The notes beneath the pieces are model-generated. The model did not search any database and had not been told where the DNA came from. It saw only the letters and a program-made list of their open reading frames with translations. This document shows positions 1-64,000 of a stretch of 64,000 bases of DNA, one piece after another. Both the position numbers and the translations under genes were made by a program. Source of the DNA: an uncultured Planctomycetaceae bacterium (GTDB taxonomy: Bacteria > Planctomycetota > Planctomycetia > Planctomycetales > Planctomycetaceae); NCBI GenBank assembly GCA_903858815.1, contig CAIOKE010000274.1, positions 1-64,000 on the forward strand. Direction: 5' to 3'. Numbering within the stretch: position 1 is the stretch's first letter; every line of letters begins with the position of its first letter.

Positions 1-66
1 CTAATCCCCCCCACTACTTCGCATTGTCTCCGCTTTGGCAACGGATTCTCCTCGGCTTGTAAAAGC

Positions 67-92
67 AAAAACCCAGCTTTTGCTGGGTTTTT
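67..92. terminator. Intrinsic terminator hairpin, probably bidirectional
   Basis: A 7 bp stem (acccagc/gctgggt) with a tttt loop is flanked by an A-run on the left and a T-run on the right, so it can terminate in both directions. It probably ends a transcript from the gene left of the window. No downstream gene on the minus strand begins near it. Confidence 0.75.
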
Positions 93-217
93 CGTTTTCG
101 TGTCGTCGCTCGCTCGATCCGTACACCAACGCTGTACCGCCTCCTGCAGTCACGCCGGATGTCCACAGGTATCAAAATCGGTACGGTCCCAGCAGTCCGG
201 TAAGTCCGGAAGACGAA

Positions 218-345
218 CGCCATGTGAACACGGGCAGTTGCCTTTGGCTCGGCAGGAGCCTCGCCTTCCCGAGGGGCGATGAGAGGTATTTCGGCTCGGC
301 GGGAGCCTCGCCCTCCCGAGGGGCGATGAGAGGTGTTGCGGCTCG
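218..345 (+). repeat. Palindromic interspersed repeats (two copies)
   Basis: Two tandem copies (about 246-285 and 293-332) of a roughly 40 bp GC-rich unit that begins ggctcggcaggagcctcgcc and continues through cgaggggcgatgagag. Each contains nested inverted segments (ggctc/gagcc and ccctc/gaggg). The same unit recurs at 4419-4555, 9519-9560, 9843-9883, 19875-19920 and 20186-20222. The left flank (gtgaacacgg) is also shared with the 4.4 kb copy. Confidence 0.8.
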
Positions 346-825
346 GGGTTGGGTTGGGGATGCAGGCGATTTGTCAGCGAGCGATGGTTTATCTGCTGTG
401 TGTAAAGGGGTTAAGAAGCGTTGACAGGTGTCGTACATAGTCAGCATGCGTGCGGTGTCGAGGCCTGTCAGGGGGGGCGGCATGGAGAGGTTGGAAGATA
501 CCGATTGCAGCGATCACAGGGATTGTCAAGGCGGAGGATTCGTTGTGATCGCCACAAGTGGAGCGGTTTACGCCTCGCACAGTCCTGTGCGATTTTGGCC
601 CATGTTTTGCCTTTGGTTTTCTCAATGGCTCAGTGTGCAAATAGCGAGGTTCGCGTTTTGGTGGGATTCACTGAGTCAGTCGTAACATGAAACTGAAGGG
701 TACTGCACTGGGCGTTTCAGAACCATCAGGTTTGCATCGGGATTGGTGTGAGCGGGAGCTGCTGGTTTGGTGAGAGTTCCTGTGGAGTCGTTGTCGGAAT
801 ACGAGATCCGGCTGGTGTTTGATTC
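346..825. other. Intergenic region with no recognisable gene
   Basis: About 480 bases between the palindromic repeats and the di-haem peroxidase gene. Short open frames exist on both strands, but none has a ribosome-binding site or a family-like sequence. No convincing -35/-10 pair was found. Confidence 0.5.
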
Positions 826-3800
826 ATGAAAGTCGATCGATTCTTTTGCATCGGGTATGAAGAAATTATGTTTCAGGATGCGAATCAGTATCCCATGCCA
901 CCGGATGGTGTGGGGGCGCTGCATGGAGGGGCGGGTTCTGCGGTGGCAGCCACTGGTTGTCTCGCAGGACTTCAGCGGCGCTGGTGTTTGTGGCTGTGTC
1001 GATTGAGTGTACGAACAGGAATGGCAGCAATGCTGTTTGCTGGCGTACCTTTGGCGACAGCACAGGATGCAGCGCTAACGAATCCAGAGGTTGTACCTCT
1101 GGTGAGTACCGCAGTCCCGGAGATTGTTCCGGCGATTGCAGATGGAGAACCGGTACTGGATCCCGTTGTGCCGGATGTGGGTGTTGACGCCAAGGCTGCT
1201 CGGCTTGGGTTACCTCGCACCGCACCGCCGGTTCCGGGTCCCTTTGTCGATGTCGAGCCACCTCCGGTGTGGCTGCGCAACGTGCTGGTTGATGGATTCT
1301 TTGAAGAGTCTGGTTTATCAGCGCGGGTCAATCTTGTGACAGCCCCGGCAACGCTGGGTCGCTGGACGGTTGACCTTGGAAATGTGGCACTGCATGTCAA
1401 TGACATCAAAGTTCCTGATGATCATGGAAATGCGGTGGATTTGAACGGAACTCGTTCTGGTTCGCTGTATCAGGCAGTCGCTACGACACCGGGATTTCGG
1501 TATCACGTGCGGTTTCTGATGTCGGGTAACTGGACGACGTTTCCGGCAAAGGCTCGTTCTCTGGCTGTGTATTTCGGCGGTGAGAAGCGAGTGTTCACGA
1601 TGAAGCGTCCCAGTGGCTGGTCAAAGACCTCCATGAACTGGGAGCAGTACGATCTGGTCTTTACTGCAGTGCAGCCGGTAACTGGTCTGCGTTTTGCCTC
1701 AGAGACTCCGAACATGCCGGATGGGCCTGTTGTGGCCGACATCCGTCTGTTGAAGGAAGCACTTGCTCCGGGGCCGCTGGAATCGATTCAGGTGCCAATG
1801 CCAGAGAATCTGGCGGAATTCATTCTGGATCGGGACAAAGCAATTGCTCTGGGCAAAGCCCTGTACTGGGACATGCAGGCGGGCAGCGATGGGCGTACAG
1901 CCTGTGCGACCTGTCACTGGAACGCGGGGGCAGACATACGCACGAAGAATCAGCTGCATCCGGGGGCTCCCGGCAGCACTTTCGGGCACCAGTCCGTCAC
2001 CAGTCTGCAGCAGGGCAGTGATGCTGTGAAGGCATTCCGGGGTGCGAATCAGGAGCTGAAGCCGGGGGACTTTCCGTTCCATCGGTTTCGCGACCTGACG
2101 CGTCCTGGCAGCGACAACACGGACACTTCGGCAACGAATCCACTGATCAGTGATTCAGTGCAGGTGTTTGGTTCTCAGGGAGTTGTTTCCGAGGGCTTCA
2201 TTTCGGTTGTGCTTGGGAATCCCGTTGAGAAGTGTAAAAAGCTGGCTGACATTGTCTTCAGTGTCAACACTGCAAATGCTCGTCAGACGACCGGCCGAAA
2301 TGCTCCTTCCAGCATTAATGCAGTGTTTCATGATCGTTTGTTCTGGGACGGTCGTGCGAATCGCTACTTCAACGGTGTAAATCCGTTTGGGGATCTGGAC
2401 AAGGATGCGCGAGTTTACGTGGTCTCTGAGCATGGTGAGCTGCAGCAGGTACAGATTCGTCTGGACAATGCAGCACTGGCATCTCAGGCAGTGGGGCCGG
2501 CGTTGAGTGCAGTGGAGATGAGTGCGGACGGCCGCAATTTCCCTGAACTTGGTCGCAAGCTTCTGTCGCTGCAGCCACTGGCATTGCAGAAGGTGCATCA
2601 GAACGACAGTGTGCTGGGTATTTACCGCAGTTCCAGCGGTCGCGGTCTGAACCGTGACACGGCCGGGTATGCTCAGCTGATTCGTGAAGCCTTTCGTCCG
2701 GAATGGTGGAGCGGCAAGCAGATCACCGAGAGTGGTTACACGCATATGGAAGCCAATTTCTCCCTGTATTGGGGGCTGGCGATCATGCTGTATGAATCGA
2801 CTCTGGTTTCTGATCAGACACCGTTCGATGCGTTTGCGAAGGGTGACAGAAGTGCGTTGTCCGTGAACGCGATGAAGGGCTTTCGCATCTTCATGAACGA
2901 GGGCAAGTGCATTAACTGTCATCATGGTCCTGAGTTTGCCGGTGCAACGGTCAGTATGATTCGTGGTCAGCTGTCTGAGGATGGTGGAATCCATTTCATG
3001 CCGATGGCTCGCGGTCTGGCGTACTACGACGAGGGCTTCTATAACATCGGGGTTCGTCCGACGACCGAAGACATCGGTATCGGTGCGGCACATCCGCTGT
3101 TCGGGCCACTGTCGTACAGTCGACAGGAGCAGTCCGGTCAGGATCCGGATTCGAAGCATTTTCTGACAGCAAGTGATCGTGTGGCTGTGGATGGTGCCTT
3201 TAAGGCTCCAACACTGCGTAACGTTGAGCTGACCGGGCCTTATATGCACAACGGCAGCATGAAAAACCTGACAGAAGTGGTGCAGTTCTACACGCGTGGC
3301 TCGGACTTTGAGCACGCGAATCTGCAGGATCTGGACACTGATGTGAGCGGAATTCCGCTGCTGCAGGGACATCATCTGGGGATCGCCAGTGTGGTTGAGT
3401 TTCTCGAGCACCTGACTGATCCTCGTGTGAAGTACCAGAAGGCCCCGTTTGATCATCCGGAATTAATTCTGGTGAATGGTCACGAGAGTGTTGAGTGGAA
3501 CAGTGCACTTGACGTTCTGGTGGTTTTGCCGGAGACGGGTCGTGATGGTGGCGCACCATTGCAGACGTTCGAGGATGCTCTGACGAATGGTCTGAATCTT
3601 GTGAAGCTGCCGACTCCGGAGAAACCGGTCAGTCCGGCTGCTGCAGCGGGACCAGCCTACAAGGGGCCTGCCAGTGTTTCTGCAGCCGATGCCAATGGCA
3701 AGGCTGTAGTACGATCTGCAAAGGTACAGATCAGCCGCGGACCGAAAAGCTTTGAAGCGAATGGTCCGAGGGTTGCCGTACCAGCACCAGCACCGGCACC

Positions 3801-3834
3801 AGCAGGTGCGGGTGTTGTTGGTGGAACTGACTGA
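826..3834 (+). CDS. Secreted di-haem cytochrome c peroxidase/MauG-like protein with N-terminal DUF642-like domain
   Basis: About 1002 residues. The first 80 contain basic residues and a hydrophobic stretch ending near ATAQ, so the protein is probably exported. Residues about 150-310 resemble a DUF642/choice-of-anchor carbohydrate-binding domain (NGTRSGS, followed by a beta-rich segment ending in PVVADIRLL). Two c-type haem motifs follow: CATCH at 360-364 and CINCH at 695-699. The family-typical PTLRNV...YMHNGSM segment lies near 800. The C-terminus is Pro/Ala-rich. Members of the family reduce peroxide or carry out MauG-type oxidation in the periplasm. The gene appears monocistronic, with a strong terminator just downstream. 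The start is uncertain: ATG codons at 868 and 895 are alternatives, and none has a clear ribosome-binding site. Confidence 0.85.
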   Translation: MKVDRFFCIGYEEIMFQDANQYPMPPDGVGALHGGAGSAVAATGCLAGLQRRWCLWLCRLSVRTGMAAMLFAGVPLATAQDAALTNPEVVPLVSTAVPEIVPAIADGEPVLDPVVPDVGVDAKAARLGLPRTAPPVPGPFVDVEPPPVWLRNVLVDGFFEESGLSARVNLVTAPATLGRWTVDLGNVALHVNDIKVPDDHGNAVDLNGTRSGSLYQAVATTPGFRYHVRFLMSGNWTTFPAKARSLAVYFGGEKRVFTMKRPSGWSKTSMNWEQYDLVFTAVQPVTGLRFASETPNMPDGPVVADIRLLKEALAPGPLESIQVPMPENLAEFILDRDKAIALGKALYWDMQAGSDGRTACATCHWNAGADIRTKNQLHPGAPGSTFGHQSVTSLQQGSDAVKAFRGANQELKPGDFPFHRFRDLTRPGSDNTDTSATNPLISDSVQVFGSQGVVSEGFISVVLGNPVEKCKKLADIVFSVNTANARQTTGRNAPSSINAVFHDRLFWDGRANRYFNGVNPFGDLDKDARVYVVSEHGELQQVQIRLDNAALASQAVGPALSAVEMSADGRNFPELGRKLLSLQPLALQKVHQNDSVLGIYRSSSGRGLNRDTAGYAQLIREAFRPEWWSGKQITESGYTHMEANFSLYWGLAIMLYESTLVSDQTPFDAFAKGDRSALSVNAMKGFRIFMNEGKCINCHHGPEFAGATVSMIRGQLSEDGGIHFMPMARGLAYYDEGFYNIGVRPTTEDIGIGAAHPLFGPLSYSRQEQSGQDPDSKHFLTASDRVAVDGAFKAPTLRNVELTGPYMHNGSMKNLTEVVQFYTRGSDFEHANLQDLDTDVSGIPLLQGHHLGIASVVEFLEHLTDPRVKYQKAPFDHPELILVNGHESVEWNSALDVLVVLPETGRDGGAPLQTFEDALTNGLNLVKLPTPEKPVSPAAAAGPAYKGPASVSAADANGKAVVRSAKVQISRGPKSFEANGPRVAVPAPAPAPAGAGVVGGTD

Positions 3835-3885
3835 GTGATTCGGGTGATCGTTATCAGTGTAACGCTGATTCCTGAAAGACGAACT

Positions 3886-3918
3886 GAGGCCGGTGGGTGA
3901 CCACCGGCCTCTTTATTT
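3886..3918 (+). terminator. Intrinsic terminator after the peroxidase gene
   Basis: A perfect 11 bp stem (gaggccggtgg/ccaccggcctc) with a gtga loop is followed by tttattt. It lies 52 bases after the stop codon of the di-haem peroxidase gene. Confidence 0.9.
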
Positions 3919-4559
3919 GGTTCAGCGAAAACTTATGTGCGCTCCAGCAGATTGCCGTGTGAAGGGGTGGGCGAAAAACGCACTGGATGCTTCTTCCGTG
4001 CGAGGAAAAACATAATTGCTCAGACGGAATTGACACCATCCGTCAGCTGACACTAACGGCTCGCCCTGGGGAGGTGGGGGGCTTGAACACGGTGGACGAC
4101 ACGGGCTGAAGCCCATGTTACGACCACGGAGCACCAGCTGGGTGACGATGCCGAGGGGCACTTTTGCTGAGATGTGATCAGCCCACGGAATGGCTGAGTG
4201 ATGGGCAAATGTGCGTTGCGTGGTGGCTTTGTGTGGGCACAAGGCGGCCGAGCAGGAATGACGCGAGGGACAAAAGTCGTAGTCTGGGCTTTAGCCTGGG
4301 CACGAACTTCTCGTCACCGTTGAAATCTCCAGTGTTTTTTGAGGGAAGGGGCCGAGCAGGAATGCTCGGGCTACGGTTGTGGGCGACCAGCGCCGGGTGA
4401 ACACGGACTGTAGCCTTCGGCTCGGCAGGAGCCTCGCCCTCCCGAGGGGCGATGAGAGTGTTTCGGCTCGGCGGGAGCCTCGCCCTCCCGCGGGGCGCTG
4501 GGGGGTGTTTCGGCTTGGCGGGAGCCTCGCCCTCCCGCGGGGCGCGATGAGAGTTTTTT
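3919..4559. repeat. Repeat-rich intergenic DNA, including three palindromic units
   Basis: No gene is seen here. The left part holds small palindromes of the gggctgaagccc type (near 4108) and a related gggctttagcc copy (near 4290). Positions 4419-4555 carry three tandem copies of the ggctcggcaggagcctcgcc unit, the last two with a cccgcgggg variant core. Open frames in this stretch come from the repeat composition and are not genes. Confidence 0.75.
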
Positions 4560-5987
4560 TCAGGCAATGACAGCATCGATGACGTGCCCGTGATCGATCT
4601 CCAGTCGTTTGCGGCCGGGGATTTCCAGTTGTCGCGAGTCGAGGCCAAGCTGGTGCAGGATCGTGGCGTGAATATCGGTTACATAGTGGCGATCTTCCAC
4701 TGCATGAAAACCAATCTCATCAGTGGCTCCGTGGACAACCCCGCGTTTCAGGCGGCCACCTGCCATCCAGACGGTGAATCCATAAATGTGGTGATCGCGT
4801 CCATCAGATCCCTGGGATCCGGGAGTCCGTCCGAATTCGCTGGCGAACAGCACCAGCGTGTTCTGCAGCAGTCCGCGTTGCTCCAGATCCTGCAGCAGAC
4901 CGCCGACTGGTTGATCAATGGCCAGTGAATTGCGGGCATGATTTTCACGCAGTCCACCATGCGCATCCCAGCTGCCGGCTCCACCGGCACCATGCTGGAT
5001 TTGAATGAACCGAACGCCACGTTCCACCAGCCGTCTGGCTGCCAGCAGCTGCATGCCGAAGTCGCGGCAATGTGGCTGGTCAAGACCGTACAGTGCGTGG
5101 GTCTGAGCGGTTTCCTGCGAGAAGTCCACGATATTCGGGATCGATTGCTGCATACGAAACGCCAGCTCGTAGGAGGCAATGCGGGCAGCCAGCTGTTCGT
5201 CTCCCGGATACTCCGTACCTCGCAGTTCATTCAGTCGGTGAATCAGATTTTTTCCGATCAGCTGCGTTTCCGGTGACAGCTGGCGAGCCGGGCGACTGAA
5301 GTCCAGTGGGTTTCCCGGATCGACTCGCAGCGGAACGGCGTCGTGTGCTGGTCCAAGATAGTGTCCGTCCCGCTTGTTCCAGTATTCGCGGTTGCCCATG
5401 GAAATGTACTGCGGCAGATTGTCATTGAGTGAACCGAGGCCGTAGTGCACCCATGCTCCAAGATTCGGAAAGTCGCCATCGTTCTGATGTCGTCCCGAAT
5501 GAAACTGCGTCTGAGCTCCGTGATTGCTGTCGGTGGTCCACATGGATCGCACGAAGGCCAGTTTATCGACATGACGTGCGATGTGCGGGAACCAGTCGCT
5601 GATCTCAATTCCACTTTCGCCATGCCGGCGAAATCCGGTCTGCAACGGGTACAGCGTATTCCGCTGATTTCCGTTTCCGTCAGGAACGACCAGTCGTTCC
5701 AGTTTGAGTTTTGCGGGGTTCTGGGCTTCCGCAAATGGTGTCTCCGCGATGGTTTTTCCTGCATATTTCGTCAGCATGGGCTTCGGGTCGAAGCTTTCCA
5801 TCTGACTGACACCTCCGTTCATAAACAGCCAGATCACGCTGGTGACCTGTGGCGTGAGATGGGGTGTGCCGTCCGGGTGTGTGTGTTCAAGGTGTTGAGC
5901 GTAACCATCCTGCTGCAGCATGGTGGCAGCGGCAAGGCTGCCGAAGCCGAGTGCCGAATCCGTCAGAAAGTGGCGTCTTTGAAGCAT
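4560..5987 (-). CDS. DUF1501 domain protein with Tat-like signal
   Basis: 475 residues from the ATG at 5987. This start directly precedes a twin-arginine-like signal ([11 protein letters not shown] followed by a hydrophobic stretch). An upstream in-frame start at 6032 would overlap the preceding gene and bury the signal. The protein is a full-length DUF1501 (sulfatase-like fold) member, with the conserved EFGRTP and GRDHH motifs near the C-terminus. DUF1501 proteins are almost always encoded next to DUF1549/DUF1553 cytochromes in Planctomycetota. Here that partner ends 22 bases upstream, so the two are surely co-transcribed. The enzymatic role is unknown; a function in degrading complex polysaccharides is commonly suspected. 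Confidence 0.93.
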
Positions 5988-6009
5988 GGTGCGGGTGTCT
6001 TTCCCAAAG

Positions 6010-9000
6010 TCACCGGACAGTGATGAAATCATTGTGATTGATCAGCACTCGAATGAAATTCGATCGCGCGGCTGCGACAGATCCGTTTGGTTGCTGTTGC
6101 CATTCCGCCAGTGCCGCCTGGCTGGCCTGCAGCTCCAGTTCGCCCGGCTGGATGCCGGTCAGCAGTCTGAAGGCTGCCGTGATGAACTGAACGTCGTTGG
6201 TATCACCAGCGGAAAGCTGTGCAGCGACGGCATCAGCAGTACTGAAGGCCAGTTCGCTGTTGGAGAGTGCGAGGGCCTGCTGGGGGACGATACTTTGTTC
6301 ACGCCGATAACAGTCCTTCACCAGAGCTTCGTCGAACATGGTCAGAAAGAGATTGCGTTCGTTATTGGAGTGAAAGAAGTACAGGCTGCGGCGTGTGGAT
6401 GCCGTCTGCTCTGACACAGGTACCGGCGGTCCGCCGCGTTGCAGGTCCAGTGTTCCTGCGAAGGCGAGGAGGCTGTCCCGGATGACCTGAGATTCGAGGC
6501 GAATCGGGATTCTTCGCCAGTACAGCCGATTCTCCGGATCGCGGTGGATGGACTCAGCTGCATGGGCCTGGGACGAGCTGAGCTGCCACGCAGCGGATGT
6601 CACGATCAGTCGATGCAGGTGTCGCAGACTCCAGCCACTGTCCATGAATTCGCTGGCCAGCCAGTCCAGCAGTTCGGGGTGTTCGGGGGGTGTCCCTTTG
6701 CGACCAAAATCGAACATTGTGGGGACCAGTGGTTGTCCCATATGCCGGGTCCAGATGTGGTTCACGGCCACTCGCGCGGTCAGGGGATTCCGGCGATCGG
6801 TAATCCAGTGTGCAAGTGCGGAACGCCGACCAGTACTGAAGGACTGAAATCGGACCTCGGGGTCATCCTTGCCCGAATTGAAGAAACGTGTGGGTGTCCA
6901 CGTTGCTCCGCTGAATCTGGTCCAAGTGTCTTGTGGCGTGATTTCAGTGGCTGCAGCGGCCAGTGCTTTCTCGAGCATCTGGCGAGCGGTGTCAGCAGCT
7001 TTCTGAGCGACTTCGGGTTGCGTGGCAGGGGTGGCGAGCTGCTGTTCGGCGGCGGCGACCTGTCGTTTGGCTGTGGCTACCGCCAGCAGCCGTTCAGCCT
7101 GCACGGCTGCAGCGTTCAGTCGTGCGCGTTCGGCAACGGCAGCCGGATCCTCGGATGGTTCCAGCGTATCTGCGCGGGTCGCGGCGACTCGTGCCGTCAC
7201 GCTCTTCTGTGCAGCCTCTGCGACCGCCACATCTGCAGTGGCCACGGCGAGGGCCAGTTCTGCAGATCTGACGGCGGTCTGCAACTGTGCGAGTGTGGGT
7301 GGTGCGGCGGCAGCGGGGTCGCTGGTGGCAGGGATCAACGAGGTTTGTGGATCAAGGTCCCGCAACACAACTTCGTGGAAATCGACGAGCACGTCGAAGG
7401 TGGTGAACTGCAGTCGTCCGGGGCGTCGTTCCAGCGGTGTTTCAAAGGCCAGTACCGGGACACCATCCAGTCGAGCGTTGAGTAACTGATCGCGCACCTG
7501 CAACTGCAGTATACAGATGCGGTTCTGCTGAATGGGCAGTTGTCGCATCGCGGCTCCGTCCGGGTATTCCCATTGGCCGCGCTGTTGATGGGCAGCGTGA
7601 ATCTTCGGTCCAGCGTCCTGAGCGCTGACGTAGACGTTCTGTTCGCTGAGGCCTTCAGTGGCGGAGGGGTCAGTGTCGGGGAGTACTGTGTCAAAGGCGA
7701 TACCAACGCTGCGATACTGGCTGCCGCCGCGGATTGTGAATCGGACGGTGACGTCAAAATTGCGGGGGATCGTCCCCTTCCAGCGCAGTGCGGCGCGTTG
7801 CTTGCCGTCCTGCTTCTGCGAGAGCACGCCGGGCTGATGATGCCAGTCGCCCGCCAGCAGTTCCCAGCGTTCCGGGTCCAGCGTCTGAAACTGATCGGCC
7901 AGCAGGGGGGCAGGCTGTGGTTCGGTCTCTGGCAACTGAAAGCTGTCACGAGCGAGGACGGCGGCAGCGAGGGATTCTGTGGCAGTCTGGCGGGCAGTGA
8001 CTGCGGATTTCAGGTTTTCAGCAGCTTCCAGCAGATGGTTTTCGAGTACCCAGGATCGTCGTTCTGGCTGCCACGCTTCGGGGGGCAGTTGTACGGGCTG
8101 AATTTCAAGCGGCGTAAAATTGAGGATGGCAGGGATCTGCGGGGTGACAGGACTGGACTTATCAGGATTTCTTTCATCACCACGGATGTAGAGCCACGTG
8201 GGTTCATCCGGTAAGCCATCGAATGCGCGGGGAATACCGTCGCGGGCCAGATCGATTTGTCCCGGGACCATATCGACACGGACATGATAGGGCTCAAAGA
8301 AGGCGCGCAGGCGATAGTAGTCGGCCTGTTCGAGAGGATCATATTTGTGATCATGGCAGCGGGCACAATTCATGGTCAGGCCGAGGAAGCCCTTGCTGAC
8401 ATGCTCGACGGTTTCTTCCATCCACTGGGGGCGGTTGAACAGCCAGTAGTTGCGTGCGAGGTACCCAGTGGCTCGCAGTCGGCCGAGATCATTCGGGTAA
8501 AGTTCATCGGCTGCCAGCATCAGACGCAGCATTTCGTCGTAGGGCAGATCGTCATGCAGAGATTCAACAATCCAGTCGCGCCAGTGCCAGATATGTTTCT
8601 GGCTGTTGCGGAGCTGATCACCAAGACCCCACCAGTCACTGTAGCGCCAGATATCCATCCAGTGGCGTGCCCAGCGTTCGCTGTGTCGTGGATCCTGCAG
8701 CAGTCGATTGACCGTCTGCTGATACCAGTCGGGTGAGGTGTCGGCTTCACAGGCAGCGATTTCCTGCAGTGTGGGTGGGAGTCCGATCAGATCAAGATAC
8801 AGGCGTCTGAGCAGAACAATGCGGGGGGCGCCGGGTTGAGGCTGGATTCCAGCCTGTTCCCGACGTGCCTGCAGAAAGGCATCGATGGGGTGGAGAGGGT
8901 GTGCGGTGGAATCTGCCAGCGTGGATTGCGGCTGCGGGACTGGCGGTCGGATGACGGGCTGAAATGCCCAGTGAGTGCGGGGGTCGGATTCCGGATCTTC

Positions 9001-9378
9001 TGCTGCAGGAGCCAGAGCGCCGCTGCTGATCCAGTGATTGAGCAGAGCGATCTGCGCGGCGGTCAGCGGTTCACCTTCCGGAGGCATGCGGACTGCGATG
9101 TCGGTGGCGGTAATCTTCTGCAGTAACAGGCTGTCGTGAGGCTGGGCTGGGATGAGCGCGGGGCCACTGTCACCACCGCGGCGGATGAATTCAGCGGTAT
9201 CCAGTCTGAGGCCGGCTTCCTGTTTGAGTGCCCCGTGGCAGGCGTAGCAGCGGGCTTTCAGCAGCGGTTTGATGTCCTGCGCATAGTCGGATGCCAGGCC
9301 GTTGCTGCAGAGTGTCAGCAGCAGCAGCGACAATGCAATGTGAGTCAGGCGGGTGGGAAGATGATGGCGGGAGTGCAT
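6010..9378 (-). CDS. PSCyt1/DUF1549/DUF1553 planctomycete cytochrome protein
   Basis: 1122 residues with a signal peptide (about 1-29). A PSCyt1 haem motif CYACH lies at 44-48, with the usual MPPEGEPL segment about 50 residues later. DUF1549 spans about 160-370 ([16 protein letters not shown]). A concanavalin/laminin-G-like beta domain follows (about 500-680), then an Ala/Glu-rich probable coiled coil (about 690-800), and DUF1553 (about 820-1100, [16 protein letters not shown]). This is the first gene of a two-gene operon with the DUF1501 gene. The family is periplasmic or membrane-associated and presumably passes electrons from an associated catabolic reaction. No substrate can be assigned. 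Confidence 0.93.
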
Positions 9379-9518
9379 GCAGAAAACTCCGGTGGGGCAG
9401 GCAGGTGTCCGTGTGGGTGCCTGCCTGTGGGCTCTGCAGTTTATCAGGGATTTTTGCGAAGTGGAATCGACCGGCTGGGGCGGTGATCAGTTGTCAGTTT
9501 TCAGTTTTCAGAGCCGGC

Positions 9519-9885
9519 GAAGTTGCCCCTGGGAGGGCGAGGCTCCTGCCGAGCCGAAGGTCGGTGGATTTGATTCAGCGAGCTGGTGCTCGGAGGTCCC
9601 AGGCGGGCGTGGACGGGCATGGGCGTAAGCCGTCGGGTGTTGTTTGGGTGTTGTTTTTTTGCCGCGGAATGGCGCGGAAAAACGATGGGTGGCTGGAGGG
9701 GATTTGAACCACGGAAGGACACGGAAGACACGGAAATATCCGGGTTGGCGCGGGGGGATTTGAACCACGAATGACACGAATGACACGAATGACGCGAATG
9801 GGTGTGATGTTGGTGGGTGTTGAGGCGAGCAGTAGTCATTGGGGCGAAGTTGCCCCTGGGAGGGCGAGGCTCCTGCCGAGCCGCG
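9519..9885 (-). repeat. Composite interspersed repeat (palindrome plus ccacggaaggacacgg-type array)
   Basis: The stretch starts and ends with the palindromic unit in inverted orientation (9519-9560 and 9843-9883). Between them are a gtgttg-rich minisatellite, a ttgccgcggaa block and short arrays of ttgaaccacgaatgacacgaatg and ccacggaaggacacgg. The same order recurs twice at 19.88-20.55 kb. Open frames across it translate into low-complexity peptides and are not genes. The rest of the gap from 9379 to 10038 holds nothing else apart from the terminator below. Confidence 0.8.
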
Positions 9886-9961
9886 TGGGATCGCGTGGTC
9901 TGTGTTGTCAGCACCCGCAGCGATGTGATTTGCGGCTGTGCAGAGGAATTCGCGTTAAGCA

Positions 9962-9998
9962 AGAAAAATCGCCGCCGAACTGGGGAGTTGGGCGGCGA
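9962..9998 (-). terminator. Terminator of the DUF1559 gene
   Basis: Read on the minus strand, a perfect 8 bp stem (tcgccgcc/ggcggcga) encloses an inner aact/agtt stem and is followed by TTTTTCT. It lies about 40 bases past the DUF1559 stop codon. Confidence 0.85.
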
Positions 9999-10038
9999 TA
10001 CTGTTGAGTTTGCGGGGGTGTTGTGAAAAGGCAACAGT

Positions 10039-11220
10039 TCAATTGACTGTGTTCTGGGAGTGGATGGGTTCGGGGTCGTAACCGGGTAGTCCACTGAGGC
10101 TGGCGGGTGCCTGTCGAACTCGGGTGGCCCCGGGTGTGACGAGCTGGATAAAGACGGCAGCGTCGATTTTTTCACTGATGGCTCGAGCGGATCCGTCACA
10201 GAAGGAGAAGCTGCACAGCTGTGGGTGGCGGCTGTTGGGATATGGGGCGGCTCCATCAGTGGAATTTTTCATCTGATTGGGCAGGCAGAATGGTCCATTT
10301 TCCGGGGGCAGTCCGATGCGAGCGAGCGAGGTGGCGATGGTACTCCAGGTGATTCCGGTGGAGGAGAGGTTGTAGATTGGGACGACAAAGCCGCAGTTTC
10401 GTGGTGAGGGATCAGCCCATGTCTGACGCTGTCCCCAGCGACTTCCGATCTGTCGTCCGGCGTTGACATTTTCACTGAACATGAAGGTGTTGGCTGCGCC
10501 GTCGAAGATTTGTCCGATCAGAGCACTGCGGCAGTCTGAGGGCAGGAGATTGAGCGGAGCGAGAGGTATTTCGGATTCGATTCGGGGCACGAACAGGTTC
10601 AGATCGCCTTCCACGTGATACAGCTGATGCGAATATCGAGGTTCCGTGGCTTTCCAGGCGATGGTGCCGCCGGCTTCATGGCATTCGCTGACGGGAATGT
10701 GTCCAAGTCCGAGAGCTCCCTGGGAGGGATCGAAGTCGATATGAATATCACCGATCCCCATATTGGCAACGTAGGTCAGTCCGCCGTCGATACCGCTGGC
10801 TGTCACATCGGTGGGGCAGGTCAGAACGGGCAGACTGACGGCCCCTGTGCCGGCATTTGCGGGATCGAAGAAGGGGACATTCAGATTCCATCGCTGATAG
10901 AGTGATACCTGATCGAGATTCGGCAGGAGTTCAACGACCCAGCTGTGACTGGGGGCGAGAGTTCCGCTGGTACTTTCGGGATAGGTGCCGGCGGGCGGGA
11001 GTCTGCCCTGATGGGTTTCAGCCCAGGCGGAAGCGGCGAGTGTGAGATTGCGAATGTTATTCAGGCACTGCGTTCTGCGGCCGGCCTCACGAGCCGACTG
11101 TATGGCGGGCAGTATCAGTGAGACCAGAACGGAGATTATGGAGATGACAACCAGCAATTCCACGAGTGTGAATGCGGCTCGTCGAGTGCGCAACAGCGTG
11201 TTGTTTCGAGGGCGAAGCAT
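10039..11220 (-). CDS. DUF1559 pseudopilin-like secreted protein
   Basis: 393 residues. The N-terminus carries a type II/IV prepilin signal ([12 protein letters not shown]) followed by a hydrophobic helix, so it should be processed by a prepilin peptidase. The rest is the DUF1559 (SBP_bac_10) domain, with the conserved Asn-rich [10 protein letters not shown] helix and the C-terminal FCDGSAR motif typical of this large planctomycete family. Family members are abundant paralogues, possibly surface or periplasmic structural proteins. The gene ends in a clear terminator and lies 217 bases beyond the NOS stop, so it may have its own promoter. Function is unknown beyond the family. Confidence 0.93.
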
Positions 11221-11436
11221 GGTCGTGGTCCCTTCAACCGTGGGGCGGACAAAAAGCAGTTTCAGAGTTCAGCCGGGGCGAACCTGAACTTTGAAACGCA
11301 GGATGGTTGAGAGGTTCCGGGTGCTGTTTTCCAGTTTTTCATTTTCAGTGGCTGGACAGACAGAGGAGTGCCGTGGAAGACGAGGTCCGGATCTTTGCAG
11401 GGGACTGCCGAGTTGGAGTCTGGGTGTGGAGTGGAG

Positions 11437-14400
11437 CTATTGCCGGGGCGATGGTGCTGGGCTGTTGAGGGATTCCCAGACGGGTTTCTGCAGGCAGTAG
11501 GCGGGTTTGAAGGCGCGGTCGCGGAAGGGTTCCTGGTACAGGACAGTCGCTGCGGAGGAGAATGGCGGGACGAGCCACATCCATTTGCCGTTGGGTTCTC
11601 GTCCGGCGGCCTGTTCATTGCGACAGAATTCCAGGAATTCGTGGCAGACGCTGTGATGATCGGCAATTTTAACTCCGGCGCGATCGAAGGAGTGCAGTAC
11701 GGCTTCGTGGAGCATGAGCATGGATCGATCGCGCCACAGGGTGCGTTCACTGGAGATATCGAGTCCCATGCGTTCGGCAAGTTCGGGCAGCAGGTTGTAT
11801 CGATTGGTATCGGTGAGATTGCGGGCTGCGATTTCCGTATTCAGGTACCAGCCATTGAATGGGATCAAGCGATACATCATGCCTCCGGCGTCAAGTGCCA
11901 TATCAGCGACGGCAGGGATGGCGTACCATTTCAGGCCCCGTTCAAGGAGCCAGTTCTGCTGTGGGTGTGACAGGCGGACTTCCGGTCGGCAGTCAGCGGG
12001 CAGTTCGAACATGCGGGGACCGTGTTCAGCGGTTTGAATGACCAGCGGCAGGAGGTCGAAGTCCGTACCAGCGGGTTCCCATCCAAGTCGCATGATGTGT
12101 TCGGTGACGGCATTCTGGGCGGGATCGCCGATCTGTTTTCCGGAGCGCAGGCGATAGCCGGCGTAGCGCAGCAGCTGAGGGTTCCAGAGTCGTGGTCCGG
12201 GGACAGTTCGGGTGCCGGGTGAAAAGACGGAGATTGCGGGCCTGAGATCTCCGCCGTTCCATGCGAATCGCAGGTGTTCGAACAGGGCATCAGCGATCAG
12301 TGTGGGTTCTGTGAGCTGTCGGCAATCGCGGAGGTGCAGACCTTTCCAGTAGAGTCGTCCAACGCAGCGTTCGGCGTTTCGCCACGCGATGCGGGCAGCG
12401 AATCCCAGTTCTTCGGGAGTCATATTCCAGACTCCGGTTTCAGCCAGTTCGTGCTGTGCCAGCTGAATGCGTTCGTGGAGCTGGCATCGTCCGGGGCACT
12501 CGGCTTCGAATTCACGGAGGAACTGTTCGGCCTGTTCGGCAGCGGGGAGTTTTGATTTGAGTGGAATGGGCGGGCCAGCGGGGTAATCGGGTTTGAAATC
12601 TTTTTTCCGCCAGCCTCCGGGCATCAGCTGCAGTCCGGCACCGCGTTGGGGGTGATCGAAGCTGTCTGCTCGGAGTGTCATTCCGGGGATCCCTGCGAGT
12701 GTCGACAGGACCATGCGGTTAAAATCACCGGGGCCGCAGACAACAACTTCTGCTGCCCCGAGGGCGGCCGCACATTCGGTGACATGCTGGCTGTCGAGTC
12801 TGCCGCGGTCAGCAGTGCAGTGCTGTGTCAGAGTGATCTTTCCGGCGTCCGCGACTTTGAGCAGATCGTCAAGGTAGGCGGCGGAATCTGCGGAGCGGTA
12901 GCTGTACAGCACATGCATACGGCGGCTGGAGGCCAGTTTGCGGATGGCGGCGATGGCCGGGGTCACTCCGATGCCAGCTACGATATACAGCAGCGGTCGG
13001 GGGTCATCCGCTGCCGGACAGACATCACCCTGCGGTGGCAGAACTCTGACGAGAGTGCCTTCTGCCACGTTGTTCAGCCAGTTGGAGAAAAACCCATTCT
13101 GCTCCAGTTTGACTCCCAGTTCAAAGGCTGTGGGGGAGGCGTCCGTGAGGGTGTATGGACGTCCGATCCACGCGCCGTCGACGAGTGCTTCAACGCGAAC
13201 GAACTGGCCGGCTTGCGCCTGAGGCAAAGGAGTTTCATCAACGGTTTCAAGGCGGACTTTAATGGAGCCCGTGGCCAGTGGGGCGCGCTGAATACGACAG
13301 AGTGAGACCTCCATTTGTCCAAGGAAGACGGGCAGTCTGCCGCGGCAGCCTCCGCAGATTCCGCCGGCACCGGTCAGTCTGGTGAGATCTTCAACACACG
13401 TCGCAGACCGTGCGGCCGAACGCAGCATAGAAGCGGTGGCATTTGTGCAGGCGCAGATGATTTCAGCACCGGCTGGTGTGCGGGAGGCTGCATTTTCCAG
13501 CAGCAGGTCTCCGGTTGATTCGAAGGCGCGCTGCTGCCAGTCAGCAAGGCTGGCGTTTCGCAGAATCAGGGACATGGCGCTGGGCAGTTGATCCCATTCA
13601 CGCAGTACGGTGATGCCGACGACAGCTCCGCTTTTTGTCAGTATCAGCAGTCGACTTCCATCGGGGGCTGTGAGCGTGATGGTGTCGGTCAGGGGTTCTT
13701 CACGAGTTGCCACTGTTGCGGGCAGGTGCGGGAAATAACGAACGCGAATGCGGCTTCCAGTGGACTGTGTGTAATCGCTGACGATGCACGGTTGTTGATC
13801 AATCTGTGCCATGTACCGATAAACGGTACCCAGCTGCGGCAGTTGATGTGCGGATGTGAGGGCGGTGAGAATTGTACCCAGTCGGCCGCCCTGCTGCTGA
13901 CAGGAACGCAGGACTGCTGCACTGATACTGAGTACTTCGACGGCGGTGACTGCAGTGGCGTATTCACGGCGCGGGGATTCGGCAAGCACATCCGCCTGCC
14001 CGAACAACAGGCCAGCTCGAATGGTTTCCGAGGGCAGAGTGCTGTCAGCGCGAGTCAGCGCGACTTCACCAGCCAGCAGGAACCACGCATGCTCGGCCGG
14101 CTGACCAGCCTGATACAATGTTGTACCGGCCGCGAACTGGCGGACAGCGGCCTGGGGAGCATTCTGCAGTTCCGTCTGCTGTGCGAGTTCTGCTGCCAGA
14201 ACCCCCAGCTTGTTCAGTGCATATCGGACGGCGCGGGTGGACAGTCGATCGGCAGCAGCTTTGTCATTGCGGAGCAGTTTCCGGAAATTCTCGCCCCGCA
14301 AAACTGCCAGCGTGGTGGTATCGAGGGCGATCACTGATGCGCTGCGAAACTGGCGGCCCTCCAGCAGCGATTGCGCTCCGATCAATTCACCGGGGCGATC

Positions 14401-14670
14401 CACTGTCTCCATCAGACGCAGCTGCTGTTCGGCATTCTGTGTGTAAAACCCGCAGCGACCGCTGAGCAGCACGTAGACGTCGTTGGCGGTTTCCCATTCG
14501 GCCATCAGGATTTCGCCGACTGCCAGCGAACGTGCCGAAGCCCTGTCGCAGAATGCGGTCAGCGTTTCGGCGGCGGTTCCGGAAAAGAGCGCGGTCAGCG
14601 ACTGCTGCAGAATTCGGAGTTGTTCGGTCGAGAGAGTTTCGTCACTTTGATTGATGCTGGAGTCACTCAT
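11437..14670 (-). CDS. nos: Multidomain nitric oxide synthase: 2 x cyclic-nucleotide-binding, BFD-type [2Fe-2S], FNR reductase, NOS oxygenase
   Basis: 1077 residues. Domains in order: two Crp-like cyclic-nucleotide-binding folds (about 20-150 and 170-290); a linker resembling the small NirB/rubredoxin-reductase C domain (about 330-375, GAVVGITVL); a BFD-like [2Fe-2S] domain with Cys406, Cys408, Cys439 and Cys442; an FNR-type FAD/NAD reductase (RPYT 504-507, GIGVTP 566-571, CGPGDF 645-650); and a NOS oxygenase domain (about 715-1075). The haem thiolate motif AWRNAERCVGR places the axial ligand at Cys769. NGGDLRPAISVF, GLKWYAIPAV and WYLNTEI match animal NOS segments, and the last contains the arginine-binding Glu. 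Predicted reaction: L-arginine to citrulline and NO, with electrons from NAD(P)H delivered in cis. It lies 42 bases downstream of an esterase gene on the same strand. No zinc Cys motif or calmodulin site is seen. No strong ribosome-binding site precedes the ATG. Confidence 0.93.
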   Translation of the reverse strand: MSDSSINQSDETLSTEQLRILQQSLTALFSGTAAETLTAFCDRASARSLAVGEILMAEWETANDVYVLLSGRCGFYTQNAEQQLRLMETVDRPGELIGAQSLLEGRQFRSASVIALDTTTLAVLRGENFRKLLRNDKAAADRLSTRAVRYALNKLGVLAAELAQQTELQNAPQAAVRQFAAGTTLYQAGQPAEHAWFLLAGEVALTRADSTLPSETIRAGLLFGQADVLAESPRREYATAVTAVEVLSISAAVLRSCQQQGGRLGTILTALTSAHQLPQLGTVYRYMAQIDQQPCIVSDYTQSTGSRIRVRYFPHLPATVATREEPLTDTITLTAPDGSRLLILTKSGAVVGITVLREWDQLPSAMSLILRNASLADWQQRAFESTGDLLLENAASRTPAGAEIICACTNATASMLRSAARSATCVEDLTRLTGAGGICGGCRGRLPVFLGQMEVSLCRIQRAPLATGSIKVRLETVDETPLPQAQAGQFVRVEALVDGAWIGRPYTLTDASPTAFELGVKLEQNGFFSNWLNNVAEGTLVRVLPPQGDVCPAADDPRPLLYIVAGIGVTPAIAAIRKLASSRRMHVLYSYRSADSAAYLDDLLKVADAGKITLTQHCTADRGRLDSQHVTECAAALGAAEVVVCGPGDFNRMVLSTLAGIPGMTLRADSFDHPQRGAGLQLMPGGWRKKDFKPDYPAGPPIPLKSKLPAAEQAEQFLREFEAECPGRCQLHERIQLAQHELAETGVWNMTPEELGFAARIAWRNAERCVGRLYWKGLHLRDCRQLTEPTLIADALFEHLRFAWNGGDLRPAISVFSPGTRTVPGPRLWNPQLLRYAGYRLRSGKQIGDPAQNAVTEHIMRLGWEPAGTDFDLLPLVIQTAEHGPRMFELPADCRPEVRLSHPQQNWLLERGLKWYAIPAVADMALDAGGMMYRLIPFNGWYLNTEIAARNLTDTNRYNLLPELAERMGLDISSERTLWRDRSMLMLHEAVLHSFDRAGVKIADHHSVCHEFLEFCRNEQAAGREPNGKWMWLVPPFSSAATVLYQEPFRDRAFKPAYCLQKPVWESLNSPAPSPRQ

Positions 14671-14712
14671 TGCGGATGTCTGAAAAAGGGCGATTAATGA
14701 TCGAGAGCCGGA

Positions 14713-15582
14713 CTACTGCAGGACACTGTCGATGAATGCCTGGTATTCCACGGTCGCCGGGTCATCCGGCTTACCGAGGTCGTCATTGAGCTGGCTGTGG
14801 TTGGTGTCTGCTTTTCCGAAGGCCTTTGCGGAGATGTCCGAGGCCTGCAGGACTTCCGCGAGGCGTCGGGCCTGGGCGCCGGTATCGGGATTACCTGTGA
14901 AATACAGCAGCAGGAACGGAGGAATGTGCTTGTCTTTGGCGACATGGGTGACGGCCGAGAAGCGAACGTGCTGATCCGGATCATTGCCGAATTTCTGGCG
15001 ATGCCCGAATGTGAACATTTTTCCGCCATACAGCATCTGCCGATGTTCAGCGGTGGCTATGATTTTGGGAATATCATAGGTGTCACCATCGACCGGAATG
15101 CAGCCCCGCAATGACGTGAACGGGACGTCATACTTTGCCAGCCATGCAGAATCTGTGCAGAGGATGGCGGCCAGCTGGGCTCCGGCAGAGTGTCCGCCGA
15201 CAATGATACGATTGGGATCACCGCCGTTGGTGGCAATGTTGCGTCTCACCCAACCGAGAGCAGCTGCAACGTCATCGATCAGTTGCTCCATCGGGACGTG
15301 GGGCAACAGGCGGTAGTTGGTGGAGACGAACACGTGGCCTTTGGCGGTGGCGACTGTGGGTTTCAGGCCTACATCGCTTTTGTCTCCGGCCTGCCAGCCT
15401 CCCCCGTGGATCCAGAAAATCACTGGCCGCAGCTGATCGGACTTCTGTGCGGGCAGGTAGATGTCGAGCACATGGCGTTCGTGCCCGCCGTCCCGGTAAG
15501 GCAGATTGCTGAGTTTCTGCTGGGCGGGCGATTGGCTGAAGGGGGTGCAGCACAACAGCAGGAACAGAAAGGGGAACCGCAT
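14713..15582 (-). CDS. Secreted alpha/beta hydrolase (esterase/lipase, BD-FAE type)
   Basis: 289 residues with an N-terminal signal peptide (hydrophobic run ending near SPAQ). The oxyanion-hole motif HGGGW and nucleophile motif GGHSAGA mark the hormone-sensitive-lipase/carboxylesterase branch. The catalytic His is probably in DTNHSQ near residue 260. It likely hydrolyses small ester substrates outside the cytoplasm. The NOS gene follows 42 bases downstream on the same strand, so the two may be co-transcribed, though no functional link is obvious. Confidence 0.88.
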   Translation of the reverse strand: MRFPFLFLLLCCTPFSQSPAQQKLSNLPYRDGGHERHVLDIYLPAQKSDQLRPVIFWIHGGGWQAGDKSDVGLKPTVATAKGHVFVSTNYRLLPHVPMEQLIDDVAAALGWVRRNIATNGGDPNRIIVGGHSAGAQLAAILCTDSAWLAKYDVPFTSLRGCIPVDGDTYDIPKIIATAEHRQMLYGGKMFTFGHRQKFGNDPDQHVRFSAVTHVAKDKHIPPFLLLYFTGNPDTGAQARRLAEVLQASDISAKAFGKADTNHSQLNDDLGKPDDPATVEYQAFIDSVLQ

Positions 15583-15626
15583 GGTATTCTCTGAAGATGG
15601 GGCTGGGAAATTCTGGAACTGGTGTC

Positions 15627-15652
15627 GGCCAGCGGTGCAGTGACCGCTGGCC
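15627..15652. other. Perfect inverted repeat between divergent genes
   Basis: A 10 bp perfect stem (ggccagcggt/accgctggcc) with a 6-base loop lies between the minus-strand esterase and the plus-strand NHL gene. No T-tract follows on either strand, so it is more likely an operator or a leader structure than a terminator. Confidence 0.4.
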
Positions 15653-15860
15653 TTCTGAACAGGCTATCGGCGTGAGTGTACAGATGATTGTGAGTCACGT
15701 CACGTTCAGAGGCAAATCGCTGTGGGGCGAGTCTGCAGAATGGCTGGGATGTGAAGAGCATTGCTGGTGGTATTCTGCGGCAGTCAGCGTTAGGCTGTTC
15801 TGAGGCGACGCTGCCGTCGCTGGTATTTTTCGGGAAACCGGCTGTTCTCGGGTAAGGAGC

Positions 15861-16955
15861 ATGCTGATGAGGACAGGAACTGCGTTGGGGGCAGAGTTTT
15901 TGCGTTGGCTGCTGCTGCTGGCTGTGCTGATACCGATTGCTGCTCAAGGTGACTCAGCAGTTGCTCAGGAGCGACGTGCGGCCGGCAATTCAGGCGCGGA
16001 GGCAGTAAAGAAGGGCAAGACACCGCCCTACCCTCGCGTCGATGTCAGTCCGGTGTACGAGGTGGATGCTGCATGGCCGCAGAAGCCGAAGGATTTTCAG
16101 TGGGCAGCCATGCCGGGAATCGCGGTGGATGCAAAGGATCAGATCTGGATTTTCACTCGCTCAAATCCGCCGGTTCAGGTGTATACGACGGAGGGGCGGC
16201 TGGTGCGTGCGTGGGGAGCAGAAACAGTCGGGTCAGCGCATCACATCAAGATCGACCGTGAGGGGAATGTCTGGCTGGCAGATATTGGACTGCATGTTGT
16301 GCGTAAGTTTTCGCCATATGGCGATCTTCTGCTGACTCTGGGGACAGCGGGTGAGCCGGGCGAGGACAAGACGCATCTGGACAAGCCGACGGACATGGCG
16401 ATTGCCGAGAACGGGGATGTGTTTGTTTCGGACGGGTACGGTAACAATCGAGTTGTGCATTTTGATGCATCCGGTCGATTTGTGAAGGCGTGGGGGCAGC
16501 TGGGGAATGGTCCGGGGGATTTCAGTCTGCCACATGCGATTGCGATGGATTCGCAGGGGCGTCTGTATGTTGCTGACCGCAACAATACTCGAGTGCAGGT
16601 TTACAATCAGTCCGGGGAGTTGCTGGATTCGTGGGGGGACGTGATTATTCCGTGGGGATTCTGGGTTACTGCGAAGGACGAGATCTGGGTATGTGGTGCA
16701 TCGCCGATGCCGTGGCGGGAAGATCCTGCCTATCCGGGTGCCCCACTCAGCTGTCCTCCGAAGGATCAGTTACTGGTGCGTTTTGATGTGCACGGGCGGG
16801 CTCGCCAGTTGTGGACGATAGCGAAGGGTGTTGACGGTGCGGAGCGGCCTGGGGATGTGAACTGGTTGCATGCACTGGCGCTGGATTCTGAGGGTAACAT
16901 CTATGTGGGCGACATTATTGGCAAGCGGGCTCAGAAGCTGGTGCGCAGGAAGTGA
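15861..16955 (+). CDS. Secreted NHL-repeat beta-propeller protein (6-bladed, PAL-like)
   Basis: 364 residues with a signal peptide (LLLLAVLIPIAAQ). NHL repeats follow, with recurring G.V.V.D..N.RV..F patterns (VADRNNTRVQVY, VSDGYGNNRVVHF). The layout resembles the six-bladed propeller of peptidyl-alpha-hydroxyglycine amidating lyases, common as stand-alone exported proteins in Planctomycetota. AAGGAGC sits just upstream of the ATG and fixes the start. Substrate or ligand is unknown. The next gene begins within a few bases of the stop. Confidence 0.88.
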   Translation: MLMRTGTALGAEFLRWLLLLAVLIPIAAQGDSAVAQERRAAGNSGAEAVKKGKTPPYPRVDVSPVYEVDAAWPQKPKDFQWAAMPGIAVDAKDQIWIFTRSNPPVQVYTTEGRLVRAWGAETVGSAHHIKIDREGNVWLADIGLHVVRKFSPYGDLLLTLGTAGEPGEDKTHLDKPTDMAIAENGDVFVSDGYGNNRVVHFDASGRFVKAWGQLGNGPGDFSLPHAIAMDSQGRLYVADRNNTRVQVYNQSGELLDSWGDVIIPWGFWVTAKDEIWVCGASPMPWREDPAYPGAPLSCPPKDQLLVRFDVHGRARQLWTIAKGVDGAERPGDVNWLHALALDSEGNIYVGDIIGKRAQKLVRRK

Positions 16956-16963
16956 GGGTGGTA

Positions 16964-17359
16964 ATGGGAACGGATGAGGAGCAGATTCGTGGTGTGGTTG
17001 AGACGTGGCTGTCTGCGACAGCGCGGGGTGATGCAGAAACGATTCTGGGTCTGATGACAGACGATGTCGTGTTTCTGCTGCCGGGTCGTGCGCCGATGGG
17101 TCGTGAGGAGTTTGCGTCGATTGCGCGGCAGCCGCCGGGCAGTGTTCTGCCGAAGTTTGAGAGTGTTTCCGAGGTTCAGGAGGTGCAGGTCTGCGGAGAC
17201 ATGGCGTATCTGTGGAGTCGACTGGCAGTCGCGATTACTCCGGCAGGAGCTGAGCGAGCGATCGAGCGTTCCGGTCATACGCTGTCGATTTTTCGGCGTG
17301 TGAATGGGACGTGGCTGTTGAGTCGCGATGCGAATCTGCTGATGAAGCTGCCAACATAA
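16964..17359 (+). CDS. NTF2-like/SnoaL-family protein (DUF4440 type)
   Basis: 131 residues from the ATG at 16964, which is preceded by gagggtgg. In-frame GTG codons at 16952 and 16958 would overlap or abut the stop of the NHL gene. The small alpha+beta barrel signature is visible: an N-terminal helix with VVETWLSATARGD, a MTDDVVFLLPG segment, and a C-terminal strand pair ending WLLSRDANLL. Such proteins act in cytoplasm as small-molecule binding or ketosteroid-isomerase-like enzymes. It is probably co-transcribed with the NHL gene. Confidence 0.8.
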   Translation: MGTDEEQIRGVVETWLSATARGDAETILGLMTDDVVFLLPGRAPMGREEFASIARQPPGSVLPKFESVSEVQEVQVCGDMAYLWSRLAVAITPAGAERAIERSGHTLSIFRRVNGTWLLSRDANLLMKLPT

Positions 17360-17372
17360 GTGAGCAGTGATT

Positions 17373-17846
17373 TCAGAAGATCAGCAGCAGGACGGCCGCG
17401 GTGTAGAGTGCAGCGATCTGATCGTCGGCCATGATCCCGAGGCCACCGGGCAGTTTTTCAAACTGCCGGACGGGCCATGGTTTGGCGATATCAAACAGAC
17501 GGAACAGCAGAAAGCCTGCGATCAGCACTGTCCATGACAGGTCTGTGAAGAGCCAGACCAGTGGGAATGCAGTGATTTCGTCCCAGACGACACTGCCGGG
17601 ATCTTTGCGTTGTCTGAGTCGTGCGGCGGTCTGGCAAAGCCAGATGCCGGGCAGGAACAGCAGCAGCCAGACGAGTGCGCGGAGCAGCGGAGGAGTCTGA
17701 CAGTGCCAGAAGAGCCAGCCGATGGGCAGTCCCCAGAGTGAACCGAAGGTTCCGGGAGCTTTGGGGATGCGTCCGAGGCCACAGCCTTCAGCCAGCCAGA
17801 GTGCCAGTCTTTCGGCCGGTTTTGTAGTTGCTGCGAGCGGTGTCAT
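17373..17846 (-). CDS. pgpA: Phosphatidylglycerophosphatase A
   Basis: 157 residues, normal for PgpA. The motifs GRIPKAPGTFGSL near the start and VVWDEI in the middle are diagnostic, with three to four hydrophobic membrane segments and the C-terminal LPGGLGIMADD motif. The enzyme dephosphorylates phosphatidylglycerol phosphate to phosphatidylglycerol in the inner membrane. It converges with the NTF2-like gene; the 3' ends are 13 bases apart. Confidence 0.93.
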   Translation of the reverse strand: MTPLAATTKPAERLALWLAEGCGLGRIPKAPGTFGSLWGLPIGWLFWHCQTPPLLRALVWLLLFLPGIWLCQTAARLRQRKDPGSVVWDEITAFPLVWLFTDLSWTVLIAGFLLFRLFDIAKPWPVRQFEKLPGGLGIMADDQIAALYTAAVLLLIF

Positions 17847-17975
17847 GTGAGTGTGAAGACTGGTTTTCGGAGAATCGGACGTCTGGCGGGTGCCCCTGGC
17901 TCTGCAGGGACTATAACAAACCCGTGACCTTGTGTCGTTTGCCGCTGTGGTGCATTATTGTGTGGATCGTCTGCG

Positions 17976-18674
17976 ATGAAGATTCTGTATCTGCATGGAT
18001 GGCGTTCAGTGCCAGGGGGAGTGAAGCCGTCATGGTTGCGCAGTCGTGGGCACGACGTGAGCAATCCGGCGCTGGACGCGGACGATCTGCAGTTGGCAAT
18101 TCGGCAGGGGCAGTTGGCATATGAGCAGCAGCTTCCGGATGTGATTATCGGGTCTTCTCGCGGTGCCGTCATTGCGCAGAGTCTGGACTGCGGCGTCGTT
18201 CCTCGCGTGCTGATGTGTCCGGCATGGAAGCGGTGGGAGCCCAGTCGGCCGTTGCGGGCACCGGTTCTGATTCTGCACAGTCCGGCGGATGAGATTGTGC
18301 CGTGGCAGGATTCGGTAGAGCTGCTGGAGCGATCCGGACTGTCTCGAGAGCTGCTGATTTCCGTCGGAGGCGATCATCGACTGTCGGATGAGGGGTCATT
18401 GGAGGTGCTGCAGTGGGCGTGTGGAATGCTGCTGGCTGGTGAGGTGTTGCCGCCGGATGAGGATGCAGAGCAGAGTGCCGGGCGGGCTGGGGTGACTGCG
18501 GTGGAAGCCAGCTATATCTGCGATTCGTGCGGCGAGGAGATTGTGATTCCGGTGGATATCTCGGAGGGAGACAGTCAGACACTGATCGAGGATTGTCCGG
18601 TGTGCTGTCGCGCGAATACGATTCATCTGTGGGTGCAGGATGACGGTGAGATTCGTTCGAATGTGGAATCGTGA
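17976..18674 (+). CDS. YqiA-like alpha/beta hydrolase fused to a CPXCG zinc ribbon
   Basis: 232 residues from the ATG at 17976 (MKILYLHGW, the typical hydrolase start). The N-terminal domain has a GSSRG nucleophile elbow (Ser61), an acid in HSPADE (Asp104) and GGDH (His133), so the catalytic triad is intact. From about 175 to the end is a second domain with Cys181/Cys184 and Cys206/Cys209 spaced as in the CPXCG family (a rubredoxin-knuckle zinc ribbon, usually a separate 60-70 residue protein). The fusion may target the esterase to a partner. Substrate is unknown. It is transcribed divergently from pgpA. Confidence 0.85.
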   Translation: MKILYLHGWRSVPGGVKPSWLRSRGHDVSNPALDADDLQLAIRQGQLAYEQQLPDVIIGSSRGAVIAQSLDCGVVPRVLMCPAWKRWEPSRPLRAPVLILHSPADEIVPWQDSVELLERSGLSRELLISVGGDHRLSDEGSLEVLQWACGMLLAGEVLPPDEDAEQSAGRAGVTAVEASYICDSCGEEIVIPVDISEGDSQTLIEDCPVCCRANTIHLWVQDDGEIRSNVES

Positions 18675-18684
18675 CTGACAGGCG

Positions 18685-18719
18685 AGCTGCGGCGGTGTGG
18701 CAGGGGATCCGCCGCAGCT
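18685..18719. other. Stem-loop between convergent genes
   Basis: A perfect 11 bp stem (agctgcggcgg/ccgccgcagct) lies between two convergent stop codons. No T-run follows on either strand. It may stop RNA decay or terminate weakly for both genes. Confidence 0.5.
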
Positions 18720-18740
18720 GCACCTGAAAGTTCAGCGGAA

Positions 18741-19619
18741 TCAGGGGGTACCGGACTGGCAGACGGCGTTTCCGCAACCGCAGGCATGTCCTGTTGTCTG
18801 GTCAGCGAACGGGTACGGGAACATGGGGACATTGTTGCCTCGGCGTCTGACAATCAGTTCGCCGGCTGGCAGTGAGTCGGCAAGCAGGTCGTAGTAAGCG
18901 ACGAGGTTCTGAAAGTCGGTCCATGTTTTGGCGATGCCATCTGCGGTGCCGACAAACTGGATATCAGCGGCGGTCAGCGCTACGCCTTTGACAACGATAA
19001 ACCCAAGAATGTCTTCATCGTGGGCTCCACCACCATTGCCCTGTTGTGACTGGACAACGATGAAAGTGTCGCCATTGACGACCTCCAGCGAGCGCAGTGC
19101 AGCAGTATGTCCGCGGACCTGCAGTGTGTCTCCCTGTTGACGACTGAAGTCATTGATCTGAACGTATCCGATGAACTCGGTCCAGTGATCATGGACATTC
19201 TGGTTTTCGCCGGCGACGCCACCCCAGTTGATGGTGCCGTCATCATTGACATGTCGGGCGACGATGGCCGGTTTTCCCGAGATATAGGTCTTGATGATGA
19301 ACTTATCTGCGCCCTGACCGCCGATCATGGTTTTCAGGTGGTCGTCGTAAGTCTGTCCGGCAAAGTATGTGCGAGTCGAGGCCTGCACAGGATCATTGGG
19401 ATCATCGGCTCGCAGCGTTTCACCGTTTGGACCTGTGGCTCCTGTACCAGCGGCTTCGTAATCCTGAGCGATCTGTGGTTCGCCCGAGATTGCGTGGGCA
19501 TAGAGTGTGTCAGCGCCGCGAGTACCACGAATCAATTTGCCTGCCGGTGGCCCCTGAACAGCGACCGCACCGGCTGCCATGCTGAGCATCAATGTGCCGA
19601 CCATGCATTTCTTCAACAT
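18741..19619 (-). CDS. Secreted protein with two RTX-like nonapeptide half-repeats
   Basis: 292 residues from the ATG at 19619, which has AGGAG about 10 bases upstream and begins a lipid-free signal peptide (MLKKCMVGTLMLSMAAG). IRGTRGADTLY and IGGQGADKFII resemble single hemolysin-type calcium-binding repeats, at about 30 and 90. The remainder is beta-rich with no recognised domain. The C-terminus ends in a short Cys-containing segment (HACGCGNAVC) that could bind metal or form disulfides. Probably periplasmic or extracellular; function is unknown. Confidence 0.75.
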   Translation of the reverse strand: MLKKCMVGTLMLSMAAGAVAVQGPPAGKLIRGTRGADTLYAHAISGEPQIAQDYEAAGTGATGPNGETLRADDPNDPVQASTRTYFAGQTYDDHLKTMIGGQGADKFIIKTYISGKPAIVARHVNDDGTINWGGVAGENQNVHDHWTEFIGYVQINDFSRQQGDTLQVRGHTAALRSLEVVNGDTFIVVQSQQGNGGGAHDEDILGFIVVKGVALTAADIQFVGTADGIAKTWTDFQNLVAYYDLLADSLPAGELIVRRRGNNVPMFPYPFADQTTGHACGCGNAVCQSGTP

Positions 19620-19832
19620 CGTTTGTGACTCCTGTGTATTCCAGTCTGCAGGCGACAGGCGGGGGAACTGTCTGCGCGTCCGGCGATCCCACACAGAAGG
19701 CCGATGTCGCGGAATCCCGCCTGCATCAGATTGCAGCTTTGCAATCTGGTTTTGTGATGAGACCGAGGGAAGTCTCTGCATGGTAAAGGCCGAAAACTCG
19801 GGAGAACCCGCCATGCGAATTGCTTTCGGTTG

Positions 19833-19874
19833 TCATTGGTCATTGGTCATTGGTCATTGGTCATTGGTCATTGG
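19833..19874 (+). repeat. Heptamer tandem repeat (tcattgg x6)
   Basis: Six perfect head-to-tail copies of tcattgg directly abut the composite repeat that begins at 19875. This is a slipped-strand-prone microsatellite in non-coding DNA. Confidence 0.9.
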
Positions 19875-20546
19875 GGCGGAGTTGGCCCTTGGAGGGCGAG
19901 GCTCCTGCCGAGCCGCAGGGTTGTGCTGCGGTACGTGTGTTTGGTTTTGTGGGGGATGAGAGGTGGGACACCGAGCAGGTGCGCGGCGGTCGCAGTTGGG
20001 CATGGGCGAGCCGTTGGTGTCAGCCATCGGGTGTTGGTTGGGTGTTGGTTGGGTGTTTTTTTTGCCGCGGAAGGGCGCGGAAGGGCGCGGAAAAAAAGAC
20101 GGGTGGCTGGGGGGATTTGAACCACGAATGACACGAAAGGGTGTGAAGTTTGGTTGTGTTGAGGCGGGCAGTTGTCAGTAGTCAGTTGGCCCTTGGAGGG
20201 CGAGGCTTCTGCCGAGCCGCAGGGTTGTGCTGCGGTACGTGTGTTTGGTTTTGTGGGGGATGAGAGGTGGGACACCGAGCAGGTGCGCGGTGGTCGCAGG
20301 TGGGCATGGGCGAGCCGTTGGCGTCAGCCATCGGGTGTTGGTTGGGTGTTGGTTTGGTGTTTTTTTTTGCCGCGGAAGGGCGCGGAAGGGCGCGGAAAAA
20401 AAACGGGTGGCTGGGGGGATTTGAACCACGGAAGGACACGGAAGGACACGGAAACATGCAGGGTGGCTGGTGGGTTTTTGAACCACGAATGACACGAATG
20501 GGTGTGATGTTTGGGTGTGTTGAAGCGGGCAGTAGTCAGTGGTCAG
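19875..20546 (-). repeat. Two near-identical composite repeat units
   Basis: Unit 1 spans about 19882-20185 and unit 2 about 20186-20546. Each starts with the inverted palindromic element, continues with a shared ~100 bp block (ttgtgctgcggtacgtgtgt...), a ttgggtgttgg minisatellite, a ttgccgcggaagggcgcgg array and ttgaaccacgaatgacacgaa. Unit 2 has an extra ccacggaaggacacgg block. The units differ by few bases, which points to a recent duplication. There are no genes here. Confidence 0.85.
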
Positions 20547-20560
20547 TGGAGACATTGGTC

Positions 20561-21676
20561 TTACTGCTGCTGTGTGGCGGTCGCATTATGGCGGGGTAGC
20601 CAGGGTTGCATGTGTTGAGCGATTGCGGACACGACAGGTACAACGACGGCGTTTCCGAACTGACGATAAGCCTGAGTGTCGGAGACGGGGATGGAAAACT
20701 GCGTTTTCAGCGGTTGTTCGAAGCCCATCAGGCGGGCACATTCACGGGGGGTCAGGCGACGGGGGTTTTGTCCGGGTTGAGCGACGAGGATTTCTGAGCC
20801 GTCTTTGTAATAGCGGGCTGAGAGAGTGCGTGCAACATCGCTGGGGCCGACAAGTCCGAAGCCGAAGCCATTGCCCTTGAGGCGATGTTTTTGGGCGTAG
20901 TTCTGCAGGTACAGCCAGAGTTTATCTGAGAGCGTGTATTTGGGGTTCACAACACCCTGAGGCCCCTGCGTGTAAGGCTCGTCCGGCGGTTCCGTGCCGT
21001 CCTCAGGGTGCAGAATGGAGGCCAACCTGGGGCCGTTTGCAGGATCAGGTACCGGCAGGTTGTCAAAAGAAAACCCGTTCGATTCTCGAAACCCGGCCAG
21101 AAAGATGCGTTCCCGATGCTGAGGTACCCACGATCTGGCGTCAAGGATCCGCCAATGCAGGTTCTGATATCCCAGTTCTTCCCGCAGAGTCCGAAGAATC
21201 ACAGTGAATGTTCGGCCTTTGTCGTGACTGGCGAGGTTCTTTACGTTTTCCAGCAGGAAAGCCGCCGGTCGATGATATTCGATCAGTCGCGCGACGTCGA
21301 AGAACAGAGTGCCCTGTGCTGCATCACGGAAGCCATGGGCTCTGCCCAGCGAGTTCTTCTTGCTGACGCCGGCAATGGAAAATGGCTGGCAGGGAAAACC
21401 GGCCAGCAGCACGTCGTGGGTCGGGACCGCATTGGCGTCTATCTGAGTAATGTCTCCAGCGAGCAGATGGTCTGTGTCGTGATGGTAGTTGGCGACATAC
21501 GTCTGCTGTGCGAGTGCATTCCATTCGCTGGTGAAAACACAGGAACCGCCGACACGTTCAAACCCCTGCCGAAGTCCTCCGATCCCGGCAAACAGATCCA
21601 CAAAACGGAAGGCCGGGGTGCCACCCGGCCTGCTGTGTGTCTGAGATCTGGAGGGTGCTGTGCGTTTCGTGGGCAC
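20561..21676 (-). CDS. dcm: DNA cytosine-5 methyltransferase, Dcm/EcoRII family
   Basis: 371 residues with a GTG start. All main motifs are present: I ([13 protein letters not shown], about 27-39), IV (GFPCQPFS, catalytic Cys96), VI (ENV, 143-145), VIII (QHRERIF) and X ([11 protein letters not shown]). The stretches [24 protein letters not shown] and [15 protein letters not shown] match E. coli Dcm closely, so a CCWGG-like target is a reasonable guess. No restriction endonuclease or Vsr gene is adjacent. It lies between the composite repeats and the lipid cluster, so it could be an orphan regulatory methylase or a remnant of a restriction system. Confidence 0.93.
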
Positions 21677-21770
21677 CTGGAAATCTGCTCTGGAAAAATC
21701 TGTCGTACGTTGACCTGCAGAATCTTTTGCGAGTAATCGGCAGGGAACGCCGTACAGAAGTCATCTGTGA

Positions 21771-23213
21771 TCAGTGAGCCGGAGGCAGACTGTTCTGGAA
21801 GGCACGATTACGGAACAGGAAGTCAATGATGTTGCCTTCATGTGGCTGCAGCCAGTTCAAGGCACAGGTGGGGATTGGTCCGACGTTCAGACGGTCGATG
21901 TTGCGAGCATCAACGAGTTCAGCGATCCACTTTTCGTTCTCTGTGATCGCAGTCCCAATCAGAGTCTGGCCGATTTTCCCCAGCATCTTGTCCTGCGGAC
22001 ACTGGACAACCGAGACAAACGGAAACATGTATTCGGTGTTAGCCATCGAGTTATCGCAGTCGGTGACATGCAGTACGGTAGGACGCAGGTAATCGCAGCG
22101 TTCCTGCTTCACCAACCGATCGCCGCCACGGTATTTGGCGGTGACATCGGTCACGACAGATGGCTTCAGTCCGGCATCAATCTGATTACTGGCTGCTTCA
22201 GCAACTCCAGCAGTGGTGAAGGCCGCAATCGCGGCATTTGGATCGGTTGTTGGCAGTGGTACAATCGGACCGATGCGCTGCGCGATGGCATCGGCGATCT
22301 CTGCCGTGTGGCGTGAGGCCCAGATTCCGGAACAGTTGATGCAGCCACGGCCGCCATTCATGATCACACTTTTGACCATGATGTCAAGATAGTCTTCCCA
22401 GCGGTCAACAAGGTCATCACCCAGCAGAATTTTGCTGAAGCCAGGACCGTGAGCCTGCACCTTCGGGTTACCGTGATATTTATCAACCGTCGCCTGACCT
22501 CCGAAGATCATTGAGCGATTGCAGGTTTCCAGGACTTTGTTGCCGACATCGTGAGGCCCTGGGTAGAGGCAGAACGCTTCACGCGGTACACCGGCCGCTG
22601 CAAAAGCCTCGTACATGCGATAGGGCGTCCAGGGCTCGGAAGAACCCGGTTTCAGAACAAGTCCGATCTGCAGAGGAATGGCGGGCAGCCACAAGGTGTG
22701 CACACCGGGTGAATTGGACGGCAGCACCAGTCCCAGCGTGGGAGTGGTTGCCTGGAAGCTGACCATGACGTTCCGGGATTCCATTCCGTAGCCGCGCGAC
22801 AGAATGTCAAGAGGCAGCCCGCGAGTCAGTGCGTCCAGCATGTCGCCCATGTGCTTCAGCACAAAGGCGTTTTTATTCATATTCGCCCGGCACATATTCA
22901 GCGGCAGGCCAGTGGTGGCCGACTGGATGGAACAGAACTGTTCGGGAGTCTGTGTTCCGTTGCCCAGCGGCAGTTCCGCAGTGAGATACAACTGTGCGGC
23001 GACTTTGCATTTTTCGACCAGCTCTGTGCAGGAGAACTGCTTCAGTGCTTCGCGAGCTTTGGCGGACTTCCGGGAATCCATCTGCACGAGGCCAGCATTG
23101 GCCTGATGCATGCGAGCCATGACCTCACCGGTTTCAAAGTGTACAACTTCTGCTTTTTCGAGCGATTCGTACGGCTTACCCCAGCGGATGACCGGAATTT
23201 CCACAACAGACAT
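21771..23213 (-). CDS. Aldehyde dehydrogenase superfamily protein (acyl reductase-like)
   Basis: 480 residues from the ATG at 23213; the open frame extends further upstream but that part has no family character. It has ALDH-fold features: a nucleotide-binding segment (LGLVLPSNSPGVHTLW), KPGSSEPWTP and a catalytic loop GGRGCINCSG with Cys291 and Cys294. Such enzymes interconvert aldehydes and acids or acyl thioesters. The gene lies 86 bases downstream of an acyl-activating enzyme, so reduction of an activated acyl group to an aldehyde (a LuxC-type role) is plausible. A biosynthetic dehydrogenase role is the alternative. Confidence 0.8.
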   Translation of the reverse strand: MSVVEIPVIRWGKPYESLEKAEVVHFETGEVMARMHQANAGLVQMDSRKSAKAREALKQFSCTELVEKCKVAAQLYLTAELPLGNGTQTPEQFCSIQSATTGLPLNMCRANMNKNAFVLKHMGDMLDALTRGLPLDILSRGYGMESRNVMVSFQATTPTLGLVLPSNSPGVHTLWLPAIPLQIGLVLKPGSSEPWTPYRMYEAFAAAGVPREAFCLYPGPHDVGNKVLETCNRSMIFGGQATVDKYHGNPKVQAHGPGFSKILLGDDLVDRWEDYLDIMVKSVIMNGGRGCINCSGIWASRHTAEIADAIAQRIGPIVPLPTTDPNAAIAAFTTAGVAEAASNQIDAGLKPSVVTDVTAKYRGGDRLVKQERCDYLRPTVLHVTDCDNSMANTEYMFPFVSVVQCPQDKMLGKIGQTLIGTAITENEKWIAELVDARNIDRLNVGPIPTCALNWLQPHEGNIIDFLFRNRAFQNSLPPAH

Positions 23214-23299
23214 GACTTCGGCCCCAGACAAAAATACGACACGGAATTTCAGGACCGCCGGATGCGATGGCACCCGGCGGTGCGACCGGTTGCAGTGGC

Positions 23300-24394
<1,095 letters not shown>

Positions 24395-24575
24395 GCTGCA
24401 CCTTTTTACTGCGGTGATATGTGATTAGGCAGAGATTCCGGAGGGATTGCAGGCGACTGCAGAAGCAGCCTCTGAAGAGCATGGTAGATTCGTCCGTCCG
24501 GAATGCAAATGCAGAGGCGTGGGCGTGGGAAAAGCAGGAAAGATTCCCTGTTGAGGGCGGGTCAGCGGAAAATCG

Positions 24576-25631
24576 TCAGAGGCCATCGATGCGGCGAAAC
24601 TGATAATGTGAAACGAACCATTCCGCGCCGCCAGCGTATCCAAACAGCTCGGCACAGGCCATAAAGAACATCCGCCAGCGGGACTCCCAGCGTCTCCAGT
24701 CTGTGCCGTAGGCGGATTTCAGGATTCTGCGGACCTCCGACTGCTGTTCATCCATCCGCTGCAGCCATGCATTGCTGGTTTTTTCGTAGTGGCGGCCATC
24801 CCACAGCCACTGGGCTGACAGCTGCAGCCGCTGCTGACAGTGCAGCAGCAGGTTCTGTGAGGGCATCATACCACCGGAAAAGAAGTAGCGAGCCATCCAG
24901 TCCGAATCATCGTGGACTTCGAAGGGATAGGTGTATCGGTGGTGGCAGAAGATATGGACAAACAGCAGTCCGCCGGGCTTGAGCCATGAATGGATGTGAC
25001 TGAACAGCAGCTGATGATTCCGCACATGCTCAAACATTTCCACTGAAACAACTCGGTCAAACGATTGTGTCGTGCGGAAGTCGTTGATGTCGGAGGTGAT
25101 GATTTCAAGATTGGTAAGTCCGCGGCGGGCGGCTTCAGACTGGATGTATTGTCTCTGGGAGTGTGAGTTGGATACGGCGGTAATGCGGGCGAGCGGATAG
25201 TGTTCGGCCATCCACAGGCTGAGTGATCCCCAGCCGCAGCCGAGTTCCAGGATCTGCTGTCCATCGGCCAGCTGAGCGTGTTCGCAGGTCAGGCGGAGCG
25301 CATTCCGTTCGGCCTGTTCGAGGCCGGTGGTGCCGTCGTCCCACCAGCAGCAGCTGTATTTGCGGTGGGCACCCAGCACCAGCGCGAAGAATTCGGCTGG
25401 AACTTCGTAATGCTGCTCATTGGCTTTTTCGGGCAGCACCGCGATGGGGCCACTCCACGACTGCTCGGCAAACCTGCGAAACTGTTCCATCTGCTGGTCA
25501 GGAGTCAGTGCGTGGAGTTCTGCGAGGCGTGCTCTGAGCAGCCGGCGGATACCGGTGCGGACCAGTGTATCGGGCAGACGTCCGGCTTCCGCGAGGCCGA
25601 TCAGAGGAGTCATCAGGTGCAGCAGTGCCAT
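24576..25631 (-). CDS. SAM-dependent methyltransferase of the cyclopropane synthase/coclaurine N-methyltransferase family
   Basis: 351 residues from the ATG at 25631. Motif I is ILELGCGWGSLSLW (about 127-140). The sequence around HYEVPAEFF, YSCCWW and FEHVRNHQLL, and the C-terminal AWLQRMDEQ and FGYAGGAEWF segments, resemble plant coclaurine N-methyltransferases and bacterial fatty-acyl-phospholipid synthase-like proteins. It is the second such gene in the cluster and clearly diverged from the neighbour at 25838. The product may methylate a lipid chain or an amine headgroup. No Shine-Dalgarno is evident. Confidence 0.85.
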   Translation of the reverse strand: MALLHLMTPLIGLAEAGRLPDTLVRTGIRRLLRARLAELHALTPDQQMEQFRRFAEQSWSGPIAVLPEKANEQHYEVPAEFFALVLGAHRKYSCCWWDDGTTGLEQAERNALRLTCEHAQLADGQQILELGCGWGSLSLWMAEHYPLARITAVSNSHSQRQYIQSEAARRGLTNLEIITSDINDFRTTQSFDRVVSVEMFEHVRNHQLLFSHIHSWLKPGGLLFVHIFCHHRYTYPFEVHDDSDWMARYFFSGGMMPSQNLLLHCQQRLQLSAQWLWDGRHYEKTSNAWLQRMDEQQSEVRRILKSAYGTDWRRWESRWRMFFMACAELFGYAGGAEWFVSHYQFRRIDGL

Positions 25632-25837
25632 AGGAGAGCATCCGGGAAAACAGGGACGAACAGAAGTGACGCCGCAGACAAAAAGGCAGCCAAGGCATTC
25701 GTGCTCGGCCCAATCATGGAAAAACACGGTTTTTTTGAGTGATGTGAAGTTGCAGCCCCGGTATCAGCCCGGGCGTCCACTTCTGCCTCTGCTCCCGGCA
25801 TCAGATTCATGCCGGCGAACAGTCAGTCAGTGCGAGA

Positions 25838-27181
25838 TCAGCAGGGACTGCGAAGTGCCGAGGCAGGCTTGGCCCACAGAACCTGAACCAACCCGATGGC
25901 TCGTTCGAGGAAGGCGGCTTCGCAGTAACACAGGTAATAGCGCCACATGCGGATGAAGCGTTCGGAAAAGCCCAGTCCGCGGACGGCATCGAGCTGTTCG
26001 TGGAACCGTTCGTTCCAGAGTCGCAGTGTGCGAGCGTAGTGCAGCCCGAAGTCATCCATAGAAATCAACCGCAGTGAAGTTTCTTCGACGATATGCCGCT
26101 GCATCATGGAGATCGAGGGCAGGAAGCCACCCGGGAAAATGTACTTCTGGATGAAGTCCACCGAGTCTTCGTAGCCGGCGTAACGCTGTTCGGGCAGGGT
26201 GATGGCCTGAATCATCATTGCTCCGTCGTCCTTCAGCAGTTCGCCACATTTGCGGAAGTAGCCGGGCAGATATCTGCGACCGACCGCTTCAATCATCTCG
26301 ATGGACACCAGTTTGTCATACTGGCCGTCCAGATCACGATAATCGCGTTTCAGCACAGTGACACGGTCGCCCAGGCCGGCCTGCTGCACTCGTTCCGAGG
26401 TCATGCGGAACTGTTCGTCAGAGATCGTGGTGGTGGTGATGCGACAGCCGTAGCGGCTGGCTGCGTGAACCGCAAATGCTCCCCAGCCACTGCCAATCTC
26501 AATCACTTCTTCATCAGGCTGCAGCTTGAGCATCCGGCAGACACGATCAATCTTCTCGATGGAGCCTTCCTCAAGTGACGACTGGTCACTGGGAAAGATG
26601 GCTGAGGAATACAGCATGGTGGGGTCGAGGAAAAGTCGGAAGAAATCGTTGCCGAGGTCATAGTGTTCCTGAATATTGCGACGACTTCCGGCTCGGGAAT
26701 TTCGATTGCGGAAGTGCTGCCAGCGATGCCGCAGCTGTGACAGGCGAGTCAGTGGTGACGACACTTTTGACAGGACATGCTCGTTCTTCAGCAGCACGCG
26801 AAACAGATCCGTGAGTTCTTCAGACACCCACTCGCCCTCAAGGTACGATTCGGCAGCACCCAGCAGGCCGTCTGACAGCAGTCGACGGAAGAATCGCGGG
26901 GAATTCAGACGGACATGTCCGGCGAGTGCACACTGTGTGAGATTCCCGAAGCGTTCACTGGTCTGCTCATGTTCAAGCACCACCTGGCCGTATTGCAGGC
27001 CGCTGAGGCTGCTGCGGAGCATGCGACGCGAAAAGCGTTCCATCAGGCATAACCAGCGTCGTTCAGCAGTGCTGGTTGACGAGGCAACCGGCTGGGGCAC
27101 TGCGGGCTGCTGCTGTTCAGTCAGCGCTGTGGGAGCACGATCACAGGCAAATGGTGACAAGCGGGTTGATCGGGATGACAT
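25838..27181 (-). CDS. cfa: Cyclopropane-fatty-acyl-phospholipid synthase
   Basis: 447 residues from the ATG at 27181, with AGGAG about 7 bases upstream. Features: HYDLGNDFFRLFLD, SAM motif EIGSGWGAFAVHAA, EMIEAVG and the QKYIFPGG loop, all typical of Cfa. It transfers a methylene from SAM to unsaturated acyl chains of membrane phospholipids. It is placed after DUF1365 and an FAD amine oxidase, the usual neighbours of CFA-family enzymes in proteobacteria and Planctomycetota. The N-terminal 80 residues are Ser/Pro/Gln-rich and may be disordered. Confidence 0.92.
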   Translation of the reverse strand: MSSRSTRLSPFACDRAPTALTEQQQPAVPQPVASSTSTAERRWLCLMERFSRRMLRSSLSGLQYGQVVLEHEQTSERFGNLTQCALAGHVRLNSPRFFRRLLSDGLLGAAESYLEGEWVSEELTDLFRVLLKNEHVLSKVSSPLTRLSQLRHRWQHFRNRNSRAGSRRNIQEHYDLGNDFFRLFLDPTMLYSSAIFPSDQSSLEEGSIEKIDRVCRMLKLQPDEEVIEIGSGWGAFAVHAASRYGCRITTTTISDEQFRMTSERVQQAGLGDRVTVLKRDYRDLDGQYDKLVSIEMIEAVGRRYLPGYFRKCGELLKDDGAMMIQAITLPEQRYAGYEDSVDFIQKYIFPGGFLPSISMMQRHIVEETSLRLISMDDFGLHYARTLRLWNERFHEQLDAVRGLGFSERFIRMWRYYLCYCEAAFLERAIGLVQVLWAKPASALRSPC

Positions 27182-27273
27182 GCAGACTCCTGTCAATTCC
27201 AGGGTACACAAAGAATTCGGACGAACTGATGGACTGTTTGACTCAATGTGACTGAACTGGCTGCGGGGACTGT

Positions 27274-28104
27274 TCAGGCCGCTGTACCGGAACCAGCCAT
27301 GGTCGGCTGACGTCCAGGATGCGGCACAAAGCGGACACCCTTCCACCACAATCGCAGGGCATGCCAGTAAATGCCCTGCAGAATTCGAAATGTCATCAGC
27401 GGGTATCTCAGCAGCACACTGCGCAGCGATGCGGGTGTGATTTCCCGGCGTGTCATCTGCAGAGTGGCCTCAAAGACGGGCTGCTGCGAGCCGCGAGAAG
27501 CCGGGGTTGCCCTCGATTCCCGCGAATGAGTCTCGATGTGAATACTGAGCTGCTGGCCCGGTTCCCGAATCTGCCAGCGATAGCTCATCGCCATCGGCAT
27601 GAACGGTGAAACATGGAAGTCCTTTTCGTTCCAGAGTTCCTGCAGGCGACTGTTGGTGGTGACAGCAGGATCGGGGGTGGCAGCGATGGGCAGCACGTAG
27701 CAGTGTCGCTCGCCCCACGGCGTGTTGTGCACCTCAGCCAGAACCCAATGCAGCTGTGAACCGCTGACGTCATAACAGAAGAAGTAGCTCACTGGATTGA
27801 TCACGTAACCGAAACAGCGGAGGTTGGTCAGCAGTCGGATCGGCCCGGCCGGAACGCTGCCGGTCTGTCGCTGCACCTCTTCGCGGACACAGTCTGCCAG
27901 CGGACGCCGGGGGTCGCCGAGGTGGTCACTGCGGCGAAACTGCATGACGGCCATCCGGCTGGCCGACCACAACCACGATCCGCGAAATACCTGATCCAGT
28001 TCCTCCAGATCCAGCAGAACCTGAAATATGCGATAACGAAATCCGTGTTCCACCGGGGTGAACCGTCGGTGGCGAACCTCTCCGATATACAGGCAGCTGT
28101 GCAT
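27274..28104 (-). CDS. DUF1365 family protein
   Basis: 276 residues. The DUF1365 signature is clear: [16 protein letters not shown] near the start, [15 protein letters not shown] in the middle and KDFHVSPF later. The ATG overlaps the stop of the upstream FAD oxidoreductase by one base (tgatg). The family is strongly linked to CFA synthases and FAD amine oxidases and presumably acts on the same lipid substrate. Its chemistry is not established. Confidence 0.92.
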
Positions 28105-29426
28105 CAGCGGGCCCCCATGCCGACAAGGCTGTCACTGCCTGCAGTCTGCGGTGCTGACTGCAGGCGCAGCGGAGCGGTGGGAGTGAGGCCGGCAATGCCG
28201 AATTCACGACAGACGGCCAGTGCACTGCGGACACCGTCTTCATGGAAGCCATTTCCCCACCACGCGCCGCAGAAGGATGTGCGCTGCGTTCGGATCAGCG
28301 AACGATGCTCCTGCTGCAGGGCCGCGCGCTGTGTCGTGAAGATCGGGTGGGAAAAGCGGTGTCGCGAGAGAATGCGGTCGGGGCGGATGCTGTCGGTGTC
28401 GTTGAGAGTCACGCAGAAGGTATGCGGCGAACGAATATGCTGCAGGATGTTCATATTGTAGGTCACCGTGGCGTGGGCATCCGGCCCCTGTCCAACGCGG
28501 TAGTTCCACGCGGACCATGCACGACGACTGCGAGGCAGAATGGTTTCGTCGGTGTGCAGCACCACGTCATTCATGCTGTACGGGAAGCCGCTGAGAATGC
28601 GGGTTTCGCTTTCCGTGGGCTGCTCAAGTAAAGCCAGTGCCTGATCACTGTGACAGGCCAGTACAACTTCATCGAAGACGGCTTCGCTGGTGTCGGTCAT
28701 GACAGTGACGCCTGTCGCCGTGCGGCGAATACGGCGTACCGCAGTTCCTGACACGATGCGGTCAGCAAACGGCTCGATCAGGCGGCTGACATAGCTGCGT
28801 GATCCGCCCGGAATCGTATACCACTGCGGACGATTGGTCAGGCTGAGCAATCCGTGGTTGCGATAGAACTCGAGAATAAACTGGATCGGGAAATCAGCGA
28901 AGGTGCCCATCGGGCAGGACCAGATCGCAGCCCCCATGGGCAACAGATAGTGGTCACGGAATCCACGACCAAATCCACGACGCTGCAGGTACTGCCCGAC
29001 CGTCTCAGTGGAACCAACAACGTCGGCGTCTGCGGTACCCACGGAATTGAATCTGAGGATGTCCAGCACCATGCGCAGAAAGGAGGGACTGAGCAGGTTG
29101 GTGCGCTGAGCGAACAGCCCATTCAGGCTGGTGCCACTGTATTCCATACCCGTGCGATCGCAACGGACGGCGAAGCTCATCTCCGTCGCGATTCCTGGAA
29201 CCTGCAGAAGCCCCAGCAGCTCCATGAACAGCGGATAGGTGCGGTCGTTGTAAACGATGAACCCGACGTCGATGGCGTAGTTTTGGCCGGCGAGCTGGAA
29301 TTCGACTGTGTGGCTGTGTCCGCCCGGGCGTCGCTCGGCCTCAAAGACAGTGACCTCGTGCTGTTGTGAGAGCATCCATGCAGCAGAAAGCCCGGAAATT
29401 CCGCCTCCGATCACGGCAATTCTCAT
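28104..29426 (-). CDS. FAD-dependent amine oxidase-like oxidoreductase of the CFA cluster
   Basis: 440 residues. The N-terminal dinucleotide motif is [13 protein letters not shown] followed by [36 protein letters not shown] and the C-terminal [14 protein letters not shown] are typical of the DUF1365-linked branch. It probably oxidises or desaturates a lipid intermediate. It is the first gene of the operon that runs through DUF1365 and the CFA genes. Comparable three-gene sets in alphaproteobacteria respond to singlet oxygen; regulation here is not visible. Confidence 0.92.
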
Positions 29427-29837
29427 CTTCGGGGCGGCTCCTGCAAGGGGCGAAAAAACGGCTATTCGTTCGAATCGTTCAGCCGGGTTGCGGCTGACGC
29501 GGTTTTAGGCTGTCTTTTCGGCGGGTCAAGCGGTCGAATCGACAAAAACGTTCAAAACATTCAAAAACGACCGGTTTGCCGGTGGGGCATTGGATGGGCT
29601 CTGTTGGTCGGCGAGAAGTGCGGGCAGGCCGCGGAGAGCGGCAAAAGCTGCCGGCGTGGGATTTGAAGCGTGCCTTGTTTTCGCCTCGGTTGGCGTGGAA
29701 TCCGAGGCCTCACCTTGACCACGGGTCACCAGTGTGAGACAACACACCAGCGTGCATACTCGCGGGGCGGCAGTTCTGCGAGGAAAGTAGCCCTCAACAG
29801 GATGAGGGTCAAAGTCTGGCGAAGGAGTGCCTTAATC
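29427..29837. other. Divergent intergenic region
   Basis: About 410 bases between the FAD oxidoreductase (minus) and the Skp-like gene (plus). It must hold both promoters. A TTGACC hexamer is at 29715 but no matching -10 is found at 16-18 bases. No RNA gene or protein-coding signal is seen. Confidence 0.5.
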
Positions 29838-30515
29838 GTGAAGAAACTAGCTGTTGTTCTGGTGGCTGCGCTGGCCATTGCGTTTCAGTCTCCTGCAGTT
29901 GCGCAGGAAGCGGCCCGGCCGGCTGCCAAGCCAGCGGCCGAGCGAAATCCCAGCCGTGTCGGTCTGATTGACATGGCGAAGGTGTTCGAGGGATATACGA
30001 AGTTCAAAGTTCTGCGTGAAGAACTGGCGGCAGAGATTGAGAAGAGTGACGCTGAAGCTCGCGTGATGGTCGAGAAGATGCAGGCCATGCAGAAGGAACT
30101 GCAGGAAAGCGGTTTCCAGCCGGGCAGTGCGGAATACGAGCGAGCAGAAAAGGGTCTGCTGGACGCGAAGGGTGAGTTTGAGGCCTTCCGTGCAGCGACT
30201 CAAAGAAAGCTGGCTCGCCGTGAATCCGAAATGTTCAAGGTGATTTACGCCGACACGACTGCGATGATCCGTAAGTATGCTGAATGGGCGGAGTACACAG
30301 TTGTGATCCGTTTTGACAGTAAGGACATCGAAGAGGACACTCCGCCGGCCGAGGCTGTGCAGCGGATGAACAAGCAGGTGGTGTTCTACCGTGCTGAGAA
30401 TGACATTACGGAGATTGTGCTGAGTACTCTGAATTCGGCCTACCAGAAGGCTGGCGGGAAGACTCCGACGCCGGCTCGGGCGGCCAGTGCCACAGCTCCG
30501 GCTGGCACGAAGTGA
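29838..30515 (+). CDS. skp: OmpH/Skp family periplasmic chaperone
   Basis: 225 residues from the GTG at 29838, preceded by GAAGGAG at about 10 bases. It has a signal peptide (LAVVLVAALAIAFQSPAVAQ), then the Skp core with VGLIDMAKVFEGYTKF and a long charged coiled coil (about 60-130). Skp chaperones unfolded outer-membrane proteins. The gene heads a run with lpxC, lpxA and a Gfo/Idh/MocA gene, a typical envelope-biogenesis context. A 9 bp hairpin at 30580-30600 follows without a T-run. Confidence 0.9.
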   Translation: MKKLAVVLVAALAIAFQSPAVAQEAARPAAKPAAERNPSRVGLIDMAKVFEGYTKFKVLREELAAEIEKSDAEARVMVEKMQAMQKELQESGFQPGSAEYERAEKGLLDAKGEFEAFRAATQRKLARRESEMFKVIYADTTAMIRKYAEWAEYTVVIRFDSKDIEEDTPPAEAVQRMNKQVVFYRAENDITEIVLSTLNSAYQKAGGKTPTPARAASATAPAGTK

Positions 30516-30692
30516 GGATTTGACGGCAGCCTGTGACCTGATGCGGGGCGGGTTGTTGAGTTTCTGCGAAGGCGGGCGGGCGACTGCCACAGGCGGTCGC
30601 CTGCAGCTATTGCGGCGGCAGTGTGATTGAGATTGTGACTTATGTTGTGCGTGGATTGTTGTTGGTGCTGAGCCTGGGCGAGGGCGGGAGTG

Positions 30693-31631
30693 ATGGCAGG
30701 GCGACGCGGGGGAACGGGGCTGGCTGCTGGCGAGCGGTCTGGTTCTGTGCAGCGAACATTGAACCGGCCGGCTGAGTACAGCGGTCCGGGGTTATTTCAC
30801 GGGCAGGTGGTGCGCATCCGGCTCTTGCCTGCGGCCGAGGGCACAGGTGTGCGATTTCGGCGAGTGGATCTTTCGGGAGCTCCTGAGATTCCGGCGCGAG
30901 TGGAATATGTTCAGCCGGGAGCGCGGCGGACGATTCTGGTCTCGGGTGGGGCTCGTGTTGAGACGACCGAGCATCTGCTGGCAGCGTTGGCTGGGTTGCA
31001 GGTGGACAACTGCGTGGTGGAGCTGGATGGGGCGGAAGTGCCAGCTGCGGATGGTTCTGCTTTGCCGTTCTGTGAGGCGATTCTGGATGCAGGCATCTGC
31101 GAGCAGAGTGCTCGGCGGAGGGCCGGTCGGATTGTGGAATTGCAGCGTGTCTCTGAGCCGTCCAGTGGTCAGTGGATTGAGTGCATTCCGAGTGGTGGTG
31201 ATGATCTGGTGGTGGACTATCGTCTGGATTATGGAGCGGGTTCGCCCCTGCCATCGCAGTCGTGGGCGGCAGAGGTGACTCCGGAGCTGTTTCTGCGTGA
31301 GATCGCGGCGGCAAGAACATTTGTGATGGCGGCTGAGGTGGAAGCGTTGCAGGCGGCGGGGTATGGTCGTCATCTGACGCGGCGAGAACTGGTGGTTTTC
31401 GAGGCTGACGGTTCGATCCTGGAAAATGAGCTGCGCTGGGCGAATGAACCGGTGCGGCACAAGATTCTGGACTGCATCGGTGATCTGGCGCTCAGCGGTG
31501 TCAGTTTCAGCGGACGTGTGGTGGCCTGCCGAAGTGGACATAAATTGAATCATGTGATGGCGCGGGTGTTGTCGACGATAGTAAGTACGGAACCTGGGAA
31601 TACTGTAACGGCAGCGAGTCGGGCGGCCTGA
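30693..31631 (+). CDS. lpxC: UDP-3-O-acyl-N-acetylglucosamine deacetylase
   Basis: 312 residues from the ATG at 30693; a GTG immediately upstream at 30690 is an alternative. Zinc-site motifs are intact: TTEHLLAALAGL (first His), HKILDCIGDLAL (His plus Asp) and SGHKLNH (general base region). It catalyses the committed step of lipid A synthesis in the cytoplasm. It is a stand-alone LpxC, not fused to FabZ as in Bacteroidota. Confidence 0.95.
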   Translation: MAGRRGGTGLAAGERSGSVQRTLNRPAEYSGPGLFHGQVVRIRLLPAAEGTGVRFRRVDLSGAPEIPARVEYVQPGARRTILVSGGARVETTEHLLAALAGLQVDNCVVELDGAEVPAADGSALPFCEAILDAGICEQSARRRAGRIVELQRVSEPSSGQWIECIPSGGDDLVVDYRLDYGAGSPLPSQSWAAEVTPELFLREIAAARTFVMAAEVEALQAAGYGRHLTRRELVVFEADGSILENELRWANEPVRHKILDCIGDLALSGVSFSGRVVACRSGHKLNHVMARVLSTIVSTEPGNTVTAASRAA

Positions 31632-31735
31632 GGGCAGCAGTGGCGACGTTGTATCGGGCAGGCACAGACGAATGACAGTGGCCTCCGCGGCGTCGGCGGG
31701 GGCGGGAAACGGACCGCAGGATCAGGATGATCAGC

Positions 31736-32596
31736 ATGGAAACTCGGATTTCTCCACTGGCCCATGTGGATGCCGCCGCGAAGATCGGGGCAGGCGTGCA
31801 GATTGGTCCGTTCTGTCTGGTTGGTCCGGACGTGGAACTTGGTGATGGCTGTGTACTGACCAGCCATGTGGTGCTGACGGGCCGGACAAAGGTCGGTCAG
31901 GGCAATCGATTCAGTTCGCATGTGGTAATTGGCGGGGATCCTCAGGATCTGAGCTGGAGCGATGGTGATACGAGTGTGGAGATCGGGGACAACAACAGTT
32001 TTCGTGAGGGTGTGACGGTGAACCGGGGTGCCGAGAAGGAAGACGGCGTCACGCGGATCGGGAATGGCAATCTGTTCATGGCGAACAGCCATATCGCGCA
32101 CAACTGTCGGATTTTCAACAACGTGATTCTGGTGAACGGGGTGTTGCTGGGCGGGCATGTGCACGTGCATGACAACGCGATTGTGAGCGGAAACTCGGTG
32201 GTGCATCATTTTTCGACGCTGGGCAGGCTGAGTTTTGTGAGTGGTGGGTGTCGTGTGCCGCACGACATTCCTCCTTTCATGCTGGCAGCGGGCAGTGATG
32301 ATCCGACGCTGAAGACGATTAACGTGGTGGGGATGCGACGTGCCGGCATTGCCAGTGCGACGATCGATGTGATCAAGGAAGCGTTTCGTCTGCTGTATCG
32401 CCGGAATCGTCCTCTGGAGGAGGTGAAGCATCACTTCGCCGAGACGCTGGAGGGAGTGATTCCGGTCGAGCTGGCGATGCTGCTGACATTTCTGGAGAAC
32501 CAGAAGGCCGGTCGTCTGGGACGGGCTCGTGAAGCGTTTCGCAACAAACCGGCTGCGGAAACGCAGTCGGGTGCAGAGGGACAGAAGGCGGCATGA
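31736..32596 (+). CDS. lpxA: Acyl-ACP--UDP-N-acetylglucosamine O-acyltransferase
   Basis: 286 residues from the ATG at 31736 (METRISPLAHV); an ATG at 31727 is possible. It has left-handed beta-helix hexapeptide repeats throughout (IGAGVQIGPFCLVG..., VEIGDNNSFREGV) with the catalytic His in the NSHIAHNC segment, then the C-terminal helical domain. It performs the first step of lipid A biosynthesis. Its stop overlaps the next start by four bases (atga), so translation is probably coupled. Confidence 0.95.
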   Translation: METRISPLAHVDAAAKIGAGVQIGPFCLVGPDVELGDGCVLTSHVVLTGRTKVGQGNRFSSHVVIGGDPQDLSWSDGDTSVEIGDNNSFREGVTVNRGAEKEDGVTRIGNGNLFMANSHIAHNCRIFNNVILVNGVLLGGHVHVHDNAIVSGNSVVHHFSTLGRLSFVSGGCRVPHDIPPFMLAAGSDDPTLKTINVVGMRRAGIASATIDVIKEAFRLLYRRNRPLEEVKHHFAETLEGVIPVELAMLLTFLENQKAGRLGRAREAFRNKPAAETQSGAEGQKAA

Positions 32597-33639
32597 AACG
32601 AGTGAAGCTGGCAGTAATCGGCGTCGGGGCCCTCGGACAGCACCATGCTCGGATTCTGTCCGGGATGTCTGATGTGGAGCTGGTGGGTGTGGTCGATGCC
32701 CGCGAGACCCAGGGGCGGATGATCGCCGAGAAACACGGGACGCGGTGGTTCGCGGCCGCTGCGGAAGTGCAGCCGCTGGTTGACGGTGTGATTGTGGCCG
32801 TGCCGACAGTGCTGCACGGTGATGTTGCAAAGCCGTTTCTGGAAGCCGGGCTGGCAGTGCTGATGGAAAAGCCGCTGGCGCATGATCTGGATACGGCGTT
32901 GCGGTTGCATCGTCTGTCACAGTTTCGGCATGCCCTGCTGCAGGTGGGGCATGTGGAGCGATTCAATCCGGCGTTTGAGCTGCTGCAGCAGCAGTCCGGG
33001 CGACCATTGTATATTCGCTGTCAGCGTTTCAGTCCGTATTCGTTTCGATCTGTGGACATCGGTGTGGTGCATGATCTGATGATTCATGACATCGACCTTG
33101 TGCTGGCACTGACAGGCAGTGACGTGGTGTCGGTGGATGCGTTCGGAGCGGTAGCGATTGGTCCGCACGAGGACATGGCATCAGCGCGGTTGCGGATGTC
33201 CTGTGGTGCGATCGTGGATCTGACAGCCAGTCGTCTGAATCCGGTTGCTGAGCGAACGGTGCAGGTCTGGAGTGACCGGGGTTTTGCGGCGGCCGATCTG
33301 CAGAGTCGTCAGGTGACAAACTGGGCTCCGTGTGCCGCGATTGCAGCGAATCCGATGATGGTTCATGATGTGATTGCTGCGACGCCGAATCCGCTGACAC
33401 TGAAAGACGAAGTCTTTGCCAAGTGGATTACTCGGGATGTGCGGCAGGCGGCATCAGACGATGCTTTAACGGCTGAGCTGCGGGATTTTGTGGGCAGTAT
33501 TCAGGAGCGTCGGCGTCCACGAGTGAGCGGTGCTGATGCGGTTGCGGCGATGGAGGTTGCGGATCGGGTACTGTCCGGTCTGACCTGCTGGTCGTGGCAG
33601 AGTGGTGGTGTGCGTGAACGTGATGCTCGAGTGGCCTGA
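32593..33639 (+). CDS. Gfo/Idh/MocA family oxidoreductase, GnnA-like by context
   Basis: 348 residues. It has a Rossmann motif GVGALGQHHARIL at the N-terminus and EKPLAHD near residue 95, typical of this NAD(P)-dependent sugar oxidoreductase family. It is translationally coupled to lpxA (4-base overlap). In Leptospira and Acidithiobacillus, GnnA of this family oxidises the 3-position of UDP-GlcNAc next to lpxA, working with aminotransferase GnnB. No aminotransferase gene is present here, so the role in making amide-linked lipid A is only an inference. Confidence 0.88.
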   Translation: MKRVKLAVIGVGALGQHHARILSGMSDVELVGVVDARETQGRMIAEKHGTRWFAAAAEVQPLVDGVIVAVPTVLHGDVAKPFLEAGLAVLMEKPLAHDLDTALRLHRLSQFRHALLQVGHVERFNPAFELLQQQSGRPLYIRCQRFSPYSFRSVDIGVVHDLMIHDIDLVLALTGSDVVSVDAFGAVAIGPHEDMASARLRMSCGAIVDLTASRLNPVAERTVQVWSDRGFAAADLQSRQVTNWAPCAAIAANPMMVHDVIAATPNPLTLKDEVFAKWITRDVRQAASDDALTAELRDFVGSIQERRRPRVSGADAVAAMEVADRVLSGLTCWSWQSGGVRERDARVA

Positions 33640-33788
33640 GCTCAGGGTGGATTTTTGCGGCTGACCTGCGATGATGGTGGGCAGGTCGTCGCGGGCGACC
33701 GGGGCCATCGTCCGGAATGCGGGCGGGCTGAGGCGCGAATTCTTGCTGCCGGCGGATGTGGCAGCAGACGTCAATTCGGGTGACGGCG

Positions 33789-34676
33789 ATGTCAGAGGGG
33801 CGAGCACCTGAGGATCCTCTGCAGCTGGTGCAGTTTGGCAGTCTTGAGCTGATTGCGCGGCAGCTGGTGGAAGGCGCGATCATGGGGCGTCACCGCAGTC
33901 CGTGGAAGGGGGCCAGCGTCGAGTTTGTCGAGCATCGTGAGTATTATCCGGGCGACGAGATTCGGCACATTGACTGGCGCGCATTCGGCAAGACCGGTCG
34001 GTATTACGTCAAGGAATTCGAGGACGAGACGAATCTTCGTGCGCAACTGCTGGTGGACGCCAGTGGCAGTATGGCCTGGGCTGGAAGGGGCATCAGCAAA
34101 TTCGCTTATGCTCGCATGATTGCGGCGGCACTGGCGTGGCTGCTGCTGAGTCAGCGTGATGCGGTGGGCCTGACGCTGTTTGACACGCAGATTCGCGAGT
34201 CGCAGCGTCCGACGAGTAATCGGGATGTGTTCCGACAGCTTGCGGCTCGTCTTGAGTCTGCGCAGCCCGGTGGAGAGACCAGTCTGTCGGGTGTTCTGGA
34301 AGCAGTTCTGCCGACGCTGTCGCGGCGTAGTCTGGTGATTCTGATCAGTGACTGTTTTGATGATCCGGATCGGCTGTTTGCTGTGCTGCAGCGTTATCGG
34401 CATGCGCGGCATGAGCTGGCAATTCTGCGCGTGGTGGCTCCTGAGGAAGAGACGTTTCCATTTGACCGGCCGACGCAGTTCCGCAGTCTGGAGCAGTCAG
34501 GGCAGCGATTGCTGGTGGATCCTGTGCGATTGCGGCAGGAGTATCTGCGGCAGTACGCGGCGTTCAGTGAGCGGTTGCAGCAGGAGTGTGGTTCGCTGGG
34601 AATCAGTTATCGCCGATTGTCGACTGATCAGCCGTTGCAGTCGGAGCTGGGGGCGTGGCTGGCGCAGAGGCAGTAG
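33789..34676 (+). CDS. DUF58 domain protein
   Basis: 295 residues from the ATG at 33789. It has the DUF58 core: GRHRSPWKGAS, EYYPGDEIRHIDWRAFGKT and a von Willebrand-like MIDAS start, LLVDASGSM. DUF58 proteins are typically encoded beside MoxR AAA ATPases and act in envelope or stress chaperone-like systems. No MoxR gene is adjacent here. Confidence 0.9.
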   Translation: MSEGRAPEDPLQLVQFGSLELIARQLVEGAIMGRHRSPWKGASVEFVEHREYYPGDEIRHIDWRAFGKTGRYYVKEFEDETNLRAQLLVDASGSMAWAGRGISKFAYARMIAAALAWLLLSQRDAVGLTLFDTQIRESQRPTSNRDVFRQLAARLESAQPGGETSLSGVLEAVLPTLSRRSLVILISDCFDDPDRLFAVLQRYRHARHELAILRVVAPEEETFPFDRPTQFRSLEQSGQRLLVDPVRLRQEYLRQYAAFSERLQQECGSLGISYRRLSTDQPLQSELGAWLAQRQ

Positions 34677-34683
34677 GCTTGTA

Positions 34684-34745
34684 TGCGGGTGTCGGGTGTC
34701 GGGTGTCGGGTGGGGAGTGGAGAGTGGGGAGTGGGGAGCAGAGGT
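34684..34745 (+). repeat. Short G-rich tandem repeats ahead of the sulfatase
   Basis: Three copies of cgggtgt are followed by a ggggagtgg/agagtgggg array, ending just before the sulfatase ribosome-binding site. Non-coding on both strands. Confidence 0.8.
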
Positions 34746-34756
34746 TGGAGGGTGTT

Positions 34757-36631
34757 ATGCGTAGGTTGTGGCGTTGTGTTTTGGGGCTGGTGTTGTGTGT
34801 GAGTGCGGGTTTGTGGGCTGAGGCAGGGGAGTCGTTGGCGGGGGTGGGGCGGCCGAATATTGTGTGGATCAGTTGTGAGGACATCAGTCCTTTGCTGGGG
34901 TGTTATGGGGTCACTTCCGCGCGGACTCCGCGGCTGGACCGTCTGGCAGCGGAGGGCGTGTTGTGGACACAGGCGTTCGCCTGTCATGGCGTGTGTGCTC
35001 CCAGTCGCACGGGCATTATTACAGCTCGGCATCCGATATCGCTGGGTGCCAATCACATGCGATCGAGGGTGGCTTTGCCGGCGGGTGTGAGGTTGTTTCC
35101 GGAGTTGCTGCGGGAGTCCGGGTATTACTGCACGAACAACAGCAAGACGGATTACAACGTGGTGCGTGATCTGAAGGTGGTGTGGGATGAGTCGTCGGGG
35201 AAGGCGCACTGGCGCAATCGTCGGAAGGCAGAGCAGCCATTTTTCGCGGTATTCAATCTGACGATGACTCATGAGAGCAAGGTGTGGCCAGAGGGTTGGC
35301 GTGAGGTTGTGCGTGGACTGGAGCCCACAACCCTGACTCGAACGGACGCCGTTACTGTACCTCCGTTGTATCCTGATACAGAGGTGGTGCGTGGGGATTT
35401 TGCGCGTCTGACGGACTTGATTGGGGTGATGGACGGTGAGGTTGGCCGGTTGCTTGATGAGCTCGATTCGGCTGGTCTGGCGGAAGACACGATCGTGATG
35501 TTCTGGTCGGACCATGGGAATGGTCTGCCGCGTGCGAAGCGCTGGGTGTATGACAGTGGTCTGCGAGTGCCGTTGATTGTGCGTATCCCGGAGAAGTATC
35601 GCGAGTGGGCGGGTGCGGGGCTGTCGGGCAGTCGGGATGAGCGGATGGTGTCTCTGCTGGATCTGGGTCCGACGGTATTGTCGTTGGCGGGTGTGTCGCT
35701 GCCTGCGGGTCTGTCTGGTCAGCCATTTCTGGGGCCTGACGCTCATCGTGGTCGGCGGTATATTCATGGAGCGCGGGATCGTCTGGATGAGCGTCAGGAT
35801 CTGGTGCGGTCAGTGCGGACGGAGCGATATCGATATGTACGTAACCTGATGCCGTGGTATCCGGCGTTGCAGGAAGTTGCGTATGGCGAGCGGAATGAGA
35901 CATTGAAGGAGTGGCGTCGTCTGGGAGCGGCGGGTGGATTGACGGAACAGCAGGGTCAGTGGCTGCAACCCCGGCGAGCTGAGGAGTTGTATGATCTGCA
36001 GTCTGATCCGTGGGAGTTGCGGAATCTGGTGGACGATCCAGGGCTGTCGGGAGTATTGGCAGAGCTGCGGGGGGAGTGTGATCGCTGGCAGCTGCATGAG
36101 GCGGATGTGCAGTTGCTGCCGGAAGCGATGCTGGAGCGTGAATCGGTGCGACTTGGTGTAGTGCGGGGTGAGTTATTTGCGGGAGAGTCGGGTCGGGAGC
36201 GTCTGGAGCGGGTCTTGCGAGCAGCGGAGGCAGCAGCTCGGGGGGACGGAATTCGGGTGAGTGAGTGGTTGCGTGAGGCGGATGTGGCGGTTCGCTGGTG
36301 GCGAGTGGAGGGGGTTTCGCGGCGGTTGAGGTTGGGGGAGGTCGTTTCTGGTGAGGTGCTGGATTTGTTATCCGCGGCGGCGGCAGATGAGGACCCGATG
36401 GTCCGGTTGTCGGCAGCCTGCGGGTTGGCTCGTGGGGGGCAACTGGAGCATGCGGCAGAGATTTGTCGTGGGGTGTTGGGGTCGGCTGGTGGGGACGAGA
36501 TTCTGTTAACGGCGGTGATGCGAACGGTGGATGAGTCGGGTGCGGAGTTATTTTCGCGGTGTCGGGGAGACCTGGAGAAGTACTCGGGGGGTGAGTATTT
36601 TGATCGTTTGCTGCAGCATGCGAAGCGTTGA
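34757..36631 (+). CDS. Secreted sulfatase with C-terminal HEAT-like extension
   Basis: 624 residues from the ATG at 34757, preceded by GGAGGG. A signal peptide (LGLVLCVSAGLWAEA) is followed by a sulfatase domain: NIVWISCEDISP, the CAPSR formylglycine consensus near residue 80, and SDHGNG in the centre. The last 150 residues are rich in short helices (MVRLSAACGLARGG) and look like HEAT repeats. It hydrolyses sulfate esters outside the cytoplasm, as is common in planctomycetes that degrade sulfated polysaccharides. It needs a formylglycine-generating enzyme encoded elsewhere. Confidence 0.92.
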   Translation: MRRLWRCVLGLVLCVSAGLWAEAGESLAGVGRPNIVWISCEDISPLLGCYGVTSARTPRLDRLAAEGVLWTQAFACHGVCAPSRTGIITARHPISLGANHMRSRVALPAGVRLFPELLRESGYYCTNNSKTDYNVVRDLKVVWDESSGKAHWRNRRKAEQPFFAVFNLTMTHESKVWPEGWREVVRGLEPTTLTRTDAVTVPPLYPDTEVVRGDFARLTDLIGVMDGEVGRLLDELDSAGLAEDTIVMFWSDHGNGLPRAKRWVYDSGLRVPLIVRIPEKYREWAGAGLSGSRDERMVSLLDLGPTVLSLAGVSLPAGLSGQPFLGPDAHRGRRYIHGARDRLDERQDLVRSVRTERYRYVRNLMPWYPALQEVAYGERNETLKEWRRLGAAGGLTEQQGQWLQPRRAEELYDLQSDPWELRNLVDDPGLSGVLAELRGECDRWQLHEADVQLLPEAMLERESVRLGVVRGELFAGESGRERLERVLRAAEAAARGDGIRVSEWLREADVAVRWWRVEGVSRRLRLGEVVSGEVLDLLSAAAADEDPMVRLSAACGLARGGQLEHAAEICRGVLGSAGGDEILLTAVMRTVDESGAELFSRCRGDLEKYSGGEYFDRLLQHAKR

Positions 36632-36725
36632 GATTGGAAAAACGCTGAAAATGGGATGGCGGGTGTCGCGATGTGTTTTGGTCGGGAAAATCGTCCTTCC
36701 CACGATCAAGACCAGGCGGGCGTGG

Positions 36726-36753
36726 TTGCGATTGCCCCCTTGCAGCCTATAAT
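36726..36753 (+). promoter_or_regulatory. Sigma70-type promoter for the nuoI operon
   Basis: TTGCGA (36726-36731) and a perfect TATAAT (36748-36753), separated by 16 bases, lie 77 bases upstream of nuoI in a 200-base gap. Confidence 0.65.
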
Positions 36754-36830
36754 CGGGGTGGCGTGTGTCGTAGACTTCTGGGTCAGCGGTCAACCGTCCA
36801 GAGAAAGAACGGCTTCGGAGAGCGTATCAG

Positions 36831-37382
36831 ATGTTCATGTGGTTTCGGAATGTCTGGATGTCGGTTGTGACTGTGCTGCAGGGCATGTACGTCACATTGC
36901 TGACGATGTTCAGGACCTATCAGCGGCGAACATTTACTGAGGTTTACGAGTACCCGGAAGTACCGGTGAAAGTGAAATCTCGGTATCGGGGTTTTCATCG
37001 CTTTGATCTGACGACCTGCATTGGTTGTGAGAAGTGTGCGGCTGCCTGTCCGGTGGACTGCATTTACATTGACAAAGAGAAGGCTCCGGTTGGCAAGGGC
37101 TTTCGGATCAATGGGTTTACGATTGACTACACGAAGTGCATGTTTTGCGCGTTGTGTGTTGAGCCTTGTCCTGTGGACTGCATTTTCATGGGTTCGAACT
37201 ACGACCTGAGCTGCTACAGTCGGGACGGGTGTATTGTGGATTACGCGAAGTTGCCGTTGCAGATTTCGTGGGGCAAGGCAACGTTGAATCCGGCGGTTGT
37301 GGCAGAGTCGAAAGTGCTGCATCAGCCTGTGTGGGTGAAGGGCGAGCCCAGTCCGTTTGAGTTTGCGGGTGCAGAGCACTGA
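36831..37382 (+). CDS. nuoI: NADH-quinone oxidoreductase subunit I
   Basis: 183 residues. Two [4Fe-4S] ferredoxin motifs, [15 protein letters not shown] and [15 protein letters not shown], in the centre are diagnostic of NuoI, with the following conserved segment ending in CYSRDG. It carries clusters N6a and N6b in the hydrophilic arm of complex I. It has its own promoter and starts the local nuo cluster. Confidence 0.95.
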
Positions 37383-37469
37383 TTCCTGAGTGCCACTGAG
37401 GTTGCTCAGGATTGGCGTGGGCTCGGTTTGTCCAGGCTGTGATTTCGGACTCTGGAACAGGAAGCGACG

Positions 37470-37982
37470 ATGCTGAGTGTGAGTGACGTGAATGCGCGTC
37501 TGCCTCTGGTGCGCAGCATTGTTCGGGACGTGATGGGTCTGCACCGGGATCTGAGTGAGCGTCGGTCGCGGTTGAGCGAGTTGCGTGACCGCTATCCTGC
37601 TCCGCGTTCAGTCTCTGGCGGTGGTACTGCTTCAGCCAGCACGGGATCCGTGATGGGTGGGCGAGTGGGTTTGGGTGTATACGAGCAGGAGGTTGTGCAG
37701 ATGGAGTCCGAGTTGGCTCGGGACGAAAGTCGCATGGCCGAGTATGCTCGCGAGTTATCCAGTATTGGTGGCAGCCTTGCGGATGCGGGATTGGGTCAGG
37801 TGGACTTCGATGGCCACCTCGGTGGTGAGCGGGTTCTGTTGAGCTGGCAGTTTGACGAGCCGGAAGTGATGTATTGTCGTGCTGGAGTGCGTCGGGGTGG
37901 TGAGCGTCGGCTGTTACTGCAGTGTGCTGGTGCAGCGGACGCGGGTCCGGCGGCGGTACCAGAGTTTGGGCAGTCCTGTTGA
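37470..37982 (+). CDS. DUF2203 family protein
   Basis: 170 residues. The DUF2203 pattern is visible: VNARLPLVRSIV at the start, a coiled-coil middle (MESELARDESRMAEYA), and the C-terminal VDFDGHLGGERVLLSWQFDEPEVMYCRAG. Small cytosolic protein of unknown function. It sits between nuoI and nuoA, so it may be co-expressed with complex I. Confidence 0.85.
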   Translation: MLSVSDVNARLPLVRSIVRDVMGLHRDLSERRSRLSELRDRYPAPRSVSGGGTASASTGSVMGGRVGLGVYEQEVVQMESELARDESRMAEYARELSSIGGSLADAGLGQVDFDGHLGGERVLLSWQFDEPEVMYCRAGVRRGGERRLLLQCAGAADAGPAAVPEFGQSC

Positions 37983-38029
37983 GTGTGGTTTGTTGATGAA
38001 AAGTTGTTCGTTGGTCGAGGGGTGTAGGA

Positions 38030-38566
38030 ATGTCTGATCTGGTCGGCCATTTTCTGATTTTCGGTGGTTTGGCGACAGCGTTTCTGATGGGGCCGCTGAT
38101 TGTTGGTCGTTTGCTGCGACCGAAGCTGCCGACGGCCGAGAAGGATGCGATTTACGAGTGCGGTGAGCCGGCGATCGGGTCCAGTTACATTCAGTTTGAC
38201 CTGCGATTTTATGTTGTGGCGTTGCTGTTCATCATTTTCGACGTGGAAGTTGCATTCTTCTTTCCGTGGGCGTCGGTGTATGGCAGTGTGATGCAGTTGG
38301 CGGATTCGCGCCTGGACGAGGCTTCTCGTCAGATTCTGAGTGGTCGTCTGCTGAGTATTGCTCCAGACGCAGTGACTCCGGCGCAGACCATCTCTGCTGA
38401 GGCGGCTTTGCAGCTGGGTTGGTTGGGTGTTGCTGACATTCTGGTGTTTTTCTGTGTGTTGCTGGTGGGTTTTGCCTACGTGTGGAAGCGTGGTGATCTG
38501 GACTGGATTCGAGCGTTGGCAAAGAAGAGTGCTCAGGCTGCCGACCAGTCGGCAGTGCGTGCCTGA
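38030..38566 (+). CDS. nuoA: NADH-quinone oxidoreductase subunit A
   Basis: 178 residues, against 120-150 for most NuoA. Conserved core: KDAIYECGEPAIGS with the cysteine of the Q-site loop, then FYVVALLFIIFDVEVAFFFPW. A roughly 45-residue insertion (LADSRLDEAS...) lies between the second and third membrane segments and is not usual for the family. Part of the complex I membrane-arm junction. Confidence 0.93.
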   Translation: MSDLVGHFLIFGGLATAFLMGPLIVGRLLRPKLPTAEKDAIYECGEPAIGSSYIQFDLRFYVVALLFIIFDVEVAFFFPWASVYGSVMQLADSRLDEASRQILSGRLLSIAPDAVTPAQTISAEAALQLGWLGVADILVFFCVLLVGFAYVWKRGDLDWIRALAKKSAQAADQSAVRA

Positions 38567-38627
38567 TTTGGTGCTGTTGAGTGCAGGTCTGGTCGGATCA
38601 TTGTGAGTGTTTTCAGGTGGTTTAGAG

Positions 38628-39161
38628 ATGAACATTCAGCAGATTCATGGTGTATTGCTGGAGCGATTTGGTGAAGTGGCTGTCGGGGCTGCTCCGTATC
38701 AGGCGACTGATGCGTGGGTACAGGTCTCGGCGGACGCTTTGGTTGCTGTGTCGCGGTTTCTGCATGACGATCCGCGGATGTTGTTTGATCATCTGAATGA
38801 TCTGTGTGGCGTGGACTATCTTGAGCCTGATCCGAAGAAGGCGGCGAAGTTTGGCCATGAACCGCACGTTGAAGTGGTCTATCATCTCAGCAGTCTGAAG
38901 CTGCGGCAGCAGATGAAGATTAAGGTACTGGTGCCGCGATGGAAGGACGATGTACCTGGGCAATTGCCGGTGGTTCCTTCGGTCAGTTCTGTGTGGGGGA
39001 TTGCGAACTGGCACGAGCGGGAAGCTTATGATCTGGTTGGGATCTGGTTTGAGGGGCATCCGAATCTGCGACGGATTCTGTGTCCGGAGGACTGGACTGG
39101 TCATGCACTGCGGAAGGACTATGACTTTCCGCTGGAGTACCACGGGGTGCGTGGCCGTTAG
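38628..39161 (+). CDS. nuoC: NADH-quinone oxidoreductase subunit C
   Basis: 177 residues from the ATG at 38628, with AGGTGG upstream. Conserved: LNDLCGVDYL, VVYHLSSL, the WHEREAYDLVGIWFEGHP motif and the C-terminal RKDYDFPLEYHG. NuoC supports the hydrophilic arm next to NuoD. No nuoB lies between nuoA and nuoC, unlike the standard order. Confidence 0.95.
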   Translation: MNIQQIHGVLLERFGEVAVGAAPYQATDAWVQVSADALVAVSRFLHDDPRMLFDHLNDLCGVDYLEPDPKKAAKFGHEPHVEVVYHLSSLKLRQQMKIKVLVPRWKDDVPGQLPVVPSVSSVWGIANWHEREAYDLVGIWFEGHPNLRRILCPEDWTGHALRKDYDFPLEYHGVRGR

Positions 39162-39230
39162 GCTTGTGGACAGCGTTTTTGCGGGTGTGTTGCAGGATTC
39201 TTCTTGTACAGTGTGGAATTGGGTGCTGAC

Positions 39231-40469
39231 ATGAGTCTGGTCATTGAAGATCCTCGGGTGATTGAGTTTGACGTTCAGACCGACGAGATGCTGGTGAACA
39301 TGGGGCCTCAGCACCCCAGTACTCACGGTGTGCTGCGTCTGCTGTTGCGCACTGACGGTGAAATTGTCCACGAATGTACCCCCCACATCGGTTATCTGCA
39401 TCGCTGTGCAGAGAAGATCGGTGAGAACCTGAGTCCTCCGCAGTACATCCCCTATACGGACCGGATGGACTATCTGGCGGCAATGAACATGAATCTGGGT
39501 TTTGCGTTGGCTGTAGAGAAGCTGACGAAGGCCAAAGTTCCTGCTCGTGGCGTGCATTTAAGGGTGCTGATTGCGGAGTTGGGGCGAATTGCCAGTCATC
39601 TCGTGGGGATGGGGGCGTATGGTCTGGACCTTGGAACCTTCAGTCCGTTTCTGTATGCGTTTCGTGAACGTGAGATCATTCTGGATTTGTTCGAGGAAGC
39701 CTGTGGAGCTCGATTGACCTGCAGTTATCTGACTGTTGGCGGGGCGACTCATGATCTTCCGGAAGAGATTGAGATTCCGGATGGTCTGGCATCTTTGACT
39801 GGTCGTAAGGCTGGTGAGCGTTTCCCATTCCTTGAGGTGCTGGAGATGTTCCTGCAGTGGCTGGAGCCGCGCATCTGGGAATACCACACTTTGCTGACGC
39901 GAAATGCGATCTTTATCAAGCGGACTGCAGGTCTGGGCATTCTGACCCCTGAGATGGCGGTCAGCTATGGCTGCACGGGGCCGGTGCTGCGAGGCAGTGG
40001 TGTGGATTTTGACCTGCGTCGAGACGGCGAGGCGATTTACACAGACATGTACAAAGGTTACGAGTACAGCGTCCCGGTGGCTCCATTCGCAGATGCTCCG
40101 CTGGAAGTTGTGGTGGGGGACAACTGGTGTCGGTTTTATGTGCGAATGATGGAAGTCGTGCAGTCGATCAGTCTTGTGCGTCAGGCAATTAAGAAGTACG
40201 CGGCGACGCCTGGGCCAGTTCGAGAGAACTTCAAGCTGGGGGCTAAGCTGCCGAAGGACGAGGTTTATCTGGAAACTGAGTGTCCGCGTGGGCAGATGGG
40301 GTTTTACCTCGTGGGTAATGGTGACGGTAATCCGCTGCGGCTGCGTGCGAAGAGCAGTTGTTTCTGCAATCTGTCGGTGACTGACAGGATTTGCGAGGGA
40401 GTGCCATTGGCGGACGTGCCGGCGATCGTGGGATCGCTGGACATCGTGATGGGTGAAATTGACAGATGA
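39231..40469 (+). CDS. nuoD: NADH-quinone oxidoreductase subunit D
   Basis: 412 residues from the ATG at 39231; the in-frame TTG at 39204 is less likely. MGPQHPSTHGVLRLLL at the N-terminus, HIGYLHRCAEKIGE and DPVxx-type ends identify the 49 kDa subunit, which forms the quinone site with NuoB. It is the last recognisable nuo gene; an inverted repeat and a decaying island follow directly. Confidence 0.95.
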   Translation: MSLVIEDPRVIEFDVQTDEMLVNMGPQHPSTHGVLRLLLRTDGEIVHECTPHIGYLHRCAEKIGENLSPPQYIPYTDRMDYLAAMNMNLGFALAVEKLTKAKVPARGVHLRVLIAELGRIASHLVGMGAYGLDLGTFSPFLYAFREREIILDLFEEACGARLTCSYLTVGGATHDLPEEIEIPDGLASLTGRKAGERFPFLEVLEMFLQWLEPRIWEYHTLLTRNAIFIKRTAGLGILTPEMAVSYGCTGPVLRGSGVDFDLRRDGEAIYTDMYKGYEYSVPVAPFADAPLEVVVGDNWCRFYVRMMEVVQSISLVRQAIKKYAATPGPVRENFKLGAKLPKDEVYLETECPRGQMGFYLVGNGDGNPLRLRAKSSCFCNLSVTDRICEGVPLADVPAIVGSLDIVMGEIDR

Positions 40470-40474
40470 CTGGA

Positions 40475-40513
40475 AATTCCTCAAGTCGTTATATTTCAAC
40501 GACTTGAGGAATT
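40475..40513. repeat. Perfect 16 bp inverted repeat at the island border
   Basis: The arms aattcctcaagtcgtt and aacgacttgaggaatt (40475-40490 and 40498-40513) flank a 7-base loop, six bases after the nuoD stop. No U-run follows, so it could be a stem-loop that ends or stabilises nuo mRNA, or an integration-site feature. Three ggtgcatt-type direct repeats follow at about 40541-40580. Confidence 0.7.
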
Positions 40514-40603
40514 GAAAAAATTCCAGAAATGCGCTGGATAGGGTGCATTTCATGGAATTCGGTGCATTTACGGTGCATCACCAACTCGACATCGTACCAT
40601 CAA

Positions 40604-40643
40604 CTGACCGCCCTTCTGACGCTGAAGGCCGGTCAGTTTTTTT
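40604..40643 (+). terminator. Intrinsic terminator after the nuo cluster
   Basis: The stem ctgaccg...cggtcag plus ccttc/gaagg, with one C-C mismatch, is followed by seven T residues. It lies 135 bases beyond nuoD and 28 bases before the AlbA_2 pseudogene. Confidence 0.85.
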
Positions 40644-41880
40644 GTTGGCGGTTGTCGTCCGAGGGCAGGTCATGAGCAGCAAATTACCTCTCAATCTGGA
40701 TGACCTGCTCAGACAGTGAACCGTCGAGGGCGACCGCATTGAGTACAAGGCGGGCTGGAACCCAGATGCCGTAGTGCGGACGCTCTGCGCTTTTGCCAAC
40801 GACTTCGAGAACCTTGGCGGCGGCTACATCGTCATCGGCCAGGTTTGTGACGAAAACGGCCAGCCGCTATTTCCTCCGGTTGGCCTGAATGACAACCAAC
40901 TCGACCCCATTCAGCGGGAACTGTTGGGTTACTGCAACCTGATCCAGCCGACCTACTTTCCGATCCTGAGCGTCGAGAAGTACGAAGGCAAGAGCCTGAT
41001 CGTGTTGTGGTCCCCTGGTGGGTTGAACCGCCCATACAAAGCGCCCCGTGCCGTCACCGCCAAAACGAAGGAGTACCACTACTTCATCCGGCGTTACTCC
41101 AGCACTGTCGAAGTGAAGTCGAATAGCGATGACGAACTGGAACTTTTACGTCTGACGGCGACTGTGCCATTCGACGACCGCCAGTGCCGTCAGGCCGACG
41201 TGGATGATCTCCGACCAGGACTACTTCAGTCCTGCTTGAAGGAAGTTGGCAGCGACTTGCACAAAGACGCCAGCAAATTGCCGCTGGTGGAATTGGGTCG
41301 GCTGATGAACATCGTGGATGGGGCCGAGGAGTTCGTGAAACCCCGAAACGTCGGCGTGCTGTTCTTCCATGACGAATTGAGGAAGTTCATTCCCGGTTCG
41401 CAGATCGACGTGGTGATTTTCCCAAAGGGACCGGGCGGTGATGAACTCATCGAGAAGGTGTTTCACGGACCTCTGCACGAGCAGGTGCGAGACGCTCTGC
41501 GGTACATCGAAGTCAACGTGATACGAGAGAAGATCATCAAGCACCCAGATCGGGCCGAGGCGACCCGGCTGTTCAACTATCCTTTCCCGGCAATCGAAGA
41601 AGCGGTTGTGAACACCGTGTACCACCGCAGCTATGAACAGCGGGAGCCGGTCGAAATTCGAGTAAACCCGGACGGTATCGAGATCGTCAGCTACCCTCGT
41701 CCCGACGCATCCATTCGCATCGAGGCGTTGAACAGCGAAAAGATCGTCGCCCGGCGCTACCGCAATCGCCGCATCGGGGAGTTTTTGAAGGAACTGGAAC
41801 TGACCGAAGGCCGCTGCACCGGCATCCCCAGGATTCGGGCAGCGATGGAGAAAAACGGCTCGCGGCCACCCCGCTTCTCG

Positions 41881-41920
41881 ACGGACGAGGGACGGACGAG
41901 GGACGGACGAGGGACGGACG
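41881..41920 (+). repeat. 11 bp tandem repeat causing a frameshift
   Basis: Unit acggacgaggg repeats three times plus a partial fourth (41881-41891, 41892-41902, 41903-41913, 41914-41920). Copy numbers 1, 4, 7 keep the frame of the AlbA_2 gene open; the 3 present here close it. Confidence 0.9.
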
Positions 41921-41980
41921 TATTTTCTGGTCGAACTACCTGTTCATCCACAGCTTCCGGGAATGGAGACGCATGATGGG

Positions 41981-42040
41981 GGCCATGACGTGGGCCATGA
42001 CGTGGGCCATGACGTGGGCCATGACGTGGGCCATGATGGG
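41981..42040 (+). repeat. 12 bp minisatellite encoding Gly-His-Asp-Val
   Basis: Unit ggccatgacgtg is repeated four times perfectly (41981-42028), with degenerate copies either side, within the C-terminal part of the AlbA_2 pseudogene. As 12 is a multiple of 3, copy-number change would not shift the frame but would change linker length. Confidence 0.9.
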
Positions 42041-42304
42041 GACCATGATCTCTCGATAACAGGGCAACGTATCTTGTTCGCATTGGCGGCCGGGCCGAAG
42101 AGCTCTTCACAACTGGCATCCGAACCTGGGTATTCGGCAAGGACAAGGAACGTGAGAGATGCCCTGGCGAAGCTCATTGAGGCAGGTTTCGTGGTGCTGA
42201 CTATCGCAGGCAAGCCACGGAGTAAGAATCAAAAAACACGAATTACAGACAAGGGAAAGGCGTGGCTCACCAGCCAGCCGGAATAGCGAGAACACGGAAG
42301 ACCA

Positions 42305-42709
42305 ATGCCCTGGATCGAAAGGTACAACACGCTGTCGAAGCCCTCGTGGACGCCCGCACCGGCGACCATTGGCCTGATCTGGCAGATTCTCTACCCGGTT
42401 ATCCTCGTCAGCTTTGGCTTCGTGTTCGTCCAAGCGATCAGGAAGAAGCTGCCGTGGCTGGTGGCGTTGCCCTTCGCCATCAACCTCGAGGCGAACCTGA
42501 TCTTTACGCCGATTCAGTTCGGGATGCGAAACCTGCTGCTGGCTGCGATCGATATTCTGTTCGTGTGGTTCACGATTATCTGGATGATGGTTGCCGTGTG
42601 GCGGCATTACCGCTGGGTGGCCGTGGGCCGGGTGCCGTATTTCGTCTGGGTGTCATTAGCGACCGTGCTGCAGTTCTCAATCACGGCGATGAATTGGGGG
42701 AGTCCATGA
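42305..42709 (+). CDS. tspO: TspO/MBR family membrane protein
   Basis: 134 residues, a little short for the family (about 150-160). Family features: YNTLSKPSWTPAPATIG at the start, several membrane helices, and the C-terminal PYFVWVSLATVLQF segment ahead of MNW. TspO binds porphyrins and may regulate photo-oxidative responses. GGAAG lies close upstream, and the stop overlaps the ATG of the uvsE remnant. In the decaying island, but itself open. Confidence 0.82.
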   Translation: MPWIERYNTLSKPSWTPAPATIGLIWQILYPVILVSFGFVFVQAIRKKLPWLVALPFAINLEANLIFTPIQFGMRNLLLAAIDILFVWFTIIWMMVAVWRHYRWVAVGRVPYFVWVSLATVLQFSITAMNWGSP

Positions 42710-43147
42710 TTCGCCTCGGCCTCTGCTGCACTTTTCGTGACCAGCCCCATCGATTTTGTCAACGCGACCGTCGCCGCCATCGGCAGGGTGAAGCGGCCTG
42801 ACGCATTGGCGAAATTGAGCCGTCTCTGCGTCGAGAATGCCGACGCCCTTTTTGCTGCGATTGAATTCTGCTTCGACAACGGCATCGAATGCTTCCGGGT
42901 TAACAGTAGGATTCTTCCGGTCAAGACGCATCCGACATGCGGATATTCCGCGGGCGATTTGCCTGGTGGAGACGAGATCATTTGCAGATTCAGAGAGCGC
43001 GGTCAATTTGCGAGGACTGACGATCTGCAAACTTGTTTCCACCGCGATTAATTCGTGGCGTTGAAGTCGCCGCGCCCGGCTGTGGTTGAAAAGTCATGAC
43101 TCGAATTCGAATGTCAATCCGAAGTCGCTGAGTGGATCGGGGCCGAT
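42706..43147 (+). pseudogene. uvsE: UV damage endonuclease (UvsE/UvdE) remnant
   Basis: The ATG at 42706 overlaps the tspO stop and gives MIRLGLCCTFRDQP; a one-base excess in CCCC (42745-42748) moves the rest to the next frame (IDFVNATVAAIGRVKRPDALAKL, ECFRVNSRILPVKTHPT, CFH). A TAA at 43049 replaces the expected Gln codon (CAA), and a TGA at 43097 interrupts a later segment still recognisable as SPRPAVVEKS ... VAEWIGAD. The product would be about a third of a normal UvsE. The gene is broken by one frameshift and two stops and truncated at the 3' end. Confidence 0.8.
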
Positions 43148-43418
43148 GGCATCCCGCGAGCAGCGTGACGTGGGTCATTCCCGGAGCTCATGGACAGAAT
43201 TCAGGGCCTGCGAAACGGTAACTGAAATCCTTGTCGCTCAATTTTCCGGTGAGCTGTGTGCGGGGGATACCGATCAAATTCAGGGTTTTTACTGGTTTGG
43301 TGCTGCTGGATTTCGGAATCATTGGTCCTTGGTTGTCCGGGGCTGGTCTGAGCGTTAGAATCTGTCCATGGTCCTGTTGTTTTCCGCTGTTTTTCCACAG
43401 TTCTGGTGGGTCCTGGGT

Positions 43419-43922
43419 ATGGCTGTACAGGCAATTGCTGGGGTAAGTTCCACATCCGAAGCTCGGATTATGACAGAGTTTCCCTCTGTGGGGGCCAGTT
43501 CTGCGGGCCAGTTGATCGGTCGATTGATGGGCAGCATCCCGACTCGGATCTGCGGTATTCCGTTGTCTTATCTGTTGTTTGGGCCGCTGGTTGCTCCACT
43601 GGGTGCCCTGCTCTTTTTTGCTCGTCTGCTGGGTTCCCGTTACATCCTGACGAACCGATCAGTGCAGGTTTGGTCTTCGCTGGGCAGTCAGCGTACGGCA
43701 TCTGTGGATCTGGGCGACGTTGACTCCGTGGTGATTGATGAGTTGCCCGGTCAGAACTTTTTCCGTGCGGCCGACATACGATTGAAGTCTGCAGGTGGCC
43801 AGACATTGTTGCGTTTGTCTGGTGTGGCGGATGCTGCAGCGTTTGCGAATGTGATTCAGCGGGCGATTCAGGCTCGGCGGTTGGTTCAGTCGTCGCTGGC
43901 TACGATCAACGCTCGTCGCTGA
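43419..43922 (+). CDS. Membrane protein with bacterial PH domain (bPH_2)
   Basis: 167 residues from the ATG at 43419 (ggtggg upstream); ATGs at 43368 and 43470 are alternatives. Two hydrophobic segments (LSYLLFGPLVAPLGALLFF) precede a bPH_2 domain starting at SRYILTNRSVQVWSSLG and running through SVDLGDVDSVVIDE. It is probably an inner-membrane protein with a cytosolic PH fold. It is the first intact gene after the island. Confidence 0.75.
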   Translation: MAVQAIAGVSSTSEARIMTEFPSVGASSAGQLIGRLMGSIPTRICGIPLSYLLFGPLVAPLGALLFFARLLGSRYILTNRSVQVWSSLGSQRTASVDLGDVDSVVIDELPGQNFFRAADIRLKSAGGQTLLRLSGVADAAAFANVIQRAIQARRLVQSSLATINARR

Positions 43923-43944
43923 CCCCTGGCGGCGGGGCCTGCGG

Positions 43945-44616
43945 ATGTTTCTATCGCCAGACCAGCTGATTCAGTTTCTGCTGACGGCATTTTTGATCAC
44001 GATTGCTCCCGGGCCCGATGTACTGGCCACGCTCAGCCTTGGCCTGTCCCGTGGTTGGCGTGTCGCTGTAGGGTTTGGTGTGGGCTGTGGCAGTGGTTGT
44101 CTGTTGCACACCGGGCTGGCTGTACTGGGGATTTCTGCTGTGCTGCAGGCGTCTCCTGTTGCGTACGGTGTGTTGAAGCTGGCGGGTGCGGGGTATCTTG
44201 CGTGGCTTGGATTGGGGGCTATGCGCAGTCGTGGCGTGCTGCAGTTACCTGAAGTTCCCAGCATGTCGTCCGCAGATTCAGGCACAGGGGTGACCGAGGA
44301 GCATTCCCTGGGGGTATCTGGCTGGTTTATGCGGGGATTGTTAGCGAACGCCGTGAATCCCAAAGTGGCGTTGTTCTTTCTTTCCTTTCTGCCACCGTTT
44401 GTGAATGATCGTGCGGGCAATCGTGAGTTGCAGTTGGCATTGCTGGGGGTGTTGTTTACGGTGAATGCCGTGGTTGTCTTCAGTCTGCTGGGAATGTTTT
44501 CCGGGCAAATGGGCGGTTTGCTGCAGGGGCGAGCCGGGATCACGCGGTGGCTGGATCGTTTCACTGGGCTGTTGTTCTGGGTCCTGGCAGGACGGCTTTT
44601 GTTTATGCCTGGGTGA
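43945..44616 (+). CDS. LysE/RhtB family amino acid exporter
   Basis: 223 residues with six hydrophobic segments. It starts FLITIAPGPDVLATLSLGLSRG, the conserved first-helix motif of LysE/RhtB exporters, and has the NAVNPKVALFFLSFLP segment in the middle. It exports amino acids or related metabolites across the inner membrane. Substrate is not predictable. Confidence 0.92.
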   Translation: MFLSPDQLIQFLLTAFLITIAPGPDVLATLSLGLSRGWRVAVGFGVGCGSGCLLHTGLAVLGISAVLQASPVAYGVLKLAGAGYLAWLGLGAMRSRGVLQLPEVPSMSSADSGTGVTEEHSLGVSGWFMRGLLANAVNPKVALFFLSFLPPFVNDRAGNRELQLALLGVLFTVNAVVVFSLLGMFSGQMGGLLQGRAGITRWLDRFTGLLFWVLAGRLLFMPG

Positions 44617-44740
44617 TCGGGGTGTGCGGGTGACTGCAGAATCCGGGAATTGATCGCCCTGTGTTCCCTGCCTGTCTATACTTTCCGTTGCGGGTGGGGG
44701 TGGTCTGAGATTCGACAATGTTTGAGCAGGAGGACTTGCG

Positions 44741-45052
44741 ATGACGGAATTGCTGGATTCGATGCATCATGTGGCGATCGAGGTGCGAGACATCGCCGAG
44801 TCAGTGGCGTGGTATCGAGCGGAATTCCGTTGTGAGATTGCTTATCAGGACGCCACGTGGGCGTTCCTGAAGTTTTCAAACATTCATCTGGCTTTGGTGT
44901 TGCCGGGGCATCATCCGCCGCATGTGGCATTTACGTCAGCCAAAGCCACGACTCATCCGGGGCTGAAGCCGCACCGTGATGGGACTCGTTCGGTGTACAT
45001 CAGCGATGTTTCAGGGAATTCTGTTGAGTTGATGGATCCGACAAGTCTGTAA
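44741..45052 (+). CDS. VOC superfamily (glyoxalase-like) protein
   Basis: 103 residues from the ATG at 44741, with GGAGG upstream. It starts with MHHVAIEVRDIAESVAWYRAEF, the first half of a VOC beta-alpha-beta-beta-beta module, and ends with the conserved GNSVELMDP. The metal-ligand pattern (His/Glu) is compatible with a dioxygenase, isomerase or resistance protein. A single-module protein would act as a dimer. Substrate is unknown. Confidence 0.88.
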   Translation: MTELLDSMHHVAIEVRDIAESVAWYRAEFRCEIAYQDATWAFLKFSNIHLALVLPGHHPPHVAFTSAKATTHPGLKPHRDGTRSVYISDVSGNSVELMDPTSL

Positions 45053-45245
45053 GCGGGGCCCTGTTGTGGCTGACGGTGTCTGTCTGCGATCAGTTTCCGG
45101 GCTCAGTTTTTTTTCTCCAGAACCACCATTTTTCTGAATTCCTCGAATCCCGAACAACCCCTGCGCTGTTTTTCCGAGCATGGTGAATAGAGACTGCAGT
45201 GTCTGCGGTTTGCAGTCGTTCGGGAATTCATGCAGGAGCACAGCG

Positions 45246-46259
45246 ATGGTGGTCAGTCAACTGAGCTTGTGTGTGGCGTTGATGCTGTCGACACACTCGG
45301 GACTTGCGGCGACTCTGACGACGTCTGGAATTCAGGACAGCGGCCCTCGTGATGGTGTCCCTCGCGACGGTGGCCCTCGTGACGGTGGCCCTCGTGACAG
45401 TGGCCCTCGTGACGGTGGCCCTCGTGACGGTGGCCCTCGCGATGGTGGTCCGCGTGACGGCAGCCCCCGCGACGGTGGCCCTCGTGATGGTGTCCCTCGT
45501 GATGGTGTCCCTCGTGATGGTGTCCCTCGTGATGGTGTCCCTCGTGATGGTGTCCCTCGTGATGGTGGCCCCCGCGACGGTGGCCCGCGCGACGGTGGCC
45601 CCCGTGATGGTGGCCCGCGTGACGGCGGCCCGCGTGACAGTGGCCCGCGTGACGGCGGCCCGCGTGACGGTGGCCCTCGTGATGGTGGCCCGCTTGACAG
45701 CGGCCCGCGTGACAGTGGCCCGCGTGACGGTGTCCCTCGCGACGGTGGCCCTCGTGACAGTGGCCCGCATGACGGTGGCCCCCGCGGTGGTGGTCCGCGG
45801 GATACCGGCCCTCGTAATGCTGGTCCTCGCGACCATGTTCCGCCTACCGGCGGTCCTCGTAATTCTGGTCCGCGTGATAATGATTCGCGGTCGGGTTTTG
45901 GTCGTGGTCCTGAGTTTGGTGGCGGACCTTTTGGTTGGGGTGGCGGTCCGATGCCATTCCGAGGTGGTCCTTGGGGATCTGGTGGTCGGAACATTGGTGG
46001 TCGGGGATTTATGGGGCCACCACCTTTTGCGGGAGGTCCGTGGCGCGGTGGGTGGAGTGCTGGCGGTGGTGGTCCGCGAGAATTTCAACGGCCTGCATTT
46101 GGCCGAGGATTTGTGGGTGGTGGATCGTGGGGTGGTGAGCGTCCCGGTTTTGGTTCGAGTGATCGTTCTGGTGGTCGAACGGTACGTCCGATTCCACCTC
46201 GGCATTCTTTCAGCGGTGCTCGTGGGGGCGTGATTCTCCGTCCTGTTCCTCCGAGGTGA
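45246..46259 (+). CDS. Secreted Gly/Pro/Arg/Asp pentapeptide-repeat protein
   Basis: 337 residues from the ATG at 45246, with AGGAG upstream and a signal peptide (LSLCVALMLSTHSGLA). About 36 tandem pentapeptides of consensus [GV]PRD[GS] (nt 45342-45887) follow, each encoded by a 15 bp repeat (ggccctcgtgacggt-like). The last about 120 residues are Gly-rich with scattered Phe, Trp and Arg (GGPFGWGGGP). It should be disordered, with paired + and - charges. No known domain or family was recognised. The repeat opens several other reading frames on both strands, but only this one has an SD site and signal peptide. Confidence 0.8.
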   Translation: MVVSQLSLCVALMLSTHSGLAATLTTSGIQDSGPRDGVPRDGGPRDGGPRDSGPRDGGPRDGGPRDGGPRDGSPRDGGPRDGVPRDGVPRDGVPRDGVPRDGVPRDGGPRDGGPRDGGPRDGGPRDGGPRDSGPRDGGPRDGGPRDGGPLDSGPRDSGPRDGVPRDGGPRDSGPHDGGPRGGGPRDTGPRNAGPRDHVPPTGGPRNSGPRDNDSRSGFGRGPEFGGGPFGWGGGPMPFRGGPWGSGGRNIGGRGFMGPPPFAGGPWRGGWSAGGGGPREFQRPAFGRGFVGGGSWGGERPGFGSSDRSGGRTVRPIPPRHSFSGARGGVILRPVPPR

Positions 46260-46294
46260 CAGTGACCGTGTACTGTTTGTAGACAGCTTTTGGC

Positions 46295-46326
46295 GACATG
46301 CCGAGACATTGAGTCTTTGGCATGTC
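46295..46326 (+). terminator. Hairpin after the pentapeptide-repeat gene
   Basis: An 8 bp stem (gacatgcc/ggcatgtc) encloses an inner agac/gtct stem, 36 bases after the stop, followed by cattttcgtt. It is a probable, weak-tailed terminator. Confidence 0.55.
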
Positions 46327-46366
46327 CATTTTCGTTGTATTGTTTTTTTGCAGGGGGTCTGGTGAG

Positions 46367-47755
46367 ATGCTGGCTCGAAAGCAGTGGAAGCGATTGTTGG
46401 TGGCTGCGGGACTGGGGGCTGTGGTGTCTGCGTCAGTTGCAACCGCATCTGACTGGGCTCGATTTCGAGGTCCGAATGGAACAGGTGTCAGTACAGACCC
46501 GGAGCCATTGCCGGTGGAGTTCGGTGAGGGCAAAAATCTGAAGTGGAAGATCGCGCTGCCGGGTGCTGGTGTTTCCTGTCCGATTGTGGTTGGCGAGCGG
46601 ATTTTTGTGACGTGTTATTCCGGCTATGGGTTGAGCCGGCAGGAACTGGGTGAGATGCAGGCGCTGAAGCGGCACATGGTGTGTGTGAATCGTGCCGATG
46701 GAAAGATTCTGTGGCAGCAGACAATTGACGCTGTGCTTCCGGAGGATGAGTTCAGTGGGATGGGCGTGCCCGAGCACGGGTATGCTTCGCATACCCCAGT
46801 GTCAGACGGCAAGCGAGTCTATGCATTTTTTGGTAAGTCGGGTGTGTACTGCTGGGATCTGGAGGGCAAGGAGCTTTGGAAGGCATCTGCGGGAACGGGT
46901 TCTGATGACCGTGCCTGGGGTTCTTCATCCAGTCCGATTCTGGCGGGTCAGGTGCTTGTTGTGCCTGCCGGTCCGGAAGCTCGCGCGTTGATTGGATACG
47001 ATGTGGAAACTGGTCGGGAGTTGTGGAAGGCGGAAGGGGATTCCCTTGGCAACGTCTGGGGGACTCCGGCGTTAAGTGTGGTCGATGATCAGCGGACGGA
47101 CGTCGTGATTGGTGCTCCGTATGAGATCTGGGGGCTCAATCCGGCGACGGGTAAGCTGCGCTGGTATTGTTCTGCAATGGAGACGGATCAGTTCAATTCG
47201 AGTGTGCTGATTGACGGCGGAACAATCTATGCTGTTGAGGGGCGTGGGGGTGGGTCGATCGCCATACGAGCTGGTGGCCGTGGTGACGTGACCAGCAGCA
47301 GTGTGATCTGGAGTGGCAACGACAGTAATCGCTTCTCGACTCCGCTGCTGTATGAGGGACGCATGTATTTGATTTCGGGTGGCGTTGTGAAGTGTGTGAA
47401 CGCGGCGGATGGCAAGGAAATTTTCCAGGGCCGTTTGTCGGGTGGCGGTGGTGCGGCCCCGGGGGCTCCGGGTGGCGGTGGTGCTCCTGGTGGTGGCGGT
47501 CGTGGTGGCCGTGGTGGATTCGGTGGTGGTCGCGGTGGCTCGGACTATGCTTCTCCGGTGCTGGGTGACGGCCGCATCTATTATGTGACTCGTGGTGGCG
47601 ACATCTACGTTCTGAAGCCTGGCGAGAAGCTGGAGGTATTGGCTCAGAATCGTCTGACAGCTGAGCAGGAGGATTTCAGTGCGACGCCGGCGATCAGTGG
47701 TGGGCAGTTAATTTTCCGTTCAAATCGCCATTTGTACTGTGTTTCTGCTCAGTAA
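46367..47755 (+). CDS. PQQ-like beta-propeller protein
   Basis: 462 residues from the ATG at 46367. A signal peptide (LLVAAGLGAVVSASVATA) is followed by ASDWARFRGPNGTG, the typical start of secreted planctomycete PQQ-like propellers. WD/PQQ repeats with A.DG..LW..pattern occur through residue 460. A Gly-rich insertion (GGGGAAPGAPGGGGAPGG) interrupts a blade at about 380-410. The ligand is unknown. First of three such propellers in this region. Confidence 0.88.
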   Translation: MLARKQWKRLLVAAGLGAVVSASVATASDWARFRGPNGTGVSTDPEPLPVEFGEGKNLKWKIALPGAGVSCPIVVGERIFVTCYSGYGLSRQELGEMQALKRHMVCVNRADGKILWQQTIDAVLPEDEFSGMGVPEHGYASHTPVSDGKRVYAFFGKSGVYCWDLEGKELWKASAGTGSDDRAWGSSSSPILAGQVLVVPAGPEARALIGYDVETGRELWKAEGDSLGNVWGTPALSVVDDQRTDVVIGAPYEIWGLNPATGKLRWYCSAMETDQFNSSVLIDGGTIYAVEGRGGGSIAIRAGGRGDVTSSSVIWSGNDSNRFSTPLLYEGRMYLISGGVVKCVNAADGKEIFQGRLSGGGGAAPGAPGGGGAPGGGGRGGRGGFGGGRGGSDYASPVLGDGRIYYVTRGGDIYVLKPGEKLEVLAQNRLTAEQEDFSATPAISGGQLIFRSNRHLYCVSAQ

Positions 47756-47902
47756 CTTCGTGTTTGTCGGATGGTATTTTCCGTTTGGCCTGAGACCGGT
47801 GGTGGGCACGCGTGCCTGTTACCGGTTTTCTTTTGTGCGTGTGGAGTGGCTGCGGGTGTTGGTTGTCTTGACAATACTCGTGGGAACGTCGATGCTGGGT
47901 GT

Positions 47903-48391
47903 ATGACGGTCTCCACAGACAAGCGGGCGGGGCGTTTTGACTCGGCAGAGCAGGAAGCATTCCTGAATCTGTGGCGAACGTATGACTGTCTGAAGGGTTT
48001 GGAGGAGTCGGTTTTTGGTGACTATCAGCTGTCCGGGCAGCAGTATAATGCTCTGCGTTTACTGCGGGCTGTGTTTCCTGGTTCGATGCCGACTCTGGCT
48101 TTGGGGCGTCGTCTGATTTCTCGCAGTCCGGACACGACTCGTATGCTGGACCGTCTGGAGGACCGGCATCTTGTCATTCGCGTGCGGCGGAGCGAGAATA
48201 GGCGAGTGGTTGAAACAGCAATCACGGAAGCGGGTATTCGGTTACTGGATGAGATGGGTGATCGAGTGGTGCAGATGCACCGGGCACAACTGGGGCATTT
48301 GTCTCCGGAAGAACTGGTACAACTGGTGGATTTATTGAAGCGAATTCGGCAGCCGCACGAGGCAGCCGATGGACACTGGCTGAATGACTGA
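47903..48391 (+). CDS. MarR family transcriptional regulator
   Basis: 162 residues from the ATG at 47903. A winged-helix region is visible: YNALRLLRAVFPGSMPTLALGRRL, then TTRMLDRLEDRHLVIRVRRSENRRVVETAITEAG. A TTGACA hexamer lies at 47868, but the -10 is poor. The gene sits between two secreted PQQ-like propellers and may regulate them, though it could be autonomous. Confidence 0.88.
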   Translation: MTVSTDKRAGRFDSAEQEAFLNLWRTYDCLKGLEESVFGDYQLSGQQYNALRLLRAVFPGSMPTLALGRRLISRSPDTTRMLDRLEDRHLVIRVRRSENRRVVETAITEAGIRLLDEMGDRVVQMHRAQLGHLSPEELVQLVDLLKRIRQPHEAADGHWLND

Positions 48392-48435
48392 AGGTTGGCT
48401 TTGTCGGTGGACCGACGGGCACTGGGGGGGGAATC

Positions 48436-50613
48436 ATGAGCAGAATTGTATTGGTGGCAGCGCTGTTGCTTTGTGGCACAGTGTCAGCGGAAGACTGGCC
48501 GCATTGGCGTGGGCCGAACAACGACGGCCATTCCTTTGAAATGGGGCTGCCTGAGAAGTGGTCACCGAAGGGTGAAAATCTGCTGTGGCGTCGCCCTGAA
48601 TACGCTTCTCGAGCGACTCCGGTGGTGATGAATGACCGGGTTTACGTTGTGTGCCGTGCCTTTCCTGAGACGAATCAGGAAGGCGAGAAGACGGTCTGTG
48701 TGGATGCGAAAACAGGTGAACTGATCTGGGAGAGTGTGCATAACATCTACCTGTCTGATGCTCCTGCAGAGCGTGTCGGCTGGTCGAGTGTAGTCGCTGA
48801 TCCGAAGACGGATACGGTCTTTGTGCTGGGTCTGGGTTGTGTATTTCAGTGTCTGGACGGCAAGACCGGCAAGACGATCTGGGAACACTCGATGAGTGAG
48901 GAGTACGGGATGTTGTCGACCTATGGTGGTCGAACGAATTTCCCGGTGGTGTTTGAGGATCTTGTGATCATCAGTGGAGTGATGACGGGTTGGGGTGAGA
49001 CGGCGGTCCCGGCGCATCGGATGATTGCGTTTGACAAGCAGACCGGCGTGGCTCGCTGGTTGATCAGTACACGTGTTCGTCCTGAGGACACCACCTATAC
49101 GACTCCGGTCTTCACCACGTTTCGTGGTCAGGCCGCGATGGTGTTCAGTGCTGCGGATGGTGCAATTTATGCCGTACAGCCGCGAACTGGTAAGGTGATC
49201 TGGAAGTACCAGGCATCAACTCGTGGCATCAATTCGACTCCGGTGGTGGATTCCGACGGCATTGTGTATGCCGGTCACGCCGAACAGAACTCCAGTGACA
49301 CCAACGTGCTGGGTGCGGTCTTTGCATTTGACGGTAATGTCGAGGGTGACATTACCGAGGACAAGCTGTTGTGGAAGGCGCCGAAGCGTGCTTTGGGCCG
49401 TAGTTCTCTGGTGAAGCTCGAGAATCGGATTTATTTCATCGAGGACGGTGCTGCTCTGGTAATTCTGGATGCAAAGACGGGTGAGACTGTCGGCACGAAG
49501 AAACTGGGGCGAATTATGTTTGGCAGTCCGATGGTGGCTGGTGGTAAGTTATATGTGGCGGAGAACACCGGGCGTTTCTACGTTCTGAAGCCTTCAGAGA
49601 AGGGTGTTGACATCGTCAGTGAGGCTCGACTGGCGCAGGGTGAGGAGGTCTTTGGATCACCGGCGGCGTCCAACGGTCGAATTTTCCTGCCCACGATTGA
49701 GGCTTTGTATTGCATTGGCAGTGCGACCTCAGCGTCATCGAAGCCAACAGCAACAGCAGTATCGCGTGAAGCAGCATTGACGGACCGCAGTGTGGCTCAG
49801 CTGTTGTTGACACCCACAGAGCAGATTCTGAAGCCTGGTGACAAGCTGCAGCTGCGGGTGCTGGGTTATAACAAGGCGGGGCAGTTACTGGGGCCGGTGA
49901 AGGGTGCTGCAGTGACTGCCGAAGGTGGTGGTTCGGTGGCTGCTGATCTGGTCTATACGGCCCCTGCGACAGGTGTTGCAGCGGTTGTGCTGACGGCGAA
50001 GGCTGGTGAGTTCTCAGCAAAGGCTCGTTTGCGGGTGATTCCCCAGTTGCCATGGAAGTTTGATTTTGCGGACGAGAAGGTGCCACCGGTGTGGATTGGT
50101 GCGGATTATCGTCACAAGCCAGCGCCACTGGATGGAGAGAAGGGCCTTGTGAAGGTCAGTACCATCCCCAAGGGAACTCGCAGTCAGGCGTGGCTGGGCT
50201 GGACCAGCCTGCATGACTACACGATTCAGGCGGACTTCAAGGCGACCCAGAAGGGCGATCGTCTGCCAGACATGGGGCTGATTAATCAGCGATATACACT
50301 GGACCTGCAGGGAGCTCAGCGACTGCAGATCCGATCATGGACTGCTCGACTGGAGCTCCGTTTCGCAAAGACTCTGGATTTCAACTGGCAGGCTGACACG
50401 TGGTATACGATGAAGTTCCGCAGTGAGACTCAGGGTGGCAAGGTGACTCTGCGGGGCAAGGTCTGGAAGCGTGGTGAGTCAGAGCCGGCCGAGTGGCAGA
50501 TTGAGGCGACGGACGACGTGCCGAATCTGCAGGGCAGTCCGGGGTTGTTTGGTAATGCGACGGACGCGGAATTCTTCGTGGATAATGTGGCTGTGAATTC
50601 GAATCAGAAGTGA
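48436..50613 (+). CDS. Secreted PQQ-like propeller with C-terminal ConA-like domain
   Basis: 725 residues with a signal peptide (IVLVAALLLCGTVSA) and the family start DWPHWRGPNNDG. PQQ repeats cover about 20-440 (CVDAKTGELIWES, CLDGKTGKTIWEH, VILDAKTGETVGT). A Ser/Thr-rich linker is followed by an Ig-like region (PGDKLQLRVLGYNKAGQ) and a C-terminal beta-sandwich resembling DUF1080/concanavalin (SLHDYTIQADFKA, EFFVDNVAVN). Export to the periplasm is likely. The next PQQ gene starts 17 bases after the stop. Confidence 0.88.
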   Translation: MSRIVLVAALLLCGTVSAEDWPHWRGPNNDGHSFEMGLPEKWSPKGENLLWRRPEYASRATPVVMNDRVYVVCRAFPETNQEGEKTVCVDAKTGELIWESVHNIYLSDAPAERVGWSSVVADPKTDTVFVLGLGCVFQCLDGKTGKTIWEHSMSEEYGMLSTYGGRTNFPVVFEDLVIISGVMTGWGETAVPAHRMIAFDKQTGVARWLISTRVRPEDTTYTTPVFTTFRGQAAMVFSAADGAIYAVQPRTGKVIWKYQASTRGINSTPVVDSDGIVYAGHAEQNSSDTNVLGAVFAFDGNVEGDITEDKLLWKAPKRALGRSSLVKLENRIYFIEDGAALVILDAKTGETVGTKKLGRIMFGSPMVAGGKLYVAENTGRFYVLKPSEKGVDIVSEARLAQGEEVFGSPAASNGRIFLPTIEALYCIGSATSASSKPTATAVSREAALTDRSVAQLLLTPTEQILKPGDKLQLRVLGYNKAGQLLGPVKGAAVTAEGGGSVAADLVYTAPATGVAAVVLTAKAGEFSAKARLRVIPQLPWKFDFADEKVPPVWIGADYRHKPAPLDGEKGLVKVSTIPKGTRSQAWLGWTSLHDYTIQADFKATQKGDRLPDMGLINQRYTLDLQGAQRLQIRSWTARLELRFAKTLDFNWQADTWYTMKFRSETQGGKVTLRGKVWKRGESEPAEWQIEATDDVPNLQGSPGLFGNATDAEFFVDNVAVNSNQK

Positions 50614-50629
50614 GAAGGATCAATCAACG

Positions 50630-52294
50630 ATGAGTCTGAACTTCAGAACAATCCTTGCCGGCCTGCTGGTTGGTGGGTGTCTGCTGTCTGCAGCGGGGGC
50701 GGTTTCAGCGGAGGATCCGACGAAACTGGCGCTTGAGCGTATTTCAAAAATGGAAGTTGGTAAGAAGGACTGGCCGCAGTGGGGCGGCAGCTACGGCCGC
50801 AACAACACTCCGGAGGGCAAGAACATCCCTGTGAAGTGGAATGTGGAGACGGGCGAGAACGTGCTGTGGTCGATGCCGCTGGGTTCAGAGACTTACGGGA
50901 ACCCGGTGGTGGCGAATGGCAAGGTGTATATTGGCACCAACAACGGGAACGGCTACATCAAGCGTTACCCCAGCAGTGTGGATCTTGGCTGTCTGGTGTG
51001 TTTCGACGAGAAGTCCGGTCAGTTTTTGTGGCAGCACAGCAATGAGAAGCTGCCGACGGGCCGAGTGCATGACTGGCCGCATCAGGGGATCTGCTGTTCT
51101 CCCTATGTGGACGGTGAGCGGGCGTGGTATGTGACCAGCCGTGGGACCGTTGTGTGTCTGGATACGGAAGGTTTCCGTGACGGACAGAATGACAGTCCGT
51201 ATGTTGATGAGAAGGAGACTGCGGAGACCGAGGCTGACGTGATCTGGCTGGTCGACATGATGAAGGATCTTGGTGTTTCCCAGCACAACATGTGCAGTTG
51301 CTCGGTGACGGTGGTGGGCAATCTGCTGTTTGTGATCACAGGAAATGGTGTGGATGAAAGTCATATCACGATTCCTGAAGAGCGGGCTCCCAGCTTCATC
51401 TGTCTCGACAAGAATTCCGGCAAGCTGCTGTGGCGTGACAGTTCACCGGGGGCCAATGTGCTGCACGGTCAGTGGTCATCTCCGGCTTACGGAGAGTTTG
51501 ACGGTGTTGCACAGGTGATCATGGGTGGTGGTGACGGTTACGTTTACAGCTTTCTGGCTGAGGGACGTGACGGCAAGGCCGAGTTGCTGTGGAAGTTTGA
51601 CTGTAACCCGAAGGATTCGATTTATCTGCTGGGTGGCCGTGCGACTCGTAATCACCTGATTGCGACTCCGGTTGTGTCAGATGGTCTGGTGTATGTGGGG
51701 GTGGGTGAGGATCCTGAGCATGGCGAGGGTCAGGGGCATTTGTGGTGCATTGATCCGACGAAGCGTGGCGATGTCAGCCCGACTCTGGTTTATAATTCGA
51801 AGGATCCGAAGACTCCGATTTCCCACAAGCGTCTGCAGGCGCTGGTTGAGAAGGAGGGTGACTTTGAGCGTGAGAATCCGAATTCGGCAGCTGTGTGGCA
51901 CTATGTGGGTGCTGATCCAGCGAACTTCGAAACCACGATGCATCGCACGTGTGGAACGGTCGCAATCAAGAACGACCTGCTGTTTGTCTCGGACTTCAGT
52001 GGCCTTGTGCACTGCCTGGATCCGAAGACCGGGAAGCCTTACTGGACCTACGACATGTTTGCGGCCAGCTGGGCATCGCCCCTGATTGTTGAGGACAAGG
52101 TGTATCTGGGAGACGAAGACGGTGACATCACGGTCTTCCGTCTGTCGAAGGAGCAGGAGATTCTGGGGGAAGTAAACATGGGATCTTCCGTGTACACGAC
52201 TCCAGTGGTTGCCAACGACACGTTGTTTATCGCCAATCGGAATCGCGTGTTTGCGATACGGGAAGGTGCGCAGAGCAAGCCTGCCGAGCAGTGA
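50630..52294 (+). CDS. Secreted PQQ-like beta-propeller protein
   Basis: 554 residues with a signal peptide (AGLLVGGCLLSAAGAVSA). It starts DWPQWGGSYGRNNTPEG, and PQQ repeats run across the whole protein (CFDEKSGQFLWQHS, CLDKNSGKLLWRDS). It is probably co-transcribed with the propeller gene before it, and ends in a strong terminator. Ligand or enzymatic role is unknown. Confidence 0.9.
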   Translation: MSLNFRTILAGLLVGGCLLSAAGAVSAEDPTKLALERISKMEVGKKDWPQWGGSYGRNNTPEGKNIPVKWNVETGENVLWSMPLGSETYGNPVVANGKVYIGTNNGNGYIKRYPSSVDLGCLVCFDEKSGQFLWQHSNEKLPTGRVHDWPHQGICCSPYVDGERAWYVTSRGTVVCLDTEGFRDGQNDSPYVDEKETAETEADVIWLVDMMKDLGVSQHNMCSCSVTVVGNLLFVITGNGVDESHITIPEERAPSFICLDKNSGKLLWRDSSPGANVLHGQWSSPAYGEFDGVAQVIMGGGDGYVYSFLAEGRDGKAELLWKFDCNPKDSIYLLGGRATRNHLIATPVVSDGLVYVGVGEDPEHGEGQGHLWCIDPTKRGDVSPTLVYNSKDPKTPISHKRLQALVEKEGDFERENPNSAAVWHYVGADPANFETTMHRTCGTVAIKNDLLFVSDFSGLVHCLDPKTGKPYWTYDMFAASWASPLIVEDKVYLGDEDGDITVFRLSKEQEILGEVNMGSSVYTTPVVANDTLFIANRNRVFAIREGAQSKPAEQ

Positions 52295-52358
52295 AGAGAG
52301 CAGGCTGTAAGCTTGTTGCAGTCCAATCGGACGGCAGTCTGCAGATGGAGTGACGGGA

Positions 52359-52388
52359 ACCGCGGCTGAGTGCAGCCGCGGTTTTTTT
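52359..52388 (+). terminator. Strong intrinsic terminator after the PQQ operon
   Basis: A perfect 10 bp stem (accgcggctg/cagccgcggt) with an agtg loop is followed by a seven-T run. Confidence 0.93.
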
Positions 52389-52419
52389 GCGGAATGGAAC
52401 TGTTAGGGGGCTGGCAGGC

Positions 52420-54717
52420 GTGTGGCAGCTGATTTTCAGTCGATATCGGGTGTTGTTGAGTCGAGCTGGCTGGCTGCTGCTGCCTCTGGTCTCAGTGCTG
52501 GGGCTGTCGACGCTGGGAAATAATGCGAACGAGGTGCGGGACTGGCTTCCGAGCGGATACCCGGAAACGGTTGAGTATGAGCGGTTTCAGCAGTTGTTTG
52601 GAAATGATGAATTTGTGCTTGTGACCTGGAGGGGATGTGACGCTGACGACGAGCGGCTGGCGGTGTTTGCTGAAAAACTCTCTGAGGCTCGCGTTGGTGG
52701 TGCAGCCGAGACTGCTCGGCTGGTGCGAAAGGTGTCATCGGGTCGTACGGTTCTTGAACAGATGCAGCAGGCTCCGCTGAGTCTGGAGCGTGATGAGGCG
52801 TTGCGGCGGCTGCAGGGTACTTTGATTGGTCGTGATGGTCGTTTGACGTGCGTACTGCTGTGGCTGACTCCTGAGGCTCGCAGTGATGTTCATGGAACTC
52901 TGGCTGTGGTGCGAGCTGAGCTGGAGGCCAGCGGGGTTCCGTTTGCCGATGTGTGCTGGGCGGGGGCTCCTGTTGTGAATGCGGAGCTGGATGCTGCCAG
53001 TGCTCGCTCGATGTCCCGGGCGATTGTGTTCAGTTGTGTGGCGGCGCTGGGGATTGCTTGGGCAGCGCTGCGTGAGTGGCGTGTGGTGCTGATGGTACTG
53101 ACGGCCGGTTTTTACAGTTCGGTGCTGAGTCTGTCGGTGCTGCGAGTCTGTGGTGTGCCGATGAATTCGCTGCTGATTTCGATGATTCCGATGGTGTATA
53201 CCGCCGGGATCTCGGGTGCGATTCACATGTGCAACTATTACACGGAGGCATTGCGGACTCGCGGGCCACTGGATGCTGCGATACGAGCTGTGGAGTGCGC
53301 GTGGCTGCCGCTGGCCCTGGCGGCGGCAACGACAGCGGCCGGACTGCTGTCAATCTGTTTGAATGACCTGAAGCCGGTACAGCAATTCGGACTGTTTTCT
53401 GCGGTGGGGATCGGTCTGAGCTGGCTGTTGCTGGTGTTCTGGCTGCCTGCTGCGTTGTCGAACGCGGCGGTGCGTGGTCGGTCGGGCGGTGAGTCGATCA
53501 CGGCGGGCGATGTTGAAGCGGGCGATGCTCCGCTGCCTTTATTCTGGGTGCGGTTTGGCGAGTTCATTGTGCGGCGAGCCGGCTGGATTACGGTGGGTTG
53601 TCTGCTGGCCATGCTGGTATCGATTCCGGGAGCGATGCGACTGCAGATCTCCATGAGTCTGCTGAAGGAGTTCCGCGAAGATGCTGAGGTACTGCGCATG
53701 GGGACGTGGATTGAGGAGCATCTGGCGGATCTGACGACCTGTGAGGTTGCCTTCAGGTTTCCTGAAGGCAGTCGGTTGAGTGCATTTGAACGTCTGCAGC
53801 TGACCCGCCGAATGCAGGCAGAGTGTCAGAAACTGGAGAGTATTTCGGGCGCTTTGTCGATCGCCAGTTTTGTTCCGCCGCTGGAATCATCTGCGGGCGG
53901 TGCGATGCAGAGAGCGGCAATGAATCGCAGATTGCAGCGGCAGCGTGAGCAGTTACGGGAGTCGGGATTTCTGGGGGTTGACGGGGGGGATGAATACTGG
54001 CGGATCAGTCTGCGACTGCGCAAGGCAGATCAGCTGGATTATAACCAGCTGGTGCAGCGAATTCGCGCGAGGGCTGGGGAGTTGCTGCAGGGGGATCGGG
54101 CTGATGGTGTGGAGGTGTTGTGTACGGGAGTGGCACCGGTGATTTATCGAGCGAGGCGTTCGCTGGTGGACGGGCTGGTGCTTGGGCTGGGAACGGATGT
54201 CCTGCTGATCATGGCAGCAATAGTGTTGGCGATGCGGACGGTATCCAGTGGGATTCTGCTGGGGCTGGCCAGTCTGTTTCCGACTCTGATTCTGCTGGGT
54301 GTGCTCGGCTGGCTGGGAATCGCGATTAATGTGGGTGCGGTGATGGCCCCCTGTGTCGCTCTGGGCGTGACAGTTGGTGATTCGATACACTTTATGGTGT
54401 GGTTTCGCAGTGGAATCTGGCGTGGTCTGGGGCCGGCGCGATCGGTGTTGCTGGCTTGGCGGGCCTGTGTGCGTCCGATCTATCAGAGCTGGATGCTGCT
54501 GGGACTGGGGATGGCGACGCAGTTTGTGAATGACTTTGCATCGATTCGGCAGTTTGGAATGATGATGACGGCCATGCTGACAGTCAGTCTTGTGGGGAAT
54601 CTTGTGTTGCAACCTGCGCTGCTGGCGAGCCCGGTGGGGCGAGTGCTGGCTCGCGGATTTCTGAAGCGTGGGGGAGCGGGAGTCGTTGAGCAGGCGGATG
54701 TTCCGGTGTCATCCTGA
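52420..54717 (+). CDS. RND superfamily transporter (MMPL type)
   Basis: 765 residues from the GTG at 52420, with AGGGGG upstream; the open frame begins with a TTG inside the preceding terminator, which is unlikely to be used. Two blocks of membrane helices with large periplasmic loops follow: the first block about residues 190-340 (MIPMVYTAGISGAIHM), the second in the last 180 (VALGVTVGDSIHFMVWFRSG). It probably transports lipids or hydrophobic substrates. No membrane-fusion partner is nearby. Confidence 0.88.
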   Translation: MWQLIFSRYRVLLSRAGWLLLPLVSVLGLSTLGNNANEVRDWLPSGYPETVEYERFQQLFGNDEFVLVTWRGCDADDERLAVFAEKLSEARVGGAAETARLVRKVSSGRTVLEQMQQAPLSLERDEALRRLQGTLIGRDGRLTCVLLWLTPEARSDVHGTLAVVRAELEASGVPFADVCWAGAPVVNAELDAASARSMSRAIVFSCVAALGIAWAALREWRVVLMVLTAGFYSSVLSLSVLRVCGVPMNSLLISMIPMVYTAGISGAIHMCNYYTEALRTRGPLDAAIRAVECAWLPLALAAATTAAGLLSICLNDLKPVQQFGLFSAVGIGLSWLLLVFWLPAALSNAAVRGRSGGESITAGDVEAGDAPLPLFWVRFGEFIVRRAGWITVGCLLAMLVSIPGAMRLQISMSLLKEFREDAEVLRMGTWIEEHLADLTTCEVAFRFPEGSRLSAFERLQLTRRMQAECQKLESISGALSIASFVPPLESSAGGAMQRAAMNRRLQRQREQLRESGFLGVDGGDEYWRISLRLRKADQLDYNQLVQRIRARAGELLQGDRADGVEVLCTGVAPVIYRARRSLVDGLVLGLGTDVLLIMAAIVLAMRTVSSGILLGLASLFPTLILLGVLGWLGIAINVGAVMAPCVALGVTVGDSIHFMVWFRSGIWRGLGPARSVLLAWRACVRPIYQSWMLLGLGMATQFVNDFASIRQFGMMMTAMLTVSLVGNLVLQPALLASPVGRVLARGFLKRGGAGVVEQADVPVSS

Positions 54718-54809
54718 ATGCTCGCGTCGCTGTCAGAAATCGGATATTCTGCAGGCTCTGCCATCGTCATGCAGAGTGTGAATCCGGATTTGTCGTTGGG
54801 GAGGGGGCT

Positions 54810-55535
54810 GTGAAAAACCTGAAAACCGGTCGCTGGCTGTTTGTTCTGGCTGTCGTTGTGTGCACAGTTTCTGTTGGTGGTGGTGTGCGGGCTGATGAGA
54901 AGTGGGAAGACTTGTTTGACGGCAGGACGCTGAAGGGTTGGAAGAAGGCCGAGCATGGTAAGGCGGTTTATGAGGTTGTGGACGGAGCCATTCATGGTGT
55001 GACGGTGGAAGGCAGTCCGAATACCTTTCTGATGTCCGAACAGGAGTATGGTGATTTTGAGCTGACCTTCGAGGTGCGGGTGCACGACAGTCTGAACTCC
55101 GGTTGTCAGATTCGTTCTCGAGGCAAGACCGAGGCGGATGTTGCTGCGGAGGAGGCGCGGACTGGTCGGCGTCCGCAGGGTGAAGGTGGAATCGGGCGAT
55201 TTCACGGTCCGCAGGTGGAAATTGAGAAGTCACCGGGATTTGCCGGATACATCTACGGTGAAGCCACGCAGTATGGCTGGCTGTCTGCCGAGCCGAAGTC
55301 GGGTGGCAAGCCACATGAGCTGATGAAAAGTGGTGAATGGAACCGATTTCGGATTCTGGCCCAGGGCTCGCGGATTCAGACCTGGATTAATGATCAGCCA
55401 GTGGGTGACCTGACTCATGAAGAGATCTACAAGACGCATCCGCGGGGGCATATTGGTCTGCAGGTGCATGGAATAGCGGCCGGCACTGGACCATTTGACG
55501 TTTCCTGGCGCAAGATTCGGATTCGTCGACTGTGA
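54810..55535 (+). CDS. Secreted DUF1080 (3-keto-disaccharide hydrolase-like) protein
   Basis: 241 residues with a GTG start preceded by GGAGGGGG. A signal peptide is followed by the DUF1080 fold: LFDGRTLKGWKK, the NSGCQIRSRG strand and the WNRFRILAQGSRIQTWINDQPVGDL region. Members act on 3-keto sugars or serve as carbohydrate-binding modules. Only 16 bases separate it from the downstream dehydrogenase/cytochrome, so the two are co-transcribed. Confidence 0.92.
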   Translation: MKNLKTGRWLFVLAVVVCTVSVGGGVRADEKWEDLFDGRTLKGWKKAEHGKAVYEVVDGAIHGVTVEGSPNTFLMSEQEYGDFELTFEVRVHDSLNSGCQIRSRGKTEADVAAEEARTGRRPQGEGGIGRFHGPQVEIEKSPGFAGYIYGEATQYGWLSAEPKSGGKPHELMKSGEWNRFRILAQGSRIQTWINDQPVGDLTHEEIYKTHPRGHIGLQVHGIAAGTGPFDVSWRKIRIRRL

Positions 55536-55551
55536 CTGAAGGGCATGGGAC

Positions 55552-58500
55552 ATGGAATCAGGGACGATTCGGAATTTTGGTTGTGGGATGCTGCTGCGGC
55601 GCTGTCAATGGCGTGCGGCGTGGCTGATCGTCTGCCTTTTGCTGACGACTGTCAGAGGTGTCTCCGAGGAGTTTCGCGGGATCCGGGTTCCGGAGGGATT
55701 CCGGGTTGAGCTGTTTGCTGACGATGATCTGGCTCATGACATTCACTCGCTCACGCTGGATTCGCGTGGGCGTGTGGTTGTATCGGGGCCGGGGTATGTG
55801 CGGATCCTGCTGGACAGGGACAGTGATGGGCGTGCTGATGGCTTTCAGCAGTTTGCGGACGGACCTGCCACTGGTTCTCAGGGGATGTACTTTCATGGTG
55901 GCACTCTGTTATGTGCAGGTGATGGTGGTTTGTTGTTGTTTCGTGACGAAAACGGAGACGATCGAGCTGACGGACCGCCTCAGGTCTTTCTGAAGATTGC
56001 GGCGGGTGGTGAGCATCATGTGCATTCCATTCAGCGCGGGCCGGATGGCTGGTGGTATGTCATGGCCGGCAATTTTTCCGGAGTGACCTCTGCGTACGCG
56101 ACGGCAAAGACATCACCGATTGCTGAGCCGGTTTCGGGGACGTTACTGCGTCTGACGCCCGCGCTGCGTGGCGGTGAGATTGTGGCGGACGGTTTTCGCA
56201 ATGCTTATGACTTTGCGTTTACAGGTGCTGGTGATTTTTTTACGTACGACAGCGATGACGAGCGGGACATTTCGCTGCCGTGGTACCTTCCGACGCAGGT
56301 TTTTCAGATTCTGCCGTCTGGCAATGCCGGTTATGTTTCGGCTGGTCTGAAGCGTCCTCCGACGTTTGCCGACATGCCACCGGTACCGGCAGCATTTGGT
56401 CGTGGTTCACCAACGGGTGTGCTTTGTTACCGGCATCGGCAGTTTCCCGAGCAGTATGCGGGCGCAGTGTTCGTGCAGGACTGGACTTTGGGGCGAATTC
56501 TGTGCGTGCCTCTGCAGCGTCGTGGTGCTGGCTGGGTAAGTGAGCCGCAGGAATTTGCGGCTGGAGAGAATCAATTCGGGTTTGCGCCGACAGATATGGA
56601 AGTTGGTCCGGACGGCAGTCTGTTTGTCAGTGTTGGCGGTCGAGGCACGCGAGGCAGTGTCTATCGGATTTCGTATGTCGGCGGTGTTCGCAGCAGTGAG
56701 GCGGGTGCCGGGCAGCAGCAGGTCAGTGGAGCGTCTGAGGTGCTGAATCGGGTCCTGCGGGCGGCTCAGCCGAACACAGCATGGTCACGGGCGTCGTGGG
56801 TGCCACTGGCGAAGGAGCTTCCCGTGGAGGCGATTCGGGTGGCAGCGCTGGATGCCGGTCGTTCGTCGGCTGAGCGCATGCGAGCGATTGAGATTCTGGT
56901 GGAACAGCATGGTGGTCTTGACCGCGCGACGGGGCAGGCTCTGGCGTCGGTGCCGGACGCCGAGGTACGGGCTCGGACGGCGTGGGCGATTGGGAGAAGT
57001 CGTCCGGAGTCACCTGAGCCGGGGATCCTGAGCCTGCTGTTGCAGGATCGGGACGCATTTGTGCGGAGGTCTGCACTGGAGGCATTTGCCACGGCGACCG
57101 ATTCGCGAACTCTGGATTCGCTGGCAGCTCCGCTTGCACTTCTGCTGGGGGATTCAGATCGACTGGTGCGATTGACCGCGGCTCAGTTGCTGCATCGTCT
57201 GACTGCTGATCAGCGTGCCGGTGTCCGGTCGCAGATTCGCGATCAGCGTGGATTGCTGTGGTTTTATCTGGGTGAGTTACAGCGCGGCGCGGGCTTGAGT
57301 GCTGATGCGGCACGACTGTCTGTGGACGTGGTTTCGAATCCGGCCAACGCCATGGAGTTGCGTCGTGAGGCTGTGCGTGTGCTGCAGTTGTCGCTGGGTG
57401 ATGTGGGGCCTGTGAAGGACCGACCTGTGATGTTTGACGGTTATGGTCCTCGTCAATCGCTTGAATCGCTGGAGCGGGATCTGAATCCGCTGATTCCGCG
57501 TTTGGCAGCAGTGTTTCCATCGGGTGATGCACTGCTGGATCGCGAGTTGATTCGTGTCTTTGCCATGGTGGCACCGCCGAATCGTGACATTTTTGAGAAG
57601 CTGCTGGGAAAGCTGACGAGTGAGAGTTCGCCCCAGGATGACATTCATTGTCTGATTGCTCTGAGTCGGCTGGAGCTTGAGCGGTCCTATGAAGAGTCAG
57701 AGCGTTGTGCTCGGGCATTGATCGGGATTGATGTGAAACTGAAGCGACTGGCGATGAAACAGGATACCAACTGGGATGATCGGATGGGTGAGTTGTATGC
57801 CCAGCTCTGTCGGGTGGACCCTGCCCTGCCCTCGCTGCTGGTACAGCAGCCGGGTTTTGGGTTGCCGGGTCATGTGTTGTATCTGGGGCAGGTTCCGGCG
57901 GGTGTGATACCGGAAGCCATTAAGAATGTACTGGCTACGATTGCAGCGGATGGGGAGTATCAGTGGACCAGTGAGATTGTGTTTTTGATTGGTGAGTCTG
58001 AGCGGCCGGAGCATGAGCAGATTCTGAGGGCTCAGCTGGACAACCTTTCTGTGCGTGATGCCGTGCTGATGGTGCTTTCAGAGCAACCTCAGCAGTCGGA
58101 CCGGCAATTGTATCTGGCGGGACTTGAATCGACGCAGTTGAATACTGTTGAGGCCTGTCTGAAAGCTCTGCAGACGCTGCCACGCAATCGTGACGCTGCT
58201 GAGCAGTGGGCGCTGCTGGCATGTGCTCGCAGGCTGATCGGTGACAAGCGGGAGTTTCGGTTGCGGGAGACCGTGATGCGTCTGCTGCAGAACAATAACG
58301 AGCAGACGCTGCAGTTCCAGTTTGGTGAATCCGGTTACAGGACGCAGCCTGAATCCATGCAGGCGTGGCAGGAATGGCTGGAGCGTCGTTATCCGGATTC
58401 CCGTCCGACCAGTCTGAGCGAGCAGGCAGCAGCGATTCTGAGGGGGTTGAACGAGGTTCCGTGGGACACGGGTGATGTGGACCGCGGTCGGGTCCTGTTT

Positions 58501-58869
58501 GAGCGTCTGGGATGTGCGAAGTGTCATGGCGGGCGTCGTTCTCTGGGCCCGGATCTGACGGGTGTCTCGAAACGTTTTTCAAGGGCCGATCTGTTTGCTG
58601 CGATTGTGGATCCGAATCGGGATATTTCGAATCGTTACCAGACGACATCGATTGAGACGACTGCAGGGCAGGTGCTGACGGGTTTGATTGTGTATGAGTC
58701 GGTGGATGGACTGCTGCTGCGAGATGCGGAGCACAGGACGTATCGGGTGGAGGCGTATGAGATTGTCGGGCGTCATCTGCAGCGGAGTTCGCTGATGCCT
58801 GAGGGTTTGCTGCGGAATACGGTTTCGCGGGATCTGGCCGATCTGAACAGTTACCTGCAGGGTTTGTGA
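55552..58869 (+). CDS. PVC-type membrane-bound dehydrogenase with HEAT repeats and cytochrome c domain
   Basis: 1105 residues. A signal peptide near residues 14-38 is followed by a glucose/sorbosone-dehydrogenase-like propeller ([13 protein letters not shown] ... [11 protein letters not shown]) at about 40-400, then HEAT-like repeats (residues 400-900), then a C-terminal c-type cytochrome with CAKCH at 988-992 and the planctomycete [14 protein letters not shown] and [12 protein letters not shown] motifs. It likely oxidises a sugar in the periplasm and passes electrons to the haem. It is co-transcribed with the DUF1080 gene. Confidence 0.93.
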
Positions 58870-58909
58870 CGCGAATTCCTGTTGTTTCGGGCATTTGGGA
58901 GTGGCGGTG

Positions 58910-60274
58910 ATGTCGCAGCAGAGCAGACAGGTTTCGGACGATTCCCTGGCGATGATTGCCGCCGGGCTGATGTTGGCAGTGTCTCTTTGCTGTACGGCAC
59001 TGGGAAGCACTGGTGGGGGTGGCGCAGCCGAGGCTGCGGCTTCGGCCTGGCAGAATCCGCTCAGTGCTCTGCTGAAGCTGCCGAAGTCATGGGAGTCAAA
59101 TCCATTTGCAGAGGTTTCCGGCTGGCTGCCCGGGGTTGTGGGATCACAGCTGCTGCTGGGAGCAGCGCTGGTGGTGGGGATGTTGATCTGTCGAGTGCGG
59201 ACAGGTGAATTCCTGTTGCCGTTTCTGAAGGTGTTCCTGCTGAGTGTGCTGGCGTATGTATTGGCCGAGCAGAAGGTTGTGAAGTATTACGGGCTGGAGT
59301 ATGCGTTGTGGGCTCTGTTGATTGGGCTGTTGATCAGTAATACGGTTGGTTTGTCAGGCAGACTGCGTCCGGCAGTGCGGACAGAGCTGTACATGAAGAC
59401 GGGTCTGGTGTTGTTGGGTGCAGAGGTGTTATTTGGCAAGTTGCTGGCGTTGGGGTTACCGGGTATCTGTGTCTCGTGGGTGGTGACTCCGGTGGTATTG
59501 ATTGTAACTTTCTGGTTTGGGCAGCGTGTTCTGAAGATTGAGTCTGCGGCTTTGAATATGGTGATTTCTGCGGACATGTCGGTGTGCGGTGTGTCTGCGG
59601 CGATCGCGACTGCCGCGGCCTGTCGAGCGAAGAAGGAGGAGTTGACTGCAGCGGTGGGGATTTCTCTGGCATTCACCGTCCTGATGATGGTGGTGATGCC
59701 TCCGCTGATTCAGTTGATGGGGCTGGGGCCTGTGGTAGGAGGAGCATGGGTTGGGGGGACAATTGATTCGACAGGCGCGGTCGGGGCGGCGGGGGCGATG
59801 CTGGGTGCCGAGGCCGAGAAGGTCGCAGTGACCATCAAGATGATTCAGAACATGCTGATTGGCGTGGTGGCCTTTGGTGTGGCGGTTTACTGGGTGACGT
59901 ATGTGGAGCGGACTGAGGGCACGAGGCCGGACATCAGCGAGATCTGGCGAAGATTCCCGCGTTTCATCCTGGGCTTTCTGGGAGCATCAGTCCTGATTTC
60001 CCTGTTGTATGAGAATCTGAGTGATGGTGCGGGGTTTGTGAAGGCGGTCGTGGATGGTGGAACGAAGACGATGCGAAGCTGGTGTTTCTGTCTGGCTTTT
60101 GTGAGTATTGGTCTGGAAACGGACTTGCGGACTCTGTCGCGTTTTCTGCGCGGTGGTAAGCCACTGGTTCTGTATGTGTGTGGGCAGGCGTTGAATCTGC
60201 TGCTGTCACTGCTGATGAGTCTGCTGATGTTTGAGGTGGTATTCCCGGAGGCTGCCGATGTGCTGCGAAAGTGA
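58910..60274 (+). CDS. Putative sulfate exporter family transporter (YeiH/UPF0324)
   Basis: 454 residues from the ATG at 58910, longer than the usual 340-ish owing to an N-terminal extension. At least ten hydrophobic helices are present, with the [15 protein letters not shown] motif and the [15 protein letters not shown] segment of the UPF0324/PSE family. It probably exports an anion, but substrate specificity is not known. The following small gene overlaps its 3' end. Confidence 0.88.
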
Positions 60275-60551
60275 TCAGCCGTCATTGACGCAGGCGGGAC
60301 ATCGACGTGGGCAAATACAACTGCTGGCAGCTCTGTCAGCGATTGTTCTTGTCTGGTGTGGACTGCTTCCAGCACTGGGGCGGACAACAGTCCTGCGGCA
60401 GCGGATTGCGTTCCTTGAAGCGCGGGGGGTGAATCCTTCTGCGAAGTTTTTCACGGAACAGGAGGCGGGCTGGAGGAATGCGGCTGAGGTGGAGCGTCAG
60501 CTTCAGGAACACCCGCAGGCATTCTGGGCTCTGCCGTGGAGGCACCGATAA
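60258..60551 (+). CDS. Small single-pass membrane protein
   Basis: 97 residues from the ATG at 60258, with GGAGG upstream, overlapping the transporter stop by 17 bases. One hydrophobic segment ([19 protein letters not shown]) precedes a charged C-terminal half. It resembles small conserved membrane proteins seen next to larger transporters in Planctomycetota, but no named family is recognised. Confidence 0.6.
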
Positions 60552-60562
60552 GCTGGTGATGA

Positions 60563-60973
60563 TCAGTTGTTCTGGCTGACATCACAGACTTCTACAAGGC
60601 TGTCGAGTCTGGTGATGGCAAGCACTTCCCGGACATCTGCACAGGCGTTGAAGACCTGTACGCGAGGCGGGTTATCCGACTGTCGGGCGAGTGAAACAAG
60701 CAATCCCAGCATGCCACTGGGGAGCATCGAGACGCCAGTGAGGTCGAAGGCGACGACTGTTGCCCGTTCTGCAACCAGCAAATCGGTGATTGCAGATCGA
60801 TAGTGAGCAACGTTGAACTCGGAGGGAACGTCACTGCCAGCGAATCCGAGTACTGTCGTTGGTCCCGCGCAGTAGACCTTGAGGACTCCATCATCGGTCA
60901 GGGGGTACTGATCTTCCGGGGCGGAGTGGATTGGCCGATGCTGGTGGGGGTCAGGGAGACTGGCAGCAGTCAT
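60563..60973 (-). CDS. STAS domain protein (anti-sigma factor antagonist-like)
   Basis: 136 residues. STAS pattern: VVAFDLTGVSMLPSGMLGLLVSLARQS, with a candidate phosphorylatable Ser in LPSGML, and VQVFNACADVREVLAITRL at the end. GAAGG lies about 10 bases upstream of the ATG. Partner kinase or phosphatase genes are not visible in the window. It converges with the small membrane-protein gene. Confidence 0.88.
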   Translation of the reverse strand: MTAASLPDPHQHRPIHSAPEDQYPLTDDGVLKVYCAGPTTVLGFAGSDVPSEFNVAHYRSAITDLLVAERATVVAFDLTGVSMLPSGMLGLLVSLARQSDNPPRVQVFNACADVREVLAITRLDSLVEVCDVSQNN

Positions 60974-61001
60974 ATGTGGGCCTTCAGTAATCGCTGGGCT
61001 G

Positions 61002-61028
61002 GGTTGTGCTGTCTACTGGAGCACAACC
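61002..61028. promoter_or_regulatory. Inverted repeat upstream of the STAS gene
   Basis: Perfect 9 bp arms (ggttgtgct/agcacaacc) with a 9-base spacer lie 29 bases upstream of the STAS gene start, in a 336-base divergent region that holds no other obvious gene. Could be an operator or leader hairpin. Confidence 0.4.
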
Positions 61029-61309
61029 AACGGCGGAACGTGTCCAGAATAGACCGGGACAATGTGCGTTGTCGTGGGTAGTATGGGGAAAATCGGGAAA
61101 AAACAGCGCGTTTGGGCATTGATACAGGTGCTGTGGTGGTGTTCAAGTCGGTTGGTTTGGGTGAATTGCAGGGCTCTGTGACAGCGGGAATTCTGTTTCG
61201 AGTGTCTTGTGACACAGGCGGGTAGTTGCGAAAGCCCGGATCCCGCAGCACAATAGAGGGCTCCTGCCCGTGCTGCTGGTCCCGCCTGTTTTGCCGAAAG
61301 CTGTGTCAC

Positions 61310-63727
61310 ATGAGACTGCCATGTTTTGACCGATGGGTTGTCCGACCGGGCACGCTGTGGATGGTACTCTCTGCGGTTACGGCAGCGGGTGTTTACGGTC
61401 AGGAACCGGCAAAGCCGGATTCGGCGACCGCAGCAGCGGCGCCGGCAGACGGGGGCAAGCCTGAACCGGCCAAAGAGGCTGCGATTAAGGAGGGGCATTC
61501 GGTTCACGGGGAAGTTTTCAACGAGGGGCCTCGACAGGCTGCGTGGCTGATGCCGGGCATGGGGGCCGTACGTTTTCCAACAACTTCGGTCAGCGAAGAA
61601 GCGAAGCAGTTTGTGCAGCAGGGTGTAGCGCAGCTGCACGGTTATTGGTATTTCGAGTCTGAGCGATCATTCCGACAGGCGGCGATGCTGGATGCGGACT
61701 GTGCCATTGCTTACTGGGGGATGGCGATGTCGAATCGTGGTAATCCTGGTCGAGCGAAGGGCTTCATTGCGGAGGCGATGAAGCGGCGTGAAAAGGTAAG
61801 TCGTCGCGAAAAGCTGCTGATTGAAGCGTTTGATCGGCTGATCAATGCCAAGGGGGACAATGATGGGGAGCGTGAATCGCGAGCCAACCGTTATGTGTCG
61901 GATCTTGAAGATCTGCTGCTGGAGTTTCCGGAGGACATCGAAACGAAGACGATTCTGTGTGAGTTTTTCTGGGCGGGCCGTCGTGAGGGACTGAAGATGC
62001 CCTCGCACCTGGCGGTGGACTCCATGATTCAGGAGGTCCTGGATGTTGAGCCGCTGCATCCGGTGCATCATTTCCGAATTCATCTGTGGGATGGGAAGAA
62101 ACCCGAGAGGGCCCTGCAGTCATCGGCACTTGGTGGGCTTGCTTCGCCCGGGATTGCGCACATGTGGCATATGCCTGGTCACATTTATTCGCGGCTGCGT
62201 CGATACCATGACGCGGTCTGGCAGCAGGAGGCGTCAGCCCGTGTCGATCATGCTCACATGATGCGAGATCGTGTGATGCCTGATCAGATTCACAATTTTG
62301 CGCACAACAACGAGTGGTGTATTCGGAACATGATTTCGATCGGGCGAGCCGACGATGCTGAGGCACTGGCCCGGAATATGCTCAGCCTGCCGCAGCACCC
62401 CAGGTACAACGATATCAATCGCATTGGCAGTTTTCGATATGGTCGAGAGCGTCTGCTGGAGGTGCTGGAAGCATTTGAGCGCTGGGATCGCATAGCGGCA
62501 CTGCAGACGGATGGCTCGTATGTTGATTCGGGGAATGCGGAAGAAGATCTGAAGCGTGATCGGGCCATCGGGTCAGCCCTTGCAGCACTGGGGCGTACGG
62601 CTGAGGCGGCAGTTGTTCGTGGGAAGCTTCAGGCGGGGCTGGATGCTGATCGGCAGAAGCAGAATGAGTCTGCAGCAGAGGCCGAAAAGAAAGCTCGGGA
62701 AGCAAAGTCCGACGACAAGGCAATTGAGAAGGCTCGTAAGGATGCGGAGCAGAAATTTGCGGGCAACATTCGCAGGCTGGAAAAGGCTGTGCAGGAGATT
62801 GATGGACGTGGCGCGGCAGCGGCTGGTGATGCTGTGAAGGCCCTTGAGCTGCTGACATCTGCAGAGATTCCTTCAGAGCAGCTGGCCCTGCTGCAGTTGA
62901 AGGCAGGTAAGACGGATGATGCGATCAAGCGAATCAGTGATCGCGTGAATTCGAAGAATGGTGAGGTGCTTCCCCTGGCGGCTCAGACTGAGATTCTGTT
63001 TGCGGCAGGCCGTCGTGATGAGGCGAAAGCCAGCTTTGAAAAACTGCGCAGGATCTCATCCACCATAGATCTGGCAGCACCGCCGATGGCTCGACTGGCA
63101 CCGTTGGCTGCGGAGCTGGGATTTCCTGCGGACTGGCGATTACCGGCTGAGAATCCTGGAGATCTGGGGGTTCGCCCTGAGCCCGATTCTCTGGGACCGT
63201 TCCGCTGGTCACCGGGCAGTGCCCCGGAGTGGACTCTGCCCGATGTGGGAGAGCAGCCTCGCTCGCTGGCTGACTACCGTGGTCGTCCGGTGGTCGTGGT
63301 ATTTTATCTGGGTTATGGATGTCTGCACTGTGCGGAACAGTTGAAGGCGATCGCGAAGGATTACCAGAGTTTTCGTGACGCAGGTCTGGAGGTGATAGCG
63401 ATCAGCACTGATAAGCAGATCAACCTGAAGCGAGCTCTGGAAAACCTGGAGGGTGGTTTTCCGTTCCCGCTGGCTGCGGATCCTGACATGGCGGTATTTC
63501 GCAAATACCGCTGCTACGACGACTTTGAAAAGGTGGCTTTGCATGGCACCTTTCTGGTGGATGCGAAAGGGCGTATTCGCTGGCAGGACATCAGTTTCGA
63601 ACCATTTATGAATACGCAGTTTCTGGTTCGTGAATCGAAGCGTCTGCTGTCATTTGAACCGGAAACAGCTCCGGCGTCGACTGTGCCGGTGACTGTGAAC
63701 CCCGGGATTACGAGTGCAGGGCGTTAA
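61310..63727 (+). CDS. Secreted TPR-like protein with C-terminal peroxiredoxin/thioredoxin domain
   Basis: 805 residues from the ATG at 61310, followed by a signal-peptide-like segment (LWMVLSAVTAAGVYGQ). Residues about 100-560 look helical, with repeat motifs (ERSFRQAAMLDADCAIAYWGMAM, FERWDRIAALQTDG) consistent with TPR repeats, and an Ala/Lys/Glu-rich coiled coil near 455-520. The AhpC/TSA-type domain lies at about 630-775, with CLHC at 671-674, so it is a likely periplasmic thiol-peroxidase or disulfide reductase. The 3' end overlaps the next gene by 20 bases, tail to tail. Confidence 0.88.
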   Translation: MRLPCFDRWVVRPGTLWMVLSAVTAAGVYGQEPAKPDSATAAAAPADGGKPEPAKEAAIKEGHSVHGEVFNEGPRQAAWLMPGMGAVRFPTTSVSEEAKQFVQQGVAQLHGYWYFESERSFRQAAMLDADCAIAYWGMAMSNRGNPGRAKGFIAEAMKRREKVSRREKLLIEAFDRLINAKGDNDGERESRANRYVSDLEDLLLEFPEDIETKTILCEFFWAGRREGLKMPSHLAVDSMIQEVLDVEPLHPVHHFRIHLWDGKKPERALQSSALGGLASPGIAHMWHMPGHIYSRLRRYHDAVWQQEASARVDHAHMMRDRVMPDQIHNFAHNNEWCIRNMISIGRADDAEALARNMLSLPQHPRYNDINRIGSFRYGRERLLEVLEAFERWDRIAALQTDGSYVDSGNAEEDLKRDRAIGSALAALGRTAEAAVVRGKLQAGLDADRQKQNESAAEAEKKAREAKSDDKAIEKARKDAEQKFAGNIRRLEKAVQEIDGRGAAAAGDAVKALELLTSAEIPSEQLALLQLKAGKTDDAIKRISDRVNSKNGEVLPLAAQTEILFAAGRRDEAKASFEKLRRISSTIDLAAPPMARLAPLAAELGFPADWRLPAENPGDLGVRPEPDSLGPFRWSPGSAPEWTLPDVGEQPRSLADYRGRPVVVVFYLGYGCLHCAEQLKAIAKDYQSFRDAGLEVIAISTDKQINLKRALENLEGGFPFPLAADPDMAVFRKYRCYDDFEKVALHGTFLVDAKGRIRWQDISFEPFMNTQFLVRESKRLLSFEPETAPASTVPVTVNPGITSAGR

Positions 63728-64000
63728 GCACCAACTGCAGATGCGCCGGAAGCCAGTGGACTGAGGTGGCGACACCGTGTCCAAGGACCGCGATTTCGAT
63801 CGGAATTGCAGGAAACGTGTACTTCCCTGAGGGACTGTAGTCGACCAGCAGATTGATGCCGTCTGTATGGCAGCGCGTACCGTGTTTCCAGTGACTGCAA
63901 AGTCGCCGCAGTCGGCGTGAGAGTGGCAGTGTTGTGTCTGCGTCGCCAGTGGACTCTGTGAGTCCGTTTTCAAGAAGTTCTGACAACTGCCTGTTGAGGT
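63708..64000 (-). CDS. Unidentified protein, C-terminal part (runs off the window)
   Basis: About 97 residues are visible before the stop at 63708. The frame stays open to the window's end, so the N-terminus is outside. The sequence contains RRLRRLCSHWKHGTRCH and IPIEIAVLGHG. No family was recognised. It converges with the peroxiredoxin gene, overlapping 20 bases. Confidence 0.45.
   Translation of the reverse strand, partial: LNRQLSELLENGLTESTGDADTTLPLSRRLRRLCSHWKHGTRCHTDGINLLVDYSPSGKYTFPAIPIEIAVLGHGVATSVHWLPAHLQLVLNALHS

Follow-up and report, generated by a model that had tools for sequence, protein, structure and literature searches.

The window, i.e. the whole stretch of 64,000 nt of planctomycete DNA that was analysed, carries on its minus strand an ORF of 1077 aa that begins with ATG and contains zero internal stops (Table 1). 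Two stretches of the encoded protein match Pfam cNMP_binding (PF00027; E 4.8e-28, 97.4 bits versus a cut-off of 27.5) and are followed by Fer2_BFD at residues 404-445 (E 9.3e-8), FAD_binding_6 at residues 473-549 (E 2.3e-5) and NO_synthase (PF02898) at residues 711-1065 (E 1.3e-129, 432.7 bits versus a curated cut-off of 22.7). The reductase residues 473-658 are also covered by the NCBIfam flavohaemoprotein model, at a score below its cut-off (E 8.4e-18; 64.5 bits versus 432). That is, the predicted module order is CNB-CNB-(NirB-type Rubredoxin_C-like-BFD)-FNR-NOS in one chain, CNB standing for cyclic-nucleotide-binding domain and NOS for nitric oxide synthase. The ORF and the Pfam matches bear out the first-pass annotation, which had described one chain with two Crp-like domains, BFD, FNR and NOS and had placed the Fe-S cysteines 406/408/439/442 and the haem Cys769 at exactly the right positions; it had left residues ~280-400 blank, of which ~317-395 correspond to the predicted NirB-type domain, whereas ~280-316 gave no domain assignment. 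A database search for the same domain order, which had been proposed along with it, found this order in other genomes, and the layout is therefore not due to chance.

Table 1. Features of the fused NOS gene and of its upstream neighbour (window coordinates)
Feature	Position	Strand	Basis and remarks
Whole protein, CNB-CNB-NirB-type domain (predicted)-BFD-FNR-NOS oxygenase	11437..14670	-	ORF and Pfam
CNB1, residues ~20-150	14221..14613	-	Pfam cNMP_binding 47-136; AF2; cassette A99 (Glu lost), R109, S110
CNB2, residues ~170-275	13846..14163	-	Second cNMP_binding stretch; phmmer to CRP-type proteins; cassette Q225 (Glu lost), R234
Predicted NirB-type C-terminal (Rubredoxin_C-like) domain, residues ~317-395	13486..13722	-	Profile comparisons
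BFD-type [2Fe-2S] domain, Cys 406/408/439/442	13336..13461	-	Fer2_BFD
FNR-type FAD/NAD(P)H reductase, residues ~454-674	12649..13311	-	FAD_binding_6; fold match to 4eh1
NOS oxygenase domain, residues 711-1065, haem Cys769, substrate Glu946	11476..12540	-	PF02898; 2flq_A
Alpha/beta hydrolase (BD-FAE/esterase)	14713..15582	-	Ends 42 bp upstream of the NOS gene

The hydrolase gene and the NOS gene are possibly co-transcribed. The hydrolase also neighbours the NOS gene at L013 (83.7% identity) and at L054, which belongs to the L014 genome (76.5%), but tblastn (E<=1e-5) did not find it at any of the seven further loci included in the comparison. In the genome of L016, a CNB-CNB-NTE/patatin phospholipase gene (L051 10815-13127, plus strand) is divergent from the NOS gene and constitutes a second tandem-CNB protein adjoining it. 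Elsewhere in the window, the gene at 18741-19814 (minus strand) has no Pfam match and shares 91% identity, along the greater part of its sequence, with a gene near the L054 NOS. Aldehyde dehydrogenase-family, AMP-binding, two cyclopropane synthetase-type, DUF1365 and FAD oxidoreductase genes lie in a row at 21771-29426 (minus strand), an arrangement suggestive of a cluster for fatty acid modification; by eye, the first two genes resemble LuxC/LuxE. A short dispersed repeat with the core GGAGGGCGAGGCTCCTGCCGAGCCG occurs in both orientations, apparently between genes (243-372, 4416-4544, 9503-9884 and 19862-20220), and a tandem array of 15-bp repeats at 45237-45986 encodes GPRDG-type pentapeptides.

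Oxygenase, reductase and linker

The best PDB sequence match of the NOS part is 2flq_A, a Nitric Oxide Synthase (E 1.8e-91). C769, W941-Y942, E946 and R950 are all present in the window protein; we take C769 to be the haem thiolate, E946 the substrate Glu, and W941-Y942 and R950 conserved NOS residues. Cys769 is found in all nine family rows holding that site, as are Cys 406/408/439/442, Tyr506, Gly566 and Gly568, and Trp941, Tyr942, Glu946 and Arg950 are found in all eight rows extending that far, in agreement with the earlier claim that the haem thiolate and the substrate Glu are conserved. Pro571 of the NAD motif is replaced by Thr in two of nine rows. By VIA-align, the FNR part superposes best on the flavohaemoglobin-type reductase 4eh1 (Z 25.2, rmsd 2.2, 216 residues), followed by phthalate dioxygenase reductase (Z 23.9) and CYP116B46 (Z 23.4). 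The NAD portion of the reductase is thus recognised by fold, and the [2Fe-2S] and FAD modules are assigned by Pfam; together with Fer2_BFD and FAD_binding_6, the fold match upholds the proposal of an in-cis Fe-S/FNR reductase.

Residues ~317-395 are predicted to be a NirB-type C-terminal domain, sited just before BFD as in NirB. When the seven-linker profile was compared with 392 planctomycete genomes, it found two fused NOS as well as the NirB-like proteins L073 (9.9e-6), L074 (5.6e-5) and L075 (1.8e-3); we take two weaker places (0.0033 and 0.0071) for chance. In L073 and L075, Pfam recognises Pyr_redox_2, Rubredoxin_C and Fer2_BFD, in that sequence, and all three NirB-like proteins have an apparent C-terminal membrane part, judged by eye. 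With hhalign, the linker alone aligned with the NirB-type domain of L073-L075 at 96.3% (linker columns 50-127, residues ~317-394), and linker plus BFD aligned co-linearly at 99.3%. The NCBIfam NirB model TIGR02374 also matches L016 at residues 319-418, i.e. the linker end and BFD, below its cut-off (E 5.7e-6). Pfam returned nothing significant for eight linkers (sub-threshold SH3_Rv0428c, 0.014, and AIMA-like_N, 1.2), and PF18267 (Rubredoxin_C) did not match any of the eight scanned. Modelled alone, the linker (residues 268-402) yields a small domain of fair confidence (pLDDT 80.4, pTM 0.72), with which Foldseek gave no match at E<=0.001. VIA-align against the PDB gave a best Z of 6.1 and many flavoprotein C-terminal domains, but Pur-alpha (5.9) ties with them; because unlike folds tie at such weak Z, it is the profiles and not the fold that support the NirB assignment. 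NirB and NADH:rubredoxin-type reductases have a Rubredoxin_C-like domain followed by a BFD [2Fe-2S] domain, as here; in contrast to them, the window protein has no FAD/NAD Rossmann part and is fused to FNR and NOS.

In the AF2 model of the whole chain, CNB1 reaches a pLDDT of 57-89 (ten-residue blocks, 11-150), and the N-terminus consists of strands followed by helices, in support of the CNB fold that the first-pass annotation had expected. The model has a pTM of 0.34 and its NOS part is badly folded because the alignment was shallow, so that the domain interfaces are unreadable. The 50 Foldseek matches listed for the whole chain were all NOS (rmsd 11.8-14.1).

Occurrence, descent and selection

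A scan of genome contigs with the single protein gave six pattern matches and no relative, whereas a scan with a two-row alignment succeeded, recovering 10 relatives: L013-L018, all of which have the reductase, plus four loci from Bacillota in which the match is confined to NOS. In other genomes, the domain order is shared at 31-74% identity to the window protein. The full order is intact at seven loci, i.e. in the window, L013 and L014 (Planctomycetes), L015 and L017 (Verrucomicrobia), L016 (a MAG labelled Acidobacteria) and L048 (G495; the window's genus, 31% identity). At L050, in the phylum of G536, the contig stops within the gene, and at L005/L018 a frameshift separates the CNB frame from the remainder. 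Judged by contig number and position, L013 and L014 reappear as G487 and G497. One verrucomicrobial fused-NOS genome has, in addition, a second NOS on a long branch, for which the match is limited to the NOS part (L063; G534:C72).

Of 392 genomes sampled from the phylum, four have PF02898 (two fused, G270 without a clear reductase, and G065, where a fragment stands at the beginning of a contig). It was also found in 1 of 29 genomes from the class of G171 and in 5 of 170 from the order, all five within the 18 genomes of the window's genus; four of these five are fused, and the fifth (G489) begins where its contig does and could be truncated. Of 337 genomes in the phylum of G536, 15 were positive (two fused, one of them cut, and 13 with frames of 343-437 aa). 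The phylum of G535 yielded 3 of 347 (one fused, one below the cut-off, and one partial that is 72% identical to the NOS end of the window protein). Since the gene is rare and patchy, this suggests transfer or loss. Among plasmids, 196 records match some part of the protein and none reaches 80% of it.

The NOS tree, built from 28 rows, unites the six fused rows of group A (100/100) and, separately, L018 with L048 (100/99). A single origin of the fused type was considered and not adopted: the subgroups are drawn apart, and a common clade of all eight fused rows appears in 2% of 200 bootstrap trees, yet such a clade is not rejected (p-AU 0.199). The dN/dS ratio was 0.04-0.33 in 18 of 24 pair-by-domain comparisons (four pairs, six domains), rough figures as synonymous sites are near saturation, and the other six comparisons were saturated and gave no value. 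The ratio was 0.04-0.06 for NOS and 0.15-0.33 for CNB1 (three pairs each). These sequence comparisons point to purifying selection on the protein. Between the window protein and L013, identity is lowest in CNB1 (53%), compared with 90% in NOS.

The CNB pair and its possible ligand

In the binding cassettes of the window protein (A99/R109 in CNB1, Q225/R234 in CNB2), the Arg is present and the Glu is lost in both. Among nine CNB1 rows, the acidic position holds Glu in five, Asp in one and Ala in three, and the Arg position holds Arg in six, Met in one and Ala in two; for CNB2 the nine rows have Glu (five), Asp (two), Gln (one) and Ala (one), and the Arg is kept in all eight readable rows, the frameshifted one being excluded. 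An acidic residue and the Arg occur together in 4/9 rows for CNB1 and in 6/8 readable rows for CNB2. No complete cassette is found in the window protein (A/R, Q/R) or in L015 (E/A, A/R). L048, from a divergent subgroup in the window's genus, has Glu and Arg in both CNBs, and a Thr follows the Arg in CNB1; in PKG, a Thr after the cassette Arg is linked to cGMP preference. The top PDB matches of the L048 pair are cGMP-dependent protein kinases (E 9.4e-31), which likewise have tandem CNBs, although the output of PKG is a kinase and here it is NOS. The window pair weakly matches CRP-type regulators (best E 9.7e-6), NtcA also being matched, and PKG is absent among its 52 PDB matches.

The first-pass annotation had suggested that a cyclic nucleotide could gate NO output. 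The CNB fold and the full cassettes of L048 favour this, and the absence of Glu from both cassettes counts against it for the window protein. Judging from these residues, gating appears plausible for the subgroup with complete cassettes (L048) and less so for the window protein; it would be a good hypothesis, and a better one for the former.

As to a source of ligand, class III cyclases occur in 13 of 13 genomes examined, including four NOS-negative genus mates. Convergent with the L048 NOS gene is one for an FHA-cyclase protein (L048 5375-7201, plus strand), whose best PDB match is 2w01 (E 1.4e-12), deposited as an adenylate cyclase and presumably a guanylate cyclase; the base-selecting position is Asp in the L048 protein and Glu in 2w01. 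This cyclase is an extra paralogue of a genus-wide family. Its adjacency was rejected as proof of gating, being seen at one locus, in convergent orientation, and the family having relatives in 17 of the 18 genus genomes regardless of NOS. H-NOX was likewise rejected as a general partner (one of nine genomes).

Proposed mechanism, alternatives and significance

Probably, the protein is a bacterial NO synthase that is self-sufficient in catalysis and carries a regulatory module at its N-terminus. Electrons would pass from NAD(P)H to the FAD of the FNR part, on to the BFD [2Fe-2S] cluster and finally to the thiolate haem in the oxygenase domain, where L-arginine would be oxidised to citrulline and NO. 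The Fe-S cluster would be housed in a NirB-type-like cassette, from which the FAD/NAD Rossmann part is absent, two CNB domains occupying its position, and the CNB pair adjoining this cassette would most likely control electron delivery to the haem. The ligand would probably be a cyclic nucleotide in the L048 subgroup; in the window's subgroup the pair could hold a cyclic nucleotide in a different or weaker manner, respond to some other ligand, or have no ligand at all, in which case its role may be structural.

The loss of Glu from both window CNBs, the limited retention of acidic residue and Arg together (4/9 and 6/8 rows) and the fast change of CNB1 relative to the other domains between window and L013 could also mean that the pair is a relic, or a structural or dimerisation part binding no small ligand, with a Sorangium-type NOS controlled by expression. 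We regard this as a tentative but real possibility; the CNB2 Arg of all readable rows, dN/dS values well under 1 for both CNBs where computable and the full cassettes of L048 argue against it. Other members of the CRP/FNR family sense things other than cyclic nucleotides, and the incomplete cassettes, as well as the matches of the window CNBs to CRP-type proteins and NtcA, would fit a pair that senses e.g. redox state, haem or a 2-oxo acid, which we consider unlikely. The majority of the members stem from MAGs or fragmented genomes, and L005/L018 is frameshifted; an assembly chimera or pseudogene is nonetheless hardly credible, given an open frame with low dN/dS and an order repeated on separate contigs at seven intact loci. 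The product might, finally, serve nitration, biosynthesis or NO handling rather than signalling, for which one can cite metabolite nitration among bacterial NOS roles (PMC9311577), the nearness of the FNR part to a flavohaemoglobin-type reductase and the esterase-like upstream neighbour. This appears quite improbable, as no globin or evident biosynthetic enzyme was found among eight neighbour proteins (three without any match) and 10 window proteins scanned.

Returning to the reading as a self-sufficient NO synthase, this appears on sequence evidence to be a real, conserved enzyme whose reductase-NOS part is of the kind described for Sorangium NOS. According to excerpts of PMC3701330, scNOS of Sorangium cellulosum (Agapie et al. 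2009) has an N-terminal 2Fe2S, FAD and NAD reductase and a C-terminal NOS, and two cyanobacteria carry a similar NOS. The window protein thus shares with it a single chain with N-terminal 2Fe2S-FAD-NAD reductase and C-terminal NOS oxygenase, and the likeness noted in the first-pass annotation holds for the domain order as described there. The excerpted scNOS descriptions (PMC3701330, PMC9311577) name no CNB or NirB-type domain, and the two proteins may thus differ in these domains. SyNOS of Synechococcus PCC 7335 is also multidomain and likewise includes a reductase and one further domain, but differs in having an N-terminal globin and a diflavin reductase (excerpts of PMC6104048, PMC12922734). 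With single-domain NOS of the Bacillota type, the oxygenase is shared (43-47% identity to L019-L022), the match being confined to the NOS part of the window protein. No NOS with a CNB was found in the titles and abstract beginnings of the open-licence literature, and the parts seen of PMC9500659, PMC9311577, PMC12922734, PMC5673642, PMC6104048 and PMC9687028 name no CNB in NOS; a NOS gene is reported in a freshwater verrucomicrobial MAG, in a passage giving no domain detail (PMC5673642). The CNB pair with its NirB-type cassette may therefore be novel, i.e. a variant for which no description was found and which differs from Sorangium NOS as the latter is described.

Control of NOS by calmodulin is well known. 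A cyanobacterial NOS is controlled via a C2 domain, according to the title of PMC12922734. If the CNB pair controls NOS, this would be a new control principle, by which a single bacterial protein would link two signal systems, NO and cyclic nucleotides, and the difference between the window and L048 proteins at the cassette residues makes gating directly testable. The architecture would also illustrate a route for NOS to gain a power supply, namely from an Fe-S cassette resembling that of NirB together with an FAD/NAD module resembling that of flavohaemoglobin. It is doubtful that the NO synthase is switched directly by a cyclic nucleotide on its in-cis, tandem PKG-like CNB pair; if true, however, the mammalian order from NO to guanylate cyclase, cGMP and kinase would be reversed, leading from cyclic nucleotide to NO within one polypeptide.
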